Source: Haloplanus salinarum
Lineage (GTDB): Archaea > Halobacteriota > Halobacteria > Halobacteriales > Haloferacaceae
Assembly (NCBI RefSeq): GCF_024498175.1
Contig: NZ_CP101823.1
Coordinates: 496,001-560,000 of the forward strand
Reading direction: 5' to 3'
Length of the DNA: 64,000 nt
Shown: positions 1 to 64,000 of the stretch, one piece after another
Layout: each line of letters opens with the position of its first letter
How positions within the stretch are numbered: the first letter of the stretch is position 1
Notes under the pieces: model-generated
Seen by the model: only the letters and a program-made list of their open reading frames with translations
Databases searched by the model: none
What the model was told of the DNA's origin: nothing
Translations under genes and position numbers: made by a program

Positions 1-2
1 CC

Positions 3-53
3 GAAGCGGTGTTGGCCATCGTCACCGGCTACCTCTATACGAGCACGGGGTGA
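3..53 (+). CDS. 3' end of an unidentified gene (partial)
   Basis: The first bases contain an open frame of 16 codons ending in TGA at 51-53. The encoded tail (EAVLAIVTGYLYTSTG) is hydrophobic, as expected for the C-terminus of a membrane protein. It is convergent with the FAD oxidase that ends at 63, so a gene end here fits the layout. The rest lies outside the window, so the product cannot be named and the frame could be accidental. Confidence 0.3.
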   Translation, partial: EAVLAIVTGYLYTSTG

Positions 54-62
54 CCCCGGCCG

Positions 63-1457
63 TCAGGGTTCCGGCCCGTCGAACACCTTTCCGGGGTTCA
101 TGATCCCTGCGGGATCTAGCGCCTCCTTGATCGAGCGCATCGCGTCGACGGCCGCCTCGCCGTGTTCGGCGACGAGGTAGTCCTGTTTGCCGAGGCCGAT
201 GCCGTGCTCGCCGGTCGACGTGCCGCCGACTTCGATGGCGTGTTCGACGATCCGCCGCGAGACGTCCTTGCCGTGGGCCACGTCCTCGGGGTCGTCCGGA
301 TCGATCATGACCGTGTAGTGGAGGTTGCCGTCGCCGGCGTGGCCGAAACAGGAGATGAGAAAGTCCTCCCGCTCGCCGAGCTCTTTCACGTACCGAACGA
401 GGTCGGGATACTCGCTGATGGGGACGGTCACGTCGCCGGGGGTGAGCGGCGAGAGGTCGTCGTCGTAGGGCTCCAAGGCCTCCGCGAGTTCCCGGCGCGC
501 CGCCCACAGCTCGTCCATCCCGTGTTCGTTTTCGGCCACCTCGAACTCGGTCACCCCGTGGGCCTCGAAGATGGTCCGACAGAACTCGATCTCCTCCTCG
601 ATGCCGTGATCGGCGTGGAACTCCACGAACACCATCGGCACGTCCGGGAGGTCGGTGTCGAGGTGGGCGTTCGACATGGCGGCGCTCAGGCGGTCGATCA
701 GTTCGATCTTCGCCACGTCGACCCCGGACCGGACGGCGTCGAAGACGGCCTCCGCGGCGTCGTCGAGCGTCTCGAAGTGGGCTCGGCCGCCCCTGACCTG
801 CTGGGGGCGTCCGGCCAACTGGATCGTCACGCGCGTGATGACGCCCAGCGTCCCCTCGCTGCCGACGATCAGGTCACCTAGGTCGTAGCCCGAGGAGGTC
901 TTGGCCGCCTTGCTCCCGGTCGTGATGACCTCGCCGGTCGGCAGGACGACTTCCATGCCGAGCACCCAGTCGCTCACCTCGCCGTACTTGACGGTCTTCA
1001 TACCGCTGGCGTCGTTGGCGAGCATCCCGCCGATGGTCGAGATGGCGCCCGAGGAGGGGAGCGCCGGGAGGAACAGGCCGTGTTTCGCCACCGCCTCGTT
1101 CACGTCGTCGCCGAGGATTCCCGGCTGGACGTCGATCTGCAGGTCGTCCGGGCGGACGTCGAGGACGGCGTCCATCCGGTTCATATCGAGGGTGATGCCG
1201 CCCTCGACGGGGACGGCGTTGCCCTCCAGGCTCGTCCCGGCGGCGTAGGGGGTGACGGGGACGCCGTGTTCGGTCGCCGCACGCAGGACAGCGGCGATGT
1301 CGTCGGTCGACTCGGGCCAGACGACGACGTCGGGGCGGACGCCGTCCTCGCGTGCGGTCCCCCAGTCGTGGGAGCGTTCCTCCCGGTCCGCGTCGCCGAC
1401 CGAGATCTGATCCGCCGCCAGACCCAGGTCGTCGACGAACGTGGTATCGTGTTGCAT
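63..1457 (-). CDS. FAD-binding oxidoreductase, GlcD/D-lactate dehydrogenase type
   Basis: A 464-residue flavoprotein of the glycolate oxidase / D-lactate dehydrogenase family, expected to oxidise a 2-hydroxy acid to the keto acid and pass electrons on. The N-terminal half is a PCMH-type FAD-binding domain (from about residue 44, with YAAGTSLEGNA and GGMLANDASGMKTVKYG). The C-terminal half is an FAD-linked oxidase domain with CFGHAGDGNLHY and GEHGIG, the usual cofactor and substrate-site segments. Length is normal. No iron-sulfur subunit gene is adjacent, so it probably acts alone. An AT-rich TATA-like stretch about 27 bp upstream of the ATG (near 1484) supports a leaderless start. The substrate cannot be decided from sequence. 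Confidence 0.9.
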   Translation of the reverse strand: MQHDTTFVDDLGLAADQISVGDADREERSHDWGTAREDGVRPDVVVWPESTDDIAAVLRAATEHGVPVTPYAAGTSLEGNAVPVEGGITLDMNRMDAVLDVRPDDLQIDVQPGILGDDVNEAVAKHGLFLPALPSSGAISTIGGMLANDASGMKTVKYGEVSDWVLGMEVVLPTGEVITTGSKAAKTSSGYDLGDLIVGSEGTLGVITRVTIQLAGRPQQVRGGRAHFETLDDAAEAVFDAVRSGVDVAKIELIDRLSAAMSNAHLDTDLPDVPMVFVEFHADHGIEEEIEFCRTIFEAHGVTEFEVAENEHGMDELWAARRELAEALEPYDDDLSPLTPGDVTVPISEYPDLVRYVKELGEREDFLISCFGHAGDGNLHYTVMIDPDDPEDVAHGKDVSRRIVEHAIEVGGTSTGEHGIGLGKQDYLVAEHGEAAVDAMRSIKEALDPAGIMNPGKVFDGPEP

Positions 1458-1574
1458 ACTCCCAGTCAGCGGGAGCCCGAGTATTAGACCTGTTGCTCGA
1501 CGACGGGAACCGGCGGCTATCAGCGCGGAGAATCGGCCACTCGGCTTTTATGCGCCGCGTGTCTTCTCTCCCCA

Positions 1575-3050
1575 ATGTCGCGGCCACGCACCCCCTGGCT
1601 GTACCGGTTCGTGCGGGACCGGCAGTCACAGGCCGAGCCGCTCGGGGTGATCCTCGTGATCGGTCTCGTCCTCGTCTCGACGACGGTGGTCGTCACGTTC
1701 GGCTTCACCGCCATCGAGGACGTCCAGTCGCGGTCGGAGATCGACCGCGCCGAGAACGGCATGACGCTTTTGGACTCCCGACTGTCGACCGTCGCGCTCG
1801 GCGATTCGGAGCGTCAGTCCGTCGACCTCCCCACGTCGAACGGGGGGTACACCGTCGACGAGGACGCGGGAACCATCAAGATCGTCCACCGGAACTACGA
1901 CGGGAGCAACGACGTCGAGCTGGTGTCGAACACGTCCCTCGGGGCCATCGTCTACCGAAACGAGAACGGCGACGACGCCATCGCCTACCAGGGCGGCGGC
2001 GTGTGGCGGCGGTACGACGACGGCTCGACCCGCATGGTCTCGCCGCCGGAGTTTCACTACCGCGAGGGGTCGCTCACCTTCCCGCTCGTCCGCATCCGGG
2101 GGAACGGCAGCGCCGCGGGCCGGACCACCGTCGGCGCCAGTACCACGGAGACCAGCACCTCGCTCTATCCCCGCAACGAGACGTACCCGGACGGGACCGA
2201 GTACCGGAACCCGGTCGAGAACGGGACCGTGGCGGTCACCATCTGGAGCGAGTACGCCGAGGCGTGGGGGTCGTACTTCGAGACTCGGACCGACGGCAAC
2301 GTCTCCTATCCGGCACCCAACCAGGTGACGGTCGAACTGATCAGCATCGGCACCCTCGGGGACTTCCAGATGCCACCGGAGACACAGGGGATCACGGTCC
2401 GCGGGATGGACGCCGGCCACTCCCTCGACGACTTCTCCTTTACCATCCGCCCGCAGGACACCGAGGAGTCCTCGTTCTCGAACCTCGATTGGTCGTTCTA
2501 CGCCAAGCAGGGCCAGCGGGAGTTCGAGATTCACGTCGGCGGTAACGGCGTGAACAGCTGTAACGAGGACGTGGCGCTGTCGATCTACTACAGCGACGAC
2601 GGCGGCGATACCCACCACGGCTGGTACAGCGACAGCTACCTGGAGACGGAGTGTGGCGAGGTGAACGGGAAACCCGCCGACGGCGACGAGATCTGGGTCG
2701 ACGTCGATCTCACGCCCGAAAACTCGACGGACATGACCTTCCAGAAGGTGAAAAACGACAACGTCCACTTCAAATCCGGCTCGAAGACGCTCGCGAGCGA
2801 CGCCAAATTCGAGGAGCACTCCCCCGACCCGAACGTCACCTACTCGTCGGGCAACACCGAGAACTTGACGCTCGTCACCAGACATTACTTCGCCCAGATG
2901 GGTCCCGACTTCGACCTCGTCGTCGCCGACGGGAACAACGCGGGGATCGGCGAATCCGGCTCCTCGGGCTACATCTACTACGGGGGCAGCGGCAAAGTCG
3001 TTACCTACCTCCACATCACGGAACACAACGTGACGGCCACGGTCGGCTGA
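1575..3050 (+). CDS. Large pilin-like exported protein (type IV pilin N-terminal segment)
   Basis: 491 residues. The short charged N-terminus is followed by DRQSQAEPLGVILVIGLV, a type III (prepilin-like) signal resembling haloarchaeal PibD substrates: charged residues, Q/S/E-P motif, then one hydrophobic helix (about residues 24-46). The rest is a large acidic extracellular region rich in N-x-S/T sequons, with a Cys pair in the second half. It sits tail to tail with the pil operon: its TGA and the stop of the gene at 3051 are directly adjacent, forming TGATCA. It is therefore likely a pilus-associated surface protein rather than the small main pilin. A TATA-like sequence around 1545 suits a leaderless ATG. 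Function is inferred from signal and context only. Confidence 0.7.
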   Translation: MSRPRTPWLYRFVRDRQSQAEPLGVILVIGLVLVSTTVVVTFGFTAIEDVQSRSEIDRAENGMTLLDSRLSTVALGDSERQSVDLPTSNGGYTVDEDAGTIKIVHRNYDGSNDVELVSNTSLGAIVYRNENGDDAIAYQGGGVWRRYDDGSTRMVSPPEFHYREGSLTFPLVRIRGNGSAAGRTTVGASTTETSTSLYPRNETYPDGTEYRNPVENGTVAVTIWSEYAEAWGSYFETRTDGNVSYPAPNQVTVELISIGTLGDFQMPPETQGITVRGMDAGHSLDDFSFTIRPQDTEESSFSNLDWSFYAKQGQREFEIHVGGNGVNSCNEDVALSIYYSDDGGDTHHGWYSDSYLETECGEVNGKPADGDEIWVDVDLTPENSTDMTFQKVKNDNVHFKSGSKTLASDAKFEEHSPDPNVTYSSGNTENLTLVTRHYFAQMGPDFDLVVADGNNAGIGESGSSGYIYYGGSGKVVTYLHITEHNVTATVG

Positions 3051-3815
3051 TCAGTCGATCGAGGTACGGATCGTGGTCCGGCTGATCCGGAGGTCGTCGG
3101 TCCGGAACGTACAGCTGACCGTCCCGTTGCCGGCGAGGGGGTCACAGGGCGTGGCCGCAGGTGACATCCCGTCGAGTTCGTCGTCGAGATACCGCTTCCA
3201 GGCCGCCGCCCGTCGGGGTTCGGTGTCGACGGTGAGCGTGACGTTCCCGGTCGGTTGCTCGTGGGCCAACACCGCCGTGGTACCCCTGACCCCGCGCACG
3301 AGGACGGTCGTCGAGCCGGACCGGCGCTGGACGTCGCCGGTCCGGGATTCGAGCGCGACGTAGTGGATCACGGTCCGGTCCTCGTCGAAGTAAAAGGGCG
3401 GTTCGCGACGCATCGCGGCTCCGCCCCGATCGACTCGGATCACCGCACCCATCTCGTAGACGACGCCGCTGTCGAGGCTCTCGCCCGAACGGCCGAACGT
3501 GATCGACCGGCTCTCGACGGTGCCCGGAACCGAGCCGTTCTCCAGTGTGACCTCGGAGTCCGAGGTGTCCCCGAGTGTCAGCGTCGTCTCCGCGAGTTTG
3601 ATCTCGGTCGCCCGCGAGGGCGCCCCGCCGTGGACGATATCGCCGTGGTTGTCGGCGAGCACCTCGAAGGCCCGCTCCCCGTTGTCGATCCGCTCGGCGT
3701 TGCGGGCGTCCTGGAGGCTCCCGAGGCCGACTACGCTCACCAGCCCCACGGAGGCCGTGATGAGCGAGAACACGAGGACGAAACTCAACACGTCGCTGAC
3801 GGCTCGGTCGGTCAT
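3051..3815 (-). CDS. Pilin-like exported protein, last gene of the pil operon
   Basis: 254 residues. MTDRAVSDVLSFVLVFSLIT is a prepilin-like start: a short charged leader, then one hydrophobic helix to about residue 32. A soluble outside domain follows, with a conserved-looking ENGERAFEVLADN-type segment just after the helix and a Cys pair near the C-terminus. The start overlaps the stop of the preceding gene by four bases (ATGA, 3812-3815), so it is translationally coupled in the seven-gene operon that begins with the PilB-like ATPase. The family is one of several uncharacterised haloarchaeal families that accompany PilB/PilC. A minor-pilin role is inferred. Confidence 0.7.
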   Translation of the reverse strand: MTDRAVSDVLSFVLVFSLITASVGLVSVVGLGSLQDARNAERIDNGERAFEVLADNHGDIVHGGAPSRATEIKLAETTLTLGDTSDSEVTLENGSVPGTVESRSITFGRSGESLDSGVVYEMGAVIRVDRGGAAMRREPPFYFDEDRTVIHYVALESRTGDVQRRSGSTTVLVRGVRGTTAVLAHEQPTGNVTLTVDTEPRRAAAWKRYLDDELDGMSPAATPCDPLAGNGTVSCTFRTDDLRISRTTIRTSID

Positions 3816-4267
3816 TCCGCGTCCCGCACCTCCAGCGTCCCCGAATCGTAGACGATCACGACCGGGCCGCCAGCGAGGCTGGTCTCGGCGACGGGGAGGC
3901 GCGACCGGAACCGAACCCGGATCGTCACGCCCGTCACGCTCGTGTTCAACACGAGCCGATGGATCCCCGCGTCGGCGGTGTCGGTCACCTCGATCAGATA
4001 GGATCCGCCGGCGACGCGGCTGGGCAGGTCGACCCGGAGCCGGAGTTCACACGACGGACAGTCCGCGAGTCGCCCCGCGCTCGTCACCTCCTCGGCGAGC
4101 GTCTGTCCGATCACCTCGAGTTCGGTCCGCGCCGACTGGTCGCGCTGGCTCTCCATCAGCCCGCCCCCGGCGACGATCAACCCCGAGATGAGGACGGCGG
4201 CGATGCCGAGCGACAGGACGTAGCCGAGCGCCGTCGAACTCCCCCGGCGGTCCGACCGGAGGGTCAC
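3812..4267 (-). CDS. Pilin-like exported protein, GTG start
   Basis: About 151 residues, read from a GTG at 4267 that overlaps the stop of the upstream gene as GTGA (4264-4267). The N-terminus (VTLRSDRRGSSTALGYVLSL) leads into one hydrophobic helix to about residue 35. After it come a heptad-like charged stretch (ESQRDQSARTELEVIGQTLAEEV) and a beta-rich domain with CPSC near residue 67. The longer open frame upstream overlaps the neighbouring gene and is not coding; the four-base overlap decides the start. Pilin-like secretion through the adjacent PilB/PilC machine is inferred. Confidence 0.7.
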   Translation of the reverse strand: MTLRSDRRGSSTALGYVLSLGIAAVLISGLIVAGGGLMESQRDQSARTELEVIGQTLAEEVTSAGRLADCPSCELRLRVDLPSRVAGGSYLIEVTDTADAGIHRLVLNTSVTGVTIRVRFRSRLPVAETSLAGGPVVIVYDSGTLEVRDAE

Positions 4268-5529
4268 GGCGGACACCCCCCGCCGCCGTCGGGGCTGTGG
4301 ATCTCCGAGACGGTCCGACGGTTCTCTGGCGTCGCGCCGTCGACCGCCGTCGCGTTGATCGCGTACGCCGTACTGTTGGACAGCCCCGTGAAGGTGACGT
4401 CGCCGTCGGAGGTGGTGTAGTTCGAGGGCGAAACTTCCGTCGACCCGTCGGAGACGTTGTAGAGACCGACCGCGACGTAGTCGAAGTCGCCGTTCGGATC
4501 CGTCACGTTCCAGTTCACCCGGAGCGACGTCGAGGTGTTGGTCACGTCGTATCGCTCGAAGGTGGGATCGGTCGGCGGCCCGCCGACCTCGCCGGGGGCC
4601 GTCCGCACCGTCCGCCGGTAGTCGATGTCCGGGCTCGCGACCGAGACGTTCGCCGTCGCGGCGTACACCGCCGGTGACGTGTACGGCCCGCCGGCGTCGC
4701 TGTCGTTGTACGTCGGCGGCGACGGGGGCGCACACTGACCGGGGTAGTTCTGCGTGTCGACCGCCGACCGGATTCCGGCCTCGTACCGGTCGACCACGAG
4801 CGAGTACGTCCCCGTCGCGTCGGTTCCGTTCGCTATCGAGACGTTCACCTCGTCGTCGAACGGGAGCGTCGTCAGCGGACGGCACCGCTCGCCGTCGACC
4901 CGTGCGGCCGTCAGGTCGACCCAGTTGCGTCCGCCGCCGAGCGAGCACGCCTCGCTCTCGCCCTCGACGCGGAGTTCGTTCGCGGTCCCGTCGAGGACGA
5001 CGTCCCGCGCCGTGCCGTCGTCGACGACGATCCGGACAACGTCGTCGGTTTCGACGTGCAGTCGGGCGTTGCGCACCCGCGCGTCCGTCACGACCGTCCA
5101 GTTGCCCCTCGAGTCGTTCTCGGGTGTCAGCGTCGAGGTGGCGTTGTCGTCGGCGATGCGCGTCCCCCGGCTGACGGTCCGCCGCTCGACGTCGGTCGCC
5201 AGGCTATCGGTCGCCGACTGGTTTCCGAGGGTCCGTATGGCGACGCCGGTGACGTTTCGGTAGTCGTCGCGGCGGGTCCCGAAGTCGGACGCGTCCCCGC
5301 GGTTGACGTGTTCGATGGCGTCGCCGAGCACGTCGACGGCCACGAAGCGGAACGTCGTCGCCTTCTCGACGTCCGTGTTCGTCTGTCGGGTCGCCAGGTT
5401 CTCCGTGTAGATGACCGAGTTGAGCAGCAGGCTGAGCGAGAGGAACACGACCGCGAGGGTGAGCGCGCCGACCAGCAGTAGTTGGGCGCGGTCGCTCGAT
5501 CCGTCCATCGGGAGGCTCACATCCGCCAT
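4264..5529 (-). CDS. Pilin-like exported protein with fibronectin-III-like C-terminus
   Basis: 421 residues. A charged N-terminus (MDGSSDRAQLLLVGALTLAV) precedes one membrane helix (about residues 14-42). The exported part is rich in Asn-x-Ser/Thr sequons and contains several Cys (CSLGGG, ERCRPL, PGQCAPP) and a closing GGGGCPP. The last hundred residues (from about PPTDPTFERYDVTN to STAYAINATAVDG) have the spacing of a fibronectin type III domain, a common adhesin module. The start overlaps the end of the preceding gene by 13 bp (5517-5529). Probably a minor pilin or pilus-tip adhesin; domain identity is by eye. Confidence 0.7.
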   Translation of the reverse strand: MADVSLPMDGSSDRAQLLLVGALTLAVVFLSLSLLLNSVIYTENLATRQTNTDVEKATTFRFVAVDVLGDAIEHVNRGDASDFGTRRDDYRNVTGVAIRTLGNQSATDSLATDVERRTVSRGTRIADDNATSTLTPENDSRGNWTVVTDARVRNARLHVETDDVVRIVVDDGTARDVVLDGTANELRVEGESEACSLGGGRNWVDLTAARVDGERCRPLTTLPFDDEVNVSIANGTDATGTYSLVVDRYEAGIRSAVDTQNYPGQCAPPSPPTYNDSDAGGPYTSPAVYAATANVSVASPDIDYRRTVRTAPGEVGGPPTDPTFERYDVTNTSTSLRVNWNVTDPNGDFDYVAVGLYNVSDGSTEVSPSNYTTSDGDVTFTGLSNSTAYAINATAVDGATPENRRTVSEIHSPDGGGGCPP

Positions 5530-6116
5530 ACGACCACCTCCACCCTGACGACGTTGTACAGGCCGGTGTCCGACCTCGACGGGACGAAGTTGCCGTAGGT
5601 GCTCGACCCGTTGACGGTGGTGTCCGTCGCCGTCCCGTTCGCGTCGTACAGCGGGTCGTCGTCGTAGAGCGCCAGCGACGTCGTGGCCGTGGCGGCGTTG
5701 TCGCTGGGTTCGCCCCGGTAGATGAACCGCTCCCGGGCGACGGTTCCCGTATCGCCGGTGTAGGTGACGTAGACGTTGAACGCGACGCCGCGGGACTGGA
5801 ACGTATCGAGGAGCATGCGCCCGAGACGCGTCTCGTTGACCTCGGCGTCCGTCGTGTAGGCCCCGGCGGAGACGCCGTGTAACGTCCCGTTCGTGTCGTC
5901 CCAGTGGACGACGGCGGCCTTGAGCGCACCCGTCTCGCGGGCCGTATCGAGCACCCCCACCGCCGACGACTGCTGTTGGTTCTCGATGTGTTGGCTCGAC
6001 GTGCTCGCGGACAGCGGGGTGACCGCGGTCACCTGCAGCGCGAAGACGACGCTCGCGAGCAGGATCATCCCCGCCGTGACGGCTTCGAGCGTGTGTGCCT
6101 GTGCGCGCACTGTCAC
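5517..6116 (-). CDS. Pilin-like exported protein, GTG start
   Basis: 199 residues from a GTG at 6116 that overlaps the upstream stop as GTGA (6113-6116). VTVRAQAHTLEAVTAGMILL is a pilin-like leader containing the conserved Glu within a hydrophobic helix, characteristic of an uncharacterised haloarchaeal family found after PilC genes. The exported domain is acidic with few Cys. Alternative upstream starts would overlap the neighbour's coding region, so the coupled GTG is preferred. Confidence 0.7.
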   Translation of the reverse strand: MTVRAQAHTLEAVTAGMILLASVVFALQVTAVTPLSASTSSQHIENQQQSSAVGVLDTARETGALKAAVVHWDDTNGTLHGVSAGAYTTDAEVNETRLGRMLLDTFQSRGVAFNVYVTYTGDTGTVARERFIYRGEPSDNAATATTSLALYDDDPLYDANGTATDTTVNGSSTYGNFVPSRSDTGLYNVVRVEVVVWRM

Positions 6117-6652
6117 CACATCCTGACGACGACCGTCGCGGTGGTTCCGTCGACGTGGACGACCCGCCGACCGATCACCGACGCGCCGCTCGACGGGACG
6201 GGTTCGCCCGCGTTCAGTGCGACGCCCCCGGTGCAGTCGTCGGTGTCGCTCACCGTGACGTGTTGACCGTCGGTACAGACCGGGTTCTGCGAGCCGCCGT
6301 TCGGGTCTCCGCCGACGACGGTGACGTTCACGTGGTGCCCCTCGGTGAGGCCGACCTGCTCGGAGAGCGGGTCCGAATCGTCGAACGGACAGGTGCCGGT
6401 AGGGTCGGTGTCCGTGTCGTTGAACAGGTAGATAGTGCACTCCCGGTCCAGCGTGGTGGTGTCGTCGCCGCCGTCGAGCAGGTCGTGGACGACCGTGTCG
6501 GCGATCCGGTCGACGCTCGCGAGTTCCTCCTGGGGGCCCTCGGCGAACGGCTGGAAGATGCCGGGGACGAAGGCCACCACGAAGGCGACGGTGACGAGGA
6601 AGACGCTCGTCCCGATGGCGAAATCGATGGTCGTCTGTCCGCGCCCGTTCAT
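6113..6652 (-). CDS. Pilin-like exported protein following PilC
   Basis: 179 residues from ATG 6652, overlapping the PilC-like gene's stop as ATGA (6649-6652). MNGRGQTTIDFAIGTSVFLV has the G-Q-T-T-x-D-F pattern seen in archaeal prepilin-like signals, then a hydrophobic helix ending in a Pro/Phe-rich turn. The exported domain carries two Cys-containing stretches (REC, GTC, PVC, DDC), enough for two disulfides. It is the first of five pilin-like genes after the secretion machine, all translationally coupled, so the set is likely assembled together. Confidence 0.7.
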   Translation of the reverse strand: MNGRGQTTIDFAIGTSVFLVTVAFVVAFVPGIFQPFAEGPQEELASVDRIADTVVHDLLDGGDDTTTLDRECTIYLFNDTDTDPTGTCPFDDSDPLSEQVGLTEGHHVNVTVVGGDPNGGSQNPVCTDGQHVTVSDTDDCTGGVALNAGEPVPSSGASVIGRRVVHVDGTTATVVVRMW

Positions 6653-8676
6653 CCGACCACCAGCCAGACCGCCAGCGCGATCGTCTGCAGGATCACCACG
6701 AACTTGATTCCGGCCATCAGCTTCGCCGTCCGGATGTACCCGCTGATGATCCCCGAGAGGATGGCCTGCAGGGTCACGGCGTGGAAGAACAGCAGCGAGA
6801 GGAGCTGCACGTCGATGCCGCCGCCGAACTGCTGAGAGCCGCCACCGCCGCCACCCGAGGCCTGCTCGGTCAGCCCCGCCATCACGTCGAGGAACTGGGT
6901 CTTCAGGATGGCCATCACGCCCAGCAGGGTGAGATACGTCATCAGGATGATCGCCACCTGCATGCGGGTCCGGGACCGACGTTCGCGTTCGATGTCGTCC
7001 TGGTTCTCGCTGGCCTGTGCCGCGGTGGTCAGGACCTGCGTGATCTGACTGGAGGCCTCCTGGGCCTTGCTGATGAGCTTCACCGTCCGGGCCAGCCGCG
7101 GGACGTGATATTTGTTGTTGAACTCCACGAGCGCGTTGCGGAGGCTCATCCCGTAGTTCACCTTGGCGTAGACGACGTCGAACTCGTCGGCGAGTTTGCC
7201 CGACGACGTCTCCGCGACGGTGTCGACCGACTCCAGCAGCGTCTGTCCGGTGTCGTTCGCGCTCGACAGCTTCCGCAGGTTGTCCGAGAGTTTGCCGGTG
7301 ATCGCCGCCCGCGTGCGGACGTTCCACTCGTGGAAGACGCCGAGCGGGATCAAGGTCAGGTAGAGCGGCACGTAGATCCAGACGAAGGTCCCCCACACCG
7401 GTGCCTGTACCATGCCACCCCACGTCGTCGGGGCCGCACCGCTCACCCCGGCGAAGGCGAGCAACACCAGCGCCGCGGGGGCGGTCAACAGGAGCGTGAA
7501 CTGCGGGTGGTCACGGAAGAAGTGGTGTGGCTGCCGCAGCAGCTGTTTCGTCCGGAAGGTGCCCTCGCGGGACTTGATGCGGTCGAAGATCCCGAACTCG
7601 CCGACGTATCGCTCGATCAGCCCGAGGTGAAAGAGGCCGTCGTCGCCGGTCTCCTGGACCCGGTCGCTCCCGTCCGACGGGTCGAGGTATCCGTCGCCCG
7701 GTTCGTCCTGTTTCACCGTCGAGACCAACACCAGGAACATGACGCCGGTGATCGGGATCAGGCCGTACACCGTCGCGTACAGCATGAACGACTGAGCCTC
7801 CCCGAGCATGCTCATGATGACGAGGATGATGATCAACAGGAGCGGGAACAGCGAGAGGGTCATGTACATCTCGCCGAACAGTTCGAGGGTGTCGAGGGTG
7901 ACCTCCTGTTGCTGTTTGGCCGTCCGCATGTGTTTGTCCTTCTTATCGGAGAGGAAGGCCTGCATGTTCCCCCCGGAGTTGACGATGGAGAGCATGTCCG
8001 TCAGGAACTGCGAGAGGTCGTCGCTGGGCGTCTCCGCGGCCTGCTCCTGGATGGCGTTCCGGTAGTCGGTGCCGAAGTACTCCGTCTCCTGGACGATACT
8101 CTGGAACTCCCGGGCCACTTCGCCGTAGGTGTCGTCGGCGCGGGCCATCGCCTGCAGGATCTCCAACTGGTTCAGCCCCCCGACCGACAGCGCGTACATG
8201 AACGAGATGGAGTCCGAGAGCAGCATGTTGATCTCCCGCTTCCGGCCCGAGGCCCGCGAGTAGGGGATGCCGACGAGGGTGCCGAACCCGGTGACGAACC
8301 CGATGGAGCCCATCACGAGCCCGACGATGCCGATGGCGAGCGGGACCTTCACCTGCTCGATGAGCCTGACGACCGTCTCGTTGGGGATCCGCGCCCCCGT
8401 CGAGAACAGGTCCGGGGAGACGATTCCGAGGGCAAAGAGGCTGTAGCCGACGAAGGTTCCCAGGAGCCACAGCACGAGGCCGAGAAGGACGCCGACCGCG
8501 AGGGCCCGCGAGAGGTAGAGTTCGACCGTCGTGGACATCCGCGCCTGGGCCAGTTTCGTCTCCACGTCGTCGACGAAGTCGCCGTCCTCGTCGAACAGCC
8601 GCTGGAAGAGGGGGTAAAACAGGTCGCCGAGGCTGTCGATGCTCCGATCCAGCCCGGTTCCGGTGTCGAGGCTCAC
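6649..8676 (-). CDS. pilC: PilC-like archaeal type II/IV secretion membrane platform (T2SSF family)
   Basis: 675 residues, the length typical of archaeal TadC/PilC-type polytopic proteins that anchor pilus assembly. Hydrophobic segments occur near residues 50-90 and 110-140, then again in the centre and at the C-terminus. Two cytoplasmic T2SSF domains are visible: one around MLLSDSISFMYALSVGGLNQLEILQAMA, the second around FNNKYHVPRLARTVKLISKA. A Gly-rich loop lies near the C-terminus. The start is GTG at 8676, separated by one base from the stop of the PilB-like ATPase at 8678, so the pair is translationally coupled. Substrates are presumably the five downstream pilin-like proteins. Confidence 0.88.
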   Translation of the reverse strand: MSLDTGTGLDRSIDSLGDLFYPLFQRLFDEDGDFVDDVETKLAQARMSTTVELYLSRALAVGVLLGLVLWLLGTFVGYSLFALGIVSPDLFSTGARIPNETVVRLIEQVKVPLAIGIVGLVMGSIGFVTGFGTLVGIPYSRASGRKREINMLLSDSISFMYALSVGGLNQLEILQAMARADDTYGEVAREFQSIVQETEYFGTDYRNAIQEQAAETPSDDLSQFLTDMLSIVNSGGNMQAFLSDKKDKHMRTAKQQQEVTLDTLELFGEMYMTLSLFPLLLIIILVIMSMLGEAQSFMLYATVYGLIPITGVMFLVLVSTVKQDEPGDGYLDPSDGSDRVQETGDDGLFHLGLIERYVGEFGIFDRIKSREGTFRTKQLLRQPHHFFRDHPQFTLLLTAPAALVLLAFAGVSGAAPTTWGGMVQAPVWGTFVWIYVPLYLTLIPLGVFHEWNVRTRAAITGKLSDNLRKLSSANDTGQTLLESVDTVAETSSGKLADEFDVVYAKVNYGMSLRNALVEFNNKYHVPRLARTVKLISKAQEASSQITQVLTTAAQASENQDDIERERRSRTRMQVAIILMTYLTLLGVMAILKTQFLDVMAGLTEQASGGGGGGSQQFGGGIDVQLLSLLFFHAVTLQAILSGIISGYIRTAKLMAGIKFVVILQTIALAVWLVVG

Positions 8677-8677
8677 G

Positions 8678-11617
8678 TCAGCCCTCCCCGTCCGCGTCGG
8701 TCACGTCGCCGAACCCCCAGTCGTCGATGTCGGCCTCGCTCTCGTCGGCCTCGCTTTCGTCGGCCTCGTCCGGCGACGATTCCGGATCGAGGTCGACGCC
8801 GGGATCCGGGTCGGGATTCGAGTCCTCATCCGGATCGAGGTCGGGATCCGGGTCGGGATTCGAGTCCTCATCCGGATCGAGGTCGGGATCCGGGTCGGGA
8901 TTCGAGTCCTCATCCGGATCGAGGTCGGGATCCGGGTCGGGATTCGAGTCCTCATCCGGATCGAGGTCGACGTCTGGGTCCGGGTCGATCGACACCTCGT
9001 CGTCGGTCCCAACGTCCGTCACCGGGTCCGTGTCGGACCCGGCGGGCGACTCCCACCCCTCGTCGTCCGACGATTCGAACGAGATGCCGAACTCCTCGTC
9101 GGGGTCGTCCGCGAACGGGCTCGCTCCCTCGTCGCCGGCGTCGTCCACGTCGAACTGGGCGTCCACCTCGTCCCCGACACCGTCTTCGGAGTCGGCTTCG
9201 CTCCCCGTCTCGGTCGCCGCGTCGGTCGGTTCGGCCGTCACGTCCGCGGCTCGGTCCATCCCCACCAGCGCCGTGTCGACCCCGTCGACGTCCTCGCCGC
9301 GGTACTCGTCGAGCAGTTCCGTCTCCGCGCGGTCGAGGATGTCGGCACACAGCGCCAGTGCCTCCTCGCTCGGGTCCGGTCGGGGCACCATCGCCTCCTT
9401 CTCGGGGTCGATGTCGATCAGGACGGACTCCATCTCGCGGAGGTCCTCCAGGCTGCGTTCGAGTCGATCCTCGGCCATCAAGCCGAGGATCGTCTCCTCG
9501 TCGTTGATGAACGCCTGGACCGTGGCGGCCACCTGCGTGTACGTGTTGAGTCCGTTCTCGATGAGGTACGCCAGGACGACCTGCCGTTTGAAGATTTCCT
9601 CCTCGAGGGTCTCCCGAGTCCACCCGCGGTCGAAGCGGATCTCCTCCAAGGTGTTGGAGTCGCTCATGCGGAGGAACTCGTCGGTCTCGGCCTGCCACTG
9701 GTAGACGTCCTGCACGTTGATCTCGTCGTTCTCGGCGTCGTAGAAGTTGATCTCGGTGAGGTTCTTGTTCCGGCGGACCTTCCGCCCCTCGACTCTGGTC
9801 TGGGTCTGGATCGACACCAGATCGAGCGCCGTGAACATCGTCTTCGAGACGTTGATCGGCTCGGTCGTGAACCGCTTGAGTACCTCACCCACGCTGTCGG
9901 CGTGGAACGTCGTCAGCGTGGTGTGCCCGGTCGACATGACCTGGAAGAGGGTCCGGCCCTCCTCGCCACGGATCTCGCCCATGACGATGTACTCCGGGCG
10001 CTGGCGGAGCGCGGCCTCCAGCAGGTCGAACTCGTCGACTTCGCCCTGTTCGTCGTCGGAGAACGAGGGCCGGGTGACGGAGGCGACCCAGTTGCGCTGG
10101 GGCAACTCCACCTCGCGGGTGTCCTCGATGGAGACGATCTTGGAGTTCGAGGGGATGAAAAGCGAGACGGCGTTCAGGCTGGTCGTCTTCCCCGATGCCG
10201 TCCCGCCGGCGAAGATCAGCGACTTGTTGTTCTCGATGGCGAGCCACAGGTACGCCATCTCCTCCAGCGAGAACGTCTTCCAGTTGATGAGGTCGACGGG
10301 CGTGAACGGGACGTCCTTGAACTGGCGGATGGTGTAGTTGGTGCCGTGGTCGGACACCTCCTTCCCGAGGGTCAACTGGGCGCGGGACCCGTCGGGGAGG
10401 GTCGCGTCCACCTGCGGACGGCGCTTGCTGATCCCCTTGCCGGACCGCTGGGCGAGCTTGACGACGAAGTCGTCGAGTTCGTTCTCGCCGTGGTAGACGT
10501 TGGAGATGATCTGCTCGTAGTCGCTGTGGTAGACGAAGACGGGCGAGTTGTAGCCGTCACACGAGATGTCCTCGACGTTGATGTCGTGTTTGATGGCGTC
10601 GATCCGTTCGTAGCCGATGAAGTCCCGCTTGAGATAGTACAGGAGCTTCTCGACCTGATACTCCGAGAGGTCGTTCGCGTCCTCGGCCATGACGGCTGGT
10701 TCGGGGCGGGCCCTGATGCCGCGGAGCTCCTCGTCGGTGTCGCTTCCGGGCTGCCAGCCCAGCCGTGACAGGAGCCGGCCGGCGGTGCCGTCGCCGCTCT
10801 CGACGCCGAGTTGGCTGGCGATGGTGTCGAGCAGGCCCGTCCCCGACGTGCGCGCGTAGAGGTCGTACCGTTCGAGCAGGGCGAACGTCTCGTCGCGGAT
10901 GACCCGTTCGCGCTCGTCCAAGCCGCCGGCGACGCCCACGTCGGCGTACTTGATCGCGTTCTGGAGCTTGGCCGTCAGAAACTCGACCAGATCCTCCTCG
11001 ATGGGCGTGGTGTGGGGTTGGATCACGTAGTACTTCTGCTCGTTTTCCTTCAGCGAGCGGAAGATGACGACGTAAGCGTACGGCTTGTTCACCCAGTATC
11101 GGTCCACCTCGACGAAGTGTGTCTTCTTCTCGAGGGGGACCGTCTTCTCCATGTCGTACCGGTTCGCGATGGTCGTCGTTCCGAACTCGTCGCTGAAGAA
11201 GGCGTCCTCGTCGATCTCCTCGTCGACCGACACCGTCCGCTCGTCGACGACCGCGTCCAACTCCGCCGCGACGTCCGCGGCCCCCGACAGCACCCGTTCC
11301 GTCTCCGCGGGGTCGAACCCGAGCGTGTCGGTCGGATCGAACGGGGCCGGCTCCCCGGACCCGTCGGTCGGCGGATTGCCGTTCGCGTCGTAGTAGAACT
11401 CCTCCTTGTAATCCTCCCACGACCAGAGATCCTTGACGACCGGCGGCCCGTCCCCCTGCACCCGCGAGACGGCGGCGTCGAGCCGTGTCGCGGCCTCCTC
11501 GCCCGCGGCGAGCAGCGCGGATAACCGCTCGATGTCGACCGTCTCGCGGTCCGGGTCGACGGTCGCCGCGCCGTCGAGCTCCCCCGACTCGGAGCTCTCG
11601 GCGTCGTCGATAGCCAT
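8678..11617 (-). CDS. pilB: PilB-like type II/IV secretion system ATPase
   Basis: 979 residues when started at ATG 11617. It powers pilus assembly by ATP hydrolysis at the membrane with the PilC-like partner. The core has Walker A GGTASGKTTSLN (about residue 470), an Asp/His-box region around TSIEDTREVELP, and a Walker B region with EYIVMGEIRGEE (about residue 545). The N-terminal region is acidic. The C-terminal 200 residues are very acidic and contain four perfect 14-residue DP-rich repeats, unusual for this family. A GTG seven codons upstream is in frame, but the TATA box at 11642-11647 lies 25-30 bp from 11617, so a leaderless start at the ATG is preferred. First gene of the seven-gene operon. 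Confidence 0.9.
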   Translation of the reverse strand: MAIDDAESSESGELDGAATVDPDRETVDIERLSALLAAGEEAATRLDAAVSRVQGDGPPVVKDLWSWEDYKEEFYYDANGNPPTDGSGEPAPFDPTDTLGFDPAETERVLSGAADVAAELDAVVDERTVSVDEEIDEDAFFSDEFGTTTIANRYDMEKTVPLEKKTHFVEVDRYWVNKPYAYVVIFRSLKENEQKYYVIQPHTTPIEEDLVEFLTAKLQNAIKYADVGVAGGLDERERVIRDETFALLERYDLYARTSGTGLLDTIASQLGVESGDGTAGRLLSRLGWQPGSDTDEELRGIRARPEPAVMAEDANDLSEYQVEKLLYYLKRDFIGYERIDAIKHDINVEDISCDGYNSPVFVYHSDYEQIISNVYHGENELDDFVVKLAQRSGKGISKRRPQVDATLPDGSRAQLTLGKEVSDHGTNYTIRQFKDVPFTPVDLINWKTFSLEEMAYLWLAIENNKSLIFAGGTASGKTTSLNAVSLFIPSNSKIVSIEDTREVELPQRNWVASVTRPSFSDDEQGEVDEFDLLEAALRQRPEYIVMGEIRGEEGRTLFQVMSTGHTTLTTFHADSVGEVLKRFTTEPINVSKTMFTALDLVSIQTQTRVEGRKVRRNKNLTEINFYDAENDEINVQDVYQWQAETDEFLRMSDSNTLEEIRFDRGWTRETLEEEIFKRQVVLAYLIENGLNTYTQVAATVQAFINDEETILGLMAEDRLERSLEDLREMESVLIDIDPEKEAMVPRPDPSEEALALCADILDRAETELLDEYRGEDVDGVDTALVGMDRAADVTAEPTDAATETGSEADSEDGVGDEVDAQFDVDDAGDEGASPFADDPDEEFGISFESSDDEGWESPAGSDTDPVTDVGTDDEVSIDPDPDVDLDPDEDSNPDPDPDLDPDEDSNPDPDPDLDPDEDSNPDPDPDLDPDEDSNPDPDPGVDLDPESSPDEADESEADESEADIDDWGFGDVTDADGEG
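8802..8969 (-). repeat. Four 42-bp in-frame tandem repeats in pilB
   Basis: Four copies begin at 8802, 8844, 8886 and 8928 with a strict 42-bp period. Each encodes a 14-residue acidic unit (DLDPDEDSNPDPDP). The copies are identical or nearly so at DNA level, so copy number could change by slippage or recombination without a frameshift. They lie in the acidic tail, outside the ATPase core. Confidence 0.9.
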
Positions 11618-11660
11618 TGACCGTTTCAGGGACTTCACGAATATAAACTCTGTTGGCCGA

Positions 11661-11676
11661 TCTAGTCGGCTGATAA
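11661..11676 (-). promoter_or_regulatory. Weak half-site of the motility element upstream of pilB
   Basis: Read toward pilB the sequence is TTATCAGCCGACTAGA. The left half (TTATCA) matches the motility element, while the right half is degenerate. It ends exactly 13 bp before the TATA hexamer TTTATA (11642-11647), the same spacing as the full sites. One half-site in register could be chance, so confidence is low. Confidence 0.3.
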
Positions 11677-11757
11677 TCGGAGTACCCCACGGCGTCGGCG
11701 TCGGGGCAACCTCGAATGTTTTTTGAAGGGGCCTCGCTTAGCGAACGCCACGACACC

Positions 11758-12294
11758 ATGACATTCAGTCGCAGGAAGATCGTCGCGGCCGCTGCCGGGC
11801 TCGTTGGTTCACTCGCCGGCTGTTCGGGGGGTTCGGACGGCGGCGACGGTGCGGAGGAGACGGACACGGCGACGGCCACGGCGACGGCCACCGAGACGCC
11901 GACCGCCACCGCGACGTCGACGCCCTCCGGTCCACCCGAAGACGCGCCGGAGTTCACGATCAACAACGAGAACAAGACGTTCATCCCGATGGTCGCCGAG
12001 GTGGAGCCGGGAACCGTCGTCAGGTGGACCACCGAGAGCCTCAGCTCGCACAGCGTCACCTCCATGTCGCCGTCGAGTTCGGAGAGCGGTCGGCGGGCGT
12101 GGAACCCCGAGGTGGCCTCGGACTGGGAGCTGGACGAGGACCTCGGCTCCGAGCCGGTCACCCACTACTTCCCCGAACCGGGAGTCTACGAGTACAAGTG
12201 CGACTACGACTTCGGCCACATCGGCGGCTGTGCGGCCGTCGTCGTCGGCGATCAGGAGTACGACCAGGAGATGCTGCCCTGCGAACCGCAGTAA
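11758..12294 (+). CDS. Halocyanin-like blue copper lipoprotein
   Basis: 178 residues from ATG 11758. The N-terminus (MTFSRRKIVAAAAGLVGSLAGC) has a twin-arginine-like motif, a hydrophobic stretch and a lipobox ending at Cys (LAGC), so it should be exported and lipid-anchored. A Thr/Ala-rich linker follows, then a cupredoxin domain with an upstream ligand His in LSSHSV and a C-terminal loop YKCDYDFGHIGG. The Cys-to-His spacing is five residues rather than the two usual in plastocyanin-type loops, and no ligand Met is seen in its usual place. The copper site may therefore be unusual. An upstream in-frame ATG at 11716 would destroy the signal peptide. Confidence 0.8.
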   Translation: MTFSRRKIVAAAAGLVGSLAGCSGGSDGGDGAEETDTATATATATETPTATATSTPSGPPEDAPEFTINNENKTFIPMVAEVEPGTVVRWTTESLSSHSVTSMSPSSSESGRRAWNPEVASDWELDEDLGSEPVTHYFPEPGVYEYKCDYDFGHIGGCAAVVVGDQEYDQEMLPCEPQ

Positions 12295-12378
12295 TCTAGG
12301 GCGCAGGGGACCGGTCACCGGTGCCGGTCCGCACGCACTTTTATCACTCATTCGACCGTTCCCCCAAGTGTCATCCGT

Positions 12379-14055
12379 ATGAGTGGGCTCGATCGTATCG
12401 CGAACGTGACCGGTGAGGTGGGGGAACGCGACGCGGCGGCGGCGACCGTTCGGGCCGGGGTCGTCCTATCCGAGATGCTCCGGACGACGCTCGGGCCGAC
12501 CGGCCGCGACAAGATGCTCGTCGGCGACGGGACGGTCGTCCTGACGAACGACGGAGCGAGCATCGTCGACCGGATGGAGATCGAGTCGCCGGCGGCACGG
12601 ATCGTGGCCGACGTGGCGCGCGCCCAGAGCGGCGAAGTCGGCGACGGGGCGACGTCGGCGATCGTCCTCGCGGGGGCGCTGCTGGACGAGGCGAGTTCGC
12701 TGCTCGACGACGGGTTCCACCCGACGACGGTCGTCGACGGCTACCGGACGGCGGCGGCCCGAGCGGGCACGGTTCTCGACGACGTGGCGTGGACGCCCGA
12801 TCCTGACGACGGATCGACGCGCCGGAACGTCGTGGCGACGTCGATCACCGGCCGCTGGGACGAGGCGCGGACGGCGTTTCTCTCCGACCTCGCGGTGCGG
12901 GCGTTCGACGCCGTCCGCGGGTCGTCGGGGCGGCGGCTGTCGAACGTGACGATCCACGGCGTCGCGGGCGGGGGGACGACCGACTCCGAACTGCTCGACG
13001 GCCTGGTCGTCGACACCGACGCCTCCTCGACGAGCCTCTCGGAGGTCGCCGCGCCGGTGCCACAGCGCGTCGACGACGCCCGCGTCGCCGTCGTCGACGA
13101 CGAACTCACGATCCAGTCGCCGGACGCCGTCTCCCGGTACTCGTTCGAGGATGTGGGTGATCTCGAACGGGCACAGGCGTTCGAGACGGGGGAGTACCGC
13201 CGGTACGTCGAGGCGCTGTCCGCACACGACGTGGACGTGCTGTTCTGCCAGAAGTCCGTCGACGACCGGCTGCGAACCATGCTCGCGCGCGAGGGTGTGC
13301 TGGTCTTCGAGCGGACCCGACAGGACGAGGTCCACAAACTGGAGCGGGCGACCGGCGCCCGCCCGGTGATGCGTCTCGACGCGCTCGACACGGCGTCGGT
13401 CGGCCGGGCGGACGCGGTCGAACGGGTCACTCTCGGCGACGGCGCGTTCGTGATCGTCCGCGAGTCGACGTCGTCGCAGGTGTCGGTGCTGCTCCGCGGC
13501 GGGACGGACCACGTCGTCGACGAGACGGAGCGCATCGTGGTCGACGCCGTCGGCCTGCTCGACGAGTTCGACGCGCGGCCGCGACTCGTCGCCGGCGGCG
13601 GCGCCGTGGAGGTGGCGCTCGCGACGGACGTTCGGAGATACGGCCGGCGCATCGGGGACCGCGAAGCCGTCGCGGTCGAAGCGTTCGCGGACGCGCTGGA
13701 GACGATCCCCGTCTCGCTGGCGCGGAACGCCGGCCTGGACCCGATCGACAGCCTGCTGGAACTCCGGCGACGGCACGCGGACGACGAGACGCGGATCGGC
13801 GTCGACGGCGAGGCGGGCGGGATCGCCGACGTGTCCGACCGGGGCGTCGTCGAACCCGCTCGCCTCAAGCGGCGCGTGGTCGCCAACGCGACCGACGCCG
13901 CCGCACTCCTCCTCCGGATCGACGGGATCATCGAGACGGGGCCGTCGGAGGACGGGAGCGGCGGCCACGATCACGACCACGACCACGACGGACCCCACGC
14001 CGGCGGCGAGTTCGAGACCGATCCGCACGGCTACCCTTGGGCGATCGGCCACTGA
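12379..14055 (+). CDS. Divergent thermosome (group II chaperonin) subunit
   Basis: 558 residues, the usual length for a TCP-1/thermosome subunit that folds proteins in an ATP-driven double ring. Recognisable blocks are TTLGPTGRDKMLV, VVLTNDGASIV, GDGATSAIVLAGALL (nucleotide site) and VAGGGAVEVALA, with an Asp in IVVDAVGLLDEF where the catalytic Asp is expected. It is clearly more divergent than main thermosome subunits. Instead of the common Gly-Gly-Met tail it ends in an acidic, His-rich tail (HDHDHDHDGPH). It stands alone, with a TATA-like TTTTAT about 35 bp upstream. Probably an accessory or specialised subunit. Confidence 0.85.
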   Translation: MSGLDRIANVTGEVGERDAAAATVRAGVVLSEMLRTTLGPTGRDKMLVGDGTVVLTNDGASIVDRMEIESPAARIVADVARAQSGEVGDGATSAIVLAGALLDEASSLLDDGFHPTTVVDGYRTAAARAGTVLDDVAWTPDPDDGSTRRNVVATSITGRWDEARTAFLSDLAVRAFDAVRGSSGRRLSNVTIHGVAGGGTTDSELLDGLVVDTDASSTSLSEVAAPVPQRVDDARVAVVDDELTIQSPDAVSRYSFEDVGDLERAQAFETGEYRRYVEALSAHDVDVLFCQKSVDDRLRTMLAREGVLVFERTRQDEVHKLERATGARPVMRLDALDTASVGRADAVERVTLGDGAFVIVRESTSSQVSVLLRGGTDHVVDETERIVVDAVGLLDEFDARPRLVAGGGAVEVALATDVRRYGRRIGDREAVAVEAFADALETIPVSLARNAGLDPIDSLLELRRRHADDETRIGVDGEAGGIADVSDRGVVEPARLKRRVVANATDAAALLLRIDGIIETGPSEDGSGGHDHDHDHDGPHAGGEFETDPHGYPWAIGH

Positions 14056-14070
14056 AAAACGCGGCCGCGA

Positions 14071-15327
14071 TCAGGACGGCCGGGCGGACGTGCCGCGGGA
14101 CTGGCTCTCGACGTCGCCGAGGTCGTCCGGATCGATGGAGAAGTCGAACGCCGCCTGCGGGATGGAGACGGTGACGCAGGTGTTCGGCAGGTCGACGATG
14201 CCGGCGATGCGGCTCTCGACAGGGATGGTGCTGAGCGCGAAGTATGCCTGCTCGCCGGTGTAGCCGAAGTTCTCCAGGTAGTGGATGGCGTCGAGGCACG
14301 CCCGGCGCATGCCGACGTTGGCGTTCTTGTAGTGCTGGGTGCCGTCCTCGTCGACGGAGTAGCCCTCGAAGGTGACGTACTCGCTGAACTGCGGTTCGAC
14401 GTTGCCCGGCTTGAAGATGGCGTGGTCGAGGCCGAACTGTTCCTGCCCCCCTTTGATGAGGTCGACCCGGAAGTCGATCCAGCCCGCCATCTCGATGGCG
14501 CCACAGAACGTGATTTCGCCGTCACCCTGCGAGAAGTGGATGTCGCCGGTGATGAAGTTCGCCCCCTCGACGAAGACGGGGAGGTAGACGCGGGAGCCGC
14601 GGCTGAGGTTCTTGATGTCGCAGTTGCCCGCGTTCTCCCGGGGCGGGATGGTTCGGGCGGCCTCCTGACTCGCCTGCTCCAGTTCCTCGCCCTCCATCGA
14701 CCCGAGCATGGCGTCTTTGGGCTCCGGCGGGAGCGCCAGCGGGGGTTGCTCCTCGCGGGTCTCGTGGTTGACGGCCGTCTCGACGTCCGGGCCGTCGTCG
14801 ATGAGTTTCCGCTCCCGGCGGTTCCACTCCTCCAGCAGTTCGTGCGATGGCGCCGTCCCGAGGATGCCGGGGTGGGTCAGCCCGGCGAAGTCGACGCCGG
14901 GGACGTGCCGCGACCGGGTGTAGACGCCGTCGAGTTCCCAGATGGCCTTGCGCGCCTCGGGGAAGTGATCGGTGAGGAAGCCGCCGCCGTTCTCCAGGTC
15001 GAAGATGCCGGTGAACCCCCACTCGTGGTCCGGGAAGGCGCCGATATCGAGGATGTCGACGACGAGGACGTCGCCGGGTTCGGCGCCGTTCACCTCGATC
15101 GGACCGCTCAGGTGGTGGTTCGGCGCGAGTTCCATGTCCCGGATGTCGTTCGCGCTGTCGTCGTTGACGACCTGGCCACCCGTCCAATCGAGACACTCCA
15201 CGCGGAACTTCTCGCCGGGTTCGACGCTCGCCGCGGGCGGCGTGTCCGGGTGCCACCGGTTGACGATGGGGTCGGGCTGTTCGTCGGGGGGTGCGTCGGT
15301 GTCGACCTCGAACACTGTTTCGGGCAT
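14071..15327 (-). CDS. fmdA: Formamidase/acetamidase family protein (copy 1)
   Basis: 418 residues, full length for the FmdA/AmdA family, which hydrolyses formamide or short amides to the acid and ammonia. Family blocks include LDWTGGQVV, the beta-rich middle around NGAEPGDVLVVDILD, NGGGFLTDHFPEA, IHFSQGDGEITFCGAIEM and VDLPNTCVTVSIP. A close paralogue is encoded at 17692, and an AmiS/UreI-type channel lies between them, supporting amide uptake and nitrogen assimilation. The 120 bp between this gene and 15448 is AT-rich (15340-15365) and provides the promoter. It converges on the thermosome gene with a 15-bp gap. Confidence 0.88.
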   Translation of the reverse strand: MPETVFEVDTDAPPDEQPDPIVNRWHPDTPPAASVEPGEKFRVECLDWTGGQVVNDDSANDIRDMELAPNHHLSGPIEVNGAEPGDVLVVDILDIGAFPDHEWGFTGIFDLENGGGFLTDHFPEARKAIWELDGVYTRSRHVPGVDFAGLTHPGILGTAPSHELLEEWNRRERKLIDDGPDVETAVNHETREEQPPLALPPEPKDAMLGSMEGEELEQASQEAARTIPPRENAGNCDIKNLSRGSRVYLPVFVEGANFITGDIHFSQGDGEITFCGAIEMAGWIDFRVDLIKGGQEQFGLDHAIFKPGNVEPQFSEYVTFEGYSVDEDGTQHYKNANVGMRRACLDAIHYLENFGYTGEQAYFALSTIPVESRIAGIVDLPNTCVTVSIPQAAFDFSIDPDDLGDVESQSRGTSARPS

Positions 15328-15447
15328 GGTCCGTTCAAAAAATTATAATTAATCAATATATACTTTGGCATCGTTTCAACTGATAATCATTTACGGGCGG
15401 CTGTCCGAGGGCGAAATTTAAGCACTGCCGACACGTTTTTCGGGGGG

Positions 15448-16065
15448 ATGACGGAGGAAGAGCGAACCGACGCCGAGGCGCGGATCGACCTCTACGGGGC
15501 GGTCTGGACGCTGTTTCGCGACCGACCCTTCGACGCCGAGACGCTCGGACGGCGGCTCGTCGAGCGGGGGGACCACAAGGTGGTCGCCGGGAGCGACGAG
15601 CCGGCGGCGTCGCTGGCGCGGTTGGTCGAGGCGGGCGTGCTGGAGTCGACGCCGGAGGGCTACCGCGTGGTCGTCGAGCCGAACGCGGCCGCGGACGCGC
15701 TGGCGGCGGACGAGCCGCTGTCGACGGAGGCGGCTCGTCGACGCGTCCTGTCGTCGTTGACGGCGTCGGCGTCGGACGAGTCGGGGACGCTCGTCCGGGA
15801 GGGGGAACGGTACGCAGTCGTCGAACTCGGGGTCGAGGAGTCGGTTGAGGCGGCGGCCGACCGGGCGGTCGCCGCCGTCGACGCGGACCACCGGGGCGTC
15901 GTCGTCGCGACGCCGGGGACGAACGCCGACAGCGCCCAGCGGCTCGCCGACCGGCTGATCGAGACGCGCTCGTGGGCGAAGGCCGGATCGACCGTCGTGG
16001 AGGGCGACGACGCCGCCGACGAACTCGTCTTCCGGCTGTATCTGGACGCTCCGGGGGGCGTCTGA
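15448..16065 (+). CDS. Conserved-looking acidic hypothetical protein
   Basis: 205 residues and soluble, with no signal or membrane helix. I do not recognise the family. Residues 10-70 alternate helix and short strands (LYGAVWTLFRDRPF, then SLARLVEAGVLESTPEGYRV) and end in a wing-like pair of strands, as in winged-helix domains. The C-terminal half has a repeated strand-helix layout. It is divergent from formamidase 1. The AT-rich box AAATTTAA at 15413-15420 lies 28-35 bp upstream of the ATG, fitting a leaderless start. A DNA-binding role for the amidase cluster is possible but only a guess. Confidence 0.7.
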   Translation: MTEEERTDAEARIDLYGAVWTLFRDRPFDAETLGRRLVERGDHKVVAGSDEPAASLARLVEAGVLESTPEGYRVVVEPNAAADALAADEPLSTEAARRRVLSSLTASASDESGTLVREGERYAVVELGVEESVEAAADRAVAAVDADHRGVVVATPGTNADSAQRLADRLIETRSWAKAGSTVVEGDDAADELVFRLYLDAPGGV

Positions 16066-16081
16066 CGGTCGTCGACACCCG

Positions 16082-16444
16082 TCACAGGGACGCGGCCGCG
16101 AACGCCAGCCCGATGCCCGCGAGCGCCCCCAGCAGGTTCGCGGCGGCGTACCACGCGGCGAGGCGTCGGTCGCCGTCCTCCCAGAGCCGGACGGTGTCGA
16201 CCGAGAAGGAGGAAAACGTCGTGTAGGAGCCGCAGGCGCCGGTACCGACGAGGAGGAGGACGTCGGTGCCGGCACCGAGGGACGTGACCAGCGCGAGGAC
16301 GAAGGAGCCGACGACGTTGACGGTGAAGGTTCCGTAGGGGAACCGCCGGTCGCCGGTGACGCCGCCGACGTACTGGTTCGTGGCGTACCGCAGGACCGCC
16401 CCGACGGCCGCACCCGCGCCGATCAGGTAGGCGGGTGTCACCAT
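16082..16444 (-). CDS. crcB: CrcB/Fluc fluoride channel subunit
   Basis: 120 residues with four hydrophobic helices, the standard Fluc size. Motifs include GAVLRYATNQ, the pore Asn region FTVNVVGSF and the phenylalanine-box segment GSYTTFSSFS. It exports fluoride by passive permeation as an antiparallel dimer. Its start overlaps the end of the second CrcB gene by seven bases (16438-16444), so both come from one transcript and probably form a heterodimer, as in other organisms with paired crcB genes. Confidence 0.93.
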   Translation of the reverse strand: MVTPAYLIGAGAAVGAVLRYATNQYVGGVTGDRRFPYGTFTVNVVGSFVLALVTSLGAGTDVLLLVGTGACGSYTTFSSFSVDTVRLWEDGDRRLAAWYAAANLLGALAGIGLAFAAASL

Positions 16445-16833
16445 TCGCCGACCGCCTCCAGCGACCGCGCGAGTCGTCGGCCGACGAGAACGGCGGCGAA
16501 GCCGGACGCGTAACTCGCCGCCACGTAACCGGCGCCGACGAACGTCGGCGACTGGACGGCCTCGAGGGCGAACGTGCTGTAGGTGGTAAACGAGGAGAGA
16601 AAGCCGGTTCCGGCGACGATGCTCGTCTCCTCGCTGAGGACGCCGACGAGTTCGGCCTCGTAGGTCAGGAAGCCGAGCGCGAGACAGCCGAGGACGTTCG
16701 CCGCGAACGTGCCGCCGAGTCCGGGCACGACCAGCGAGAGGAGGTGACGGAGGTTCGCGCCGGCGAACCCGCCGACTGCGATGAGAAAGACGAGTTCGAC
16801 CGTCCGGAGGCGCGCTGCCGTATCCCGTGCCAT
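16438..16833 (-). CDS. crcB: CrcB/Fluc fluoride channel subunit, partner gene
   Basis: 131 residues from ATG 16833 (MARDTAARLRTVELVFLIAV). It has four hydrophobic helices with GANLRHLLSL, ANVLGCLALG and SSFTTYSTFA matching Fluc motifs. The open frame extends upstream to 17004, but that extension is AT-rich, unlike a haloarchaeal coding region, and includes the promoter (GTATAAGTGC at 16881-16890). I looked for a fluoride riboswitch in the leader and saw no convincing match. First gene of the crcB pair. Confidence 0.9.
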   Translation of the reverse strand: MARDTAARLRTVELVFLIAVGGFAGANLRHLLSLVVPGLGGTFAANVLGCLALGFLTYEAELVGVLSEETSIVAGTGFLSSFTTYSTFALEAVQSPTFVGAGYVAASYASGFAAVLVGRRLARSLEAVGEW

Positions 16834-17048
16834 CGTTCCGTCCCAGTTCGAGCTACCGATCCGGAGTTCGCGGCCCCTCGGTATAAGTGCGACGCCCCGA
16901 CGCGCGTTTGTAACCGCCCGGAGTAAATGTTGTTTCAATGTAGTATCTATGCAGTAAATTATGGAAAAATTATAAGTCCCGGTTCGGTGACGTATAACTG
17001 TCATGCGTCCAATCAGTCAACACGGCCGAACTGCGGGGATCGGAGACG

Positions 17049-17573
17049 ATGGCGCTCTATAGCGTCCTCGGGATGGGCCTCCTGTTCGTGGGGGGCGTCC
17101 TGTTCGTCAACGGGCTGTGGTTGCTGGGACACGGATCGGACAGGGACGTGGCGACGTTCAACCTCCTGACCGGGTTGATTACGTTCCTGATCGTCCTCTG
17201 GTGGGGATTCGGCGGCGACGCCTCGGAGGGGACGCCGTTCAACGCGGCGGGAACCCTGTTGTTCTCGATGACGTATCTCTGGATCGCGGCGAACGCGTAC
17301 CGCGGCGTGGAGGACCAGCGCTCCTTTGGCTGGTACTGCTTTTTCGTCGCGCTCACGGCGCTGCCGACGGCGTATCTCGTCTTCCTCGGCGGTGACCTCG
17401 GTCTCACCGGTCTCTGGCTACTCTGGGCGGTGCTCTGGGCCGCGTTCTTCCTCCTACTGGGCCTCGAGCGCGACGAACTCACCGAACCGGTCGGCTGGTT
17501 CACCGCCGCGACGGGCGTCGCCACCGCCGTCGGCGGCTACCTGATGGCCGCCGGATTCTGGCCCTGGGCCTGA
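17049..17573 (+). CDS. AmiS/UreI-type amide or urea channel
   Basis: 174 residues, almost entirely hydrophobic, with six or seven predicted helices. It has the small size, Trp/Phe-rich helices and loop patterns (VGGVLFVNGLWLLG near the start, FNAAGTLLFSMTYLWIAANAY in the middle) of the AmiS/UreI family, which carries short amides or urea across the membrane. It is followed by formamidase 2 on the same strand and preceded by AT-rich promoter DNA; a GGAG lies just upstream of the ATG. Its position between two formamidase genes supports formamide or acetamide uptake. Confidence 0.85.
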   Translation: MALYSVLGMGLLFVGGVLFVNGLWLLGHGSDRDVATFNLLTGLITFLIVLWWGFGGDASEGTPFNAAGTLLFSMTYLWIAANAYRGVEDQRSFGWYCFFVALTALPTAYLVFLGGDLGLTGLWLLWAVLWAAFFLLLGLERDELTEPVGWFTAATGVATAVGGYLMAAGFWPWA

Positions 17574-17691
17574 CCGCATTTTATTTCTGATATGTAATAT
17601 GAATACAAACGTCAGTTGGTCTGATTTGTTACAATAACGTTAAGTCATTTTCCGAGACATTTCTTCCCGGGTTTAACGACCCCTGGTACCA

Positions 17692-18963
17692 ATGCCCGAA
17701 GTAAAATTCGAAGTCGACACGGACAGTCCGCCGGACGAGCAACCCGGAGCCAACCCGTTCAACCGGTGGCATCCGGACATCCCCGCGGCGGTGGAAGTCG
17801 ACGACGGCGAGACGGCGCGCCTCGAGGCCCTCGACTGGACGGGAGGGCAGATCACCGACAACGACGACCCCAACGAGGTACGGGACGTCGACCTCAATCA
17901 GGTCCACTATCTCGCCGGCCCCGTCCACGTCAACGGCGCCGAACCCGGCGACCTCCTGAAAGTCGAGTTCCTCGATATGGGGCCGCTCAACGGCCGCTCG
18001 GAGTTCGGCTTCACCGGCACCTTCTCCCAGCAGAACGGCGGCGGCTTCCTCACCGACCACTTCTCCGACGCCGCCAAGTCGATCTGGGACCTCGACGGCT
18101 ACACCGTCTCCTCCCGACACATTCCCGACGTCCGATACGAGGGGAAGATCCACCCCGGACTCGCCGGCTGTGCCCCGAGTCAGGAACTCCTCGAACGGTG
18201 GAACGAACGCGAACAGGAACTCATCGACAAACACGAGGCGGATCCCGAGTCCATCCAGAACCATCCGACCGGCGAGGAAGTGCCCGGGGTCGCCAACCCG
18301 CCGACCAAAGACGGCGCCCTGATGGGCGAGATGGATTCCGAGGAGGCCGATGCGGCCGCCGAGGAGGCCGCCCGGACCGTGCCGCCCCGCGAACACGGCG
18401 GCAACCACGACATCAAGGACCTCTCCATCGGATCGACCGTCTACTTCCCCGTCTACGTCGAGGGCGGGAAGTTCGGCATCGGCGACTTCCACGCCTCGCA
18501 GGGCGATGGCGAGATCACCTTCTGTGGCGCCATCGAGATGGCCGCCTACATCGATCTCAAGTTCGAAGTCGTCAAGAACGGGATGGAGGACCACGGCGTC
18601 ACCCACCCCATCTTCGAACCGGGTCACCGCGGCCCCAACTTCGAGGACTACGTCACCTTCTGTGGCTACTCGGTCACCGAGGACGGCGAACAGCATTACA
18701 TCGACTCCCATACGGCCTACCGGCGGGCCTGCCTCCAGGCCATCGACTACCTGAAGAAGTTCGGGTACACCGGTCAGCAGGCCCTCCACATCCTCGGGAC
18801 GGTGCCCATCGAAGGCCGGCAGAGCGGCGTCGTCGACGTGCCCAACGCCTGCTCGACGCTCGCGCTCCCGACCGGCGCCTTCGAGTTCGACCTCTCGCCG
18901 GGCAGCCTCGGCAACGCCGAGGACCGCGGCGACCTCGTCGTCACCGACGACCCGCTCGGCTGA
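17692..18963 (+). CDS. fmdA: Formamidase/acetamidase family protein (copy 2)
   Basis: 423 residues, clearly paralogous to the protein at 14071: both begin MPE-x-x-FEVDTD and share LDWTGGQ, NGGGFLTDHF, HASQGDGEITFCGAIEMA (copy 1: HFSQGDGEITFCGAIEMA) and the Tyr-rich FGYTGxQA segment. Expected reaction: amide hydrolysis to carboxylate and ammonia. It lies 118 bp after the AmiS-like gene; that gap is AT-rich and can hold its own promoter. Divergence between the two copies suggests different amide preferences, which the sequence cannot settle. Confidence 0.88.
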   Translation: MPEVKFEVDTDSPPDEQPGANPFNRWHPDIPAAVEVDDGETARLEALDWTGGQITDNDDPNEVRDVDLNQVHYLAGPVHVNGAEPGDLLKVEFLDMGPLNGRSEFGFTGTFSQQNGGGFLTDHFSDAAKSIWDLDGYTVSSRHIPDVRYEGKIHPGLAGCAPSQELLERWNEREQELIDKHEADPESIQNHPTGEEVPGVANPPTKDGALMGEMDSEEADAAAEEAARTVPPREHGGNHDIKDLSIGSTVYFPVYVEGGKFGIGDFHASQGDGEITFCGAIEMAAYIDLKFEVVKNGMEDHGVTHPIFEPGHRGPNFEDYVTFCGYSVTEDGEQHYIDSHTAYRRACLQAIDYLKKFGYTGQQALHILGTVPIEGRQSGVVDVPNACSTLALPTGAFEFDLSPGSLGNAEDRGDLVVTDDPLG

Positions 18964-18984
18964 TCGAGTGCGGAGGATCGACGC

Positions 18985-19293
18985 TCACCCGTCCGGGTCC
19001 CGATCCTCCATCGCCTCGTGGACGGCCGCGGTGAGTGCCCTGATGTCCGGACGCGACGCGTCGTCCTCCGACCGATCGGTTTCGTGATACCGCGCTCCCG
19101 CACGAAGTGCCAACTGTACCACGTCGTTCGTGTTCAGGATCGACTCGCCGGCACGGTCGTTCAGATCGTCCCGGATCCGGCTCAACAGCTCGCGGGTGTC
19201 GTTCGACAGCGTCACCGAGACACGCACCGCGTGTGGTGTCTCGTCGTGGAGTCGCGTCGCCTGCCGCGCGACGGCGTCGTCGTGATCGTCCAT
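18985..19293 (-). CDS. Small ribbon-helix-helix-like protein
   Basis: 102 residues and acidic. Residues 20-75 read as one short strand (AVRVSVTLSND) followed by two helices (TRELLSRIRDDLND, TNDVVQLALRAGARYH), the order of a ribbon-helix-helix DNA-binding fold. I cannot assign a named family. It is convergent with formamidase 2 and could regulate nearby genes, but nothing in the sequence shows a target. Confidence 0.6.
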   Translation of the reverse strand: MDDHDDAVARQATRLHDETPHAVRVSVTLSNDTRELLSRIRDDLNDRAGESILNTNDVVQLALRAGARYHETDRSEDDASRPDIRALTAAVHEAMEDRDPDG

Positions 19294-19370
19294 GTTCCGT
19301 CCGTCGCGAGGAAGCGTCTAATGTATTGCCCCGGCTGGTACGGAACGGTGGCGTACCGAAATCGATGGAA

Positions 19371-19646
19371 TCAGTTGTTCGTGCTGGGTTCGGTCTCGTC
19401 GTCCGCCGTGGCCGTCTCCTCGGTCGTGGTCGTCGAGGAGTCGCCGCTCGAGGGATCGGCGCCCTCCTGGAGTTCCTCCTCGATCTCCTCGCGCCCGCGT
19501 TTGAACTCGCCCATCGCCTGGCCGGTCGAGCGAGCCAGCTTGGGGATCTTGTTCGCCCCGAACAGCAAGACGAGGACGAAGAGGACGATGAGCAACTCCG
19601 GCCCGCCGGGCAACCCGGGGAACAGTGGGACGATTGGGTCGTGCAT
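19371..19646 (-). CDS. tatA: TatA/TatE twin-arginine translocase subunit
   Basis: 91 residues from ATG 19646. A short N-terminus leads into one membrane helix (GPELLIVLFVLVLLFGANKIP), then the amphipathic helix LARSTGQAMGEFKRGREEIEEEL and a Ser/Thr/Glu-rich tail. The FG motif at the end of the membrane helix is the TatA signature. It forms the pore-associated component for folded-protein export, which haloarchaea use for most secreted proteins, including the halocyanins in this window. A TATA-like CCTATAATCG about 27 bp upstream supports a leaderless start at this ATG rather than the preceding GTG. Confidence 0.92.
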   Translation of the reverse strand: MHDPIVPLFPGLPGGPELLIVLFVLVLLFGANKIPKLARSTGQAMGEFKRGREEIEEELQEGADPSSGDSSTTTTEETATADDETEPSTNN

Positions 19647-19787
19647 CACTACCTCGGGGTAGCCGATTGGCGATTATAGGCTTTTTGGACCGGTCAGTCC
19701 GACTCGACACCCCGACGACCCAGTCCGGCCGTCCGGCCGGATCGCCGCAGCCGACAGTATAATAGCCGCCACCGACGAACGGGGACC

Positions 19788-20261
19788 ATGGTCGACATCG
19801 GCGACGAGGCTCCCGATTTCACTGCGCCGCTCGCGAACGGTGACGTCGAGACGTTCACTCTCTCGGAGCACCTCGACGAGTCACCCATCGTCCTCGCGTT
19901 CTTCCCCGCGGCGTTCACCCCCACTTGCACCAGCGAGATGTGTTCGTTCCGCGATCACATGGCCGAGTTCGAGGCCATCGACGCGACGGTGTACGGCATC
20001 AGCGTCGACCTCCCCTACACCCTCAACGAGTTCCGCGAGCGGAACGACCTGAACTTCGGGCTCATCAGCGACGAGCGCCGGGAGCTGATCGACGCCTACG
20101 GCGTGGCGTCGTCGTTCTCCCCGCTCGAGATGCGCGTCGCCCGGCGGGCGGTGTTCGTCGTCGACGGCGACGGTACCGTCACGTATCGGTGGGTCGGGGA
20201 CAACCCCAAACAGGAGCCGGATTACGAGGCGGTCCGCGAGGCGGCGGCCGAGACGGCCTGA
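19788..20261 (+). CDS. Peroxiredoxin (AhpC/TSA family)
   Basis: 157 residues with a thioredoxin-like fold. The active site is PAAFTPTCTSEMC: peroxidatic Cys47 with Thr44 and Pro40 in the usual places, and Cys52 as a likely resolving Cys. It reduces hydrogen peroxide or organic peroxides with thiol donors in the cytoplasm. A TATA-like TATAATAG lies about 30 bp upstream of the ATG. Its stop codon TGA is the first three bases of palindromic element R1 (20259-20344). Confidence 0.92.
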   Translation: MVDIGDEAPDFTAPLANGDVETFTLSEHLDESPIVLAFFPAAFTPTCTSEMCSFRDHMAEFEAIDATVYGISVDLPYTLNEFRERNDLNFGLISDERRELIDAYGVASSFSPLEMRVARRAVFVVDGDGTVTYRWVGDNPKQEPDYEAVREAAAETA

Positions 20262-20344
20262 TACTGTTTATTGTACGTCAGTACCGGTGGTTCGCCGGAC
20301 TGTCCTGGCGAACCACCGGTAAACAGTTACAATAGTCCGTACGA
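20259..20344. repeat. Palindromic element R1
   Basis: 86 bp. The terminus TGATACTGTTTATTGTA starts on the stop codon of the peroxiredoxin gene. The core is a perfect 15-bp stem, TACCGGTGGTTCGCC paired with its complement around a 10-base loop. The far end (ending GTCCGTACGA) resembles the other copies with a few changes. It lies upstream of the HD gene on the same strand. Confidence 0.9.
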
Positions 20345-20386
20345 GACCGACCGCGCGCTTTTGTGACTCGGGAGTGCACGGTGACT

Positions 20387-21205
20387 ATGGGCACCGACGA
20401 CGCCGACACCGACGACGCCGACGGCCGGAAGTACGATCCGGACGCGTCACACGCCTTCCCGGACGGGAAACTGAACCGGGTCCTCCCGGCCCTCGTCGAG
20501 GACCCCGAGGTGCGGACGTATCTCGACGCTCAGAACGTCAACGCCGTCACGCGCAAGGGGTACAACGATCACGGTCCGAAACACATCCAGATCGTCCGCA
20601 ACCGCGCCCTCCGGCTGTACGAACTCCTGAAACGGGCCGGCGTGGCGTTCAACGGGGCGACGGATCAGGGGCTGTCCGAGGCGGACGAACCGGTGATCGT
20701 CGCGCTCGCGGCCACGCTCCACGATGTGGGACACGTCGTCCACCGCGACCGGCACCCTTACTACTCCATCCCGCTCGCCGCGGACCTCCTCGACCGGTTC
20801 CTGCCCGAGTTCTACGACACCGAGGCGGCGGTCCGCGTGAAAGCCGAGACGCTCCACGCCATCCTCTGTCACCACACCGAGGAGGACCCGCTCACCCGCG
20901 AGGCGGGAGTCATCCGCGTCGCCGACGCCCTCGACATGGAGCGTGGCCGCTCCCGCATCCCCTACGAGAAGGGCGGCCGCGGGATCAACACCCTCTCGAG
21001 TCGGGCGATCCGCGACGTCTCGCTACGGGAGGGCGACGACAGGGCGGTCCTGGTCGAAATCGAGATGGTGAACGCCGCGGGCGTCTACCAGGTCGACAAC
21101 CTGCTCAAGGCGAAACTGGAGGACTCGACGCTGGAGGATCACGTCCGCATCGTCGCCATCAACACCAAAGAGGAGAGCGGGCTGGTCGAACGGATCGAAC
21201 TCTAG
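20387..21205 (+). CDS. HD superfamily metal-dependent phosphohydrolase
   Basis: 272 residues from ATG 20387. An acidic N-terminus precedes an HD domain: a first His in GPKHIQIV, the LHDVGH motif with following histidines (VHRDRHPYY), a His pair in CHHTEEDP and a later Asp in RVADALDMERGR. These would bind two metals and hydrolyse a phosphate ester or nucleotide; the substrate is unknown. A GTG at 20363 is in frame, but a GCGCTTTT box about 30 bp upstream of the ATG makes the ATG the better start. It runs convergent into mscS with a 4-bp overlap (21202-21205). Confidence 0.85.
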   Translation: MGTDDADTDDADGRKYDPDASHAFPDGKLNRVLPALVEDPEVRTYLDAQNVNAVTRKGYNDHGPKHIQIVRNRALRLYELLKRAGVAFNGATDQGLSEADEPVIVALAATLHDVGHVVHRDRHPYYSIPLAADLLDRFLPEFYDTEAAVRVKAETLHAILCHHTEEDPLTREAGVIRVADALDMERGRSRIPYEKGGRGINTLSSRAIRDVSLREGDDRAVLVEIEMVNAAGVYQVDNLLKAKLEDSTLEDHVRIVAINTKEESGLVERIEL

Positions 21206-22095
21206 TCCGAGACGACCGTCTCGTCGACGCCGGCGAGTTCGAGCGAGCCACCGAGGGTCCGGTTCGGGTAGGGGATGTTGATATCCTCCTCGTCGAACCG
21301 CTCTTTGACGCCCGTGACGTACTCGCCACGGGTCTTGACGAAGTCGGAGCGGCTGGGGTCGTCGATCCAGACCCGCGATTTGAGCACGACCGACGAGTCG
21401 CCGAGTTCGGTCAGCCGCACCGACGGCGCGGGGTCTTCGAGGATGTCGGGGTGGGCGTGGGCCTCCTCGAGGATGATCTCGTTCGCCCGCTCGATGTCGT
21501 CGTCGTAGCCGATGCCGAAGGGGACCTGCAGGCGGAGCTGCCCCTTGGCGACGGGGTTCTTGATGACGCCGTCGGTGAGGTGGGAGTTGGGGACCGTCAG
21601 GAGTTCGTTGTCGAAGGTCCGCACCCGCGATACACGGAAGCTGATGTCCTCGACGATGCCCGAGTTGCCGTCCCACTCGATCCAGTCGCCGATCTTGAAC
21701 GGCTTGTCGGTGAAGATGAAGACGCCGGCGACGAAGTTGGCGATGACGTCCTGCATGGCGAAGCCGATGGCCAGGGTCGCGGCCGCCGCGACCGTCGCCA
21801 GCGACTGCAGGAAGTCGCCGTAGCCGGCCATGCCGAACGCGACGGCGACCCCCGCGAACACCACCACCAGGAGCGTGAGCTTCCGGAGCGGCCGGCGGGC
21901 GTGTCGCTCCAGCCCTCGATTCTCCATGAGACGGTCCACCAGCGGGAGGACCACCGCGCGTCCGATCACGTAGACGGCGACGAGGACGACGACGAAGATG
22001 ACCGCCGAACCGATGGCGTCGGCGTACGGCACGCCGTTCCGACCGAGGAACTCCGCGAGTGCGCCGTTCTGGAGCGGAACCGCGGCCCCGGTCAT
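21202..22095 (-). CDS. mscS: MscS family mechanosensitive channel
   Basis: 297 residues. Three hydrophobic helices in the first 130 residues end with the pore-lining, Ala/Gly-rich third helix (VAAAATLAIGFAMQDVIANFVAGVF). The beta domain (GDWIEWDGNSGIVEDISFRVSRVRTFDNELLTVPNS) and the C-terminal alpha/beta domain follow. It relieves osmotic pressure in the cell membrane. Its start overlaps the stop of the yhbY-like gene (ATGA at 22092-22095), so the two are translationally coupled. Confidence 0.93.
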   Translation of the reverse strand: MTGAAVPLQNGALAEFLGRNGVPYADAIGSAVIFVVVLVAVYVIGRAVVLPLVDRLMENRGLERHARRPLRKLTLLVVVFAGVAVAFGMAGYGDFLQSLATVAAAATLAIGFAMQDVIANFVAGVFIFTDKPFKIGDWIEWDGNSGIVEDISFRVSRVRTFDNELLTVPNSHLTDGVIKNPVAKGQLRLQVPFGIGYDDDIERANEIILEEAHAHPDILEDPAPSVRLTELGDSSVVLKSRVWIDDPSRSDFVKTRGEYVTGVKERFDEEDINIPYPNRTLGGSLELAGVDETVVSD

Positions 22096-22340
22096 CGGTG
22101 CAGCACGGCCGTGTTGCCCCGCGTCTCGACGACGGCCGCGTTCGTCCGCTCCGCGAGGTCGGTCGCCAGCGACTCGACGTCGGTTCCGCCCTGGGCCGAG
22201 CGCAGGAACTTCACTTTCACCAGCTCCTCCCCCTTCAGTTGGTCGTCACACTCGTCGACGACGGTGTCGACGCCCCCCTTGCCGACCCACAGGGTCACGT
22301 CGAGGTCGTGGGCCCGCTTGCGCAACGCTTGCGTATCCAT
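22092..22340 (-). CDS. YhbY/CRM-domain RNA-binding protein
   Basis: 82 residues, consisting of a single CRM domain: the GxxG loop is VGKGG, followed by LVKVKFLRSA and the closing AAVVETRGNTAVLHR strand. Such stand-alone CRM proteins associate with the large ribosomal subunit precursor. It heads a two-gene operon with mscS. An AT-rich box (TTTATATTAA near 22370) about 27 bp upstream fits a leaderless ATG. Confidence 0.9.
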   Translation of the reverse strand: MDTQALRKRAHDLDVTLWVGKGGVDTVVDECDDQLKGEELVKVKFLRSAQGGTDVESLATDLAERTNAAVVETRGNTAVLHR

Positions 22341-22439
22341 ACCCGCAACTGACTCCGAATCGGTTTGAAACTTTATATTAACGACCCGGAAACCGCGTCG
22401 ACGGCGCGGGAACCGACGGAATCGGCGCCGCCACGGCGC

Positions 22440-22715
22440 TCACTCGTATGGGTAGCGGGCCGTCGCGCCACAGTCACACCGGACGACCACGTGCCCGTCC
22501 GCCAGCCGGACGCGGGCGTTCCGCCCCGGTCGGAGGTAGGCGTCACACGCGTCACAGGTGAACCGCCGGAACGATCGGGGGAGCGTGAGGCGGTTGCGCT
22601 CGGCGATCCGCCGGGCGAGGCGGACGTACCGCCGGGCGCGGTCGGGGTCGTCCGCCGCGACCGCCTCCCGAGCGAGCGCGGCCAGCCGGTCGATCCGTTC
22701 CTCGGCGATGCCCAT
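22440..22715 (-). CDS. rnp4: Ribonuclease P protein component 4 (Rpp21/Rpr2)
   Basis: 91 residues from ATG 22715. An N-terminal helical region (IAEERIDRLAALAREAVAADDP, RARRYVRLARRIAERN) leads to a zinc ribbon with CDAC and CDC pairs and the typical RLTLPRSFRRFTCDAC and RPGRNARVR blocks. It is one of the archaeal protein subunits of RNase P, which removes tRNA 5' leaders. The YhbY gene nearby on the same strand is another RNA-related gene, a linkage common in archaea. Confidence 0.93.
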   Translation of the reverse strand: MGIAEERIDRLAALAREAVAADDPDRARRYVRLARRIAERNRLTLPRSFRRFTCDACDAYLRPGRNARVRLADGHVVVRCDCGATARYPYE

Positions 22716-22794
22716 ACTCGAATCCGGCCGGGCGGTGGCAAAGGCCTTCCGACAGACCGGTAGCGTGAAAACCGTCACCGCGCAATCGACCCCC

Positions 22795-23847
22795 GTGCGG
22801 GTGTTGAACTACCTCGAACTGGCGGACCGACTCGATCGGAGCGGGATCGGGACCGCGGCCGACCAGCAGCGCGCGGCCCTGGCGACGACCGACGTGTCGG
22901 TGCTCACGTCGCCGTGGACCGGCGGATCGCCGCCGCGAGCCCTCGGTGCGGCGCTCCGCGGCGGCGACGTCTTCCGGTCGTACGACGTCGCGCACTGCAA
23001 CATGATCGGGCCGGGATCGATCGCGGTGGCCCGCCACGCGAAGCGGACCGGGACGCCGCTGGTGCTCCACGCCCACGTCACGCGCGAGGACTTCGCCGAG
23101 AGCTTCCGGGGGTCGACCCACCTCGCCCGCCCGCTCGGGCGCTACCTCCGGTGGTTCTACTCGCAGGCCGACCTCGTGCTCTGTCCCAGCGCCTACACGA
23201 AGCGAATCCTGGAGTCGTACCCCGTACGGGCGCCGATCCGGCCGATCACCAACGGTGTCGACGTCGACTCCCTCTCCGGCTTCGAGTCCCTCCGCGGGGA
23301 GTACCGCGACCGCTTCGACCTGGAGGGCCTGGTCGTCTTCTCCGTCGGCAACGTCTTCGAGCGCAAGGGGCTCACTACCTTCTGCCGCCTCGCCGAGGCG
23401 ACCGACTACGAGTTCGCGTGGTTCGGCCCCTACGACACGGGGCCACAGGCCTCCGAGACGGTCCGGCGCTGGGTGCGGAACCCCCCGGAGAACGTCACGT
23501 TCACGGGCTGGGTCGACGACAAGCGCGGCGCCTTCGCCGCCGGCGACGTCTACTGCTTCCCGACGAAGGCGGAGAACCAGGGTATCGCCGTCCTGGAGGC
23601 GATGGCCTGCGGGAAGCCGGTCGTCCTCCGCGACATCCCCGTCTTCGATGAGTTCTACACCCACGAACACGACTGCCTGAAATGTTCGACCCGGGCGGAG
23701 TTCCGCGCGGCGCTGGACCGACTGGCCGACGACCCGGACCTGCGGGCGCGCCTCGGCGAGAACGCGGCGGAGACGGCGGCCGAACACTCCCTGGAGCGGG
23801 TTGGCGAGAAACTCGTCGACGCCTACGACGAAGTCACAAGCGATTAA
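22795..23847 (+). CDS. Glycosyltransferase, GT4-like
   Basis: About 350 residues from GTG 22795 (VRVLNYLELADRLDRSGIGT). It is a two-domain GT-B glycosyltransferase: acceptor half with AHCNMIGPGSI and CPSAYTKRIL, donor half with FSVGNVFERKG and the sugar-nucleotide motif TKAENQGIAVLEAMACGKPVV. GTG codons at 22765 and 22801 are also possible starts. It is divergent from rnp4 and followed 24 bp later by a second GT4-type gene, so the pair probably acts on one lipid or surface glycan. Sugar and acceptor cannot be inferred. Confidence 0.85.
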   Translation: MRVLNYLELADRLDRSGIGTAADQQRAALATTDVSVLTSPWTGGSPPRALGAALRGGDVFRSYDVAHCNMIGPGSIAVARHAKRTGTPLVLHAHVTREDFAESFRGSTHLARPLGRYLRWFYSQADLVLCPSAYTKRILESYPVRAPIRPITNGVDVDSLSGFESLRGEYRDRFDLEGLVVFSVGNVFERKGLTTFCRLAEATDYEFAWFGPYDTGPQASETVRRWVRNPPENVTFTGWVDDKRGAFAAGDVYCFPTKAENQGIAVLEAMACGKPVVLRDIPVFDEFYTHEHDCLKCSTRAEFRAALDRLADDPDLRARLGENAAETAAEHSLERVGEKLVDAYDEVTSD

Positions 23848-23871
23848 CCCCTGCTTGCCGAACCGCCGGCA

Positions 23872-24975
23872 ATGCGTTCGGTCGCCGCCTTCACCGATAC
23901 CTATCTGCCCACGGTCAACGGCGTCACCTACACGGTCCAGACCTGGCGCGACTGCTGGGGCGACCGCGGCGGCCGCATGGACGTGGTGTACCCGCGGACC
24001 GACGGCTACGCCGCCCGAGCCGGCGAGTATCCGGTCCGGAGCCTCCCCTTTCCATTCTACCCCGGATTCCGCCTCGGCGTCCCCTGGATCCCACGCCGGG
24101 TTCGCGACGTCGACGTCGTCCACGCGCACACGCCCTTCGCGGTGGGCTTGGCGGGCCTCCGCCTCGCCGCCCGACACGACCGACCGCTGGTCGCCTCGTA
24201 TCACACGCCGACCGCGGAGTACGCCGACTACGTCGCGCCGAGCGAGACGGTCGAGGCGCTCGTCGAACGGGTGAGCGAGCGGTACGAACGGTGGTTCCTC
24301 GACCGGGCCGACGCCGTCGTCGCGCCGAGCGAGGCGACCGCCACCCACCTCGTCGACGAGGTCGGCGTCGCCACGCCGGTGACGGTCGTGCCGAACGGCA
24401 TCGACACGGAGCGGTTCCGCCCGGTCGATCCGGCGTCCTTCCTGTCCCGCCACGACCTCGACGACGCCGGCACGCTGATCGGCTACACCGGGCGACACGG
24501 CTACGAGAAGCGCCTTGGGGACCTCGTCGACGCCGCGGCGGACCTGGAGGCGACCGTCGTCTTCGGCGGCGACGGCCCGGCCCGTGCCGACCTCGAAGCC
24601 CGCGCGGCCGAGCGGGGCGTCGACGCCCGATTCCTCGGCTTCCTGGACCGCGAGGAACTCCCCGCGTTCTACAGCGCCCTCGACGCCTTCGTCTTCCCGA
24701 GTCCGGTCGAGACACAGGGGCTCGTCGCGCTGGAGGCAAACGCCTGTGGCACGCCGGTCGTGGGGGCGGACGACGGCGCCCTCGCCAACACCGTCGTGGA
24801 CGGCGAGACCGGCTATCACTTCGAGACGGGCGACGTCGCGGCGCTCCGCCGGGCGGTTCGGCGGACCCTCGACGAGCGAGACCGACTCGGGGAGACGTGT
24901 CTCGTGGTGCGGGACCGACACGCGGTCGACCGAGCGGTCGACCGCCTCGCCGAGGTCTACGACCGCGTGAGCTGA
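23872..24975 (+). CDS. Glycosyltransferase, GT4 family
   Basis: 367 residues with the GT-B layout: N-terminal acceptor domain beginning RSVAAFTDTYLPTVNGVTY, then VHAHTPFAVGLAGL and YHTPTAEYADYV, and a donor domain with VVPNGIDTERF, YTGRHGYEKRL, FGGDGPARADLE and the E-x7-E region PSPVETQGLVALEANACGTPVV. The opening resembles glycolipid and mannosyl/glucosyl transferases that act on membrane lipids. Second gene of the glycosyltransferase pair. Its stop TGA is the first codon-sized unit of palindromic element R2. Confidence 0.88.
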   Translation: MRSVAAFTDTYLPTVNGVTYTVQTWRDCWGDRGGRMDVVYPRTDGYAARAGEYPVRSLPFPFYPGFRLGVPWIPRRVRDVDVVHAHTPFAVGLAGLRLAARHDRPLVASYHTPTAEYADYVAPSETVEALVERVSERYERWFLDRADAVVAPSEATATHLVDEVGVATPVTVVPNGIDTERFRPVDPASFLSRHDLDDAGTLIGYTGRHGYEKRLGDLVDAAADLEATVVFGGDGPARADLEARAAERGVDARFLGFLDREELPAFYSALDAFVFPSPVETQGLVALEANACGTPVVGADDGALANTVVDGETGYHFETGDVAALRRAVRRTLDERDRLGETCLVVRDRHAVDRAVDRLAEVYDRVS

Positions 24976-25058
24976 TACTGTTTATTGTAAGTCAGTACCG
25001 GTGGTTCGCCGGACTGTCCTGGCGAACCACCGGTAAACAGTTACAATGATCCGTATGA
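24973..25058. repeat. Palindromic element R2
   Basis: 86 bp, differing from R1 at only a few positions. It starts on the stop codon of the glycosyltransferase (TGATACTGTTTATTGTA), carries the same 15-bp stem TACCGGTGGTTCGCC and the same 10-base loop, and ends ATGATCCGTATGA, 13 bp before the stop of the convergent gene at 25072. Confidence 0.92.
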
Positions 25059-25071
25059 GAACGGGCCGCGG

Positions 25072-25509
25072 TCAGTCGTCTTCGAGCGCCTGTGCGATCC
25101 GCTGGAGCTGTCGGGTGGCGTCGCGCACCTCGTCCCTGAGCTGTCGGACCTCGCGGACGAGCTCTTCGTTCCCCACCGACTCCTCCTCGCCGCGGCCGCC
25201 ACCCATGCCGGGCGGGCCACCGCCGCCGCCGCCCATCCCCGGCGGACCGCCGCCCATGCCGGGCGGGCCACCACCGCCGCCGCCCATCATGCCGCTCATC
25301 ATCTGTGCGAAGGGGTTGCCGCCCTCGCCGCCGCCCATCATCTCCTCGGGGTCGGGACGCTCGCCCTCCTCGCGTTCCTCGGCGCGGCGTTCGCGGATCT
25401 CCTCGACGCGCTCGCGGAAGGACTTCTCCTCGCCGTCGCCCTCGCCGCCCTCCACGTCGCCGGTTTCGCCGTCCGCAGTCTCGGACTCGTCGCCAGTGTC
25501 GTCTGCCAT
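25072..25509 (-). CDS. Gly/Pro/Met-rich acidic protein with coiled-coil end
   Basis: 145 residues from ATG 25509. The N-terminus is acidic, then a charged helix (FRERVEEIRERRAEEREEGE) and a low-complexity stretch of MMGGGEGGNPFAQMMSGMM followed by repeated GGGGPPGMGG blocks. The last 40 residues form a helix (ELVREVRQLRDEVRDATRQL). No catalytic motif is seen and I do not recognise a function. The CTTTTC box about 27 bp upstream favours this ATG over the one at 25530. Convergent with the glycosyltransferase across R2. Confidence 0.65.
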   Translation of the reverse strand: MADDTGDESETADGETGDVEGGEGDGEEKSFRERVEEIRERRAEEREEGERPDPEEMMGGGEGGNPFAQMMSGMMGGGGGGPPGMGGGPPGMGGGGGGPPGMGGGRGEEESVGNEELVREVRQLRDEVRDATRQLQRIAQALEDD

Positions 25510-25638
25510 GCGACCGAGTTCACGAGCCATGCCGAAAAGGGTTGCCGTCTTCGGAACGATGCCGCCGCGATCGGTCGCCGGCTTCCGTCGGCCGGACGAC
25601 GACCGTGTCACCGTCCAGTCGCCGTCTCACGACGCTCC

Positions 25639-26103
25639 CTACTCCTCGCCCCCGTCGCCGTCGTCCCCGCGCTCCCGGACGGTCATGACCGGCACGTCGG
25701 AACGCCGGAGGACCCGCTCGGTGACGCTCCCGAGGAGGCCGCGTTTCAGTCCGGTCCGACCGTGGGTCCCCATGACGACGAGGTCGACGTCGTGTTCGTC
25801 GACGTAGGTGCCGATCGCTTCGTGGGGGACGCCGACCCGAATCGCCTCGACAACGGGCACGTCCGCGGCCGACGCCCGGGCACGGACCGAGTCGAGCGGT
25901 CGTCGGTCCGACGCCTCGACCAGGTCGCGCGCCGCTTCGCGGTCCACGTCGGCGTCGATCGGACTCATCCGCACGTCGACGACGTAGAGGGCGTGCACGG
26001 TCGCCCCGTAGGTCCGTGCGATCCCGACCGCGTGGTCGGCGGCGGCCGCCGCGGCGTCGCTTCCGTCCGTGGGGACGAGCACTCGTTCGTACACGGCCGT
26101 CAC
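25639..26103 (-). CDS. Universal stress protein (UspA family)
   Basis: 154 residues, read from GTG 26103 (VTAVYERVLVPTDGS); another GTG at 26094 is possible. The Usp fold is shown by RVLVPTDGSDAAAAAADHAV at the start and the ATP-binding motif VMGTHGRTGLKRGLLGSVTERVL, followed by VPVMTV. It likely binds ATP and acts in stress adaptation. It is divergent from the ABC exporter genes, and the 75-bp gap holds a TATA-like GTATAGGGGC used on one or both sides. Confidence 0.88.
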   Translation of the reverse strand: MTAVYERVLVPTDGSDAAAAAADHAVGIARTYGATVHALYVVDVRMSPIDADVDREAARDLVEASDRRPLDSVRARASAADVPVVEAIRVGVPHEAIGTYVDEHDVDLVVMGTHGRTGLKRGLLGSVTERVLRRSDVPVMTVRERGDDGDGGEE

Positions 26104-26178
26104 TCCGACCGCAGGGGGCTTGAGTGTACGGTGTCCGCGGCGTAACGTATAGGGGCGCTTCGACCGGTGGTACGGACG

Positions 26179-26958
26179 ATGCCCTCCACCCCCGCTGCCG
26201 ACGATCCGGCGGCCGTCGAGGCGACCGACCTCCGGAAACGCTACGGCGACGAACTCGCCGTCGACGGCGTGTCGCTGTCCATCCCCGCCGGCACCGTCTA
26301 CGGCTTTCTCGGCCCAAACGGGGCCGGGAAGACGACGACGATGCGGCTGTTGACCGGTCTCGCGAGGCCCACCGACGGCGAGGCCCGCGTCCGAGGGACG
26401 TCCGTCACCGACCGCCGCGGGCTGGTCTCTCACATCGGCTACCTCCCTGAGACGCCGCCGCTCCACGAGGAGTTCAGCGGGCGCGAGCAACTCGACTACG
26501 TCGCCGACCTCCGGGACATCCCGCCGTCGACGGCCGACGAGCGGATCGACGCCTACCTCGACCGCTTCGAGTTGCGTGACGACGCCGCGAAACGGATCGG
26601 CTCCTACTCCAAGGGGATGAAACGGAAGACGGCGTTCGTCCAGAGCGTCCTCCACGACCCGGACGTGCTCTTCCTGGACGAACCGACCAGCGGCCTCGAT
26701 CCACGGGCGGCGCGCCGGATCCGCGAGTCGATCACCGACTTCGCCGACGACGGGACGACCGTCTTCCTCTCGACGCATATCCTCCCCGTGGTCGAGGCGG
26801 TGGCCGACACGGTGGGCGTCCTCTACGAGGGGCGACTCGTCGCCGAGGGCCCGCCGGCCGACCTGACCGACCGCGCGGCCGCCGGGGCCGTCGGGTCGGG
26901 GACCCTGGAGGACGCTTTCCTCGCCGTCACCGGTGACGACGGCGAGGGCGACGGATGA
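26179..26958 (+). CDS. ABC transporter ATP-binding protein
   Basis: 259 residues from ATG 26179. Walker A is GPNGAGKTTT, the signature is YSKGMKRKT (a common variant of LSGGQ in ABC-2 exporters), Walker B is VLFLDEPTSGLDP, and the switch His is in LSTHIL. It energises the membrane protein encoded next, whose ATG overlaps this stop (26955-26958). The CGTATAGG box about 30 bp upstream supports a leaderless ATG; the GTG at 26167 is less likely. Substrate unknown. Confidence 0.92.
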   Translation: MPSTPAADDPAAVEATDLRKRYGDELAVDGVSLSIPAGTVYGFLGPNGAGKTTTMRLLTGLARPTDGEARVRGTSVTDRRGLVSHIGYLPETPPLHEEFSGREQLDYVADLRDIPPSTADERIDAYLDRFELRDDAAKRIGSYSKGMKRKTAFVQSVLHDPDVLFLDEPTSGLDPRAARRIRESITDFADDGTTVFLSTHILPVVEAVADTVGVLYEGRLVAEGPPADLTDRAAAGAVGSGTLEDAFLAVTGDDGEGDG

Positions 26959-28565
26959 GCCACCGCCGTGACCTCCGTCACGGCCGTCGCATCGGGCGCG
27001 CGGAGTTCGTCCGCTCCGTGCGCGGATACACGCGGGATGCCCGGCGGCTCCTCGGTCTCGCCGTGGCCGTCCTGTTTTTCGGCGGCCAACTCGTCTTCGC
27101 CCTGCCGGCTGCCTACGCGCTCGGCCGGAGCGTGCGAACCGCGGCCGCGGTGCCGTATCTCGACCCCGTGGCGACCCTCCTTCCCGTCGGACTCCTGGCG
27201 CTTTCGACGCTGCGAACGATGGAGCGTCTCGGCGGCGCCGAGGCCGAGGACCTCCTCCTGACGACGGTCCAGCCGCGAGCGGTGGTGATCGGCCTCGTCG
27301 TCGCCGAAATCGGCCGTCTGACGCTCTGGTTCGGCCTTCCCATCGCGGCGCTGGTGGTGGCGTTCGCCGCCGGACTGGGCGCGCCGACGCTCCCCTTGAC
27401 CGTCGGCGCCGTCTTTCTCCCCTTGCTCGCCTGTACCGCGGTCTGTGGATACGCGCTGGGGATCACGGGGCTCCGCGTCCTCCGGCGGATGCCGACGCTC
27501 AGGCGCCTGCTGAAAGCGGGCGCAGTCGTCGGGGTCGTCGGCCTCTTCGTCCTCTCGCAGGTCGCCGCTCACTCCGTCGTCGAGGGCGACGTCTCGGTCG
27601 CCACCCTCCTGGACCGCCTCTCGGTTCCCGTCCTGACCGACTACCTCACGCTCGCGTTCGTCGGCACGCCGCTTGCCGGCGGGGTGCCGCCGGCGGCCGT
27701 CGCCGTCCTCGTCGGGTTGCTCGCGGCGACGCCAGTCGGCCTCGCGGCCGCCGAGCGAAGCGCCCGCGCGCTCTGGTTCGGGGACGACGACCGCGGCTCC
27801 GCGGCGTCGGCGACGGCCGCCGGCACCCGCGGGGGGTTCGCCCCGCCGCGGCCGTTCGCCTGGCGGCCGGCAGGGCGGATCGCCTGGGGTCACCTCCTGC
27901 GTGCAGTCCGACATCCACAGGAGTTCTCGCACCTGCTCATGCTCGTCTTCCTCGCCGGGCCGGCGCTGGGGTCGCTGGTCAGCGGCCACGACGGCGGCGC
28001 CCTCGCGTCGCTGCTCGCGGGCACGGGGACGGCCGTCGGCGTCTACCTCGCGGGCGCGACGTTCGGCCTGAACCCCCTGGGTGACGACCGCCCGCAACTC
28101 CCGCTACTGCTGCTCGTCGAGACGCCGCCACGAACCCTCCTCCGTGGTCGAACCGCGGCCGGGCTCGCCGTCGGCCTGCCCGTCGCCGTCGGTCTCCCCC
28201 TCGGTACCGTCGCCCTCGGGACGCCACCGACCGTCGCCCTCGGATACGCGGCCCTCGGCCTGGTCCTCGCGCCCGCCGCCGCGGGGCTCGCCGTCGGCCT
28301 CGGCTGTGCGTATCCCATCTACGAGGCGCGGGAGCTGTGGGGTGCCGAAACGGTCGCCCCGTCGACGCTCGTGTTGCTCGGCTACTCCCTCGTCGTCCTC
28401 GGCGGGACGTCGACGTGGCTGGTGCTGGTCGGGGCCGGCCTCGCGGCCGGAGTACCCTCGCCGCTCCTCCTGGGCGGGGGCGGGGTGCTCGCCCTCCTGA
28501 CGGGCGTGCCGTCGGTCCTCTCCTACCGGTACGCGCGGAACCGGTACCGCGGATACACCCTCTGA
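26955..28565 (+). CDS. ABC transporter permease (large multi-helix type)
   Basis: 536 residues, overwhelmingly hydrophobic after the first 35, with about 12 predicted helices in two halves joined by a hydrophilic loop around residues 270-310. It is translationally coupled to the ATP-binding gene (ATGA overlap), so it forms the membrane part of an ABC exporter. There is no binding-protein gene nearby. The sequence gives no substrate; such two-gene units in haloarchaea are uncharacterised. Confidence 0.8.
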   Translation: MSHRRDLRHGRRIGRAEFVRSVRGYTRDARRLLGLAVAVLFFGGQLVFALPAAYALGRSVRTAAAVPYLDPVATLLPVGLLALSTLRTMERLGGAEAEDLLLTTVQPRAVVIGLVVAEIGRLTLWFGLPIAALVVAFAAGLGAPTLPLTVGAVFLPLLACTAVCGYALGITGLRVLRRMPTLRRLLKAGAVVGVVGLFVLSQVAAHSVVEGDVSVATLLDRLSVPVLTDYLTLAFVGTPLAGGVPPAAVAVLVGLLAATPVGLAAAERSARALWFGDDDRGSAASATAAGTRGGFAPPRPFAWRPAGRIAWGHLLRAVRHPQEFSHLLMLVFLAGPALGSLVSGHDGGALASLLAGTGTAVGVYLAGATFGLNPLGDDRPQLPLLLLVETPPRTLLRGRTAAGLAVGLPVAVGLPLGTVALGTPPTVALGYAALGLVLAPAAAGLAVGLGCAYPIYEARELWGAETVAPSTLVLLGYSLVVLGGTSTWLVLVGAGLAAGVPSPLLLGGGGVLALLTGVPSVLSYRYARNRYRGYTL

Positions 28566-28643
28566 GGCCTACCGTATCGTTCAGTGGTACCATGGCCCAA
28601 AGGGTCAATAGCACCGATTACTGATATACCGACGGAAAGGCCA

Positions 28644-30896
28644 ATGACGGAGACGATCCGGGTTCTACTCGTCGACGACTCGTCGGACCTCGCGTCGGTC
28701 GCCGCGGAGTTGCTGGCGCGCGAGGACGACCGGTTCGACGTCTCGACCGAGACGGACCCCTCGGCGGTCGTCGACCGGGTCGAGGCGGAACCCGTCGACT
28801 GTCTCGTCTGTGATTACGGCATGCCGGGGATGGACGGCCTCGACGTCCTCCGGGCGGTCCGGGAGCGGTGGCCCGACCTCCCCTTCGTCCTCTTTACCGG
28901 CAAGGGAAGCGAGGAGATAGCGAGCGAGGCCATCTCCGCGGGAGCGACCGACTACGTGCGGAAAGGGACGGCCGCCGACAACTACGCCCTACTCGCCAAC
29001 CGGGTGGCACAGGCGGTGGCGAAACGCCGGAGCAGTCGGCGGGCCGCGCGGCTCGAAGCCCTCCGCGACCTCGCGCGCGACGTGAACGGGGCGCTGGTCC
29101 GAGCCGACGACCAGGCGGCCGCGGAGCGGGCGGTCTGTGACCGGCTCGTCGCGACCGATCCCTACACCGTGGCGTGGATCGGCTCGGTCGACGTCGCCGA
29201 GGGGTCGACGACGGTCCGGACGGCGGTCGGCGAGCCGGTCGACGCCGTCGACCACCGCCGCGAGCCGGTCCGTCGGGCGGCGACGACCCGCGAGCCGGCG
29301 GTCGCGACCGATCCCGACCGTTCCGACCCGGAGACGGTCGCCGCCGTCCCCCTCGACGTCGACGAGGACCGGTACGGCCTCCTCGTGGCCGGTGCGGCGG
29401 CCCCGGACGCCATCGACGGGTTCGAACTCGACTTCCTCGCGGAGCTGGGCGAGGACGTGGCGAGCGCGCTCGAACGCCTGCGCATCCGCGCGGAGCTGTC
29501 GGAGTCCGAGGCGAAGTACCGGCGACTGGTCGAACAGAACCTCGTCGGCGTCTACCTCATCCAGGACGGCGAGTTCGAGTACGTCAACCCGCGTCTCGCC
29601 GCGATGTTCGGCTACACTCAGGAGGAGTTGCTGACGGAGCTGACGCCGTCCGACGTGGTGATCGAGGCGGACCGGGAGAAACTCCGTCGGAACCTCGAAC
29701 GCCGGGAGTCCGGCGACGTCGACGACCTGCGGTACACGCTCCGGGGCGAGCGGAAGGACGGCTCCGAAATCGAGTTCGAGGTCCACGGCGGGCGCATCGA
29801 CTACCGAGGCGAGCCGGCGATCATGGGGACCCTCCTCGATGTGACCGAACAGCGCCGCCACCAGCGCGAACTCGAACGGTCGCGAACCGAATACCGCGAA
29901 CTGTTCGAGGGGTTCCCCGACGCCGTCTTCGTCCGCGAACCCGGCGACACCTTCCGGATCGTCAGCGACATCGCCGTCGACCGACTGGGCTACGACCGCG
30001 AGGAACTCCTGTCGATGAAGCCGATCGACATCGACCCGAACCTGGATCCGGACGACGAGGACGACCGCTTCGACGCCCTCTCGGACGACGGATCGCTCCG
30101 GTTCGACACCGTCCACGAGACGAAGGCCGGCGACCGGATCCCCGTCGCGGTCAACTCCACGCTGATCCCCTACCGGGGCGACGAGGCGATCCTGTCGACC
30201 GCCCGTGATATCAGCGAGCGGGTGGCCCGCGAGGAGGAACTGCGACGGCAGCGCGACCGCATGGAGGGGATAGCGAGCGTCGTCTCACACGACCTTCGGA
30301 ACCCGCTCAACGTCGCCGCCGGTCGGATCGAGGCGGTACGCAGGGCGTGTGACTGCGATCACGACGACCTCGACGGCGCGTTGGACGCGCTCGACCGCAT
30401 GAACCGCCTGATCGACGACCTGCTGACGCTCACCGGCCGGCACGACGTCGACCCGTCGCCGGTGTCGCTGTCGTCGACGGTCGACCGCGCCTGGCGGAAC
30501 GTGGCGACCGACGGCGCGACCCTGCGGTGCGAGGTCGACGGAACGATCCGGGCCGACGGGAGTCGCCTAGAACAGGTCTTCGAGAACCTGTTTCGTAACT
30601 CCGTCGAGCACGGCTCCTCCGAGCGGGGCGACGGCGCGACCGCCGACCCGGACCTGACGGTCACCGTCGGCGAGTTACCCGACGGGTTCTACGTCGCCGA
30701 CGACGGGTCGGGCATCCCGACGGCGGACCGGGAACGGATCTTCGAGTCCGGGTACTCCACGGACCAGGGAGGGACGGGGCTCGGGCTCTCCATCGTCCAG
30801 GACGTGATCGAAGCGCACGACTGGGAGATACGGGTCACGTCCGGTTCGGAGGGCGGTGCGCGCTTCGAGATCACCGGCGTCGAAGGCGTCGAGTAG
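28644..30896 (+). CDS. Receiver-GAF-PAS-PAS sensor histidine kinase
   Basis: 750 residues from ATG 28644. In order: receiver domain (residues 1-125, phospho-acceptor Asp in VCDYGMPGMDG, Lys in YVRKG), a GAF-like region to about 290, a PAS domain (YRRLVEQNLVGVYLIQDG), a second PAS domain (YRELFEGFPDAVFV), HisKA-type dimerisation helix with His in VVSHDLRNPLNVA, and a HATPase domain (FENLFRNSVEHG, DDGSGIP, GGTGLGLSI). No membrane helix, so a cytoplasmic sensor. The N-terminal receiver on a kinase is typical of haloarchaea. It is not linked by promoter sequence to the che genes. Confidence 0.9.
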   Translation: MTETIRVLLVDDSSDLASVAAELLAREDDRFDVSTETDPSAVVDRVEAEPVDCLVCDYGMPGMDGLDVLRAVRERWPDLPFVLFTGKGSEEIASEAISAGATDYVRKGTAADNYALLANRVAQAVAKRRSSRRAARLEALRDLARDVNGALVRADDQAAAERAVCDRLVATDPYTVAWIGSVDVAEGSTTVRTAVGEPVDAVDHRREPVRRAATTREPAVATDPDRSDPETVAAVPLDVDEDRYGLLVAGAAAPDAIDGFELDFLAELGEDVASALERLRIRAELSESEAKYRRLVEQNLVGVYLIQDGEFEYVNPRLAAMFGYTQEELLTELTPSDVVIEADREKLRRNLERRESGDVDDLRYTLRGERKDGSEIEFEVHGGRIDYRGEPAIMGTLLDVTEQRRHQRELERSRTEYRELFEGFPDAVFVREPGDTFRIVSDIAVDRLGYDREELLSMKPIDIDPNLDPDDEDDRFDALSDDGSLRFDTVHETKAGDRIPVAVNSTLIPYRGDEAILSTARDISERVAREEELRRQRDRMEGIASVVSHDLRNPLNVAAGRIEAVRRACDCDHDDLDGALDALDRMNRLIDDLLTLTGRHDVDPSPVSLSSTVDRAWRNVATDGATLRCEVDGTIRADGSRLEQVFENLFRNSVEHGSSERGDGATADPDLTVTVGELPDGFYVADDGSGIPTADRERIFESGYSTDQGGTGLGLSIVQDVIEAHDWEIRVTSGSEGGARFEITGVEGVE

Positions 30897-30906
30897 GGGT
30901 GGTCGA

Positions 30907-31548
30907 TCAGGCCGTCTCGAACTCCTCGCCGTAGTCGCCCCCGTACCTGATGAAGAAGTACGCGAGTGCGAGCACGGAGACCAGTCCGCTCGTCAGCGCC
31001 ACGACCAGGGCCTTGGCGCTGTCGGGGACGGCGGGACCGGTGGCGCCGCCACCGCCGCCTCCGCCACCGCCACCGCCGCCTCCGCCACCGCCGGAGTCGG
31101 GCATCGACCCGACGACGACGACGCCTTTCATGCCGAGCGCCCGGTGGGGCTGACAGAAGTACTTCACGACGCCCTCCTCTTCGAGCGTCTGTTCGAAGGT
31201 GGAGCCGGCTTCGGCGGTGAGTTCGCTCTCGAAGTCGCCGCCTTCCTCGGCGACGACGTTGTGCTGGCCGCCTTCGCCGTTCCACTCCCAGACGACGGTC
31301 GTCCCGGGGTCGATCTGCACGGCGGGCGGTCCGAAGGCGAAGGCCCCGCCGTTGCCCTCGGCGCCGACCGTGATCGTCACCTCGTCCTGGCCGGTCGCGT
31401 CGGCCACCTCGCTGTAGTTGCCCACGTCGCTCATCCACCCGTCGAACGACGGCTGTGCCGTCGCGGTTCCGGCGGCGGTCGCCGTCGCCGCGGCGCCCAC
31501 GACGGCGGTCAGAAACCCGCGCCGCGAGGCGGAACGTTGGCTACCCAT
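30907..31548 (-). CDS. Membrane-anchored halocyanin (blue copper protein)
   Basis: 213 residues. A Tat signal (SASRRGFLTAVVGAAA) is followed by a cupredoxin domain with all four type I copper ligands: His in GGQHNVV and Cys, His and Met in YFCQPHRALGM. A run of 16 glycines links this domain to a C-terminal membrane helix (ALVVALTSGLVSVLALAYFFI), so the electron carrier is tethered on the outer face. It is convergent with the histidine kinase with a 10-bp gap. Confidence 0.9.
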   Translation of the reverse strand: MGSQRSASRRGFLTAVVGAAATATAAGTATAQPSFDGWMSDVGNYSEVADATGQDEVTITVGAEGNGGAFAFGPPAVQIDPGTTVVWEWNGEGGQHNVVAEEGGDFESELTAEAGSTFEQTLEEEGVVKYFCQPHRALGMKGVVVVGSMPDSGGGGGGGGGGGGGGGGATGPAVPDSAKALVVALTSGLVSVLALAYFFIRYGGDYGEEFETA

Positions 31549-31665
31549 ACCGGAGGGTAGCGACCCATCCTACGAAAACCTGACTATCCCGGTCGGACCC
31601 GTCGGGTTCTCGACGGCCGGGAGCGGACCCCCACGCTTACGGTGTCCTCGTGCGGACTCCTTCCC

Positions 31666-32094
31666 ATGACGAAACGACTGCTCGTTCCGGTCGACGGCTC
31701 GGACCCCGCCGACACCGCACTCGAGTTCGCGCTGGAGGAGTATCCCGACGCCGACATCACCGCCCTCTCGGTCACCGACCCCACGGACGTGGGGTACGGG
31801 TCGGTCGAGGCGGCGCCGAGCACCTTCGAACATCTGCAACGGACCGCCGAGGAGCGGACCGAGGCGGTCCTCGAGGCGGCGCGCGAGACGGCGTCCGAAC
31901 GGGGGATCGAGTTGGCGACGGAGACGGTGATCGGGATGCCCTCGCGGGCGATCGTCGAGTGGGCGGAGAACAACGAGATCGACGGCATCGTCATCGGCAG
32001 TCACGGCCGCGAGGGCGTCACACGGGTCCTGCTCGGGAGCGTCGCGGAGTCGGTCGTCCGCCGGTCGCCCGTCCCGGTGACGGTCGTCCGCTAA
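31666..32094 (+). CDS. Universal stress protein (UspA family)
   Basis: 142 residues from ATG 31666. Usp fold with KRLLVPVDGSDPADTALEFA at the N-terminus and ATP-binding motif VIGSHGREGVTRVLLGSVAE near the end, closing VPVTVVR. A different paralogue from the one at 25639. It is convergent with the HalX response regulator, overlapping by four bases (32091-32094). Confidence 0.9.
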   Translation: MTKRLLVPVDGSDPADTALEFALEEYPDADITALSVTDPTDVGYGSVEAAPSTFEHLQRTAEERTEAVLEAARETASERGIELATETVIGMPSRAIVEWAENNEIDGIVIGSHGREGVTRVLLGSVAESVVRRSPVPVTVVR

Positions 32095-32690
32095 CCTTCG
32101 GTCGAGTCCACCGCGCCGCCGCCCGGGAGGTCCCTGAACGCGACCGTGAAGTCGGTGTCGTCGAACTCCTCGACGGCCGAGTCGAGTTCGCGCTCGATGG
32201 TGTCGAGTTGCCGAACCAGCTTCTGGTACTCCTCGCTCTCGTCGAGTTCGTGGGGCGTCTTCGCCGCTTCGAGTGTCACTTTCTTCTCGACGAGCTGGAA
32301 CTTGCGCTGGAGCTGATCGTCGTAGGAGTTCCGGACGACCATCCGTTCGACGGTCTCCATGATTTGTGGCTGGTCGACGGGTTTCACGAGGTAGTCGTCG
32401 ATCTCCATGTCGACGATCTCGAATCCCGGATCGACCGCCGTCACCATGACGATCCGGACGTCGTACCCTCGTTCGGTCACCGCCTCGACGACCGCGTCGC
32501 CCGAGCGCCCGGGCATCCGGCGGTCGAGCAACATCACGTCGACGTCGTCGTCGAGTGTCTCCAATGCCTCGTCGCCGTCGTAGGCCGTCCGCGCCTCGGC
32601 GAACTCGTCGACCCAGTAGGCGTATAGGTCCGCCAGAGACTGCTCGTCGTCTACGATGAGCACCGTCGCGTCCGAGAGTTCGGCTGTCAT
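32091..32690 (-). CDS. HalX-domain response regulator
   Basis: 199 residues. The N-terminal receiver domain has DDE near residue 14, the phospho-acceptor Asp in MLLDRRMPGRSG, and Lys in YLVKPVDQP. It is followed by the haloarchaeal HalX helical domain (RNSYDDQLQRKFQLVEKKVTLEAAKTPHEL). There is no DNA-binding output domain. An AAGGAG lies 8 bases before the ATG, so it is leadered. Upstream are a motility-type element (32887-32902) and a 53-residue leader ORF whose TGA overlaps this ATG, linking it to the che promoters. Confidence 0.9.
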   Translation of the reverse strand: MTAELSDATVLIVDDEQSLADLYAYWVDEFAEARTAYDGDEALETLDDDVDVMLLDRRMPGRSGDAVVEAVTERGYDVRIVMVTAVDPGFEIVDMEIDDYLVKPVDQPQIMETVERMVVRNSYDDQLQRKFQLVEKKVTLEAAKTPHELDESEEYQKLVRQLDTIERELDSAVEEFDDTDFTVAFRDLPGGGAVDSTEG

Positions 32691-32848
32691 GTTCGTACTC
32701 CTTGATGTCGGGGGTCACACGGTCGACCGGAGGCGGTGTCGCGAGACGCCGTCCACCCCGCCGGTTCGGACCGTCCATCGTTGCCGCAGGCCGTGGGCAC
32801 GACGCCGGCGGTCGGGTGCCGGACGTTCGGTCCGCGGGTCTTCGTCAT
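32687..32848 (-). other. Candidate leader ORF coupled to the HalX regulator
   Basis: An open frame of 53 codons from ATG 32848 (MTKTRGPNVRHPTAG at its start) ends in a TGA that overlaps the regulator's ATG as ATGA. Its ATG lies 25 bp after the first base of the TATA-like hexamer placed by the motility element, so it would be leaderless. Amino-acid content (Pro, Arg, Thr rich) is not typical of a haloarchaeal protein, so its role, if any, is in translation coupling. Confidence 0.3.
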
Positions 32849-32886
32849 ACCGGTCCGACTGGGCGTACAAGTACCTATTGGCCGAA

Positions 32887-32902
32887 TTATCTCCGCTGAT
32901 TC
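32887..32902 (-). promoter_or_regulatory. Motility element A (toward HalX regulator)
   Basis: Read toward the regulator: GAATCAGCGGAGATAA, then a 13-bp spacer (TTCGGCCAATAGG) and a poor TATA hexamer TACTTG. The spacer resembles those of cheW1 and the archaellins. This is the weakest of the full sites. Confidence 0.5.
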
Positions 32903-32936
32903 CGATTTCGGGGCCGCCGGCCGGCCCGGGACGGCG

Positions 32937-33371
32937 CTACGCATCGACGACGGTCGGGCGGACCCAGATGACGAAGTCCCCGTCGCGCTTGATCACGCCC
33001 CTGACCGCCTCGTCCTGATCACCGGGTGCGGATTCGATGTCGTTTCGGGCGACTTCGACCACTTGGTCGACTTCGTCGACGATCCAGCCGACCGACTTCC
33101 CGTCGGCCGTCCGTTCGGGGTCGAAGACGATGATCCGCTTGCGGGCCCCGTCGTCGTCGATGCCGAACACGACCTTCGGGTCGACGATGGTCGTCGTGTT
33201 TCCCCGGAGGTCCATCACGCCCTCCACGTGGCTCGCCGAATTCGGGATAACCGTGAGATCGTTCACGTCCACGATCTCGGCGACGTGGCCGATGTCGACG
33301 CAGTAGGTCTCGCTCCCGAGTTCGAACTCTAGAAGCTGTACCGTTCGCGACCGGGTCGCCGTCTCGCTCAT
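32937..33371 (-). CDS. cheW: CheW chemotaxis coupling protein (cheW1)
   Basis: 144 residues, one CheW domain: VQLLEFELGSETYCVDIGHVAEIV at the start, the conserved VIPNSASHVEGVMDLRGNTTTIVDPK region and KSVGWIVDEVDQVVEV. It links transducers (Htr/MCP) to CheA. It is divergent from cheB across a 248-bp gap with a bidirectional motility element. A 19-codon leader ORF (33368-33427) ends in the ATGA overlap with its start. No transducer gene lies in the window. Confidence 0.95.
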   Translation of the reverse strand: MSETATRSRTVQLLEFELGSETYCVDIGHVAEIVDVNDLTVIPNSASHVEGVMDLRGNTTTIVDPKVVFGIDDDGARKRIIVFDPERTADGKSVGWIVDEVDQVVEVARNDIESAPGDQDEAVRGVIKRDGDFVIWVRPTVVDA

Positions 33372-33427
33372 GGGTTCGCCTCCGGCCCGTCCTGGTCGAC
33401 GGCCCCGGTTCCGTCGCGTCTCTCCAT
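33368..33427 (-). other. Candidate leader ORF coupled to cheW1
   Basis: 19 codons from ATG 33427, which is 30 bp after the first base of the cheW1 TATA hexamer, to a TGA overlapping the cheW1 ATG as ATGA. The position fits a leaderless transcript start. No protein function is implied. Confidence 0.35.
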
Positions 33428-33470
33428 ACTCGTACGGTCGGGAAATCTCCCGTTAAACGTACTGGTCGAA

Positions 33471-33486
33471 TTATCCTACGTGATAA
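33471..33486. promoter_or_regulatory. Motility element B, bidirectional cheW1/cheB promoter
   Basis: The best palindrome of the set: TTATCCTACGTGATAA on the plus strand. Toward cheW1, a 13-bp spacer then TTTAAC (33452-33457); toward cheB, a 13-bp spacer then TTTATC (33500-33505). One site therefore serves two core promoters with the same geometry on both sides. Confidence 0.75.
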
Positions 33487-33533
33487 CCGTGCCGGTGTAT
33501 TTATCTCGTCGCTGTGGAAAGGTCGGGCAACGA

Positions 33534-33623
33534 ATGATCGGACAACTCCCCCCGGAAGACACCGGGTTGCGGTCGTCGGCTCCGGCGTGCGGACGGCTCG
33601 ACGGAGGGGTCGGACGACGATGA
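33534..33623 (+). other. Candidate leader ORF coupled to cheB
   Basis: 29 codons from ATG 33534 (MIGQLPPEDTGLRSS at its start), 34 bp after the first base of the cheB TATA hexamer, to a TGA at 33621-33623 overlapping the cheB ATG (33620-33622). As drawn, the transcript would begin at or just before this ATG, so ribosomes would reach cheB through this ORF. Confidence 0.35.
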
Positions 33624-34708
33624 GCGGCGCGAACCCACGGGCCGTCGTCGTCGACGATTCCCACTTCATGCGCACCCTGCTGTCCGACATGCTTGAGGAC
33701 GGCGGGCTGACCGTCGTCGACACCGCCGCCAACGGTGCCGAGGCCGTGGCCGCCGTCCGCGACCACGGTCCCGACGTGGTGACGATGGACCTCCAGATGC
33801 CCGAAGTCGACGGACTGGAGGCCGTCGAGCGCATCATGGCCGAGCGCCCGACGCCGATCCTCATGCTGAGCGCACACACGGCCGACGGCGCCGACGTGAC
33901 CTTCGAGGCGCTGGAGAAGGGCGCGGTCGACTTCTTCACCAAGCCGGGCGGCGAGGTGAGCACCCGGATGTCGGGCAAGGAAGAGCAGTTGGTCCGCAAG
34001 GTGAAAGCCGTGGCCGAGGCCGACGTCGGCGGCGGGCGATCCGGGCCGACGACGGTGTCGGGGACGACCACCGGAGCGAGCGACGACGGCGGCGTCGCCA
34101 CCGCGGACCGGGAGTTCGGGGAGGGCGGCACCGTGGTCATCGCCTCCTCGACTGGCGGCCCGACAGTCGTCGAGGGCGTGGTCGGATCGCTGCCCCGGGA
34201 CGCCGACCTGCGGGTGCTCGTCGTCCAGCACATGCCCGACGCGTTCACCTCGCGGTTCGCCGACCGACTCGACGCCGCGAGCGAGTACGACGTCTCCGAA
34301 GCCACCGGCGGGGATCGGATCGGAGGCGGCGAAGTGCTCGTGGCACCCGGCGGCAAACACCTCGTCGTCGCGGGGGCCGGCGGCGGCCGACTGCGCACCC
34401 GCCTGACCGAGGACCCGCCGGAACACGGCGTCCGGCCGGCCGCCGACGTGACGATGCGCTCCGCGGCCGACGCCGTCGACGAATCGCTAGTCGGCGTCGT
34501 CCTCACGGGCATGGGCGCCGACGGTGCCGCCGGCGTGCAGGCCATCCACGACGCCGGCGGCCGCGTCATCGCCCAGGACGAGGCATCCTCGGCGGTGTTC
34601 GGGATGCCCAAGCGGGCAATCGAGCGTGGCTGTGTCGACGACGTGTTGGCCGCCGGAGAGATTCCCGGCGGAATCCTCGATGCCGTCAAGCTGGAGGTTA
34701 ACCCATGA
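33620..34708 (+). CDS. cheB: CheB protein-glutamate methylesterase
   Basis: 362 residues. Receiver domain (DDSHF, phospho-acceptor Asp in VTMDLQMPEVDG, Lys in FFTKPGG), a Gly/Thr linker, then the methylesterase domain with catalytic Ser in ASSTGGPTVV, His in VVQHMPDAFTSRFADRL and Asp in GMGADGAAG. It demethylates transducers during adaptation and may deamidate them. First gene of the plus-strand cheB-cheA-cheR-HEAT-cheF1 operon. The start at 33620 is chosen because the receiver domain begins there; the in-frame upstream GTG at 33587 adds only Arg-rich sequence. Confidence 0.95.
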   Translation: MSGANPRAVVVDDSHFMRTLLSDMLEDGGLTVVDTAANGAEAVAAVRDHGPDVVTMDLQMPEVDGLEAVERIMAERPTPILMLSAHTADGADVTFEALEKGAVDFFTKPGGEVSTRMSGKEEQLVRKVKAVAEADVGGGRSGPTTVSGTTTGASDDGGVATADREFGEGGTVVIASSTGGPTVVEGVVGSLPRDADLRVLVVQHMPDAFTSRFADRLDAASEYDVSEATGGDRIGGGEVLVAPGGKHLVVAGAGGGRLRTRLTEDPPEHGVRPAADVTMRSAADAVDESLVGVVLTGMGADGAAGVQAIHDAGGRVIAQDEASSAVFGMPKRAIERGCVDDVLAAGEIPGGILDAVKLEVNP

Positions 34709-36762
34709 CAGAAGAGTACGTCCAGGCGTTCGTCCACGAGAGCGAAGAGCAGTTGACCGACCTGAACAACTCGCTGCTGGCACTGGAGTCCGATCCGGAC
34801 GACCAGGAAGCGATGGACGACATCTTCCGGACCGCCCACACCCTGAAGGGGAACTTCGGGGCGATGGGCTACGACGACGCCAGCGACCTGGCCCACGCCA
34901 TCGAGGACCTCCTTGACGAGCTCCGCGAGGGCGCGATGGAGGTGACTCCCGAGGTGATGGACCTGGTGTTCGCCGGCGTCGACCGACTCGAACTCGCCGT
35001 CGAATCCATCGACGAGGACGGCACCGTCGACGTCGAGACGGCGGACCTAGAGGACGACATCCGGACCGTCCTCGAGGAGGGGGCCGCCGGGAGTGGCGAC
35101 GCCGGGGACGACACCGGCGGGGAAGACGATGCCGACGGCGGGGACGCCGCGGACGGGGACGCCGACCAGGTCGACACGTTCGACGTCCGCATCGAGGTCG
35201 GCGAGTCGGAGATGGAAGGCGTCGACGGGATGCTCGTCCTCGAAGCCGTCCGTGAGGAGTTCGATCTGGTGTCGACGACGCCCGGGACCGAGGCCATCGA
35301 GGACGGCGAGTACGAGGGAGGGTTCGACCTCGTCGTCGCCTCGACGACCGCCGACGAACTGCGCTCGACGCTCGACCGGGTCTCGGCCATCGAGGACGCC
35401 GAGATCGTACAGGCGGGGACCGAGACGGCCGACGACGACGGTACGGACGACGACGCGGCCGACGACGACGGTACGGACGACGACGCGGCCGACGGCGACG
35501 ACGCGGACGACGACGCGGCCGACGGCGACGACGCGGACGACGACGCGGGCGACGAGGCGGCCGACGGCGACGACGCGGGCGACGAGGCGGCCGACGGCGA
35601 CGCGGGAAGCGCCAACGGCTCCTCCCGCGAGATCAGTTCCGTCCGCGTCGATGTGGACCAGCTGGACGACCTGCACGGGCTGGTCGAACAGCTCGTCACC
35701 AGCCGGATCAAGCTCCGGCGTGCCGTCGACGACGGCGACGTGGGGAGCGCGACGGACACGCTCGGCGAACTCGACAAGATCACCGGCAACCTCCAGAACA
35801 CGGTGATGGATATGCGGCTGATCCCGATGCGGAAGGTGATCAGCAAGTTCCCGCGCCTGGTCCGTGACCTGGCCCGCGAACAGGAGAAGGAGATCGACTT
35901 CCGGATGGAGGGACAGGACATCGAACTCGACCGGACGATCCTCACGGAGATCAGCGATCCGCTGATGCACATCCTCCGGAACGCCGTCGACCACGGCATC
36001 GAACCGCCCGCGGAGCGCGAGCGGGCGGGCAAGGACCGCGAGGGCGCCATCGAACTCCGGGCGAGTCGCGAGCGCGACCACGTCACCATCACCGTCGAGG
36101 ACGACGGCCGCGGGCTGGACGTGGACGAACTCCGGGAGAAGGCCCTGGAGAAGGGCGTCCGCTCGGAGGCGGAGCTCGATTCGATGGAGGATTCGGAGGT
36201 GTACGACTTGGTCTTCCACCCCGGGTTCTCCACCGCCGACGAGGTGACGGACGTGAGCGGCCGTGGCGTCGGCATGGACGTGGTCCACAGCACGGTCAAG
36301 CAGCTCGACGGCTCGGTGAACGTCGAGAGCGAGTACGGCGAGGGGACGACCGTCACCCTCCGGCTCCCGGTAACCGTCGCCATCGTCAAGGTGCTGTTCG
36401 TCGAGGTCGGCGACGAGGAGTACGGCATCCCCATCAAGAACATCGACGAGGTGAGCCGGGTGCCCACGGTCAAGACGATCAACGAGGAGCCGATGATCGA
36501 ACACGACGACGACATCTACCCGGTGGTCGACCTGGCGGACGAACTCGCCGTCCCCGGCGAGACGAAAAACGGCGACGGCATGTTGCTCCGCATCCGGAAG
36601 TCGGAGCGCCGCGCCGCGCTTCGTTGTGACGCCGTGAACAAACAGGAGGAGGTGGTCGTCAAACCGCTCGAAGGGGTCCTCAGTGGGATTCCGGGGCTCA
36701 GCGGGACGGCGGTCCTCGGCGACGGCAACATCGTCCCCATCCTCGACGTGGTGACGCTGTAA
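34705..36762 (+). CDS. cheA: CheA chemotaxis histidine kinase
   Basis: 685 residues. HPt domain with phospho-His45 in FRTAHTLKGNFGAMGYD, a P2-like region (about 155-240), a long Asp/Ala linker (about 240-300), dimerisation domain (SSVRVDVDQLDDLHGLVEQL), HATPase domain (ILRNAVDHGIEPP, VEDDGRGLD, GRGVGMDVV) and a C-terminal CheW-like domain. It phosphorylates CheY and CheB in response to transducers. The start overlaps cheB by four bases (ATGA, 34705-34708). Confidence 0.96.
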   Translation: MTEEYVQAFVHESEEQLTDLNNSLLALESDPDDQEAMDDIFRTAHTLKGNFGAMGYDDASDLAHAIEDLLDELREGAMEVTPEVMDLVFAGVDRLELAVESIDEDGTVDVETADLEDDIRTVLEEGAAGSGDAGDDTGGEDDADGGDAADGDADQVDTFDVRIEVGESEMEGVDGMLVLEAVREEFDLVSTTPGTEAIEDGEYEGGFDLVVASTTADELRSTLDRVSAIEDAEIVQAGTETADDDGTDDDAADDDGTDDDAADGDDADDDAADGDDADDDAGDEAADGDDAGDEAADGDAGSANGSSREISSVRVDVDQLDDLHGLVEQLVTSRIKLRRAVDDGDVGSATDTLGELDKITGNLQNTVMDMRLIPMRKVISKFPRLVRDLAREQEKEIDFRMEGQDIELDRTILTEISDPLMHILRNAVDHGIEPPAERERAGKDREGAIELRASRERDHVTITVEDDGRGLDVDELREKALEKGVRSEAELDSMEDSEVYDLVFHPGFSTADEVTDVSGRGVGMDVVHSTVKQLDGSVNVESEYGEGTTVTLRLPVTVAIVKVLFVEVGDEEYGIPIKNIDEVSRVPTVKTINEEPMIEHDDDIYPVVDLADELAVPGETKNGDGMLLRIRKSERRAALRCDAVNKQEEVVVKPLEGVLSGIPGLSGTAVLGDGNIVPILDVVTL
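35425..35610 (+). repeat. Asp/Ala-rich repeat linker in cheA
   Basis: Near-perfect short repeats encode runs such as DDDAADGDDADDD and GDEAADGDDA between the P2-like and dimerisation domains. Successive 24- to 30-bp units are almost identical, so linker length may vary between strains while staying in frame. Confidence 0.85.
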
Positions 36763-36766
36763 GCCG

Positions 36767-37582
36767 ATGAGTTCGAACTCCGCGGACAGCGAGGCCTTCG
36801 AGCGCCTCCTCGCGCATCTGGAGCGACAGCTGGACTTCGAGTCTTCCTACTACAACGAGTCGTACCTGGACCGGCGGATCTCGGCGCGCATGCGGCGCCG
36901 GGACGTCGACTCCTACGACGCCTACCTGGACCTCGTGCGGTCCGACCCGGAGGAACCGACGGCGCTGCTCGACTCGCTGAGCATCAACGTGACCAGCTTC
37001 TACCGTAACCCGGAGGCCTGGGAACCGATCCGGGAGGTGCTCCGCGAGGTGACGAGCGGCCGCGGCCGGGCGACCGTCTGGAGCGCGCCCTGCTCGGACG
37101 GCCGCGAGCCCTACTCGGTCGCGATGCTCGCGCTCGACGACGACGAGGTGTCGACCCGGCGCCTGGACATCGTCGGGAGCGACATCAACGCCGACGTGCT
37201 GGAGCGGGCCCGTGAGGGGATCTATCAGACCACCAAGACCCGCGACGTGGCCGAGGAGCTCGAACCGCTCGACGACGCCGCGTCCTACGTCGACCGCGAC
37301 GGCGACCAGTTCGCCGTCCGCGACGAGGTGAAAGACCTCGTCACCTTCGAACAACACGACCTGATCGCCGACGAACCGAAACGGAACGTCGACCTCGTAC
37401 TCTGTCGGAACCTCCTCATCTATATCAACGCGGAATCCAAACGTGCGGTCGTGGACACCGTGCTCTCGTCGCTTCGCGACGGCGGCTACCTCGTCATCGG
37501 GATGACCGAGACGCTGCCGCGCGAGAGCCGACCGCAGGTCGAAACGGTGGACAAACGAAGACGGGTGTATCGACGGACCTGA
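36767..37582 (+). CDS. cheR: CheR chemoreceptor methyltransferase
   Basis: 271 residues. N-terminal helical CheR domain (YYNESYLDRRISARMRRRDVDSY), then the SAM-binding domain with WSAPCSDGREPYSVAML, the Asp in IVGSDINADVLERA, VDLVLCRNLLIYI and GGYLVIGMTETLP. It methylates glutamates on transducers with S-adenosylmethionine, opposing CheB. It follows cheA by 4 bp and precedes the HEAT gene by 2 bp. Confidence 0.95.
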   Translation: MSSNSADSEAFERLLAHLERQLDFESSYYNESYLDRRISARMRRRDVDSYDAYLDLVRSDPEEPTALLDSLSINVTSFYRNPEAWEPIREVLREVTSGRGRATVWSAPCSDGREPYSVAMLALDDDEVSTRRLDIVGSDINADVLERAREGIYQTTKTRDVAEELEPLDDAASYVDRDGDQFAVRDEVKDLVTFEQHDLIADEPKRNVDLVLCRNLLIYINAESKRAVVDTVLSSLRDGGYLVIGMTETLPRESRPQVETVDKRRRVYRRT

Positions 37583-37584
37583 CA

Positions 37585-38802
37585 ATGTCTCTCTACCAGC
37601 TCGAAAAGGACGAGGACGTCGACTCCCTGCTCGATCACCTCAAGCTCAGCGACTCCCCGACGATCCGGACGCGGGCCGCGGAGATACTGGGCGACGTCGT
37701 CGGCGACGAACCGCAGGCCGTCGACGCGCTGGTGAACGCCGCCCGGACGGACGACGACGAGGACGTCCGGGGGGCCGCCATCGACGCCCTCGACGCCATC
37801 GGGCCCGACGCCATCGAGCGACTGATCGCCGAGATGGCCGGCGTCGACACCGACGGTGGCGCCGACTGGGTGCGCGCCGAGGCGTTCGTCGAGACGCTGT
37901 CGGCCGACCGCCCGGAGCTCCGGATGGCGGCGGCGAACGCGCTCCGGCGCCTCGCCGACCCCGGGACGCTCCCGGCGCTGGTCGACACGCTCGACGACCC
38001 GAACCCTGGGGTGCGGGCCCGCGTGGCGCGGGCCTGCGGGAGCGTCGGCGACGAGCGGGCGGCCGACGCGTTGGCCGCACGGCTCGACGACCCCGCGAGC
38101 CGCGTGCGCCGCGAGGCGGCCGACGCCCTGGCGGCCATCGGCACCGAACGGGCCCTCTCGCCCCTGCTCGACGCCACCACGGACGAGAACGAGGAGGTGC
38201 GGTACGCGGCGGTCATGGCCCTCGGTGGCTACCAGGGGCCGGAGGCCATCGACCCGCTGATCTCGGCGCTGGACGACGACGTCGGCGTGGTTCGGCGGGC
38301 GGCGGTCTTCTCGATCATCGAACTGCTCGCGGCGGCCCCGACCGAGCAGAGCCACCGTATCCGTGAGACGGTCGTCGACCGCCTCGAATCGGCCGATCGG
38401 AGCGTCGTCAACCCGCTCGTCGAACTCCTCACGGAGAGCGACCAGCCACGCGAGCGGCGGAACGCAGCGTGGCTCCTCGGGCGCGTGGCCGACGAGACGG
38501 GCCGCGCCGACGCAGTCGAGGCCCTGGTCGACGCCCTCGACGCCGACGACGGGACGACCGCCCAGTTCGCCGCGACCAGCCTCGTCGAACTGGGCGGCCG
38601 GAGCGTCGAGGACGCGCTCCTCGACCTGCTCGAAGACGGCGAGGTGGCCGACGCCGCCCGATCGAAGGCGGTGTTCGTCCTCGGGAAGGTCGGCGGCGAA
38701 CGCGCCCGCGACGAACTCGAGGCGCTGCTCGACCGGAGCGACGACGAGGAGGTCCGCAAACAGGTCTTCTCGGCGCTGTCCAAACTCGGAGGGCGACGCT
38801 GA
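37585..38802 (+). CDS. HEAT/PBS-lyase repeat protein of the che operon
   Basis: 405 residues made of about a dozen HEAT-like helical repeats (units such as VRGAAIDALDAIGPDAIERLI, VRRAAVFSIIELL). No enzyme motif. Its place between cheR and cheF1 matches OE2401F of Halobacterium salinarum, reported (from memory, Schlesner and colleagues) to interact with Che and archaellum proteins together with two CheF proteins. A scaffold linking CheY signalling to the motor is likely. It ends immediately before the cheF1 ATG. Confidence 0.85.
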   Translation: MSLYQLEKDEDVDSLLDHLKLSDSPTIRTRAAEILGDVVGDEPQAVDALVNAARTDDDEDVRGAAIDALDAIGPDAIERLIAEMAGVDTDGGADWVRAEAFVETLSADRPELRMAAANALRRLADPGTLPALVDTLDDPNPGVRARVARACGSVGDERAADALAARLDDPASRVRREAADALAAIGTERALSPLLDATTDENEEVRYAAVMALGGYQGPEAIDPLISALDDDVGVVRRAAVFSIIELLAAAPTEQSHRIRETVVDRLESADRSVVNPLVELLTESDQPRERRNAAWLLGRVADETGRADAVEALVDALDADDGTTAQFAATSLVELGGRSVEDALLDLLEDGEVADAARSKAVFVLGKVGGERARDELEALLDRSDDEEVRKQVFSALSKLGGRR

Positions 38803-39669
38803 ATGAGCGAAGGGGAGCGAAAGATCGTCGACACGCGCGGGAAGTTCACGATGGTCGTCAAGGACGGCCGGGAACTGAACGACGCGGAGTGGACCGGCGG
38901 TCGCATCCTCCTCTCGAACAAGCGGCTGATCCTGGCCCGATCGGACGGTAAGCGGACGATCCCGCTGAAGCAGATTCGGAGCCTCGAAGGCCGTAACGAC
39001 GTGAATCAGCTCGTCGCGAAGGTCTCCGGCTACGTCAGCCTCCAGCTTTCGACCGGCGACGTGTTGCTCGTCTCCGCCGAGGATCCCGAGTCGTTCGAGC
39101 GCATGCTCTATCGTGCGCTGCTCGACCGGACGGTCGTCCTCGCGCGCCACCCCGCGGTCGAGGGCGGCGTGGTCACGGACGTCGAGTGGGAGAAAGCGCG
39201 CCTGAAGATCGGCGAGGGTTCGGTCGACATCGCCATCGCCGACGGCTCGTTCGTCGAAATCGACCTCGACGACATCGGCTCGATGGAGGCCAACGAGCGG
39301 TCGGTCAAGGGCGAGGACCGTCGGGTGCTGGAGGTCGAACACAGTCAGGAGGGCACGAGCGTCCAGACGTACATCTCCGGCACCACCCGCCGGTGTTCGA
39401 TCCTCGAGACGCTCCTGCGGAAAGGGGAGAGCCGGAGCGAGATCGGCGTCGACCTCACCGAGCGACAGAACGAGGTGTTGATGGCGCTTTACTCAGGCGT
39501 CTCACCGTTCGAGATCCCCGACTTCCTCGGGATGGACGTCGACGAGGTCGAGGAGGTGTTCGACCGCCTGATCGAACTCGAGGTGATCGAGGAGATCCGC
39601 ACCCGACGGGAGGTCGCGCTCAACGCCCGCGGCCGCAACATCGCCAGCGAGGCGATGAACGACCAGTAG
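38803..39669 (+). CDS. cheF: CheF taxis protein (cheF1)
   Basis: 288 residues, matching archaea-specific CheF (DUF439), which connects CheY to the archaellum motor. It begins with a beta-rich domain (EWTGGRILLSNKRLILARSDGKRTIPLKQI), and a C-terminal helix-turn-helix-like region follows (LTERQNEVLMALYSGVSPFEIPDFLGMDVDEVEEVFDRLIEL). Last gene of the cheB operon, convergent with a second cheF on the minus strand across element R5. The two-CheF, head-to-tail arrangement matches Halobacterium OE2402F/OE2404R. Confidence 0.88.
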   Translation: MSEGERKIVDTRGKFTMVVKDGRELNDAEWTGGRILLSNKRLILARSDGKRTIPLKQIRSLEGRNDVNQLVAKVSGYVSLQLSTGDVLLVSAEDPESFERMLYRALLDRTVVLARHPAVEGGVVTDVEWEKARLKIGEGSVDIAIADGSFVEIDLDDIGSMEANERSVKGEDRRVLEVEHSQEGTSVQTYISGTTRRCSILETLLRKGESRSEIGVDLTERQNEVLMALYSGVSPFEIPDFLGMDVDEVEEVFDRLIELEVIEEIRTRREVALNARGRNIASEAMNDQ

Positions 39670-39753
39670 TCATAGGGGTTATCGTAACTGTCCATAGGTT
39701 CTCGCCGGGACGACCCGGCGAGAACCTATGATGACTTCCGATAATTCCTATCA
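39670..39753. repeat. Palindromic element R5 (divergent stem)
   Basis: 84 bp between the convergent cheF genes. It starts directly after the cheF1 stop and its far end supplies the cheF2 stop (TGATAG read on the minus strand). Termini resemble R1-R4 (TCATAGGGGTTATCGTAACT against TCATACGGATTACTGTAACT in R3). The core is different: a perfect 17-bp stem, CATAGGTTCTCGCCGGG, around a 4-base loop. Confidence 0.85.
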
Positions 39754-40620
39754 GTTGTTGACCTCTTCGAGCCGGCTGTTCACGACGACCCGCCCCTTGG
39801 GCGTCAGTTCGGTCCCCTCGTCGCCGTCGACGACGAGTTCCTTCTCCCGGAGGCCGTTGAGGACCATCGTCGTCTGGCTCGCGTCGGCGGCGACCACCTC
39901 CAGCGGGTCGACGCCCTCGCCCGCCGAGTAGATGGCGAGCAACACCTGCACCTCCTCGTCGGAGAGCGACACGTCCGAGAGCGACTCGACGATGTCGCTG
40001 TACTCCAGCCGGAGGTAGCGGCCGAGGAGGTTCATCACCCGATCGGAGGAGAGTGCGACCACGGAGACGAGCGAGGTGGTGCGCGGCACGTGGCTGACCG
40101 ACAGCGCCGGCCGCGACTCGCCGCCGAGCGTCCGGCGCTCCTTCTCGAAGTTCGTCACCGTCGCCAGGTCGATGGTGAACGAGCCGTCGCCGCTGTCGAA
40201 GCTGAGCGTCCCGTCGTTGACGGTGAGTCGCGCCTGTTTGGCCGGCGAATCGACGACCCGTCCGCCGCGCCGGGCGGGATGTTCGACCGTCACTTCCCGG
40301 CCGTTCAGGTGGGCCTTGAAGAGGACGGTGGCGAACTTCTCGATGGTGTCCCCGTCGCCCTCGACGACGGCCATCCGGCGGCCGCTGTCCGTGTTGTAGG
40401 CGATGGTGACGGTGTCGCTGAAGAACCCCCGCATCTCGGGCGGGACGTGCCCCACTGACACGTCGAACATCGCTCCCATGGGGATGGTCACCTTGTCGTC
40501 CTCGCCGGCCAGGACGAGCCGTTTGGGGCTCAGCATGATCCGGCCCCGGACCGGTTCGCTCCGGTCCATGTCCGTCAGGTAGAACCGGCCGACGAAGTCG
40601 GCGATGACGCGTTCGCTCAC
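39751..40620 (-). CDS. cheF: CheF taxis protein (cheF2)
   Basis: 289 residues, a paralogue of cheF1 with the same two-part layout: PVRGRIMLSPKRLVLAGEDDKVTIPMGAMFDVSVG in the N-terminal beta region and a C-terminal SLSDEEVQVLLAIYSAGEGVDPLEVVAADASQTTMVLNGL helical region. It lies 21 bp after arlJ and is thus the last gene of the arl operon. A role as a CheY-motor adaptor is inferred from family and position. Confidence 0.87.
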   Translation of the reverse strand: MSERVIADFVGRFYLTDMDRSEPVRGRIMLSPKRLVLAGEDDKVTIPMGAMFDVSVGHVPPEMRGFFSDTVTIAYNTDSGRRMAVVEGDGDTIEKFATVLFKAHLNGREVTVEHPARRGGRVVDSPAKQARLTVNDGTLSFDSGDGSFTIDLATVTNFEKERRTLGGESRPALSVSHVPRTTSLVSVVALSSDRVMNLLGRYLRLEYSDIVESLSDVSLSDEEVQVLLAIYSAGEGVDPLEVVAADASQTTMVLNGLREKELVVDGDEGTELTPKGRVVVNSRLEEVNN

Positions 40621-40641
40621 GCCGCCACCTCCGACGGTCGG

Positions 40642-42387
40642 TCACACATCCAGGAGTCCCCCCACGACGGACATGGTCAAGACGGCGACGAGACAGCCGA
40701 TCCAGGTGAGCATGACGAAATGTAGGAGCGCGTTGGCCTTGTGCCCACCGTCGACGGTGCGGATGATGAGCGCGGAGAGCACGGCGTTGATCATCACGAC
40801 CCCGAGTAGCAGGAACTGGATGACCGGGAGGTCGTACACCTCGGTGTGGATGAGCTGGGCGGCGCTGAACTGCGAGGAGGTGGAGAGATCGAGCGACATG
40901 CCGGCGAGGATGTCGACAATTTTGAACCCGATGAAGAAGGCGAAGGAGGAGGCCGCGGTGATCCCGTACAACAGGCCGATCATCGTGACCGTGGCCTGTT
41001 GGCGCTGTTGTCGGAGCTGGTTGACGTGGTTCATGTTCTCGCTGATGAGTTCGCCGAGCTGTTTGGGTTCGCCCCCCATCTGTCTGCCGACGAGATACAT
41101 CTCGCTGAACTTCTGGATGAGGTACGAGCGCGTGTTGGCGGTGAAATACTCCCAGGCTCGGTCGGGTTCCAGCCGCATGTTCAGCCGCTTGAACAGGTCG
41201 TCGACGTCGCCGGTGAGCGGCCCGAAGTCCTTCTTCCGGAGGGTCTTGAGCACGGCCGTGGTGGTGGACTGTTTCGCCGTCTCGCTCGCCCCGAGCGCCC
41301 GGATGAAACTCGGGAACTCGTCGTCGCGGGCCTTGATCCGCTCCTCCTGGATCCGGAACACGACCCCCGGAATGGCGAGTGGCGTGACCGGGATGGCCAT
41401 GTAGATGGGTCGCGGCAGGGACGCCACGGGGAGCAGGTCGGTTATTCCCGGCCCGATCCGGAACAGGTCACCCGCGACGAGGGCGATCAGCACCATCGAG
41501 AGCAGTCCGCCGGCGGCGAGGCTGGCGATCATCGACCACTCGCCGTCCGGGCGGATCTCGTCGGGGTAGTACCAGATCGGGTCGTACGGCGACATCGTCC
41601 GGATGACGAGGAAGAAGCCGATCTGGATGAACGCGTAGAGCACGATGACGGCACCGACGGTCATCGTCGGGTTCGTCCCCGTGAGGATGGGCAGGACGAT
41701 GGCGAACACGAGCGCGAAGGTCATCGAGAGCACCATCGACATGTAGAGGTCCTTCATGACCTCCAAGTTGTCGAGGGTGCTCTCGTACATCGTCACGTAG
41801 TTCTGGATCATCACCTGCTGTTCGCTGAGGAGGAACTCGCTGAGTTCCTGGCCGGCGTTGACGGTGTAGGCGAGCCGTTCGAAGAAGTCCGCGAGCGGAT
41901 CGCTGGGGATCTGCCGCGCCCGTCGCCGGCAGGCGTCGTCGAGGCTCTGGTTCCACGTGTCGACGAGTTCGACCACCCGGCCGACCTCGGTCGCCAGCGC
42001 GCCGTACTCCTCCTCCTCGGCCAGTTTGCGGAACACCTCCATGCGGTCGATGTTCGTCGTCGACAGCACCGTCATGTGTGTCATCATGAGGTGGTACTGG
42101 TTCTCCATCTCGACGCGCTCCTGACTGACGAGCAGTTTCGGGTAGGCGACGGCCGCCACGAGGACGAGGCCGCCGAGGAGGGGCACGGGGAGCCGCACCG
42201 ACAGCGGCAACTCGACGAAGACGGCGACGGCGACGGTGCCGAGGAAAAACAGCGCCGACGGGAGCACGATGAACAGGAGGTACCGCGACAGCTCCATGTC
42301 CATCCGGTGGTAGGCGTCGACGATGGACGCGAGCGTCTCGGAGGCGGTGATCTCCGTGTCGTTCGTCGCGGCTGGTTCGGATGCCAT
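40642..42387 (-). CDS. arlJ: ArlJ (FlaJ) archaellum membrane platform
   Basis: 581 residues, the usual haloarchaeal length. Hydrophobic helices near residues 38-55 and 65-80, a cluster in the middle (from about 215) and several at the C-terminus surround two cytoplasmic T2SSF-type domains (QIPSDPLADFFERLAYTVNAGQELSEFL and the second around MRLEPDRAWEYFTANTRSYLIQKFSEMYLVGRQMGG). It is the membrane core on which ArlI acts. It overlaps arlI by one base (42387). Confidence 0.95.
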   Translation of the reverse strand: MASEPAATNDTEITASETLASIVDAYHRMDMELSRYLLFIVLPSALFFLGTVAVAVFVELPLSVRLPVPLLGGLVLVAAVAYPKLLVSQERVEMENQYHLMMTHMTVLSTTNIDRMEVFRKLAEEEEYGALATEVGRVVELVDTWNQSLDDACRRRARQIPSDPLADFFERLAYTVNAGQELSEFLLSEQQVMIQNYVTMYESTLDNLEVMKDLYMSMVLSMTFALVFAIVLPILTGTNPTMTVGAVIVLYAFIQIGFFLVIRTMSPYDPIWYYPDEIRPDGEWSMIASLAAGGLLSMVLIALVAGDLFRIGPGITDLLPVASLPRPIYMAIPVTPLAIPGVVFRIQEERIKARDDEFPSFIRALGASETAKQSTTTAVLKTLRKKDFGPLTGDVDDLFKRLNMRLEPDRAWEYFTANTRSYLIQKFSEMYLVGRQMGGEPKQLGELISENMNHVNQLRQQRQQATVTMIGLLYGITAASSFAFFIGFKIVDILAGMSLDLSTSSQFSAAQLIHTEVYDLPVIQFLLLGVVMINAVLSALIIRTVDGGHKANALLHFVMLTWIGCLVAVLTMSVVGGLLDV

Positions 42388-44060
42388 TATCGGTGGATAT
42401 CGAAGGGGAGTCCCTCGACGCCGTCACGCTGGAACGACTCGATGGCCTCGTTGACCTCGTGGTAGCCGAGGATGTTCTCCTCGATCATGCGCTCGATCAG
42501 TCGCGCCCGGAAGTCGAGGTCGTCGTAGATCTCCCGAGTGTCGGCGTAGCCGAGCAGGGTCGCGATCTGCTCTTCGAGCACGTAGGAGTTGTTCATCCCT
42601 TGGAAGACGATTTCGTCCTCGACGGGGTCCCAGCTGAACACCTGGCGGGTGACGACCCCGTCCATCTCCTTGGAGTAGCCCTCGATCTCCTGGACGCTCG
42701 TCACCCGGCGCAACACGTCGTCACCCTGCTTGACGCGGTTCTGGAACAGCGCCACGTCGGCGTTGTCCATGAACGGCTCGGGGACGTTGATCGGATCGCC
42801 GGTGAACCGCTGGATCATCGAGACGATGTCGGAGGCGTGGAAGGTCAGCATGACCGGGTGCCCGGTCTGGGCGGCCTGGAACGCCATCCGCCCCTCCTCC
42901 CCACGGACCTCGCCCACGATGATGTAGTCGGGACGGGATCGCAACGCCGCGGCGACGAGGTCGAACATGTCCACGTCCGAGTCCTCCTCGCCGCCGCCCT
43001 CGCGGGTGAGGAGCTGTTGCCACGTGTCGTGTGGCGGGAGCACCTCGGCGGTGTCCTCCGCGGTGTAGATCTTCGAGTCGCGGGGGATGAACGACATGAT
43101 CGTGTTGAGCGTCGTCGTCTTCCCCGACGCCGTCTCGCCGACGACGAACACCGTCTGTTCGTTCTCCAGACAGAGCCAGAGGTAGGCGACGAGCTTCGGC
43201 GAGAGCGTCCCCCACTTGGTGATCTGGTTGATCGAGAGCGGCGTCTCGTCGCCCTGGCGGATGGTGAGGCTCGGCCCCTGGACGCTCACGTCGTCGGAGT
43301 AGATGACGTTCAGGCGGGAGCCGTCGGGGAGCGTCGAGTCGACGATGGGGTTCGAGTCCGAGACGGGGTCGCCGATGCGCTCGCCCATACTCCGGATCCA
43401 GGAGTCGAACTGCTCCGGCGTGCCGAAGTCGACGGTGGTCTCGATCAGGCCGTACGTGCCGTGGTCGACGTAACACTGGTGGGGGCCGATGACGTGGATG
43501 TCCTCGTTGGCCGGGTCGCGCATCACCGGTTCGAGCGGTCCCAGCCCGACGATGTCGCGGTTGAGCCGGTAGCGGATGTTCTCGTAGGTCTGCTCGCTGA
43601 CGCGGTAGTCGCCGAGGCCGAGGAACCGTTTGAGGCGGTCGATCCAGTAGCGGAGGCCGCTCCGGTCCCGGTCGATGGTCGTCGTCTCCTGGAGCAACTC
43701 CTCGATCCGGTCGTCGTACTCCGACTCCTCCTCCGGGACGGCCTTGCTGACGCTGCGGTCCAGCAACTCGTCCCGGATCTTCCCGAACAGGCTCCGCTCC
43801 TCGCCCGAGAGGGAGGGCTCGATGGCGTAATACTTCATATCCTGACCCAGGTCGCCGTAGATGTGACAGTAGATCGGCCCCCCGATGGGATAGAGGACGT
43901 TCGGACGGCTGGTCTCGTACTCTCCCGACGGCTCGTCGATGAGTAGCGGGAACTCGCCGGTGATCTGCTTGAACTTCTTCAGGTGATCGCGGAGGTGGGG
44001 CCGCTGGGCCGCGATCTGTTTGAGTTCGTCCGATGGGGTGGCGGTTCCGAGTTCAGTCAT
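42387..44060 (-). CDS. arlI: ArlI (FlaI) archaellum motor ATPase
   Basis: 557 residues. Walker A GETASGKTTTLN, Asp box around KIYTAEDTAEVLP, His box and Walker B region RPDYIIVGEVRGEEGRMAFQAAQTGHP. A type II/IV secretion ATPase that drives both archaellum assembly and rotation. The N-terminal 200 residues hold the family's three-helix and beta domain. It follows arlH by 3 bp in the operon. Confidence 0.96.
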   Translation of the reverse strand: MTELGTATPSDELKQIAAQRPHLRDHLKKFKQITGEFPLLIDEPSGEYETSRPNVLYPIGGPIYCHIYGDLGQDMKYYAIEPSLSGEERSLFGKIRDELLDRSVSKAVPEEESEYDDRIEELLQETTTIDRDRSGLRYWIDRLKRFLGLGDYRVSEQTYENIRYRLNRDIVGLGPLEPVMRDPANEDIHVIGPHQCYVDHGTYGLIETTVDFGTPEQFDSWIRSMGERIGDPVSDSNPIVDSTLPDGSRLNVIYSDDVSVQGPSLTIRQGDETPLSINQITKWGTLSPKLVAYLWLCLENEQTVFVVGETASGKTTTLNTIMSFIPRDSKIYTAEDTAEVLPPHDTWQQLLTREGGGEEDSDVDMFDLVAAALRSRPDYIIVGEVRGEEGRMAFQAAQTGHPVMLTFHASDIVSMIQRFTGDPINVPEPFMDNADVALFQNRVKQGDDVLRRVTSVQEIEGYSKEMDGVVTRQVFSWDPVEDEIVFQGMNNSYVLEEQIATLLGYADTREIYDDLDFRARLIERMIEENILGYHEVNEAIESFQRDGVEGLPFDIHR

Positions 44061-44063
44061 GGT

Positions 44064-44822
44064 TCAGGCGACGCTCCGGCTCTCGATGACGATTCCCGTC
44101 CCGGAGCGGACGGAGTACCCGATGCTGTCTCCGACCTGCTGTCCCATGCCGGCGAACCGTTTGACCGCGATCTGACGGCGGACGTCGTTGCCGACCTCCA
44201 CCATCTCCAGTTCGAGGAAGACGTCGGCGATGGAGCGGAACGGACCGATCGCCTCCTCGTCGACCGTCGACGGGTCGACGGTCAGGACGATGACCTTTCC
44301 CTGGGAGATCACGTCGCGGAAGAACCCGATGATCTCCAGGGCCGCCTGTCGCTCCTCGTTTTGCCTGACCAGCGCCTCGAACTTCGGGTCGTTGCGGAGG
44401 ATGGCGTCGAACGTGTCGATCACGATCACGTCCGAGTCCCACATCGTCTCGGCGTTCATCAGGCGCTTGAGCAGTTCCTTCCGCTCGCCCTCCCCCTCGT
44501 CCGAGAGGCGACCGCCGGTGTCGAAGTCGGCGTGGAGAAAGAGGACGTTCTCGTCCAGCAGGTGATCGACCATGTCGTAGGACAGCGAGTGCATCTGGTC
44601 GATGAACCCCCGGACCGTCAGCTCCGTCGAGAGGAAGGTCACCGAGTGTCCCTCCTCGCAGAACCCGTACGTGAATCGCTGGGAGAGGGCGCTCTTGCCC
44701 GCCCCGTAGTCGCCCTCGGCGAGGACGATGCTCCCCCGTGGGATGCCGCCGCCGAGTTCCTTGTTGAGGCGGTCGTGATCCTCCAGTCCGAGCGAGAGTA
44801 AGTTCGATCCTGTCTGACTCAT
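44064..44822 (-). CDS. arlH: ArlH (FlaH) RecA-like motor regulator
   Basis: 252 residues from ATG 44822. KaiC-like fold with Walker [17 protein letters not shown] and Walker [12 protein letters not shown]. ArlH binds ATP and interacts with ArlI as part of the motor. The start overlaps arlG by four bases (ATGA, 44819-44822). The longer open frame upstream runs through arlG in another frame and is not coding. Confidence 0.95.
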
Positions 44823-45265
44823 ACGCGGAAGGCAAACACCTCCTCGTCGCCGTTGACGATGATCTTCGCGCGATGGTCGCCGCTCGACAGGTCCGCCCCG
44901 CCGATCTCGAGGCGAACGACGTTGTTCGGTCGCCACTCCTCGCCGTCGACAACCGTCACCGTGACGTTCGTGCGGTATTGGCCGTCGACCAGTATCTCGA
45001 TGAACTGGCTGTCGGCGGGGATGTCCGCCGTCCCGGTGTTTTTCACCAGCAGCGTCACGGTGTTCGTGGAGTTGTTGTAGACGGGGCTGCCGGCGTCGCT
45101 GATGATCTCGATGTCCGTCCGCACCTCCTCGGAGACCTCGAGGCTCTGATCGTCGATGCTCTGGCTGAGTCGGGAGATGCCTTGGGTGAACGTTCCGGCC
45201 ACGCCGGCGGCGATGACCAGACTCGCGATGAACAGGATCAGATGCGAGGCCGAAACGCTCGCCAT
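44819..45265 (-). CDS. arlG: ArlG (FlaG) archaellum stator protein
   Basis: 148 residues from ATG 45265. One N-terminal membrane helix ([19 protein letters not shown]) and an exported beta-sandwich ([39 protein letters not shown]). With ArlF it forms the stator that contacts the S-layer. The ATG overlaps the arlF stop by one base. Confidence 0.93.
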
Positions 45266-45705
45266 CAGAGCACCTCCACGTCGGCCACACCCGGACCGGT
45301 GACGATCTTGACCCGGGTCGGTCGGTCGGAAAGCGACACTTCGAGGTGGAGCCGTTCGCCCGGCAGCCACAGGTCCGTCGACGCGTCGCCGTCGACGTTC
45401 CGGGCCGTGAAGTTGTCCCGGTAGTCGTTGTCCACCAGGAGGTCGACGGCCCCGACCGAAAGCCCCGTCGAGCCCTCGTTGTCGACGTCGACGATCAACG
45501 TCCCGTTGCCGGCGTCGTACGTGACGTTCGCGATGTCGAGGGCCGTGTTCTGGCGTTCGAGCGCCTCGTCGTCGACGTCCGTTCGGGCGTCGCTCACGCG
45601 TTCGAAGCCGTTGGCCGACGCCGTGTAAGCCGTCGAGAAGGCGAGGAAGATGCCGACGAACACGATGGCCGCCGACCCACTGACGCTAAAGCCCAAACGG
45701 AACAC
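45265..45705 (-). CDS. arlF: ArlF (FlaF) archaellum stator protein
   Basis: 146 residues from GTG 45705, overlapping the end of arlCE by 20 bp. An N-terminal membrane helix ([20 protein letters not shown]) precedes a beta-sandwich outer domain ([26 protein letters not shown]). It binds the S-layer and anchors the motor. Orientation and order arlCE-F-G-H-I-J is canonical for haloarchaea. Confidence 0.92.
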
Positions 45706-47140
45706 CCCCGCCGCCGCTCCAGCACTCGAAGACGATCGAATCCGCCGTCGAGCCGGTGAGCCGGCTGATGTATCGGAGGCTGGCCACGTGGTGGTCGATG
45801 GAAAGCTCCGACGGCGCCCCCGTCACCTCGTCGTCGACGTCTCCGAACCCGTCGAGGAAATCGTGTAGGTCGTCGGCCGCGTCCTCGCCGACCCACTGAA
45901 TCCGCCGGTAATACTCCACGGCCCGTGCGGCGTCCGCCACGCCGCCCTCCTCGACGAGGTATTCGAGCCACTCCATCACGAGCAGGTCGCTCACGTAGCC
46001 CGGTGGCAACCCATCGAGGTAGGGCTTCGTGACCGCCGCCTCCGAGCCGTTCATCAGCGTGTTGGCGGCGAACTGGAGGTCACCGGCGCCGTCGGCGTTG
46101 GCCGCCGCCTCGGCCGCCCGCTCGGCGGCTTGCGCGTCGGCCTGGGCGGTCGGTTCGTCGTCCGGAGCGTCCGGCGACCCCGGCGCCGTCGGGGTCGGCT
46201 CCGGCTCCGGTTCGGGCTCCGCGACCGGCTCCTCGCCATCGTCCTCGCCGAAGTCCTCGTCCACGCCGCCGAAGTCGGCGTCGTCACCGAAGTCCTCGCC
46301 GACGTCGCCGAAGTCGTCGTCCACGTCACCGAAACCATCGTCCGCGTCCCCGTTCGTCGGCTCCTCGGCGAACTCCTCGTCGAAGGCGTCGTCCGCGTCC
46401 CCGTTCGTCGGCTCCTCGGCGAAGGCGTCGTCCGCGTCCCCGTTCGTCGGCTCGTCGTCCGCCCACTCGGCGTCGCCGCTCTCGTATTCGTCTTTCAGTT
46501 CCTCGAACGATTTGCCGGAGTCGTCGTCGGAGTCGTCGGAATCCTCGGCCATGGTTGTCTCGGTGGTCGGCGCGTCGTCGGTCGGTTGCTCGAAGTCGTC
46601 GTCGAAGTCGCCTTCGTCCTCGTCGAGGAAGTCGTCGTCGAAGAACTCCTCCGCGTCGGCACCGGCGATGTCGTCGTCTAGATCCTCCTCTTCCTCGTCG
46701 TCGCCATCGTCGAACAGTCCGAGGGACCCGCCGCCCCCGCCGTCGAAGCCGCCGCCACCCTGGGCGTCGTCGACGAACGGATTGACGCCACGGGTGACCA
46801 TCTCGTAGATGTCGAGCAGTTTGCGAACGTTCTCCTCGACGTCCTCGACGGTGTTGCTGATCTCCTCGTTCTCGCTCCGGATGGTGCTCACCGTCGAGGA
46901 GAGGCTGGCGACCTCGTTTTCCATTTCGTCGATCCGCCCCTCGAGTTCGGCGGTCGCGGCACCGCCGTCGTCCCCCTCCTCGAACCCGAGTTCGTCGTCG
47001 AAGCTGTCGTCCCCGAACTCGTCGTCGCCGAACCCGCCGAGGTCGTCGTCCTCCTCCTCGAAGAGCATGTCGTCGTCGCCGTCGCCGTCGCTCTCGGGCG
47101 CCTCGTCGTCCCCGCCCAAGAAGCGCTCTAGGAGCTCCAT
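45686..47140 (-). CDS. arlCE: ArlCE (FlaC/E fusion) archaellum motor ring protein
   Basis: 484 residues, very acidic. It starts MELLERFLGGDDEA and has a coiled-coil (about residues 64-115, GRIDEMENEVASLSSTVSTI) corresponding to the FlaC part. A long Asp/Glu-rich linker contains three EEPTNGDADD repeats. The C-terminal FlaD/E domain has YLDGLPPGYVSDLLVMEWLEYLVE and LRYISRLTG. It forms the cytosolic ring and receives CheF/CheY input. A GGAGGTG lies just before the ATG. First gene of the arl operon, under element C. Confidence 0.94.
   Translation of the reverse strand: MELLERFLGGDDEAPESDGDGDDDMLFEEEDDDLGGFGDDEFGDDSFDDELGFEEGDDGGAATAELEGRIDEMENEVASLSSTVSTIRSENEEISNTVEDVEENVRKLLDIYEMVTRGVNPFVDDAQGGGGFDGGGGGSLGLFDDGDDEEEEDLDDDIAGADAEEFFDDDFLDEDEGDFDDDFEQPTDDAPTTETTMAEDSDDSDDDSGKSFEELKDEYESGDAEWADDEPTNGDADDAFAEEPTNGDADDAFDEEFAEEPTNGDADDGFGDVDDDFGDVGEDFGDDADFGGVDEDFGEDDGEEPVAEPEPEPEPTPTAPGSPDAPDDEPTAQADAQAAERAAEAAANADGAGDLQFAANTLMNGSEAAVTKPYLDGLPPGYVSDLLVMEWLEYLVEEGGVADAARAVEYYRRIQWVGEDAADDLHDFLDGFGDVDDEVTGAPSELSIDHHVASLRYISRLTGSTADSIVFECWSGGGGVPFGL
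46330..46470 (-). repeat. In-frame repeats in the arlCE linker
   Basis: Three near-identical 36- to 48-bp units encode EEPTNGDADDAF-like segments in the acidic linker. They are strictly in frame. A second low-complexity region (FGDV/FGDD units) follows on its C-terminal side. Confidence 0.85.
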
Positions 47141-47175
47141 CCGACACCTCCCGCGGTCCGGGCCGTCGAACCCAT
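47128..47175 (-). other. Candidate leader ORF overlapping arlCE
   Basis: 15 codons from ATG 47175, 36 bp after the first base of the TATA hexamer, ending at a TAG inside arlCE (13-base overlap). It has the same relative frame as the che leader ORFs and contains the arlCE ribosome-binding site. Confidence 0.3.
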
Positions 47176-47224
47176 TCTAACGCGTAATATATTGATCTCG
47201 CGTACTTTAACCGTTCCCCTTCAG

Positions 47225-47240
47225 TTATCAATATTGATAC
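47225..47240 (-). promoter_or_regulatory. Motility element C (arl operon)
   Basis: Toward arlCE: GTATCAATATTGATAA, a 13-bp spacer, then GTTAAA (47206-47211). It lies in the 118-bp gap between the cheD stop and the arlCE start and should control arlCE-F-G-H-I-J-cheF2. Confidence 0.75.
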
Positions 47241-47258
47241 GTGTGTGACGCGCGTCTG

Positions 47259-47759
47259 TCAGAGCTGACGCTCGTCGCCGGCGCTTTTGACCACGAGGAC
47301 ACCGGTATCGCCGCGGAAGCGCAGCGACCGCCCCGAGTCGCCGCCGACGTCCGCGGCGACGACGGGAATACCGAGCCGTTCGAGGGTCGCTCGACCCACC
47401 GCGACGTTGCGCTCGCCGATGGATTGCTCCTGGCTGTCGAACTCGAACATGGCGCTCCCGCCGGCCAGCTTGGCCGTGATGTCGTCGACGGAGCTTCCCT
47501 CTCGGCGCATCTCGTCCACCACCGCGGCGATGCCCGTGTCGGCGAACTTCGCGACCTCGTCCGCGTCGCCGGGGGCGGTCGGTAACATCGTGTGTGCCAG
47601 GCCGGCGACCCCTGCCGACTCGTCGAAGAGGCCGACACCGAGACAGGAACCGAGCCCGCTCGTCGTCAACACGGCGCCGTCGCCGGTGACCGCGAAGTCG
47701 GCGATGCCGACGCGTCGGCGGGTCTTCCCCGAGTCCGCTTCCCGGCCGTACGTCTTCAT
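47259..47759 (-). CDS. cheD: CheD receptor deamidase
   Basis: 166 residues. Catalytic Cys in TTSGLGSCLGVGLFD, catalytic His in LAHTMLPTAP and the downstream KLAGGSAMF and GERNVAVGRATLERLGIP blocks typical of CheD. It deamidates glutamines on transducers and interacts with CheC. It is the last gene of the cheY-cheC-cheD operon, starting 26 bp after the end of cheC. Confidence 0.94.
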   Translation of the reverse strand: MKTYGREADSGKTRRRVGIADFAVTGDGAVLTTSGLGSCLGVGLFDESAGVAGLAHTMLPTAPGDADEVAKFADTGIAAVVDEMRREGSSVDDITAKLAGGSAMFEFDSQEQSIGERNVAVGRATLERLGIPVVAADVGGDSGRSLRFRGDTGVLVVKSAGDERQL

Positions 47760-47785
47760 CTCAGAGTTCCCGTCCCCGGTTCATA

Positions 47786-49012
47786 TCAGAACAACGACTC
47801 TTGATCGGCTTCGAGTTGGTCGCTTCGCTCGACCAGCAGCGAGTCGAGTGCCTCCTTGAGTTTCCGCTCGTCGGGGATGGCGTAGAGTTCGCAGTTGAAC
47901 TCGCCTTCGGGGGTGACCACCGTCGAGTCCATGAGGAAGGCGTACTCCTGGGACCGGCCGAGGCGGCCGGCGATGGGGCTGAGGATGGCCCTCCCCATGT
48001 CGTGGACCAGTTCGGGGGGCGTGTGGTCGATGCTCGTCTGGAGGACGTTCGCCCACCCGTCGATGAACCCGCTGGTCATGATGTTACCGAGTTCCTCGAT
48101 GGCGCTTTCCCCCATCTCGCCGAGCGGTTCGTCGAGCTCCATCGGCACCGTCGCGTCGACGATGGTGCGGGCCGACGGCTCGTCGAAGAGGATCGCGAGG
48201 TATCCGCCCGGTGTCCCCTTGAACTCCATAACCGTCCCGACGTACACCTCGTCTCTGGCCGTGTTGGGGACGTCCTCGATGGGGACGAAGCTGAGCCGGC
48301 TCACGTCCACGTCCGTCTCGATGCCGGTCATCGAGGAGACGTTCTCGGCCGCCCGCTCGGCACCCTGTCGGGTCATCTCGTCGAAGACGGTCAGCTTGTC
48401 CATCGGGATCGCGTCCTCGTGGTCGTCGCTGGCGGCGAGCATATCGGCGAAGGCGCTGTACTCCGGGAGCATGTAGATGTAGGCGTCGATCTCCTGATCG
48501 ACGGCCGTCATCTGGCTCTCGAAGACGAAGACGTGTTCCTCGTCGGCCCGGTCCAGGGCGCCGTCCGGAAGCACGTCGGTCCCCGCACGCTCGACGTAGT
48601 TCGGCGGGCTCATGTCCACGCTCGTCCCGAGGTAGTCGGCCCACCCGTCGACGAACCCGCCCATCATGATGTTGCCGATTTCGTTGATCCCGCTCCGAGC
48701 CATCTCGTCGAACTCGTCGTCATCGCCGGCCGACGCCCCCGGAACCAGGACGTCGACGATGCTCGCGGCGCTCTCGCGGTCGAAGGCGAGCGCCGTCTCC
48801 CCCGACAGGCCGCCGCCGAGACCGATCTGGACGCCCACGAACTCCGTTCCCCCGAAGACGTCCTCCACGTCCTGTTTCGACATCAGCGTGACGTTGGTCA
48901 CGTCGACGTACGTCTCGATCCCCGTCATCTGGGTCAGCGACGCCGCGGCGTGTTCCGCCCCCTCCTGTGCGAGGCGGTTGTACGTGCCGAGCGACTGGAT
49001 ATCGACACGCAT
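47786..49012 (-). CDS. cheC: Double-domain CheC phosphatase (CheC/CheJ)
   Basis: 408 residues from ATG 49012, about twice a normal CheC. Two CheC domains each keep the phosphatase signature with E-x2-N and a later Pro: GINEIGNIMMGGFVDGWADYLG (first, near residue 115) and AIEELGNIMTSGFIDGWANVL (second, near residue 315). It is expected to dephosphorylate CheY-P and to bind CheD. Both domains appear intact. It starts two bases after the cheY stop. Confidence 0.92.
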   Translation of the reverse strand: MRVDIQSLGTYNRLAQEGAEHAAASLTQMTGIETYVDVTNVTLMSKQDVEDVFGGTEFVGVQIGLGGGLSGETALAFDRESAASIVDVLVPGASAGDDDEFDEMARSGINEIGNIMMGGFVDGWADYLGTSVDMSPPNYVERAGTDVLPDGALDRADEEHVFVFESQMTAVDQEIDAYIYMLPEYSAFADMLAASDDHEDAIPMDKLTVFDEMTRQGAERAAENVSSMTGIETDVDVSRLSFVPIEDVPNTARDEVYVGTVMEFKGTPGGYLAILFDEPSARTIVDATVPMELDEPLGEMGESAIEELGNIMTSGFIDGWANVLQTSIDHTPPELVHDMGRAILSPIAGRLGRSQEYAFLMDSTVVTPEGEFNCELYAIPDERKLKEALDSLLVERSDQLEADQESLF

Positions 49013-49014
49013 GA

Positions 49015-49374
49015 TCAGGCCACGACGTCGTCGATGGCTTCGAGCACGTTCGGTTTCTGGAACGGTTTCGTGATGTAGCCGTCCGCACCGGCCTTGACGG
49101 CGTTTTTCATCTTCTCCTCCTGGCCGACGCTGGTACACATGATCACGTTCGCGTCCGGATCGCTGCCGGTGATCTCGCTCGTCGCCTCGATTCCGTCACG
49201 GATCGGCATCACGATGTCCATCATGACTAAGTCCGGATCGTGTTCACGGTAGAGTTCGACCGCCTCGACCCCGTTTTCCGCCTCATCGACGATCTCGAAG
49301 TTCTCCTCGAGGATCTCACGCAGGAGATTACGCATGAAATCCGAGTCGTCGACGATGAGTACTTTCGGTGGCAT
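49015..49374 (-). CDS. cheY: CheY chemotaxis response regulator
   Basis: 119 residues, a stand-alone receiver: DDSDFM acidic pair at 9-10, phospho-acceptor Asp in LVMMDIVMPIRDG, Thr in MCTSVGQ and Lys in YITKPFQKP. It carries the signal from CheA to the motor through CheF. The ATG is 32 bp after the first base of its TATA hexamer, so it is leaderless and is the first gene of the cheY-cheC-cheD operon. Confidence 0.96.
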   Translation of the reverse strand: MPPKVLIVDDSDFMRNLLREILEENFEIVDEAENGVEAVELYREHDPDLVMMDIVMPIRDGIEATSEITGSDPDANVIMCTSVGQEEKMKNAVKAGADGYITKPFQKPNVLEAIDDVVA

Positions 49375-49419
49375 CTGTCCCGTGAATTCGGGAGTCGCTA
49401 AATAAATACTCGGACGCGA

Positions 49420-49435
49420 TTCTCAGCGCTGATAC
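49420..49435 (-). promoter_or_regulatory. Motility element D (cheY operon)
   Basis: Toward cheY: GTATCAGCGCTGAGAA, a 13-bp spacer, then TTTATT (49401-49406). It lies between cheY and the gene at 49446. Confidence 0.75.
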
Positions 49436-49445
49436 GGGATCGGGC

Positions 49446-50033
49446 TCAGTCCTCGGACAGCGTGACGGCTTCCTCGTCGGAGACGGCCTCGATCAGGTCG
49501 CCGATGGAGTCCTCGCGGTCCAGCTCGTACCGCTTCAGGAGGCCGGTGAGGGTCCCGACCGGGTAGCGGACGGAGACGTTCGACTCGGCCAGCAGGATGC
49601 CGAGCACCTCCTCGACTGGGGTGCCGCCGCCGACGTGCTGGGCGTACCAGATCAGCAGCGACTCGAAGCTGGTGACGACGTCGTTCGAGACGACCTGGTG
49701 GCGGCTGACCCCGTCGTCGAACTTCGCCGTCGCGTGAAAGCCGTACTGGGCGTCGATGCCTCGGAAGTGGTCTTCGAGCCATCGGTTGACGTCCATCTCG
49801 GTGAGTTCGGGGTCCTCGCTCTCCGTCCCGTCCTCGCTCTCCGCTCCGGTCTTTCGGGCGTCGATGGCGTCCGCCCGGCGCTGTGCGGCCTCGTCACTCA
49901 TCGACTCTCCCGTGGAGACGAGAAAGCGCCCGTCGTCGAGTTCGGAGACGTTGTCGTGTCGCGTGAGGTCGAGTTCCTCCTCGGTGATCACCTTCCCGCG
50001 TTCCGAGACGGAATCGTCTGGATCCGATGGCAT
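49446..50033 (-). CDS. Haloarchaeal hypothetical protein of the archaellum locus
   Basis: 195 residues. Acidic, poorly structured N-terminal third (EEELDLTRHDNVSELDDGRFLVST), then a compact domain with HATAKFDDGVSRHQVVSNDVVTSFESLLIWYAQHV and VEEVLGILLAESNVSVRYPVGTLTGLL. I recognise the pattern as an uncharacterised haloarchaeal family linked to fla genes, but no function is known to me. Its own upstream gap has a TATA box (CTTTATATTTTC) yet no motility element, so it seems expressed independently of the regulon. Confidence 0.75.
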   Translation of the reverse strand: MPSDPDDSVSERGKVITEEELDLTRHDNVSELDDGRFLVSTGESMSDEAAQRRADAIDARKTGAESEDGTESEDPELTEMDVNRWLEDHFRGIDAQYGFHATAKFDDGVSRHQVVSNDVVTSFESLLIWYAQHVGGGTPVEEVLGILLAESNVSVRYPVGTLTGLLKRYELDREDSIGDLIEAVSDEEAVTLSED

Positions 50034-50108
50034 ACCCTGTGCAGTGTTTCCACTTGCGGTGCGTGAAAATATAAAGATTCGGTGCCGCGCCGCGAGGGTC
50101 GAACGGGG

Positions 50109-50804
50109 TTACAGTTCGACCGACTCTTCGCCGGCGAGCGACTGGGGCACCTGGATGCGGATGATGCTCGTGGCACCGCTCTCGGTGTTGATCCGGAGGG
50201 TGGCCGTCTCACCCGGCCCCAGCGGACCGTTGCTGAACTGGTCGTTGTAGTCGAGTGCGGTCATGTTGATGGTGACGACCAGCCGGTCGGTCCGACTGTT
50301 GAGGATCAACCCGGATCCGCGGCTCTCGTTGAGAGAGTCGTCGTCGTCCTGGAGCGCCCGGGTCCGGTCGTCGGGACCGATCGCCCCGCTCCGGTTGATC
50401 GCCGTATCGTTGGTGAACGCGAAGCGATCGGTGCCGTTCGGGCCGACCAGTTCGAAGGTGGTCGCGCTCATATTGATGTCGCTCGCGCCCGGGGCCTTCT
50501 GGACCACCAGCGACACCTCGTTCACCGCCCGAGACGTGTTGTCGAGCGACGTGTTCGCCTGCGACTCGGTCAGGGTGACGTTGTCGCTCGTGTTGTAGTA
50601 CGAGACGTTGCCGGTCTTCGACACCGGTTCGAGGCGGTCGGTGACCTGTGCGCTGCTCTGTTGTCCGGTCTGTTCTGACTGGGTCTGGAGGAAGCCGGCC
50701 GTGTTGATGAGGACGCCGGCCGCGATCGCCGCGACCAAGACCATCGCGATGAACACGATGAGCGTCCCGATACCGACCTGCCCCCGCTCTCGTTCTTCGA
50801 ACAT
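50109..50804 (-). CDS. Archaellin (major archaellum filament protein), copy 1
   Basis: 231 residues from ATG 50804. The prepilin-type leader [11 protein letters not shown] is cut before [20 protein letters not shown], the conserved hydrophobic helix that packs the filament core. The exported domain has many N-x-S/T sequons for glycosylation and ends [10 protein letters not shown]. It is nearly identical to copies 2 and 3 in the first 60 residues and in the C-terminal third. The central 25 residues ([20 protein letters not shown] here) are unique. It has its own promoter (element E) and a 5' leader of about 37 bases. Confidence 0.95.
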
Positions 50805-50884
50805 GTGTTGTGGTCCCCGAGGCGACGGTGTCCCGGGTTCTACACGCCAGTTGTCGAACCGCCGTGTTAAACCTATAGACCAAA

Positions 50885-50900
50885 ATATCACGGCTGAAAT
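50885..50900 (-). promoter_or_regulatory. Motility element E (archaellin 1)
   Basis: Toward the gene: ATTTCAGCCGTGATAT, a 13-bp spacer (TTTGGTCTATAGG), then TTTAAC (50866-50871). Identical to element F. Confidence 0.8.
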
Positions 50901-50956
50901 CCGGGGGCGGCGAGCCGGTGGCTGTCGGAGTTGGGAAAAACGAAAAGCGTCGCGGA

Positions 50957-51652
50957 TTACAGTTCGACCGACTCTTCGCCGGAGAGGGACTGTGGCACCT
51001 GGATGCGGATGATGCTGGTGGCGCCGCTCTCGGTGTTGATGCGGATCGTCGCCGTCTCACCGACCTTCAGCGGACCGCCGGCGAACATCTCGTTTTGCGC
51101 GAGTTCGGTCATGTTGAGCGAGACGACGAGTCGGTCGGTGCGGCTGTTCAGGATGAGGCCGTCACCCTGCGACTCGTTGAGGGAGTCGTCGTCGTCCTGG
51201 AGCGCCCGGGTCCGGTCGTCGGGACCGGTCGCCCCGCTCCGGTTGACGACGCTCTCGTTGGTGAACGCGAAGCGGTCGGTGCCGTTCGGACCGACCCGTT
51301 CGAAGGTGGTGGCGCTCATGTTGATGTCGCTCGCGCCCGGGGCCTTCTGGACCACCAGCGACACCTCGTTCACGGCCAGGTACGTGTCGCTCCGCGACAG
51401 GTTCTGCCTGGATTCGTTCACGATCACGTCGTCGCTCTGGTTGTACACCGAGACGTTGCCGGTCTTCGACACCGGTTCGAGGCGGTCGGTGACCTGTGCG
51501 CTGCTCTGTTGTCCGGTCTGTTCTGACTGGGTCTGGAGGAAGCCGGCCGTGTTGATGAGGACGCCGGCCGCGATCGCCGCGACCAGGACCATCGCGATGA
51601 ACACGATGAGCGTCCCGATACCGACCTGCCCCCGCTCTCGTTCTTCGAACAT
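50957..51652 (-). CDS. Archaellin, copy 2
   Basis: 231 residues with the same leader ([11 protein letters not shown]) and N-terminal helix as copies 1 and 3. The central variable stretch is [20 protein letters not shown]. The C-terminal part ([10 protein letters not shown] to GEESVEL) is nearly the same as copy 3 at DNA level. It has its own promoter, element F, identical over about 60 bp to that of copy 1, which points to duplication of promoter and gene together. The filament probably mixes the three proteins. Confidence 0.95.
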
Positions 51653-51732
51653 GTGTTGTGACCCCCGGGACTATGCTGTCCTGGGTTCTACACGCCGGTT
51701 GTCGAACGGCCGTGTTAAACCTATAGACCAAA

Positions 51733-51748
51733 ATATCACGGCTGAAAT
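51733..51748 (-). promoter_or_regulatory. Motility element F (archaellin 2)
   Basis: Same 16-mer, spacer and TTTAAC hexamer as element E, including flanks. TATA first base to ATG is 67 bp in both. Confidence 0.8.
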
Positions 51749-51807
51749 CCGGCGACTGCGAGCCGACGGCTGGTCGGTGGGTGGAAAACGAAGAAGGCGA
51801 CGCGGGC

Positions 51808-52524
51808 TTAGAGTTCGACCGACTCTTCGCCGGAGAGGGACTGTGGCACCTGGATGCGGATGATGCTGGTGGCGCCGCTCTCGGTGTTGACGCGGATCGT
51901 CGCCGTCTCACCGGCTTCGAGCGGACTGTTGACGAACGGATCGGTGTTGGCCGTCTCGTTGAGGTCGAGCGTCACGACCAGCCGGTCGGTCCGACTGTTC
52001 AGGATCAACCCGCTCCCTTGAGACTCGTTGAGGGAGTCGTCGTCGTCCTGAAGCGCCCGGGTCCGATCGTCGGGACCGGTCGCCCCGCTCCGGTTGACGA
52101 CGCTCTCGTTGGTGAACGCGAAGCGGTCGGTGCCGTCGGGTCCGACGAACTCGAAGGTGGTGGCGCTCATGTTGATGTCGCTCGCGCCCGGGGACTTCTG
52201 GACCACCAGCGACACCTCGTTCACCACGAGCGACTGATTCTCCTTCGAGAGGTTCGACGCCGAGTCGGACACTATCTCGGTATCCTCACTCGAATTACTG
52301 GCGTACGTGCTGTTGTACACCGAGACGTTGCCGGTCTTCGACACCGGTTCGAGGCGGTCGGTGACCTGTGCGCTGCTCTGTTGTCCGGTCTGTTCTGACT
52401 GGGTCTGGAGGAAGCCGGCCGTGTTGATGAGGACGCCGGCCGCGATCGCCGCGACCAGGACCATCGCGATGAACACGATGAGCGTCCCGATACCGACCTG
52501 CCCCCGCTCTCGTTCTTCGAACAT
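51808..52524 (-). CDS. Archaellin, copy 3
   Basis: 238 residues, seven longer than the others because of a longer variable centre ([20 protein letters not shown]). Leader and helix are the same as in copies 1 and 2. First of the three in transcription order, with a promoter (element G) that differs in sequence from E and F but keeps the same geometry. Sequons are abundant. Confidence 0.95.
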
Positions 52525-52605
52525 GTTGATGTGTAACCCGGGGTCGTGGGTCCCGCGGGCTCTGCTTGAACGTACTCGAAGGTAGTGATAAAGGTACGTT
52601 CCCAG

Positions 52606-52621
52606 ATATCAGCGGTGAAAA
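52606..52621 (-). promoter_or_regulatory. Motility element G (archaellin 3)
   Basis: Toward the gene: TTTTCACCGCTGATAT, a 13-bp spacer (CTGGGAACGTACC), then TTTATC (52587-52592). Spacer sequence is unlike E/F, so the fixed length is not simple duplication. Confidence 0.78.
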
Positions 52622-52673
52622 TGAACGCCTGAACCGGTCGAATCCCCAGAAACGCCCCCACGGTCGCCACGGC

Positions 52674-52955
52674 TCAGTCGTAGATGATGAGGCTGTACAC
52701 GACGAAGATGAACCCGAGGGAGGCGAGGCCGTTGTTGACCAAGAGTAGGGAGCGGACGCCGTTGAAGTCGTTGATGAACGCGCTGATCGCCGTCGCGATC
52801 GCCGCGGCGGCGATCAGGCTGAAGCCGAGTGACACGTGGATCATGGCGCGGCGGGTCGTCTGGAGGTAGGCCTTGATGGCCATCCCGACCATCGTCAGCC
52901 CGGAGACCACCAACACCGCCGTGGCGGCGAAGTAGAGGGATTCGACGACTAACAT
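52674..52955 (-). CDS. Small three-helix membrane protein
   Basis: 93 residues with three hydrophobic helices (ESLYFAATAVLVVSGLTMVG, SLGFSLIAAAAIATAISAF, NGLASLGFIFVVYSLIIYD) and short charged loops (YLQTTRRAM). Similar small membrane proteins accompany winged-helix regulators in haloarchaea, and here one is divergently encoded at 53098. It is under element H, so it belongs to the motility set; a sensory or regulatory partner role is a guess. The ATG is 35 bp after the first TATA base. Confidence 0.75.
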   Translation of the reverse strand: MLVVESLYFAATAVLVVSGLTMVGMAIKAYLQTTRRAMIHVSLGFSLIAAAAIATAISAFINDFNGVRSLLLVNNGLASLGFIFVVYSLIIYD

Positions 52956-53003
52956 TGTCTCGACCGAGTCTTGGTGTATCCGGTTATAAATCTGGCCGTG
53001 ATA

Positions 53004-53019
53004 TTCTCAGGTATGATAG
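53004..53019 (-). promoter_or_regulatory. Motility element H (small membrane protein)
   Basis: Toward the gene: CTATCATACCTGAGAA, a 13-bp spacer (TATCACGGCCAGA), then TTTATA (52985-52990). Confidence 0.7.
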
Positions 53020-53078
53020 ACACTCCCGAGAGCGACCGTCCGCCACGCGTATGACAGTACGATTTATTGTTCAGGGCC

Positions 53079-53094
53079 GTATCTAAACTGATAA
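53079..53094 (+). promoter_or_regulatory. Motility element I over the start region of the wHTH gene
   Basis: GTATCTAAACTGATAA lies between the TATA-like TTTATT (53063-53068) and the ATG at 53098, not upstream of TATA as in all other sites. A protein bound here would block transcription, which fits autorepression. Confidence 0.6.
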
Positions 53095-53097
53095 CGA

Positions 53098-53433
53098 ATG
53101 GACGGAACCGAGATGTTGCGGGTTCTGGGCAACGAGTACAACCCCCAAATACTGAGTTTCGCACACGAACCACGCTCGGCCCAAGAGCTCAGCGACGAAC
53201 TCGACGTACCGATCGCCACCTGCTACCGCCGTATCGAGGAACTCACCGACGCGAACCTCCTCGAACACCACGACCGGGTGCTGTCGGACGAGCGACGACG
53301 AGTCAACGTCTACCGGCGGAACATCGAGGAGGTCGTCGTGAACTTCTCGGAGGGGGAGGTCTCGGTCGACGTCGAGGAGCGACGACAGGTCACGAACCGA
53401 CTCGACGAGGCCTGGCGGACGCTCTCGGAGTGA
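53098..53433 (+). CDS. Winged-helix transcription regulator, candidate motility regulator
   Basis: 111 residues. The ArsR-like winged helix covers residues 5-75: MLRVLGNEYNPQILSFA, AQELSDELDVPIATCYRRIEELTDANLLEHH (recognition helix around ATCYRRIEEL) and the wing DRVLSDERRRVNVYRR. A charged tail (EERRQVTNRLDEAWRTL) may dimerise. The ATG is 35 bp after the TATA-like box, so it is leaderless. Its core promoter carries the motility element at the repressing position. It lies inside the island, divergent from the membrane gene, and its stop abuts the stop of the KaiC-like gene at 53434. Confidence 0.85.
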   Translation: MDGTEMLRVLGNEYNPQILSFAHEPRSAQELSDELDVPIATCYRRIEELTDANLLEHHDRVLSDERRRVNVYRRNIEEVVVNFSEGEVSVDVEERRQVTNRLDEAWRTLSE

Positions 53434-54168
53434 TCACTCGCCCGGGAACGAATCGTTGCCCCCGCCCATCATCGAGAACCCCGCCGCCCGTTCGTGGACG
53501 GTGATGCCACCCTCGTCGATGTCCATCGGGAAGATATCCGTCTCGATGTCCTGTTTTCGCATCTTGGCGACCCAGATATACCGGTTGACCCCCGACTCCG
53601 TCGGGGTCTGGATCAGGTAGATGTTCCCGTCGGTTAGGAAGTTCTCCAGCCCGATGTCCTGTTCCGGGAACACGGCGGACTGCTCGGCGATGAGCAGCGA
53701 GGTCAACCCGTTGGCTTTCAGGATATCCGAGAACTTCAGCAGGTACGTCCGCTTCTCCTGTTCGTCCTCGAAGAACAGTTCGAACATCGTCAGCGAGTCG
53801 AGGACGAGCCGTTCGTACTCCGTCTCCTCGAACGCCGCCAACAACCGGTCGAGCGTCGAGTTGAAGTCGTTGTGTCGCAACAGCTCCTGTTTGTCGTAGA
53901 TGAGGATCTGATCGTCCTCCACGAGCTCCCGCCAGTCCGCGAAGCCGATGGATTCGGCCGCCTGGGCGATGTCCTCGGCGTTCTCCTCGAACGAGAGGTA
54001 GATCCCCTTCTCGTCGAACTTGGTCACGCCGTTGTAGATGTACTGCAACCCGAGGATGCTCTTCCCGGTCCCCGGGTTCCCGCTGATCAGTACCGTCGCG
54101 TTGTCGACGATGCCGCCGCTCAGTATCGAGTCCAACCCCTCGATTCCCGTTCGCGTCAGGTCAGTCAT
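53434..54168 (-). CDS. KaiC-like RecA-superfamily ATPase
   Basis: 244 residues from ATG 54168. A single KaiC/RadA-like domain: GIEGLDSILSGGIVDNATVLISGNPGTGKS (Walker A GNPGTGKS), KGIYLSFEEN and Walker B YERLVLDSLTMFEL. Such proteins sit with haloarchaeal che/arl genes and resemble ArlH. The longer open frame to 55056 reads through the opposite-strand KaiC-like gene and is not coding. Its promoter has a TATA box about 30 bp upstream but no motility element. Confidence 0.85.
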   Translation of the reverse strand: MTDLTRTGIEGLDSILSGGIVDNATVLISGNPGTGKSILGLQYIYNGVTKFDEKGIYLSFEENAEDIAQAAESIGFADWRELVEDDQILIYDKQELLRHNDFNSTLDRLLAAFEETEYERLVLDSLTMFELFFEDEQEKRTYLLKFSDILKANGLTSLLIAEQSAVFPEQDIGLENFLTDGNIYLIQTPTESGVNRYIWVAKMRKQDIETDIFPMDIDEGGITVHERAAGFSMMGGGNDSFPGE

Positions 54169-54247
54169 TGCGGTACAGTTACGCGGACTGACTGAAATAA
54201 ATTCGCAACGCTGGCGGCCCACCGAATCGTCGGCCCGCTCCCGCCGA

Positions 54248-54263
54248 TTTTCACCTCTGAGAA
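54248..54263 (+). promoter_or_regulatory. Motility element J (second KaiC-like gene)
   Basis: TTTTCACCTCTGAGAA, a 13-bp spacer (CCCGGACGCAACC), then TATTTG (54277-54282); ATG 30 bp after the first base of the hexamer. Confidence 0.7.
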
Positions 54264-54306
54264 CCCGGACGCAACCTATTTGACGCCGCCGGGACACTCT
54301 CCGTCG

Positions 54307-55011
54307 ATGAGGCTTTCCACCGGCGTGGACGGTTTCGACGAACTCGTCGACGGGGGACTCCTCCGGAATCGGTTGTACATCCTCAGCGGACCGCCGGGAA
54401 GCGGGAAGACGACGTTTTCCTCGCAGTTCGTCACCGAGGGGGTGCGTGCCGGCGAGAAATGTCTCTATCTGAGCATGCACGAGACCGAGGAGGAGTTGGT
54501 CCACGACATGAGCGCCTACCAGTTCGGCTTCGAGAAGGCGGCTCACTCGGGCAAACTCCAGTTCCGGAACGTCTTCGACTCCAACGCCAAGCGACTGTTG
54601 AAGGGACCGGGCGGCAACGACTTCTCCTCGGGCGTGAAGAACATGACGAACCGGCTCGTCAGCTTCATCAACTCCCGGGAGATCGACCGGCTGGTCATCG
54701 ACTCGACGATGATCCTGCAGTATTTCTACCCCGACAACCACGAGGCGTTCGTCCAGTTTCTCACGTCGCTGAAGCGCGTCGACGCGACCACCCTGCTCAT
54801 CTCCGAGATGACCGATCCCACGTCCTACGCCGACGAGCATTACCTCGCCCACGGCGTCATCTTCATGCACAACTACCTGGAGGGCGGGGGAATGCACCGC
54901 GGGGTCCAGATCGTCAAGATGCGGGGGACCAGCATCGACAGCAACATCCACGCCATCGAGTTCGAGGACGACGGACTCCACGTCCGTCCGGAACAGCAGA
55001 TTCAGGCCTGA
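54307..55011 (+). CDS. KaiC-like RecA-superfamily ATPase, motility-regulated
   Basis: 234 residues from ATG 54307. It begins MRLSTGVDGFDELVDGGLL, with Walker A SGPPGSGKTTF, KCLYLSMHETEEEL and Walker B RLVIDSTMI. It is divergent from the other KaiC-like gene. Unlike that gene it is under a motility element, and it is followed one base later by a 133-residue gene. The family is sometimes called HTR-like in halophile annotations; the molecular role is unknown, perhaps nucleotide-dependent signalling like ArlH. Confidence 0.85.
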   Translation: MRLSTGVDGFDELVDGGLLRNRLYILSGPPGSGKTTFSSQFVTEGVRAGEKCLYLSMHETEEELVHDMSAYQFGFEKAAHSGKLQFRNVFDSNAKRLLKGPGGNDFSSGVKNMTNRLVSFINSREIDRLVIDSTMILQYFYPDNHEAFVQFLTSLKRVDATTLLISEMTDPTSYADEHYLAHGVIFMHNYLEGGGMHRGVQIVKMRGTSIDSNIHAIEFEDDGLHVRPEQQIQA

Positions 55012-55012
55012 T

Positions 55013-55414
55013 ATGTACGAATCCGAGTTCGACACCGAGTGGGACGACCTCGACAAGGCGGACGCGCTCGAACGCGCGTTCGCCCTTGGTGTCGCTCGAA
55101 GTCTCGGCGAACCGAACCGCGAGGAGTACCGGCGCGTGTGTGACGCCGCCGATACGACCTACGAGCGGAGCCTGATCGAACTGTCCTACGAGGAGGGGCG
55201 ACGCAAGGCGTCCGGCCGGACCGCCGCGGAGTCGACGACAGTGTGGGAGGAACTCGTCGTCGACACCGACGACGTCGACGTGTCGCCCGGCAACGAGGAT
55301 CCGCGCGGCTCGCCGGACGGGCCGCCGGGGATGTTCTCGCGGCCGGATCCGACCGCCGTGCCGGAGGACGGACTCGACCGGGTTCGACTGCCGGAGTTCC
55401 TCCGACGGCGCTGA
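55013..55414 (+). CDS. Acidic hypothetical protein after the KaiC-like gene
   Basis: 133 residues, soluble and helical in its first half (EWDDLDKADALERAFALGVARSLGEPN, YERSLIELSYEEGRRKA), with a Pro/Gly-rich disordered end. No motif known to me. It begins one base after the stop of the KaiC-like gene, so they share a transcript and probably a process. Convergent with cheW2 across element R3. Confidence 0.7.
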   Translation: MYESEFDTEWDDLDKADALERAFALGVARSLGEPNREEYRRVCDAADTTYERSLIELSYEEGRRKASGRTAAESTTVWEELVVDTDDVDVSPGNEDPRGSPDGPPGMFSRPDPTAVPEDGLDRVRLPEFLRRR

Positions 55415-55473
55415 ACGCGGTCCGTCCGTCGTCCCGTTCGCCGGTCCATCGCCGTCCTCGACCGCCTGACGAC

Positions 55474-55559
55474 TCATACGGATTACTGTAACTGTGTACC
55501 GGTGGTTCGCCGGACCACGCTGGCGAACCACCGGTAACGACGTACAATAAACAGTATCA
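55474..55559. repeat. Palindromic element R3
   Basis: 86 bp, reverse orientation relative to R1/R2. The terminus TGATACTGTTTATTGTA (minus strand) supplies the cheW2 stop codon. The 15-bp stem TACCGGTGGTTCGCC is perfect, with a different 10-base loop. The other end (TCATACGGATTACTGTAACT) lies 60 bp after the stop of the gene at 55013. Confidence 0.92.
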
Positions 55560-56207
55560 GGCGTCGGAGCGCATGAGTTCGCCCGGCTCCGTCCAGATGA
55601 CGAACTCACCGTCCTCGTCGCGTTTGACCACGCCGTTGATCCACGGTTCGTCGACCGGCGATTCCTTGACCTCCGCCAGCGAGACGGTCGAGACGCGCCG
55701 GACGCCGTCGACCGCCCACCCGACGCTCCACTCGTCGTCCATCTGCGCCGAGTCGAAGACGACGATCAGGTCGCCGTCGTCCTCTTCCTCCGCGGCCAGC
55801 GTCTCCTTGGGATCGATGACCGTCGTGATGTCGCCACGCAGGTCGATCACCCCCTCCACGAACGGCGGTGCGTTCGGGATCCGTGTGACCGTCCCCCGCT
55901 CGACGATCTGTTCGATGAATGAGATGTCCAGGCAGTACCGCTCGTCGCCGAGGACGAACTCCAGGACCGAGATGGTCTCCTCGTCGGCCGTCCCGCCCTC
56001 GTCCCGGCCGTCGTCGGTTTCGACGTCGTCGGGACCGTCGCCGAACGATGGTACCGACTCGACGCCGGTGCCCCCGTCGTCGTCCGAGGGCCCGGCCACG
56101 TCGAGTTCGCTCAGGGAGGTTTCGATCCGGTCGTCGAGTTCCGCCTCGTCGGCCCCGTCCGCCGCCTCGGCGACTTCGGCCGCCGAGGGGCCGTTCTCTT
56201 CGCTCAT
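55557..56207 (-). CDS. cheW: CheW coupling protein with acidic N-terminal extension (cheW2)
   Basis: 216 residues from ATG 56207. Residues 1-95 are acidic and disordered. A CheW domain follows: VLEFVLGDERYCLDISFIEQIVERGTVTRIPNAPPFVEGVIDLRGDITTVIDPK and WSVGWAVDGVRRVSTVSL. It probably couples a subset of transducers to CheA. The ATG overlaps the stop of a 24-codon leader ORF (ATGA), which decides the start over the ATG at 56213. Promoter: element K. Confidence 0.92.
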   Translation of the reverse strand: MSEENGPSAAEVAEAADGADEAELDDRIETSLSELDVAGPSDDDGGTGVESVPSFGDGPDDVETDDGRDEGGTADEETISVLEFVLGDERYCLDISFIEQIVERGTVTRIPNAPPFVEGVIDLRGDITTVIDPKETLAAEEEDDGDLIVVFDSAQMDDEWSVGWAVDGVRRVSTVSLAEVKESPVDEPWINGVVKRDEDGEFVIWTEPGELMRSDA

Positions 56208-56278
56208 TCCCATCCCCCGTCTCGCCGGCCGTTCTCGCGTGCGCGCTCCGAGCGCGTCGTTGTCGATTCCCGCGTCAT
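56204..56278 (-). other. Candidate leader ORF coupled to cheW2
   Basis: 24 codons from ATG 56278 (MTRESTTTRSERARENG at its start), 39 bp after the first TATA base, to a TGA overlapping the cheW2 ATG. Arg/Thr-rich and not protein-like for a halophile. Confidence 0.33.
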
Positions 56279-56330
56279 GTGTTCGTTGCACCGTCGTTCA
56301 CGCCACCCCGTAATAAGTTCCGTCGTCGGG

Positions 56331-56346
56331 TTCTCAGGACTGATAC
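56331..56346 (-). promoter_or_regulatory. Motility element K (cheW2)
   Basis: Toward cheW2: GTATCAGTCCTGAGAA, a 13-bp spacer (CCCGACGACGGAA), then CTTATT (56312-56317). Confidence 0.72.
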
Positions 56347-56366
56347 TCCACGCACCTCCGGCCGTC

Positions 56367-56452
56367 TCATACTGTTTATTGTGAGTCATTACCGGTGGTT
56401 CGCCGAGGCGGTCCGGCGAACCACCGGCAACCAGTCACAATGATCCGTATCA
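56367..56452. repeat. Palindromic element R4
   Basis: 86 bp. Here the GGATCATTGTGAC-type end (TGATACGG, minus strand) supplies the stop of the RND gene, the opposite end from that used in R1-R3. The stem is CCGGTGGTTCGCC with one extra pair disrupted; the loop differs from R1-R3. Confidence 0.9.
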
Positions 56453-58975
56453 GTCCGTCGCCGGGTCGGCGTCGCCGAGCGCCAGGTCGCTTCCGGGGCC
56501 GGTCGCGACGTACCGGTCCCAGAGGACGAGCGTCGTCGGGAGGACGAGGATCGACGACAGGTACGAGTAGAGGACGCTCAGTGCGATCAGCAGGCCGAAC
56601 TGGCCGAGGATCGGCGAGATGGCGAGCCACAGCACGCCGAGGCCGGAGACGGTCGTCAGCATGCTCCCGGTGAGGGCGCCGCCGGTCCCGCGGACGGTTT
56701 CGATAAGGGCGTCGTCGACGTCCGTCGCCCCGTCGTACTCCTCGACGAACCGGTGGAGGAGGTGCGCCGAGTAGTCGATACCGAGGCCGATGGCGATGGA
56801 GAGGCTCGTCCCGGTGAGGACGTTGAAGGGGATGTCGAGATAGCGCATCGTCGAGGCGAGGGCGGCGACGGTGACGGCGATTGGGAGGACGTTCACCAGC
56901 CCCAGCGAGGGGCGCCCCTCCAGGACCGCGTACACCAGGATCAGGAAGGCGGCCGCGGCGACCAGCGCGATGACGAGACTGCGGAACGCCGACTCGCCGA
57001 TCACGTCGGACACCGCCTTCAGAACGATGACGCCGCCGGTGGCCGTCGCTTCGAAGCGGACCCGGTCGGCCACCTGTCGGGTGTCCTCGGTGACCGCCTC
57101 CTGTGAGGCGTCGGCCTCGACGGAGTAGACGATCCGGGCGCTCGTGTAGTCGTCGGTGATGTAGTTCAGCGCCCGGTCGCGCGCCGGCGAGTCGAGCAGC
57201 GCGGCGTAGATAGCCCGGAGGTTGTCGTCGGGGATGCCGTTGTCGTTCCGGTCGTTCCGCGCGACCAGTGCCGCGAACTCGGGGTCCCGCTCTGCCCGAC
57301 TCCGAATGACGGTCACGATGCTCGTCTCCCGGGCGTGACCGCCGTCGGCGACGAAACTCGACGGCGGGTCCTCGCCAGCCCTCCAGAGCGCTTCGAGGGC
57401 GTAGTCCTGGTGTAAGGGCCCCTCGACGTAGACGGTCGTGGTGTCCTCCTCGCCGGTCTGGAAGTTCCGCTCCAGGAAGTTCGTCGTCTCGGTGACGGTG
57501 TAGTCCCCGGGGCGGAACGGCTCCGGAACGTATTCGAGATACGCCGGCGGTTCCTCGGGCGGGAGGAAGTCGTCCTCCGTGAACCGGCTGTCGACGCCGG
57601 CGCCGTACTGGCCCATCACCGCCGTCGACACGAGGATGACGACGAGGAATAGCCGGGGGGCTCCGCGGGCGATGTAGACGCCGACGGGCAGGACGCGGCC
57701 GAGCAGCGATTGCTCGGAGCCGAGCGCGGCCGAGCCGAACTCGGGAACGCCGAGGCGCTCGCGCCAGCGGTCGGCGAACACCTTCGTCGCCGGCAGGAAG
57801 ACGCCGAACACGAAGAAGGTGAAGACGATGCCGACGGCGGCGACGATGCCGAGTTCGCGGATCGAGCTCAGACCGCTGCTCAGGTTGGCCGCGAAGCCGA
57901 GGACGGTCGTCCCCGTGACGATGAAGAAGGCGACGACGAGCTGGTCGGTGGCGATCCGCATCGCCTCGCGGACGCTCACGTCGCCCACGTGCTCCTCGCG
58001 GTAGCGGTTGATCGCGTGAATGCCGAAGTCGATGCCCACTGCCAACAGTAGGGGTGGGATGGCGACCAGCAACTGAGAGAAGGCGATGCCCGCGAGGCCC
58101 ATGAAGCCGAACGTCCAGAGCATCGCCATGCCGAGCGAGACGAGTCCGAGCAGGAGGTCGACCGGATCGCGGTAGGCGACGATCAGGAAGAGGAGGATGA
58201 GCGCGAGCGCCGCCGGAATCACCAGCCCGAGCGAGTCGTTGATGACGTTGCCCAGTTCCTCGCTCGTGATGCCGCTCCCGAAGACGGTGATGTCACCGCC
58301 CACCGACGAGACGATATACTCCGCGCGGAGTTGGATCGACGTGAGGGGGCTCGACCCGCTCGTCCCTGGCCCCTCGCTCGCCCCGCCGGGGAGGCGGTGG
58401 GAGACGGTACCGATGGTCGCCGACGCCGACGCCGATCGGGCGTTGTAATCGTCGCTGAGGAGGGCCCGCAGCCCGGGATCGTCGGCGACGGTCATCCGCA
58501 CCGCGCGATCGATCTCGCCGGGCGTCGATCGTTCGACGGCCCTGATCTCGTCCTCGATGGAATCCGCCGACGGGTCGAGGGTCCGCGCGACGGCGCGGGC
58601 GACGCTCGTCGTCCGCTCGACGTTGAGGTCCGGCTTGTCGGCGAGGCGTCGTTGGGCCTCCAGCATCCGCAACAGTTCGGGCTTCGAGAGGACGTTCGCC
58701 CCCGACTGGATCAACTGCGTCGTCCCGGAGTCGTCGCCGAAGGTGACGCGCTCGAAGTTGTCGTTGACCGCCTGCAGCGCCTGCTCGGCGGGGACGTCCT
58801 CGGTAAACTGGTCGGTGCCGGAGTCGGTGCCGCCCCCGCCCAAGCCGAGGACGAACAGCCCGGAGACGAGCAGGAACAGGAGGATGACGCGACCGGGACG
58901 GTCGACGATCCACGAATCGAGGGTGTCGACGAACCGCTGGGAGTCGACCCGGATGTCGTCGATACTCGGTGCCAC
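56450..58975 (-). CDS. RND superfamily (MmpL/patched-like) membrane protein
   Basis: 841 residues with twelve predicted helices in two homologous halves, each with one helix followed by a large outer loop. Transport motifs are GIDFGIHAINRYREE in the first half and GLGIDYSAHLLHRFVEE in the second, carrying the Asp expected to relay protons. It likely exports a hydrophobic compound or lipid. It is 7 bp downstream of a secreted COG1361-type partner and divergent from a TetR regulator, so a drug- or lipid-responsive exporter unit is likely. Substrate unknown. Confidence 0.9.
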   Translation of the reverse strand: MAPSIDDIRVDSQRFVDTLDSWIVDRPGRVILLFLLVSGLFVLGLGGGGTDSGTDQFTEDVPAEQALQAVNDNFERVTFGDDSGTTQLIQSGANVLSKPELLRMLEAQRRLADKPDLNVERTTSVARAVARTLDPSADSIEDEIRAVERSTPGEIDRAVRMTVADDPGLRALLSDDYNARSASASATIGTVSHRLPGGASEGPGTSGSSPLTSIQLRAEYIVSSVGGDITVFGSGITSEELGNVINDSLGLVIPAALALILLFLIVAYRDPVDLLLGLVSLGMAMLWTFGFMGLAGIAFSQLLVAIPPLLLAVGIDFGIHAINRYREEHVGDVSVREAMRIATDQLVVAFFIVTGTTVLGFAANLSSGLSSIRELGIVAAVGIVFTFFVFGVFLPATKVFADRWRERLGVPEFGSAALGSEQSLLGRVLPVGVYIARGAPRLFLVVILVSTAVMGQYGAGVDSRFTEDDFLPPEEPPAYLEYVPEPFRPGDYTVTETTNFLERNFQTGEEDTTTVYVEGPLHQDYALEALWRAGEDPPSSFVADGGHARETSIVTVIRSRAERDPEFAALVARNDRNDNGIPDDNLRAIYAALLDSPARDRALNYITDDYTSARIVYSVEADASQEAVTEDTRQVADRVRFEATATGGVIVLKAVSDVIGESAFRSLVIALVAAAAFLILVYAVLEGRPSLGLVNVLPIAVTVAALASTMRYLDIPFNVLTGTSLSIAIGLGIDYSAHLLHRFVEEYDGATDVDDALIETVRGTGGALTGSMLTTVSGLGVLWLAISPILGQFGLLIALSVLYSYLSSILVLPTTLVLWDRYVATGPGSDLALGDADPATD

Positions 58976-58982
58976 GTGTCGG

Positions 58983-60629
58983 TCAGGCGCTCCCGTCCTC
59001 GCTCTCGGCGTCGGTGCGCCGCCGCCGGTAGACGAACAGCCCTACGCCCACGACCGCGAGGGCGCTGACGGTGATGGGAAGGAATGGCAGGCCCCCGCTC
59101 TGTCGCCGTTCGACCGTCACCGGCACCTGATAGGTCCGCGACACCTCCGTGTCGCCGTCCGGGAGTTCGTACTGGAAGTCGAGCGAGACGGGGTACTGCT
59201 TCTCGAGGGCGTTCCCGCTCGTGCTCAGGCCGATGGTGATCGTCGCCGTCTCGCCGGGATCGAGCGCGGAGACGATGCCCTCGTCGTCGTCGCTCGCCAG
59301 CGGCGACTGGACGAACGCCTTCGCCTCGATGTCACGTAACGGTTCGTCGCCGTGGTTGGTCACGCGGATGTCGAGGGTCGTGGTCCCGCCCGCGACGACG
59401 GTCCGGTTGGTCGCCTCGACGCGGAACCGGTCGCGCTGGGGCTCGATCCGGAGGCGGTTTTCGAGCGTGTCGCTCCGGCGGACGTCGCCACGCTGGTTAC
59501 GGTAGCGGACGCTCACGTTGAACTGTTGGGTGCTCGCGCTCGCGCCGTCGCTCACGGACACGTCGAAGTCGAAGGTGCCGGTCTCGTCGGGTTCGAGGGT
59601 TTCGAGCGCGTACTCGTTCGATTCGATCACGACGTTCGGGTTCGACGACGAGAGAACGACGACGGGTTGGCGGGCGGTGTCCGGGCCGCGGTTGACGACG
59701 GTGCCGGCGAACTGCCCGTCCTCGCCGACCCGCAGGGATGCGTTCGTCTCCCGGAGTGCGAAGGACTGCTCGCGGTCGGGACGGAGCCCCACCGCCACCG
59801 GGTTCGAGGAGCGCGCGATGCCGTCCGTATCCTCGTACTCGACGGTCGCGCTCAGGCTGTAGTTCCTGAGCGCCGCGTCGTCGCCGACGTCGACGGTGTA
59901 CTCGACCGTCTCGTTCGTGCCGGGATCCCACTCCCCGACGTACCCCGTCGAGGAGGTGGAGCCGCTGAAGGTGAGTTCGTCCGTCGACGAGGAGAGGACG
60001 ACGCTCGCGTCGCGGGCGGTCCGCGTCCCGTGGTTGCGGAGTTCGACGGCGAGGGTTCCGGTGTCGCCGACCTGTGTCGTCGTCTCGGTGTCGACCACCT
60101 CGAACTGCGCCTGGTCGCGCACCCGGAGCGTGACGTATTGGGTCTCCTCGCGGGTGAGGTCGTTGTACTCGGGGGAGCCCACGGAGCTGTACTCGACGCT
60201 CACGGTGTAGGCGTAGGAGACGGTGACGGGGATCCGGTATCGCCCGGGGTCGGCGTCCTCGGGGACGGTGATCGATATCGGGCCGGCCGTGGTGGTGCCG
60301 CGGGGAACCTCCCCGACGGCGACCCGGCCGGTGTTGATTTCGAACGGGGTGTCGCCGCTCTCGACGTCGACGGCGACGCCGCGGGCGGTGGTGACTCGCT
60401 CTTCGTACTCCGCCGGTCCGCCGCGACTCAGACGGCCGTCGTTCGAGAGGACCAGATCGAGCTCCGTCTGCGTTCCCGGTTCGACTTCCGCCGTCGAGCT
60501 GTAGACGTCGATGGTCGGGCGACCGATCACGGTCCCTGACGAGGACTGACCGGCCACGACGCCCGTCGCAGCGACGGCGGCGACGACGACGAGGGCGGCG
60601 AGGAGGACGTTGCGGTGTGGGGCGTGCAT
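58983..60629 (-). CDS. Secreted COG1361-type beta-sandwich protein with membrane anchor
   Basis: 548 residues from ATG 60629. A Sec signal (RNVLLAALVVVAAVAATGVVAG) is followed by four Ig/CARDB-like domains (repeats such as GDTGTLAVELRNHGTRTARDASVVLSS and GEDGQFAGTVVNRGPDTARQPVVVLSS). A C-terminal membrane helix (LPITVSALAVVGVGLFVY) with RRRR stop-transfer ends the protein. The family often partners RND exporters in haloarchaea. It heads the operon with the RND gene; upstream open frame to 60821 runs over the regulator's operator and is not coding. Confidence 0.85.
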   Translation of the reverse strand: MHAPHRNVLLAALVVVAAVAATGVVAGQSSSGTVIGRPTIDVYSSTAEVEPGTQTELDLVLSNDGRLSRGGPAEYEERVTTARGVAVDVESGDTPFEINTGRVAVGEVPRGTTTAGPISITVPEDADPGRYRIPVTVSYAYTVSVEYSSVGSPEYNDLTREETQYVTLRVRDQAQFEVVDTETTTQVGDTGTLAVELRNHGTRTARDASVVLSSSTDELTFSGSTSSTGYVGEWDPGTNETVEYTVDVGDDAALRNYSLSATVEYEDTDGIARSSNPVAVGLRPDREQSFALRETNASLRVGEDGQFAGTVVNRGPDTARQPVVVLSSSNPNVVIESNEYALETLEPDETGTFDFDVSVSDGASASTQQFNVSVRYRNQRGDVRRSDTLENRLRIEPQRDRFRVEATNRTVVAGGTTTLDIRVTNHGDEPLRDIEAKAFVQSPLASDDDEGIVSALDPGETATITIGLSTSGNALEKQYPVSLDFQYELPDGDTEVSRTYQVPVTVERRQSGGLPFLPITVSALAVVGVGLFVYRRRRTDAESEDGSA

Positions 60630-60725
60630 GGATGGGTGGTCGGTTGATAGCTCGGAGGGCCGGCTGCCGACGGGGCTGATCGCCCGCCGACGTGTCGAAA
60701 CGTCACCTGAGAGGTGGAGGGAACG

Positions 60726-60758
60726 AGTTATATAACTTGTGAATGAACGTTCAGTCAC
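60726..60758. promoter_or_regulatory. Bidirectional TATA palindrome and TetR-type operator
   Basis: AGTTATATAACT (60726-60737) is a perfect palindrome and can serve as TATA box in both directions. Next to it GTGAATGAACGTTCAGTCAC (60739-60758) is a 20-bp palindrome with one mismatched pair. It lies between the TATA and the GTG start of the TetR gene and upstream of TATA for the divergent operon, suiting autorepression and control of the exporter. Confidence 0.8.
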
Positions 60759-60759
60759 C

Positions 60760-61389
60760 GTGGCGTTCGACTCCCCCTTCGGCTCCCCCGCGGACACGCG
60801 TACTTCGATCATGCGCGCCACCTACGACGCGTTGATCGAACACGGGTACGAGAACCTGACCATCCAGCGGATCGGGGACGAGTTCCCGAAGAGCAAGTCG
60901 CTCATCTACCGGCATTACGACGGCAAGGACGACGTCCTGGTCGCGTTGCTGGAGTTCCTGCTCGATCACCTCAAATCACAGATGCCACAGCCGACGACGG
61001 CGGACGCACACGACTGTCTCCGGAACGTGCTCGATTTCGTGCTCGCACCCGACCTCGACGCGGAGCGAGCCGAGCTCACGAACGTGATGGTGGAACTCCG
61101 GGGACAGTCGCCGCACAACCGGGTGTTCCGGGAGTACTTCTCGGCCAACGACCGCACCTTCCGACGCGGCCTCGCGGACATCGTGGAACGCGGTATCGAG
61201 GAGGGGGTCTATCGCTCGGTCGATCCGGAACCCGTCGCCGAGTTCGTCCTGACGACGATGAGCGGTGCGACGGTCCGCCGGGCGACGACGGAGGACGTCG
61301 CCGACGTCGCGGCCGTACGTCGGGAACTGGATGCGTATCTCGAAGCGCGGCTACTGCGGGCGGAGGAGAGCGGACTCAGTCGACGATGA
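60760..61389 (+). CDS. TetR/AcrR family transcription regulator
   Basis: 209 residues from GTG 60760. N-terminal TetR helix-turn-helix: TSIMRATYDALIEHGYENLTIQRIGDEFPKSKSLIYRHYDGKDDVL. The C-terminal ligand and dimer domain is helical. An in-frame GTG at 60739 exists, but it lies too near the TATA box (60726-60737) and inside the operator; 60760 is placed for a leaderless start. It likely represses itself and the RND/COG1361 operon until a ligand binds. It overlaps the HalOD1 gene by 14 bp at its 3' end. Confidence 0.88.
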   Translation: MAFDSPFGSPADTRTSIMRATYDALIEHGYENLTIQRIGDEFPKSKSLIYRHYDGKDDVLVALLEFLLDHLKSQMPQPTTADAHDCLRNVLDFVLAPDLDAERAELTNVMVELRGQSPHNRVFREYFSANDRTFRRGLADIVERGIEEGVYRSVDPEPVAEFVLTTMSGATVRRATTEDVADVAAVRRELDAYLEARLLRAEESGLSRR

Positions 61390-61669
61390 CTCGCCCGGTG
61401 CCGTCGACGTGGACCGTGTGATCGTCGTACTCGAATGTGAGACTCCGGTTGGCTCGCTCCGCCGGTGTCCCGGCGAAAAAGGCCTCTAGGGCGTCGGGGT
61501 CGACGTACTCCGCGAGAGGGTCGAGTTCGGTTGCCGAGCAATCCTCGACGTCGCTAAGAGCGGCCTGCACGGTGTGGCTCACCGGTTCGCGTCGATCCCA
61601 GTCGACCTCCGACCGGTGAAGGGCCGAATCCGACCGCATCCGTGCACTTTCGTCGCTCGTCGCTGACAT
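61376..61669 (-). CDS. HalOD1 output-domain protein
   Basis: 97 residues. The HalOD1 domain occupies the centre and end: VSHTVQAALSDVEDCSATELDPLAEYVDPDALEAFF and LTFEYDDHTVHVDGTGRVIV. HalOD1 is a small haloarchaeal signalling output domain, here stand-alone. The ATG is 29 bp after the first base of its TATA hexamer. Its promoter carries a full motility element (L), tying it to the island 5 kb away. Role unknown. Confidence 0.85.
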   Translation of the reverse strand: MSATSDESARMRSDSALHRSEVDWDRREPVSHTVQAALSDVEDCSATELDPLAEYVDPDALEAFFAGTPAERANRSLTFEYDDHTVHVDGTGRVIVD

Positions 61670-61711
61670 ACCTTTATCTTCGGGTAGTAGTATTTAACGC
61701 TACTGGCGAGA

Positions 61712-61727
61712 TTATCAACCGTGATAC
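61712..61727 (-). promoter_or_regulatory. Motility element L (HalOD1 gene)
   Basis: Toward the gene: GTATCACGGTTGATAA, a 13-bp spacer (TCTCGCCAGTAGC), then GTTAAA (61693-61698). One of the best matches to the consensus and outside the che/arl cluster. Confidence 0.75.
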
Positions 61728-61842
61728 TCGAACCTCCGTCGTGGGGCAACAACACTCATCCGGCGGGGCACCGAACGTCGGGTCGACTCGCCATGATACC
61801 CGAGGCGTTCGCCGCGTCGACCGTCCCGACACGCTCGCACAC

Positions 61843-62748
61843 ATGGAAATCCTGATCCTCGGGGCCGGTAGCCTCGGGAGTCTCATCGGCGGGCTGTTGG
61901 CCCGCGCCCACGACGTGACGCTCGTCGGCCGGGACCCGCACGTCGCGGCGGTCCGGGACGCAGGCCTCCGGATCACGGGCGTCGAGACGCTCACGACCCA
62001 TCCCGCGGCGACGACCGACGCGTCGGGCGCGAGCGCGGACCTCGCGCTCGTGACGGTCAAGGCCTACGACACGCCCGGCGCGGCCGACGCGCTGGCGACC
62101 TGTGACGTGGACGCGGTCTGCTCGCTCCAGAACGGGATGGGCAACGAGGAGCGCCTCGCCGCGGGCCTCGACGTCCCGGTGCTCGCGGGGACGACCACCT
62201 ACGGGGCACGGCTCGCCGATCCCGGTCACGTGGAGTGGCTCGGCCGTGGGCGGGTGACGGTCGGCCCCTGGCGGCCGGTCGACGCCGTCGCTCGCAGCGA
62301 GCGCGTGGCTGCGGCCTTCCGCGCGGCCGACATCGACGCCGCGGCGACGACCGACGTGCGTCGCCGACTCTGGGAGAAACTGGCGGTCAACGCGGCGATC
62401 AACCCCGTCACGGCGCTGGCCCGCGTCGAGAACGGGGCGTTGACCCCGCCGGGGGCGCTGGCCGAGGTGGCGACGGCCGCCGGGACGGAGACGGCCCGGG
62501 TCGCGCGCGCCGACGGGGTCGACCTGTCGACGGCGACGGTACACGAGGCCGTCGAGGACGTCGTCCGCGGGACGGCGCGGAACCGCTCGTCGATGCACCA
62601 GGACGTGGCCGGGGGTCGCCGGACGGAGGTCGAAGCGATCAACGGCTACGTGGTCGACCGGGCCGCGGCGGCCGGGGAGTCCGTGCCGGTCAACCGGACG
62701 CTCGCGGCGCTGATCCGGGGCTGGGAGGCCGGCGCGGGGCTCCGCTAA
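61843..62748 (+). CDS. panE: 2-dehydropantoate 2-reductase (ketopantoate reductase)
   Basis: 301 residues from ATG 61843. Rossmann NADPH site GAGSLGSLIGGLLA at the N-terminus, VTVKAYDTPGAADAL, QNGMGNEERLA and the C-terminal helical domain with WEKLAVNAAINPVTAL (catalytic Lys) and NRSSMHQDVAGGRRTEVEAINGYVV. It reduces ketopantoate to pantoate for coenzyme A synthesis. It is followed 39 bp later by panB, the preceding enzyme of the pathway, which strengthens the assignment. Confidence 0.92.
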   Translation: MEILILGAGSLGSLIGGLLARAHDVTLVGRDPHVAAVRDAGLRITGVETLTTHPAATTDASGASADLALVTVKAYDTPGAADALATCDVDAVCSLQNGMGNEERLAAGLDVPVLAGTTTYGARLADPGHVEWLGRGRVTVGPWRPVDAVARSERVAAAFRAADIDAAATTDVRRRLWEKLAVNAAINPVTALARVENGALTPPGALAEVATAAGTETARVARADGVDLSTATVHEAVEDVVRGTARNRSSMHQDVAGGRRTEVEAINGYVVDRAAAAGESVPVNRTLAALIRGWEAGAGLR

Positions 62749-62787
62749 GGGGTATCGTTAATTCCCCGGCGGCCGAGTCGGACGACG

Positions 62788-63561
62788 ATGCCAACGGTAC
62801 AGGAGATCAGGCAGGCGTCGGCGGACGAGGAACCGCTGACGATGCTGACGGCCTACGACGCGCCGACGGCCGAACTCGTCGACGCGGCCGGGATCGACAT
62901 GATCCTGGTCGGCGACAGCATGGGCAACGCCGTGCTCGGGTACGACTCGACGCTCCCCGTGACGATGGACGACGTGGCGGGCCACACCGGCGCCGTGGTA
63001 CGGGCCACCGAGGACGCGCTCGTCGTCGCGGACATGCCGTTTCTGAGCTACGGCGCGACCGACGACGCGGGGATCGAGAACGCCGGACGACTCGTCAAGG
63101 AGGCGGGTGCGAACGCCGTCAAGATCGAGTCGGGCCCGCACACCGTCGAGTTGACCGAACGCCTCGTCCAACTGGGGATCCCGGTGATGGCCCACCTCGG
63201 GTTGACGCCCCAACGTCTCAACCAGGTCGGCGGCTACACCAGACAGGGGACCACCGAGGCCGACGCCCGGGAGATCAAGGACCTCGCGCGGCGCCACGAG
63301 GAGGCGGGCGCCTTCTCGCTGGTGCTCGAACACGTCCCCTCGGAGCTGGCTGCCGAGGTGACCGCCGACCTCGACGTCCCGGTGATCGGCATCGGGGCCG
63401 GGCCGGAGACGGACGGCCAGGTGCTCGTGTTGACCGACGTCATCGGCCTCTCGGCGTCGCCCCCGCCGTTCGCCGAATCCTTCGGCGACGTGCGTGGCGA
63501 GATAGCGGACGCGGTGGCGTCGTACCGCGAGGCCGTCGAGGACGGCGACTTTCCGGACTAG
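62788..63561 (+). CDS. panB: 3-methyl-2-oxobutanoate hydroxymethyltransferase
   Basis: 257 residues, normal for PanB, a TIM barrel. Motifs are LTAYDAPTAELVDAAGIDMILVGDSMGNAVLGY (metal-binding Asp), ADMPFLSYG, VKIESG, MAHLGLTPQRLNQVGGY, LVLEHVPSELA (catalytic Glu) and IGIGAGPETDGQVLV. It adds a hydroxymethyl group from methylene-tetrahydropterin to 2-oxoisovalerate. Operon with panE. Its TAG overlaps the stop of the convergent regulator at CTAG. Confidence 0.95.
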   Translation: MPTVQEIRQASADEEPLTMLTAYDAPTAELVDAAGIDMILVGDSMGNAVLGYDSTLPVTMDDVAGHTGAVVRATEDALVVADMPFLSYGATDDAGIENAGRLVKEAGANAVKIESGPHTVELTERLVQLGIPVMAHLGLTPQRLNQVGGYTRQGTTEADAREIKDLARRHEEAGAFSLVLEHVPSELAAEVTADLDVPVIGIGAGPETDGQVLVLTDVIGLSASPPPFAESFGDVRGEIADAVASYREAVEDGDFPD

Positions 63562-64000
63562 TCGCCCCGGATCGCCGAGGCCAGGAGCGGGCGCATCATG
63601 CCGACCACGGGCGCTTCGGCGCTGTCGGTCCAGATAGCCCGGTGTTTGCGGACGCCGGGCAGGTCCGTCGTGGCGTCGGCGCTGACGAGGAGCGCGTTGC
63701 CGTCGACCATACAGACGCTCGTGACGGCGCCGGCGTCGATCGGGACGGCGTCCCACCACGTCCAGGTCTCGACCACCTCGGCGCCGTCGACGGCGTCGGT
63801 CAGTCGCTCCCGGATCGCCCCGTCGGGTGACCCGATCACCACCTCGACGTCCCGGTCGACGGCGTCGTCGAGCGCGTCGATCAGGTCGTCCCCGAGGAGG
63901 GCGTCGACGGCGACAGCCAGCAACACCTCGTCGTCGGCGTCGCCGACGAGCGTCGCGAGCCGCTCCGAGACGGCCGTCTCGCCTTCCATCGTCCAGACTT
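63558..64000 (-). CDS. TrmB-like transcription regulator, C-terminal part (cut by window end)
   Basis: 147 codons are visible. The frame stays open from the ATG at 63989 to the window edge, so that ATG is probably internal and the N-terminal winged helix lies outside. The visible part reads VWTMEGETAVSERLATLVGDADDEVLLAV, then DRDVEVVIGSPDGAIRERL and a closing GVRKHRAIWTDS strand: the PLD-like sensor domain of TrmB-family regulators. It is convergent with panB (4-base overlap). Family assignment is by pattern only. Confidence 0.7.
   Translation of the reverse strand, partial: VWTMEGETAVSERLATLVGDADDEVLLAVAVDALLGDDLIDALDDAVDRDVEVVIGSPDGAIRERLTDAVDGAEVVETWTWWDAVPIDAGAVTSVCMVDGNALLVSADATTDLPGVRKHRAIWTDSAEAPVVGMMRPLLASAIRGD

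Follow-up and report, generated by a model that had tools for sequence, protein, structure and literature searches.

Why would a regulator gene carry the recognition element of its own product on the opposite side of the TATA box from every other promoter around it? The question arises in a 64,000-nucleotide stretch of DNA (the window, as we call the whole of it), in which a palindromic element recurs at arl and che genes and occurs once more between the TATA-like box and the ATG of a small winged-helix gene. The original prediction, made from the letters alone, had taken this gene as the likely regulator and the copy ahead of it as a device of negative feedback.

The winged-helix gene and its regulator family

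The gene (53098..53433, + strand) begins with an ATG at 53098 and has 111 codons, encoding a single-domain winged-helix DNA-binding protein of about 13 kDa. Judged by homology, it is the orthologue of CsmR (HVO_1209), the regulator recognising the element; we make this assignment because sequence, synteny (the archaellins and a cirA-like KaiC gene) and fold agree. Across its 111 residues the protein is 60% identical to the orthologue of Haloferax sulfurifontis, and it matches Pfam HTH_20 with 39.4 bits at a cut-off of 27. An AlphaFold2 model based on 44 orthologues (mean pLDDT 86) predicts a four-helix winged-helix core with an extra beta hairpin and a C-terminal helix; its top Foldseek match in the PDB is the heat-shock regulator Phr of Pyrococcus furiosus (2p4w, E 1.8e-5), with CzrA and SmtB also among the matches, and the same Phr 2p4w fold match has been published for HVO_1209 (PMC13286277). 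Archaellin genes lie to the left of csmR, and to the right is a KaiC-like gene (53437..54168, − strand; Pfam KaiC, 178.5 bits), likely the orthologue of cirA, which shares 69% identity with the KaiC gene that follows arlA1-arlA2 in Haloferax; the Haloferax csmR orthologue is itself located directly upstream of arlA1-arlA2. In the window csmR and the cirA-like gene converge, their ends being a few bases apart (53433-53437), and in Haloferax two archaellins sit between csmR and the KaiC-like gene.

A metal-sensing site of the metalloregulator type was not found in the protein of the window, which scores 13.8 bits against the NCBIfam model (cut-off 55) and has Cys42 as its sole cysteine. Pfam likewise gave no support for Lrp/AsnC features, the HTH_AsnC-type model reaching 13.3 bits (cut-off 27) and the AsnC ligand domain yielding no match; the authors of the CsmR study placed HVO_1209 near Lrp/AsnC by structure modelling (PMC13286277). 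The CsmR family comprises 80 named haloarchaeal loci, and the genome of the window contains nine matches to the protein, several of them paralogues, only about 35% identical.

CsmR was described in June 2026 as a regulator of swimming genes in Haloferax volcanii, where TATCA(N4)TGATA was recovered from 50 of the 65 CsmR peaks in ChIP-seq and binding takes place at arl and che promoters, upstream of BRE/TATA (PMC13286277). That the gene is the regulator is therefore essentially published for another genus, and the earlier sequence-only reading agrees with the published work on both the gene and the element, its choice being borne out by the binding of TATCA(N4)TGATA by the Haloferax orthologue (PMC13286277). 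The accompanying statement that no other DNA-binding gene lies between cheW1 (32937-33371) and cheW2 (55560-56291) agrees with a Pfam scan of island genes in this interval other than arlH/I/F/G and the archaellins, which gave no other DNA-binding domain above cut-off.

Spacing of the element at target promoters

Allowing up to one mismatch to TATCA(N4)TGATA, the window contains ten sites where shuffled sequences have 0.07 on average, and with up to two mismatches 16 against 2.4 expected; genome-wide, 37 matches stand against 10 for a reversed control pattern; the consensus derives from Haloferax, another genus than that of the window, and the sites are called by motif match. The copy between cheW1 and cheB (33472..33485) has a TATA box 14 bp away on both sides. 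On the − strand, a perfect match at 47226..47239, belonging to the arl transcription unit, is followed 14 bp downstream by GTTAAAG, the copy of a cheY-like gene (49015-49374) at 49421..49434 by TTTATT, and the copies of archaellin genes at 50886..50899, 51734..51747 and 52607..52620 by TTTAA, TTTAA and TTTAT, respectively, all at the same distance. The same strand carries the element TATCATACCTGAGA of the divergent DUF7521 gene (53005..53018), with TTTATA 14 bp downstream, the element of cheW2 (56332..56345), with the box cTTATTA 14-15 bp downstream, and a perfect copy at 61713..61726, with GTTAAAT 14 bp downstream, ahead of a small ORF (61376-61669, − strand). The cheW1/cheB copy has the form of a symmetric, shared divergent promoter. 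The copy at 61713-61726 lies outside the arl and che genes, and the small unannotated ORF which it precedes adjoins a TetR gene (60739-61389).

Eight of the nine copies not belonging to csmR thus have a TTTAW or GTTAA box exactly 14 bp past one end, the ninth being that at 56332 with its cTTATTA, and all nine are upstream of TATA, as originally claimed; only the csmR copy lies downstream. This spacing extends far beyond the window. When the window was combined with roughly 90 related loci (L001-L011 and L046-L125; Haloferax, Halogeometricum, Halobellus, Haloarcula and others), 170 of 497 site-and-direction combinations had a TTTAW or GTTAA box starting precisely 14 bp beyond the element, and no other gap accounted for more than two; as each site was scored in both directions, of which normally one faces a promoter, this represents a large share. 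Two controls accompanied the count, one leaving out the window and one using scrambled motifs. Such exactness to the base pair hints at a contact between the bound regulator and the initiation complex more than at occlusion.

How this geometry relates to the sign of regulation is less straightforward, as the discoverers of CsmR left activation, repression or both as alternatives (PMC13286277). Deletion of csmR renders H. volcanii non-motile and overexpression increases motility, while arl and che transcripts go up in the deletion strain and the directly bound, motif-bearing targets rise most (PMC13286277). The latter result would fit a CsmR that represses at all of its sites, the one at its own gene being simply one more and the 14-bp spacing another way of repressing. 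A protein bound 14 bp ahead of TATA would, however, leave TBP and TFB free, the precise spacing points to contact with the initiation complex instead of occlusion, and both motility phenotypes go the other way, so that we regard repression throughout as unlikely. The original prediction had assumed that a factor activating from upstream of TATA would repress from the position at its own gene: the repressive position is retained here as a probable one, but activation from upstream is weakened by targets that rise on deletion. It had likewise expected arl and che transcripts to respond to the deletion, and in H. volcanii they do, though with a sign opposite to the expected one.

The element ahead of csmR

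The element at csmR itself was found just as originally described: a TATA-like box, TTTATT (53063..53068, + strand), conserved in the genus, is followed by the 16-mer GTATCTAAACTGATAA at 53079-53094 and then by the ATG. Within the 16-mer, the self site proper, TATCTAAACTGATA (53080..53093), has one mismatch to TATCA(N4)TGATA and is separated by about 11 bp from the TATA box before it and by 4 bp from the ATG after it; from the TATA-ATG distance of about 30 nt we infer a leaderless start. In all 11 same-genus genomes having csmR, the first base of the site is at -18 relative to the ATG and its half-sites TATCT and TGATA are invariant, position 5 of the palindrome being T instead of A in every copy, and across the genus the TATA box starts 16-17 nt upstream of the element. 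The mean column identity within the genus amounts to 96% over the 14 columns of the element, compared to 66% in the spacer between TATA and element.

Taking all lineages together, a site at -23..-16 with up to two mismatches is present in 36 of 99 distinct csmR leaders but in only 11 of 1538 other ATG starts from the same loci, and with up to one mismatch in 15 of 99 against 2 of 1538, counts which are descriptive, since related genomes are not independent. One-mismatch leader sites are also present in Halegenticoccus, Halomicrococcus and two further genera. The claim of a distinct position downstream of TATA can thereby be extended to the whole genus and to other genera. Haloarcula and its relatives have TATCA(N4)CGATA at -49/-50 of csmR, about 2 bp from TATA, which by its place in the sequence is also an occluding position, and they keep the right half-site TTGATAAC ahead of the csmR ATG. 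In many Haloarculaceae, only this right half is well conserved; the left half reads TTCA, and the spacing is one base longer.

That only TTGATAAC is well kept there could indicate that TTGATAACG ahead of the ATG is a core-promoter feature (an initiator or -10 element) or a generic motif of leaderless starts. Yet counts of TGATAAC near an ATG come to only 5 + 2 for the two strands genome-wide, close to the 1 + 2 of the control, and four other genomes have comparably few, the control starts with a site make up 0.7%, and the left half-site, too, is invariant in the genus of the window, all of which makes a mere promoter motif highly improbable. The off-consensus position 5 in every same-genus copy, taken together with nine related sequences in the genome, might instead point to a CsmR-like paralogue as the main binder of the self site. 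Against this, the core of the site is the same as in the arl elements, Halomicrococcus, Halegenticoccus and others have just one mismatch to the consensus, and the paralogues are merely about 35% identical; we consider a paralogue a rather improbable occupant. Recognition by CsmR itself is thus the reading followed below. The self sites of csmR, as far as motif matches tell, break the 14-bp rule, and their geometry is conserved in the genus and in several others; the strongest points of the analysis are the exact spacing at the targets and the much higher frequency of the site in csmR leaders than at control starts.

The self site is absent in Haloferax (12 species inspected, H. volcanii not among them), Halogeometricum and Halobellus. 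Among 22 loci (19 distinct leaders) of the clade formed by these genera and Salinigranum, only Salinigranum has a weak match close to the start, at -20. At the Haloferax loci L048-L057, L060 and L061, the csmR leaders are free of the element and share a block, ACCAACACATTGACA, which replaces a clear TATA box. As the Haloferax clade is devoid of the self site, the published H. volcanii work was probably blind to the loop predicted here. The csmR transcript stays at a stable level in H. volcanii (PMC13286277), and the text of that paper makes no mention of autoregulation or feedback of csmR; the self site appears undescribed so far.

Taken together, CsmR, presumably as a dimer, would bind the palindrome TATCA(N4)TGATA. 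Where the site precedes TATA by 14 bp, as in the promoters of arl, che and DUF7521 genes, it would present the protein on a fixed face beside BRE/TFB, while at the csmR promoter the site covers the start region, and CsmR bound there would block RNA polymerase; an occupied self site would then hold the csmR level down. We put the probability of this reading, in which the 14-bp-spaced sites serve the targets and the site over the start serves negative autoregulation, at roughly 0.68. Self-repression by occlusion is inferred from the steric position of the site and its conservation in the sequences. It does not need an activator role of CsmR elsewhere, which matters because H. volcanii targets rise on deletion. 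Two archaeal precedents are of interest here: for TrmB homologues, a site upstream of TATA activates and one downstream inhibits polymerase recruitment (PMC10817205), and the leaderless LrpA1 of Halobacterium salinarum, which recognises an inverted repeat located in the lrpA1 promoter, was inferred to be autorepressed (PMC2894021). A positive action of the self site, or a roadblock tuned by growth phase in place of homeostatic autorepression, would accord with a sign that the discoverers of CsmR state to be open, but the stretch between TATA and start is a repressive position in characterised archaeal regulators, which leaves either variant with little probability. The sites at 53005 and 53080 might also act together, but genomes of the genus differ in how far apart the two lie, which makes looping unlikely.

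Partner gene, occurrence and known systems

The gene divergent from csmR (52674..52955, − strand) encodes, as anticipated, a small membrane-type protein, a DUF7521 member (PF24365, 31.9 bits, cut-off 27), with the element at 53005-53018 as its own. The recurrence of such a pairing, also anticipated, is seen in the genome of the window, where all four DUF7521 genes adjoin a CsmR-like winged-helix gene (loci L146-L149). Where it neighbours csmR, DUF7521 has the divergent orientation in the genus of the window and in a small number of others, and in the Haloarcula relatives it follows csmR in the same direction; in the Haloferax clade, no DUF7521 gene was found beside csmR. This gene neighbourhood suggests that DUF7521 is a functional partner of CsmR-like regulators. 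More tentatively, and with considerable doubt on our side, both may form a recurrent haloarchaeal module in which DUF7521 senses or sequesters the regulator; in the genus of the window, CsmR would close a feedback loop within one intergenic region, driving its partner from the 14-bp-spaced site and repressing itself from the neighbouring off-rule one, the position of the site setting the sign. If this were true, the sign would be a property of site position, not of the protein, and could explain the published CsmR paradox.

Across 47 good genomes, 34 have both csmR and archaellin, seven a csmR-like gene without archaellin, three neither, and three have an archaellin but no intact csmR, the archaellin of one of these being no more than a broken copy. 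This co-occurrence is suggestive, not clean, and the main argument does without it; single genomes contain too few exact elements for a statistical distinction between them. Single cases illustrate the range: one genome of the same genus (G004) lacks csmR, an ArlCE-size match and any exact element, and its archaellin remnant is interrupted by stops; another (G008, locus L128) keeps csmR with an intact self site but yielded no archaellin; and in a third genome (G048), csmR is broken into two fragments. A low-GC relative (G016, locus L126) has a CsmR-like protein, no archaellin found and 14 exact elements against 2 for the control; these possibly belong to a regulon other than motility.

What is added here to the published CsmR is the exact 14-bp rule together with the conserved, abnormally placed self site of csmR. 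One protein thereby has two geometries, and these offer a test of its sign. As the relatives of the laboratory model lack the predicted feedback loop that is common to much of the class, control of csmR may differ elsewhere.

CsmR of Haloferax shares with the window the family, the motif, the neighbourhood of archaellins and a KaiC-like gene, and the site upstream of TATA at arl and che genes. The self site at -18, however, belongs to the genus of the window and is absent from the 12 Haloferax species inspected, and csmR is divergent from DUF7521 here, whereas its Haloferax neighbours are hvo_1208 and arlA1. EarA of Methanococcus and Pyrococcus is, like CsmR, a winged-helix regulator of the archaellum whose sites precede BRE/TATA by a fixed distance, but its recognition motif differs. 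Homology between the two was dropped, as EarA was reported to have no sequence or structural similarity to CsmR, a negative published for HVO_1209 (PMC13286277). Small winged-helix or HTH regulators binding their own promoter, as predicted for CsmR, include LrpA1 of Halobacterium salinarum, LrpA of P. furiosus, and Ss-Lrp and Lrs14 of S. solfataricus; by motif match, csmR has in common with such autorepressors a conserved site of its own over or beside TATA and start. They are of the Lrp type, another family than CsmR, and differ from it in effector and targets. Phr of P. furiosus, the nearest fold to CsmR, binds its own promoter, too, but unlike CsmR controls heat-shock genes. The glycolytic regulators TrmB, reported without autoregulation in Haloarcula (PMC10817205), and TrmBL1 differ from CsmR in family, motif and ligand, but the direction of their regulation is set by the position of the motif relative to TATA, as may also hold for CsmR.
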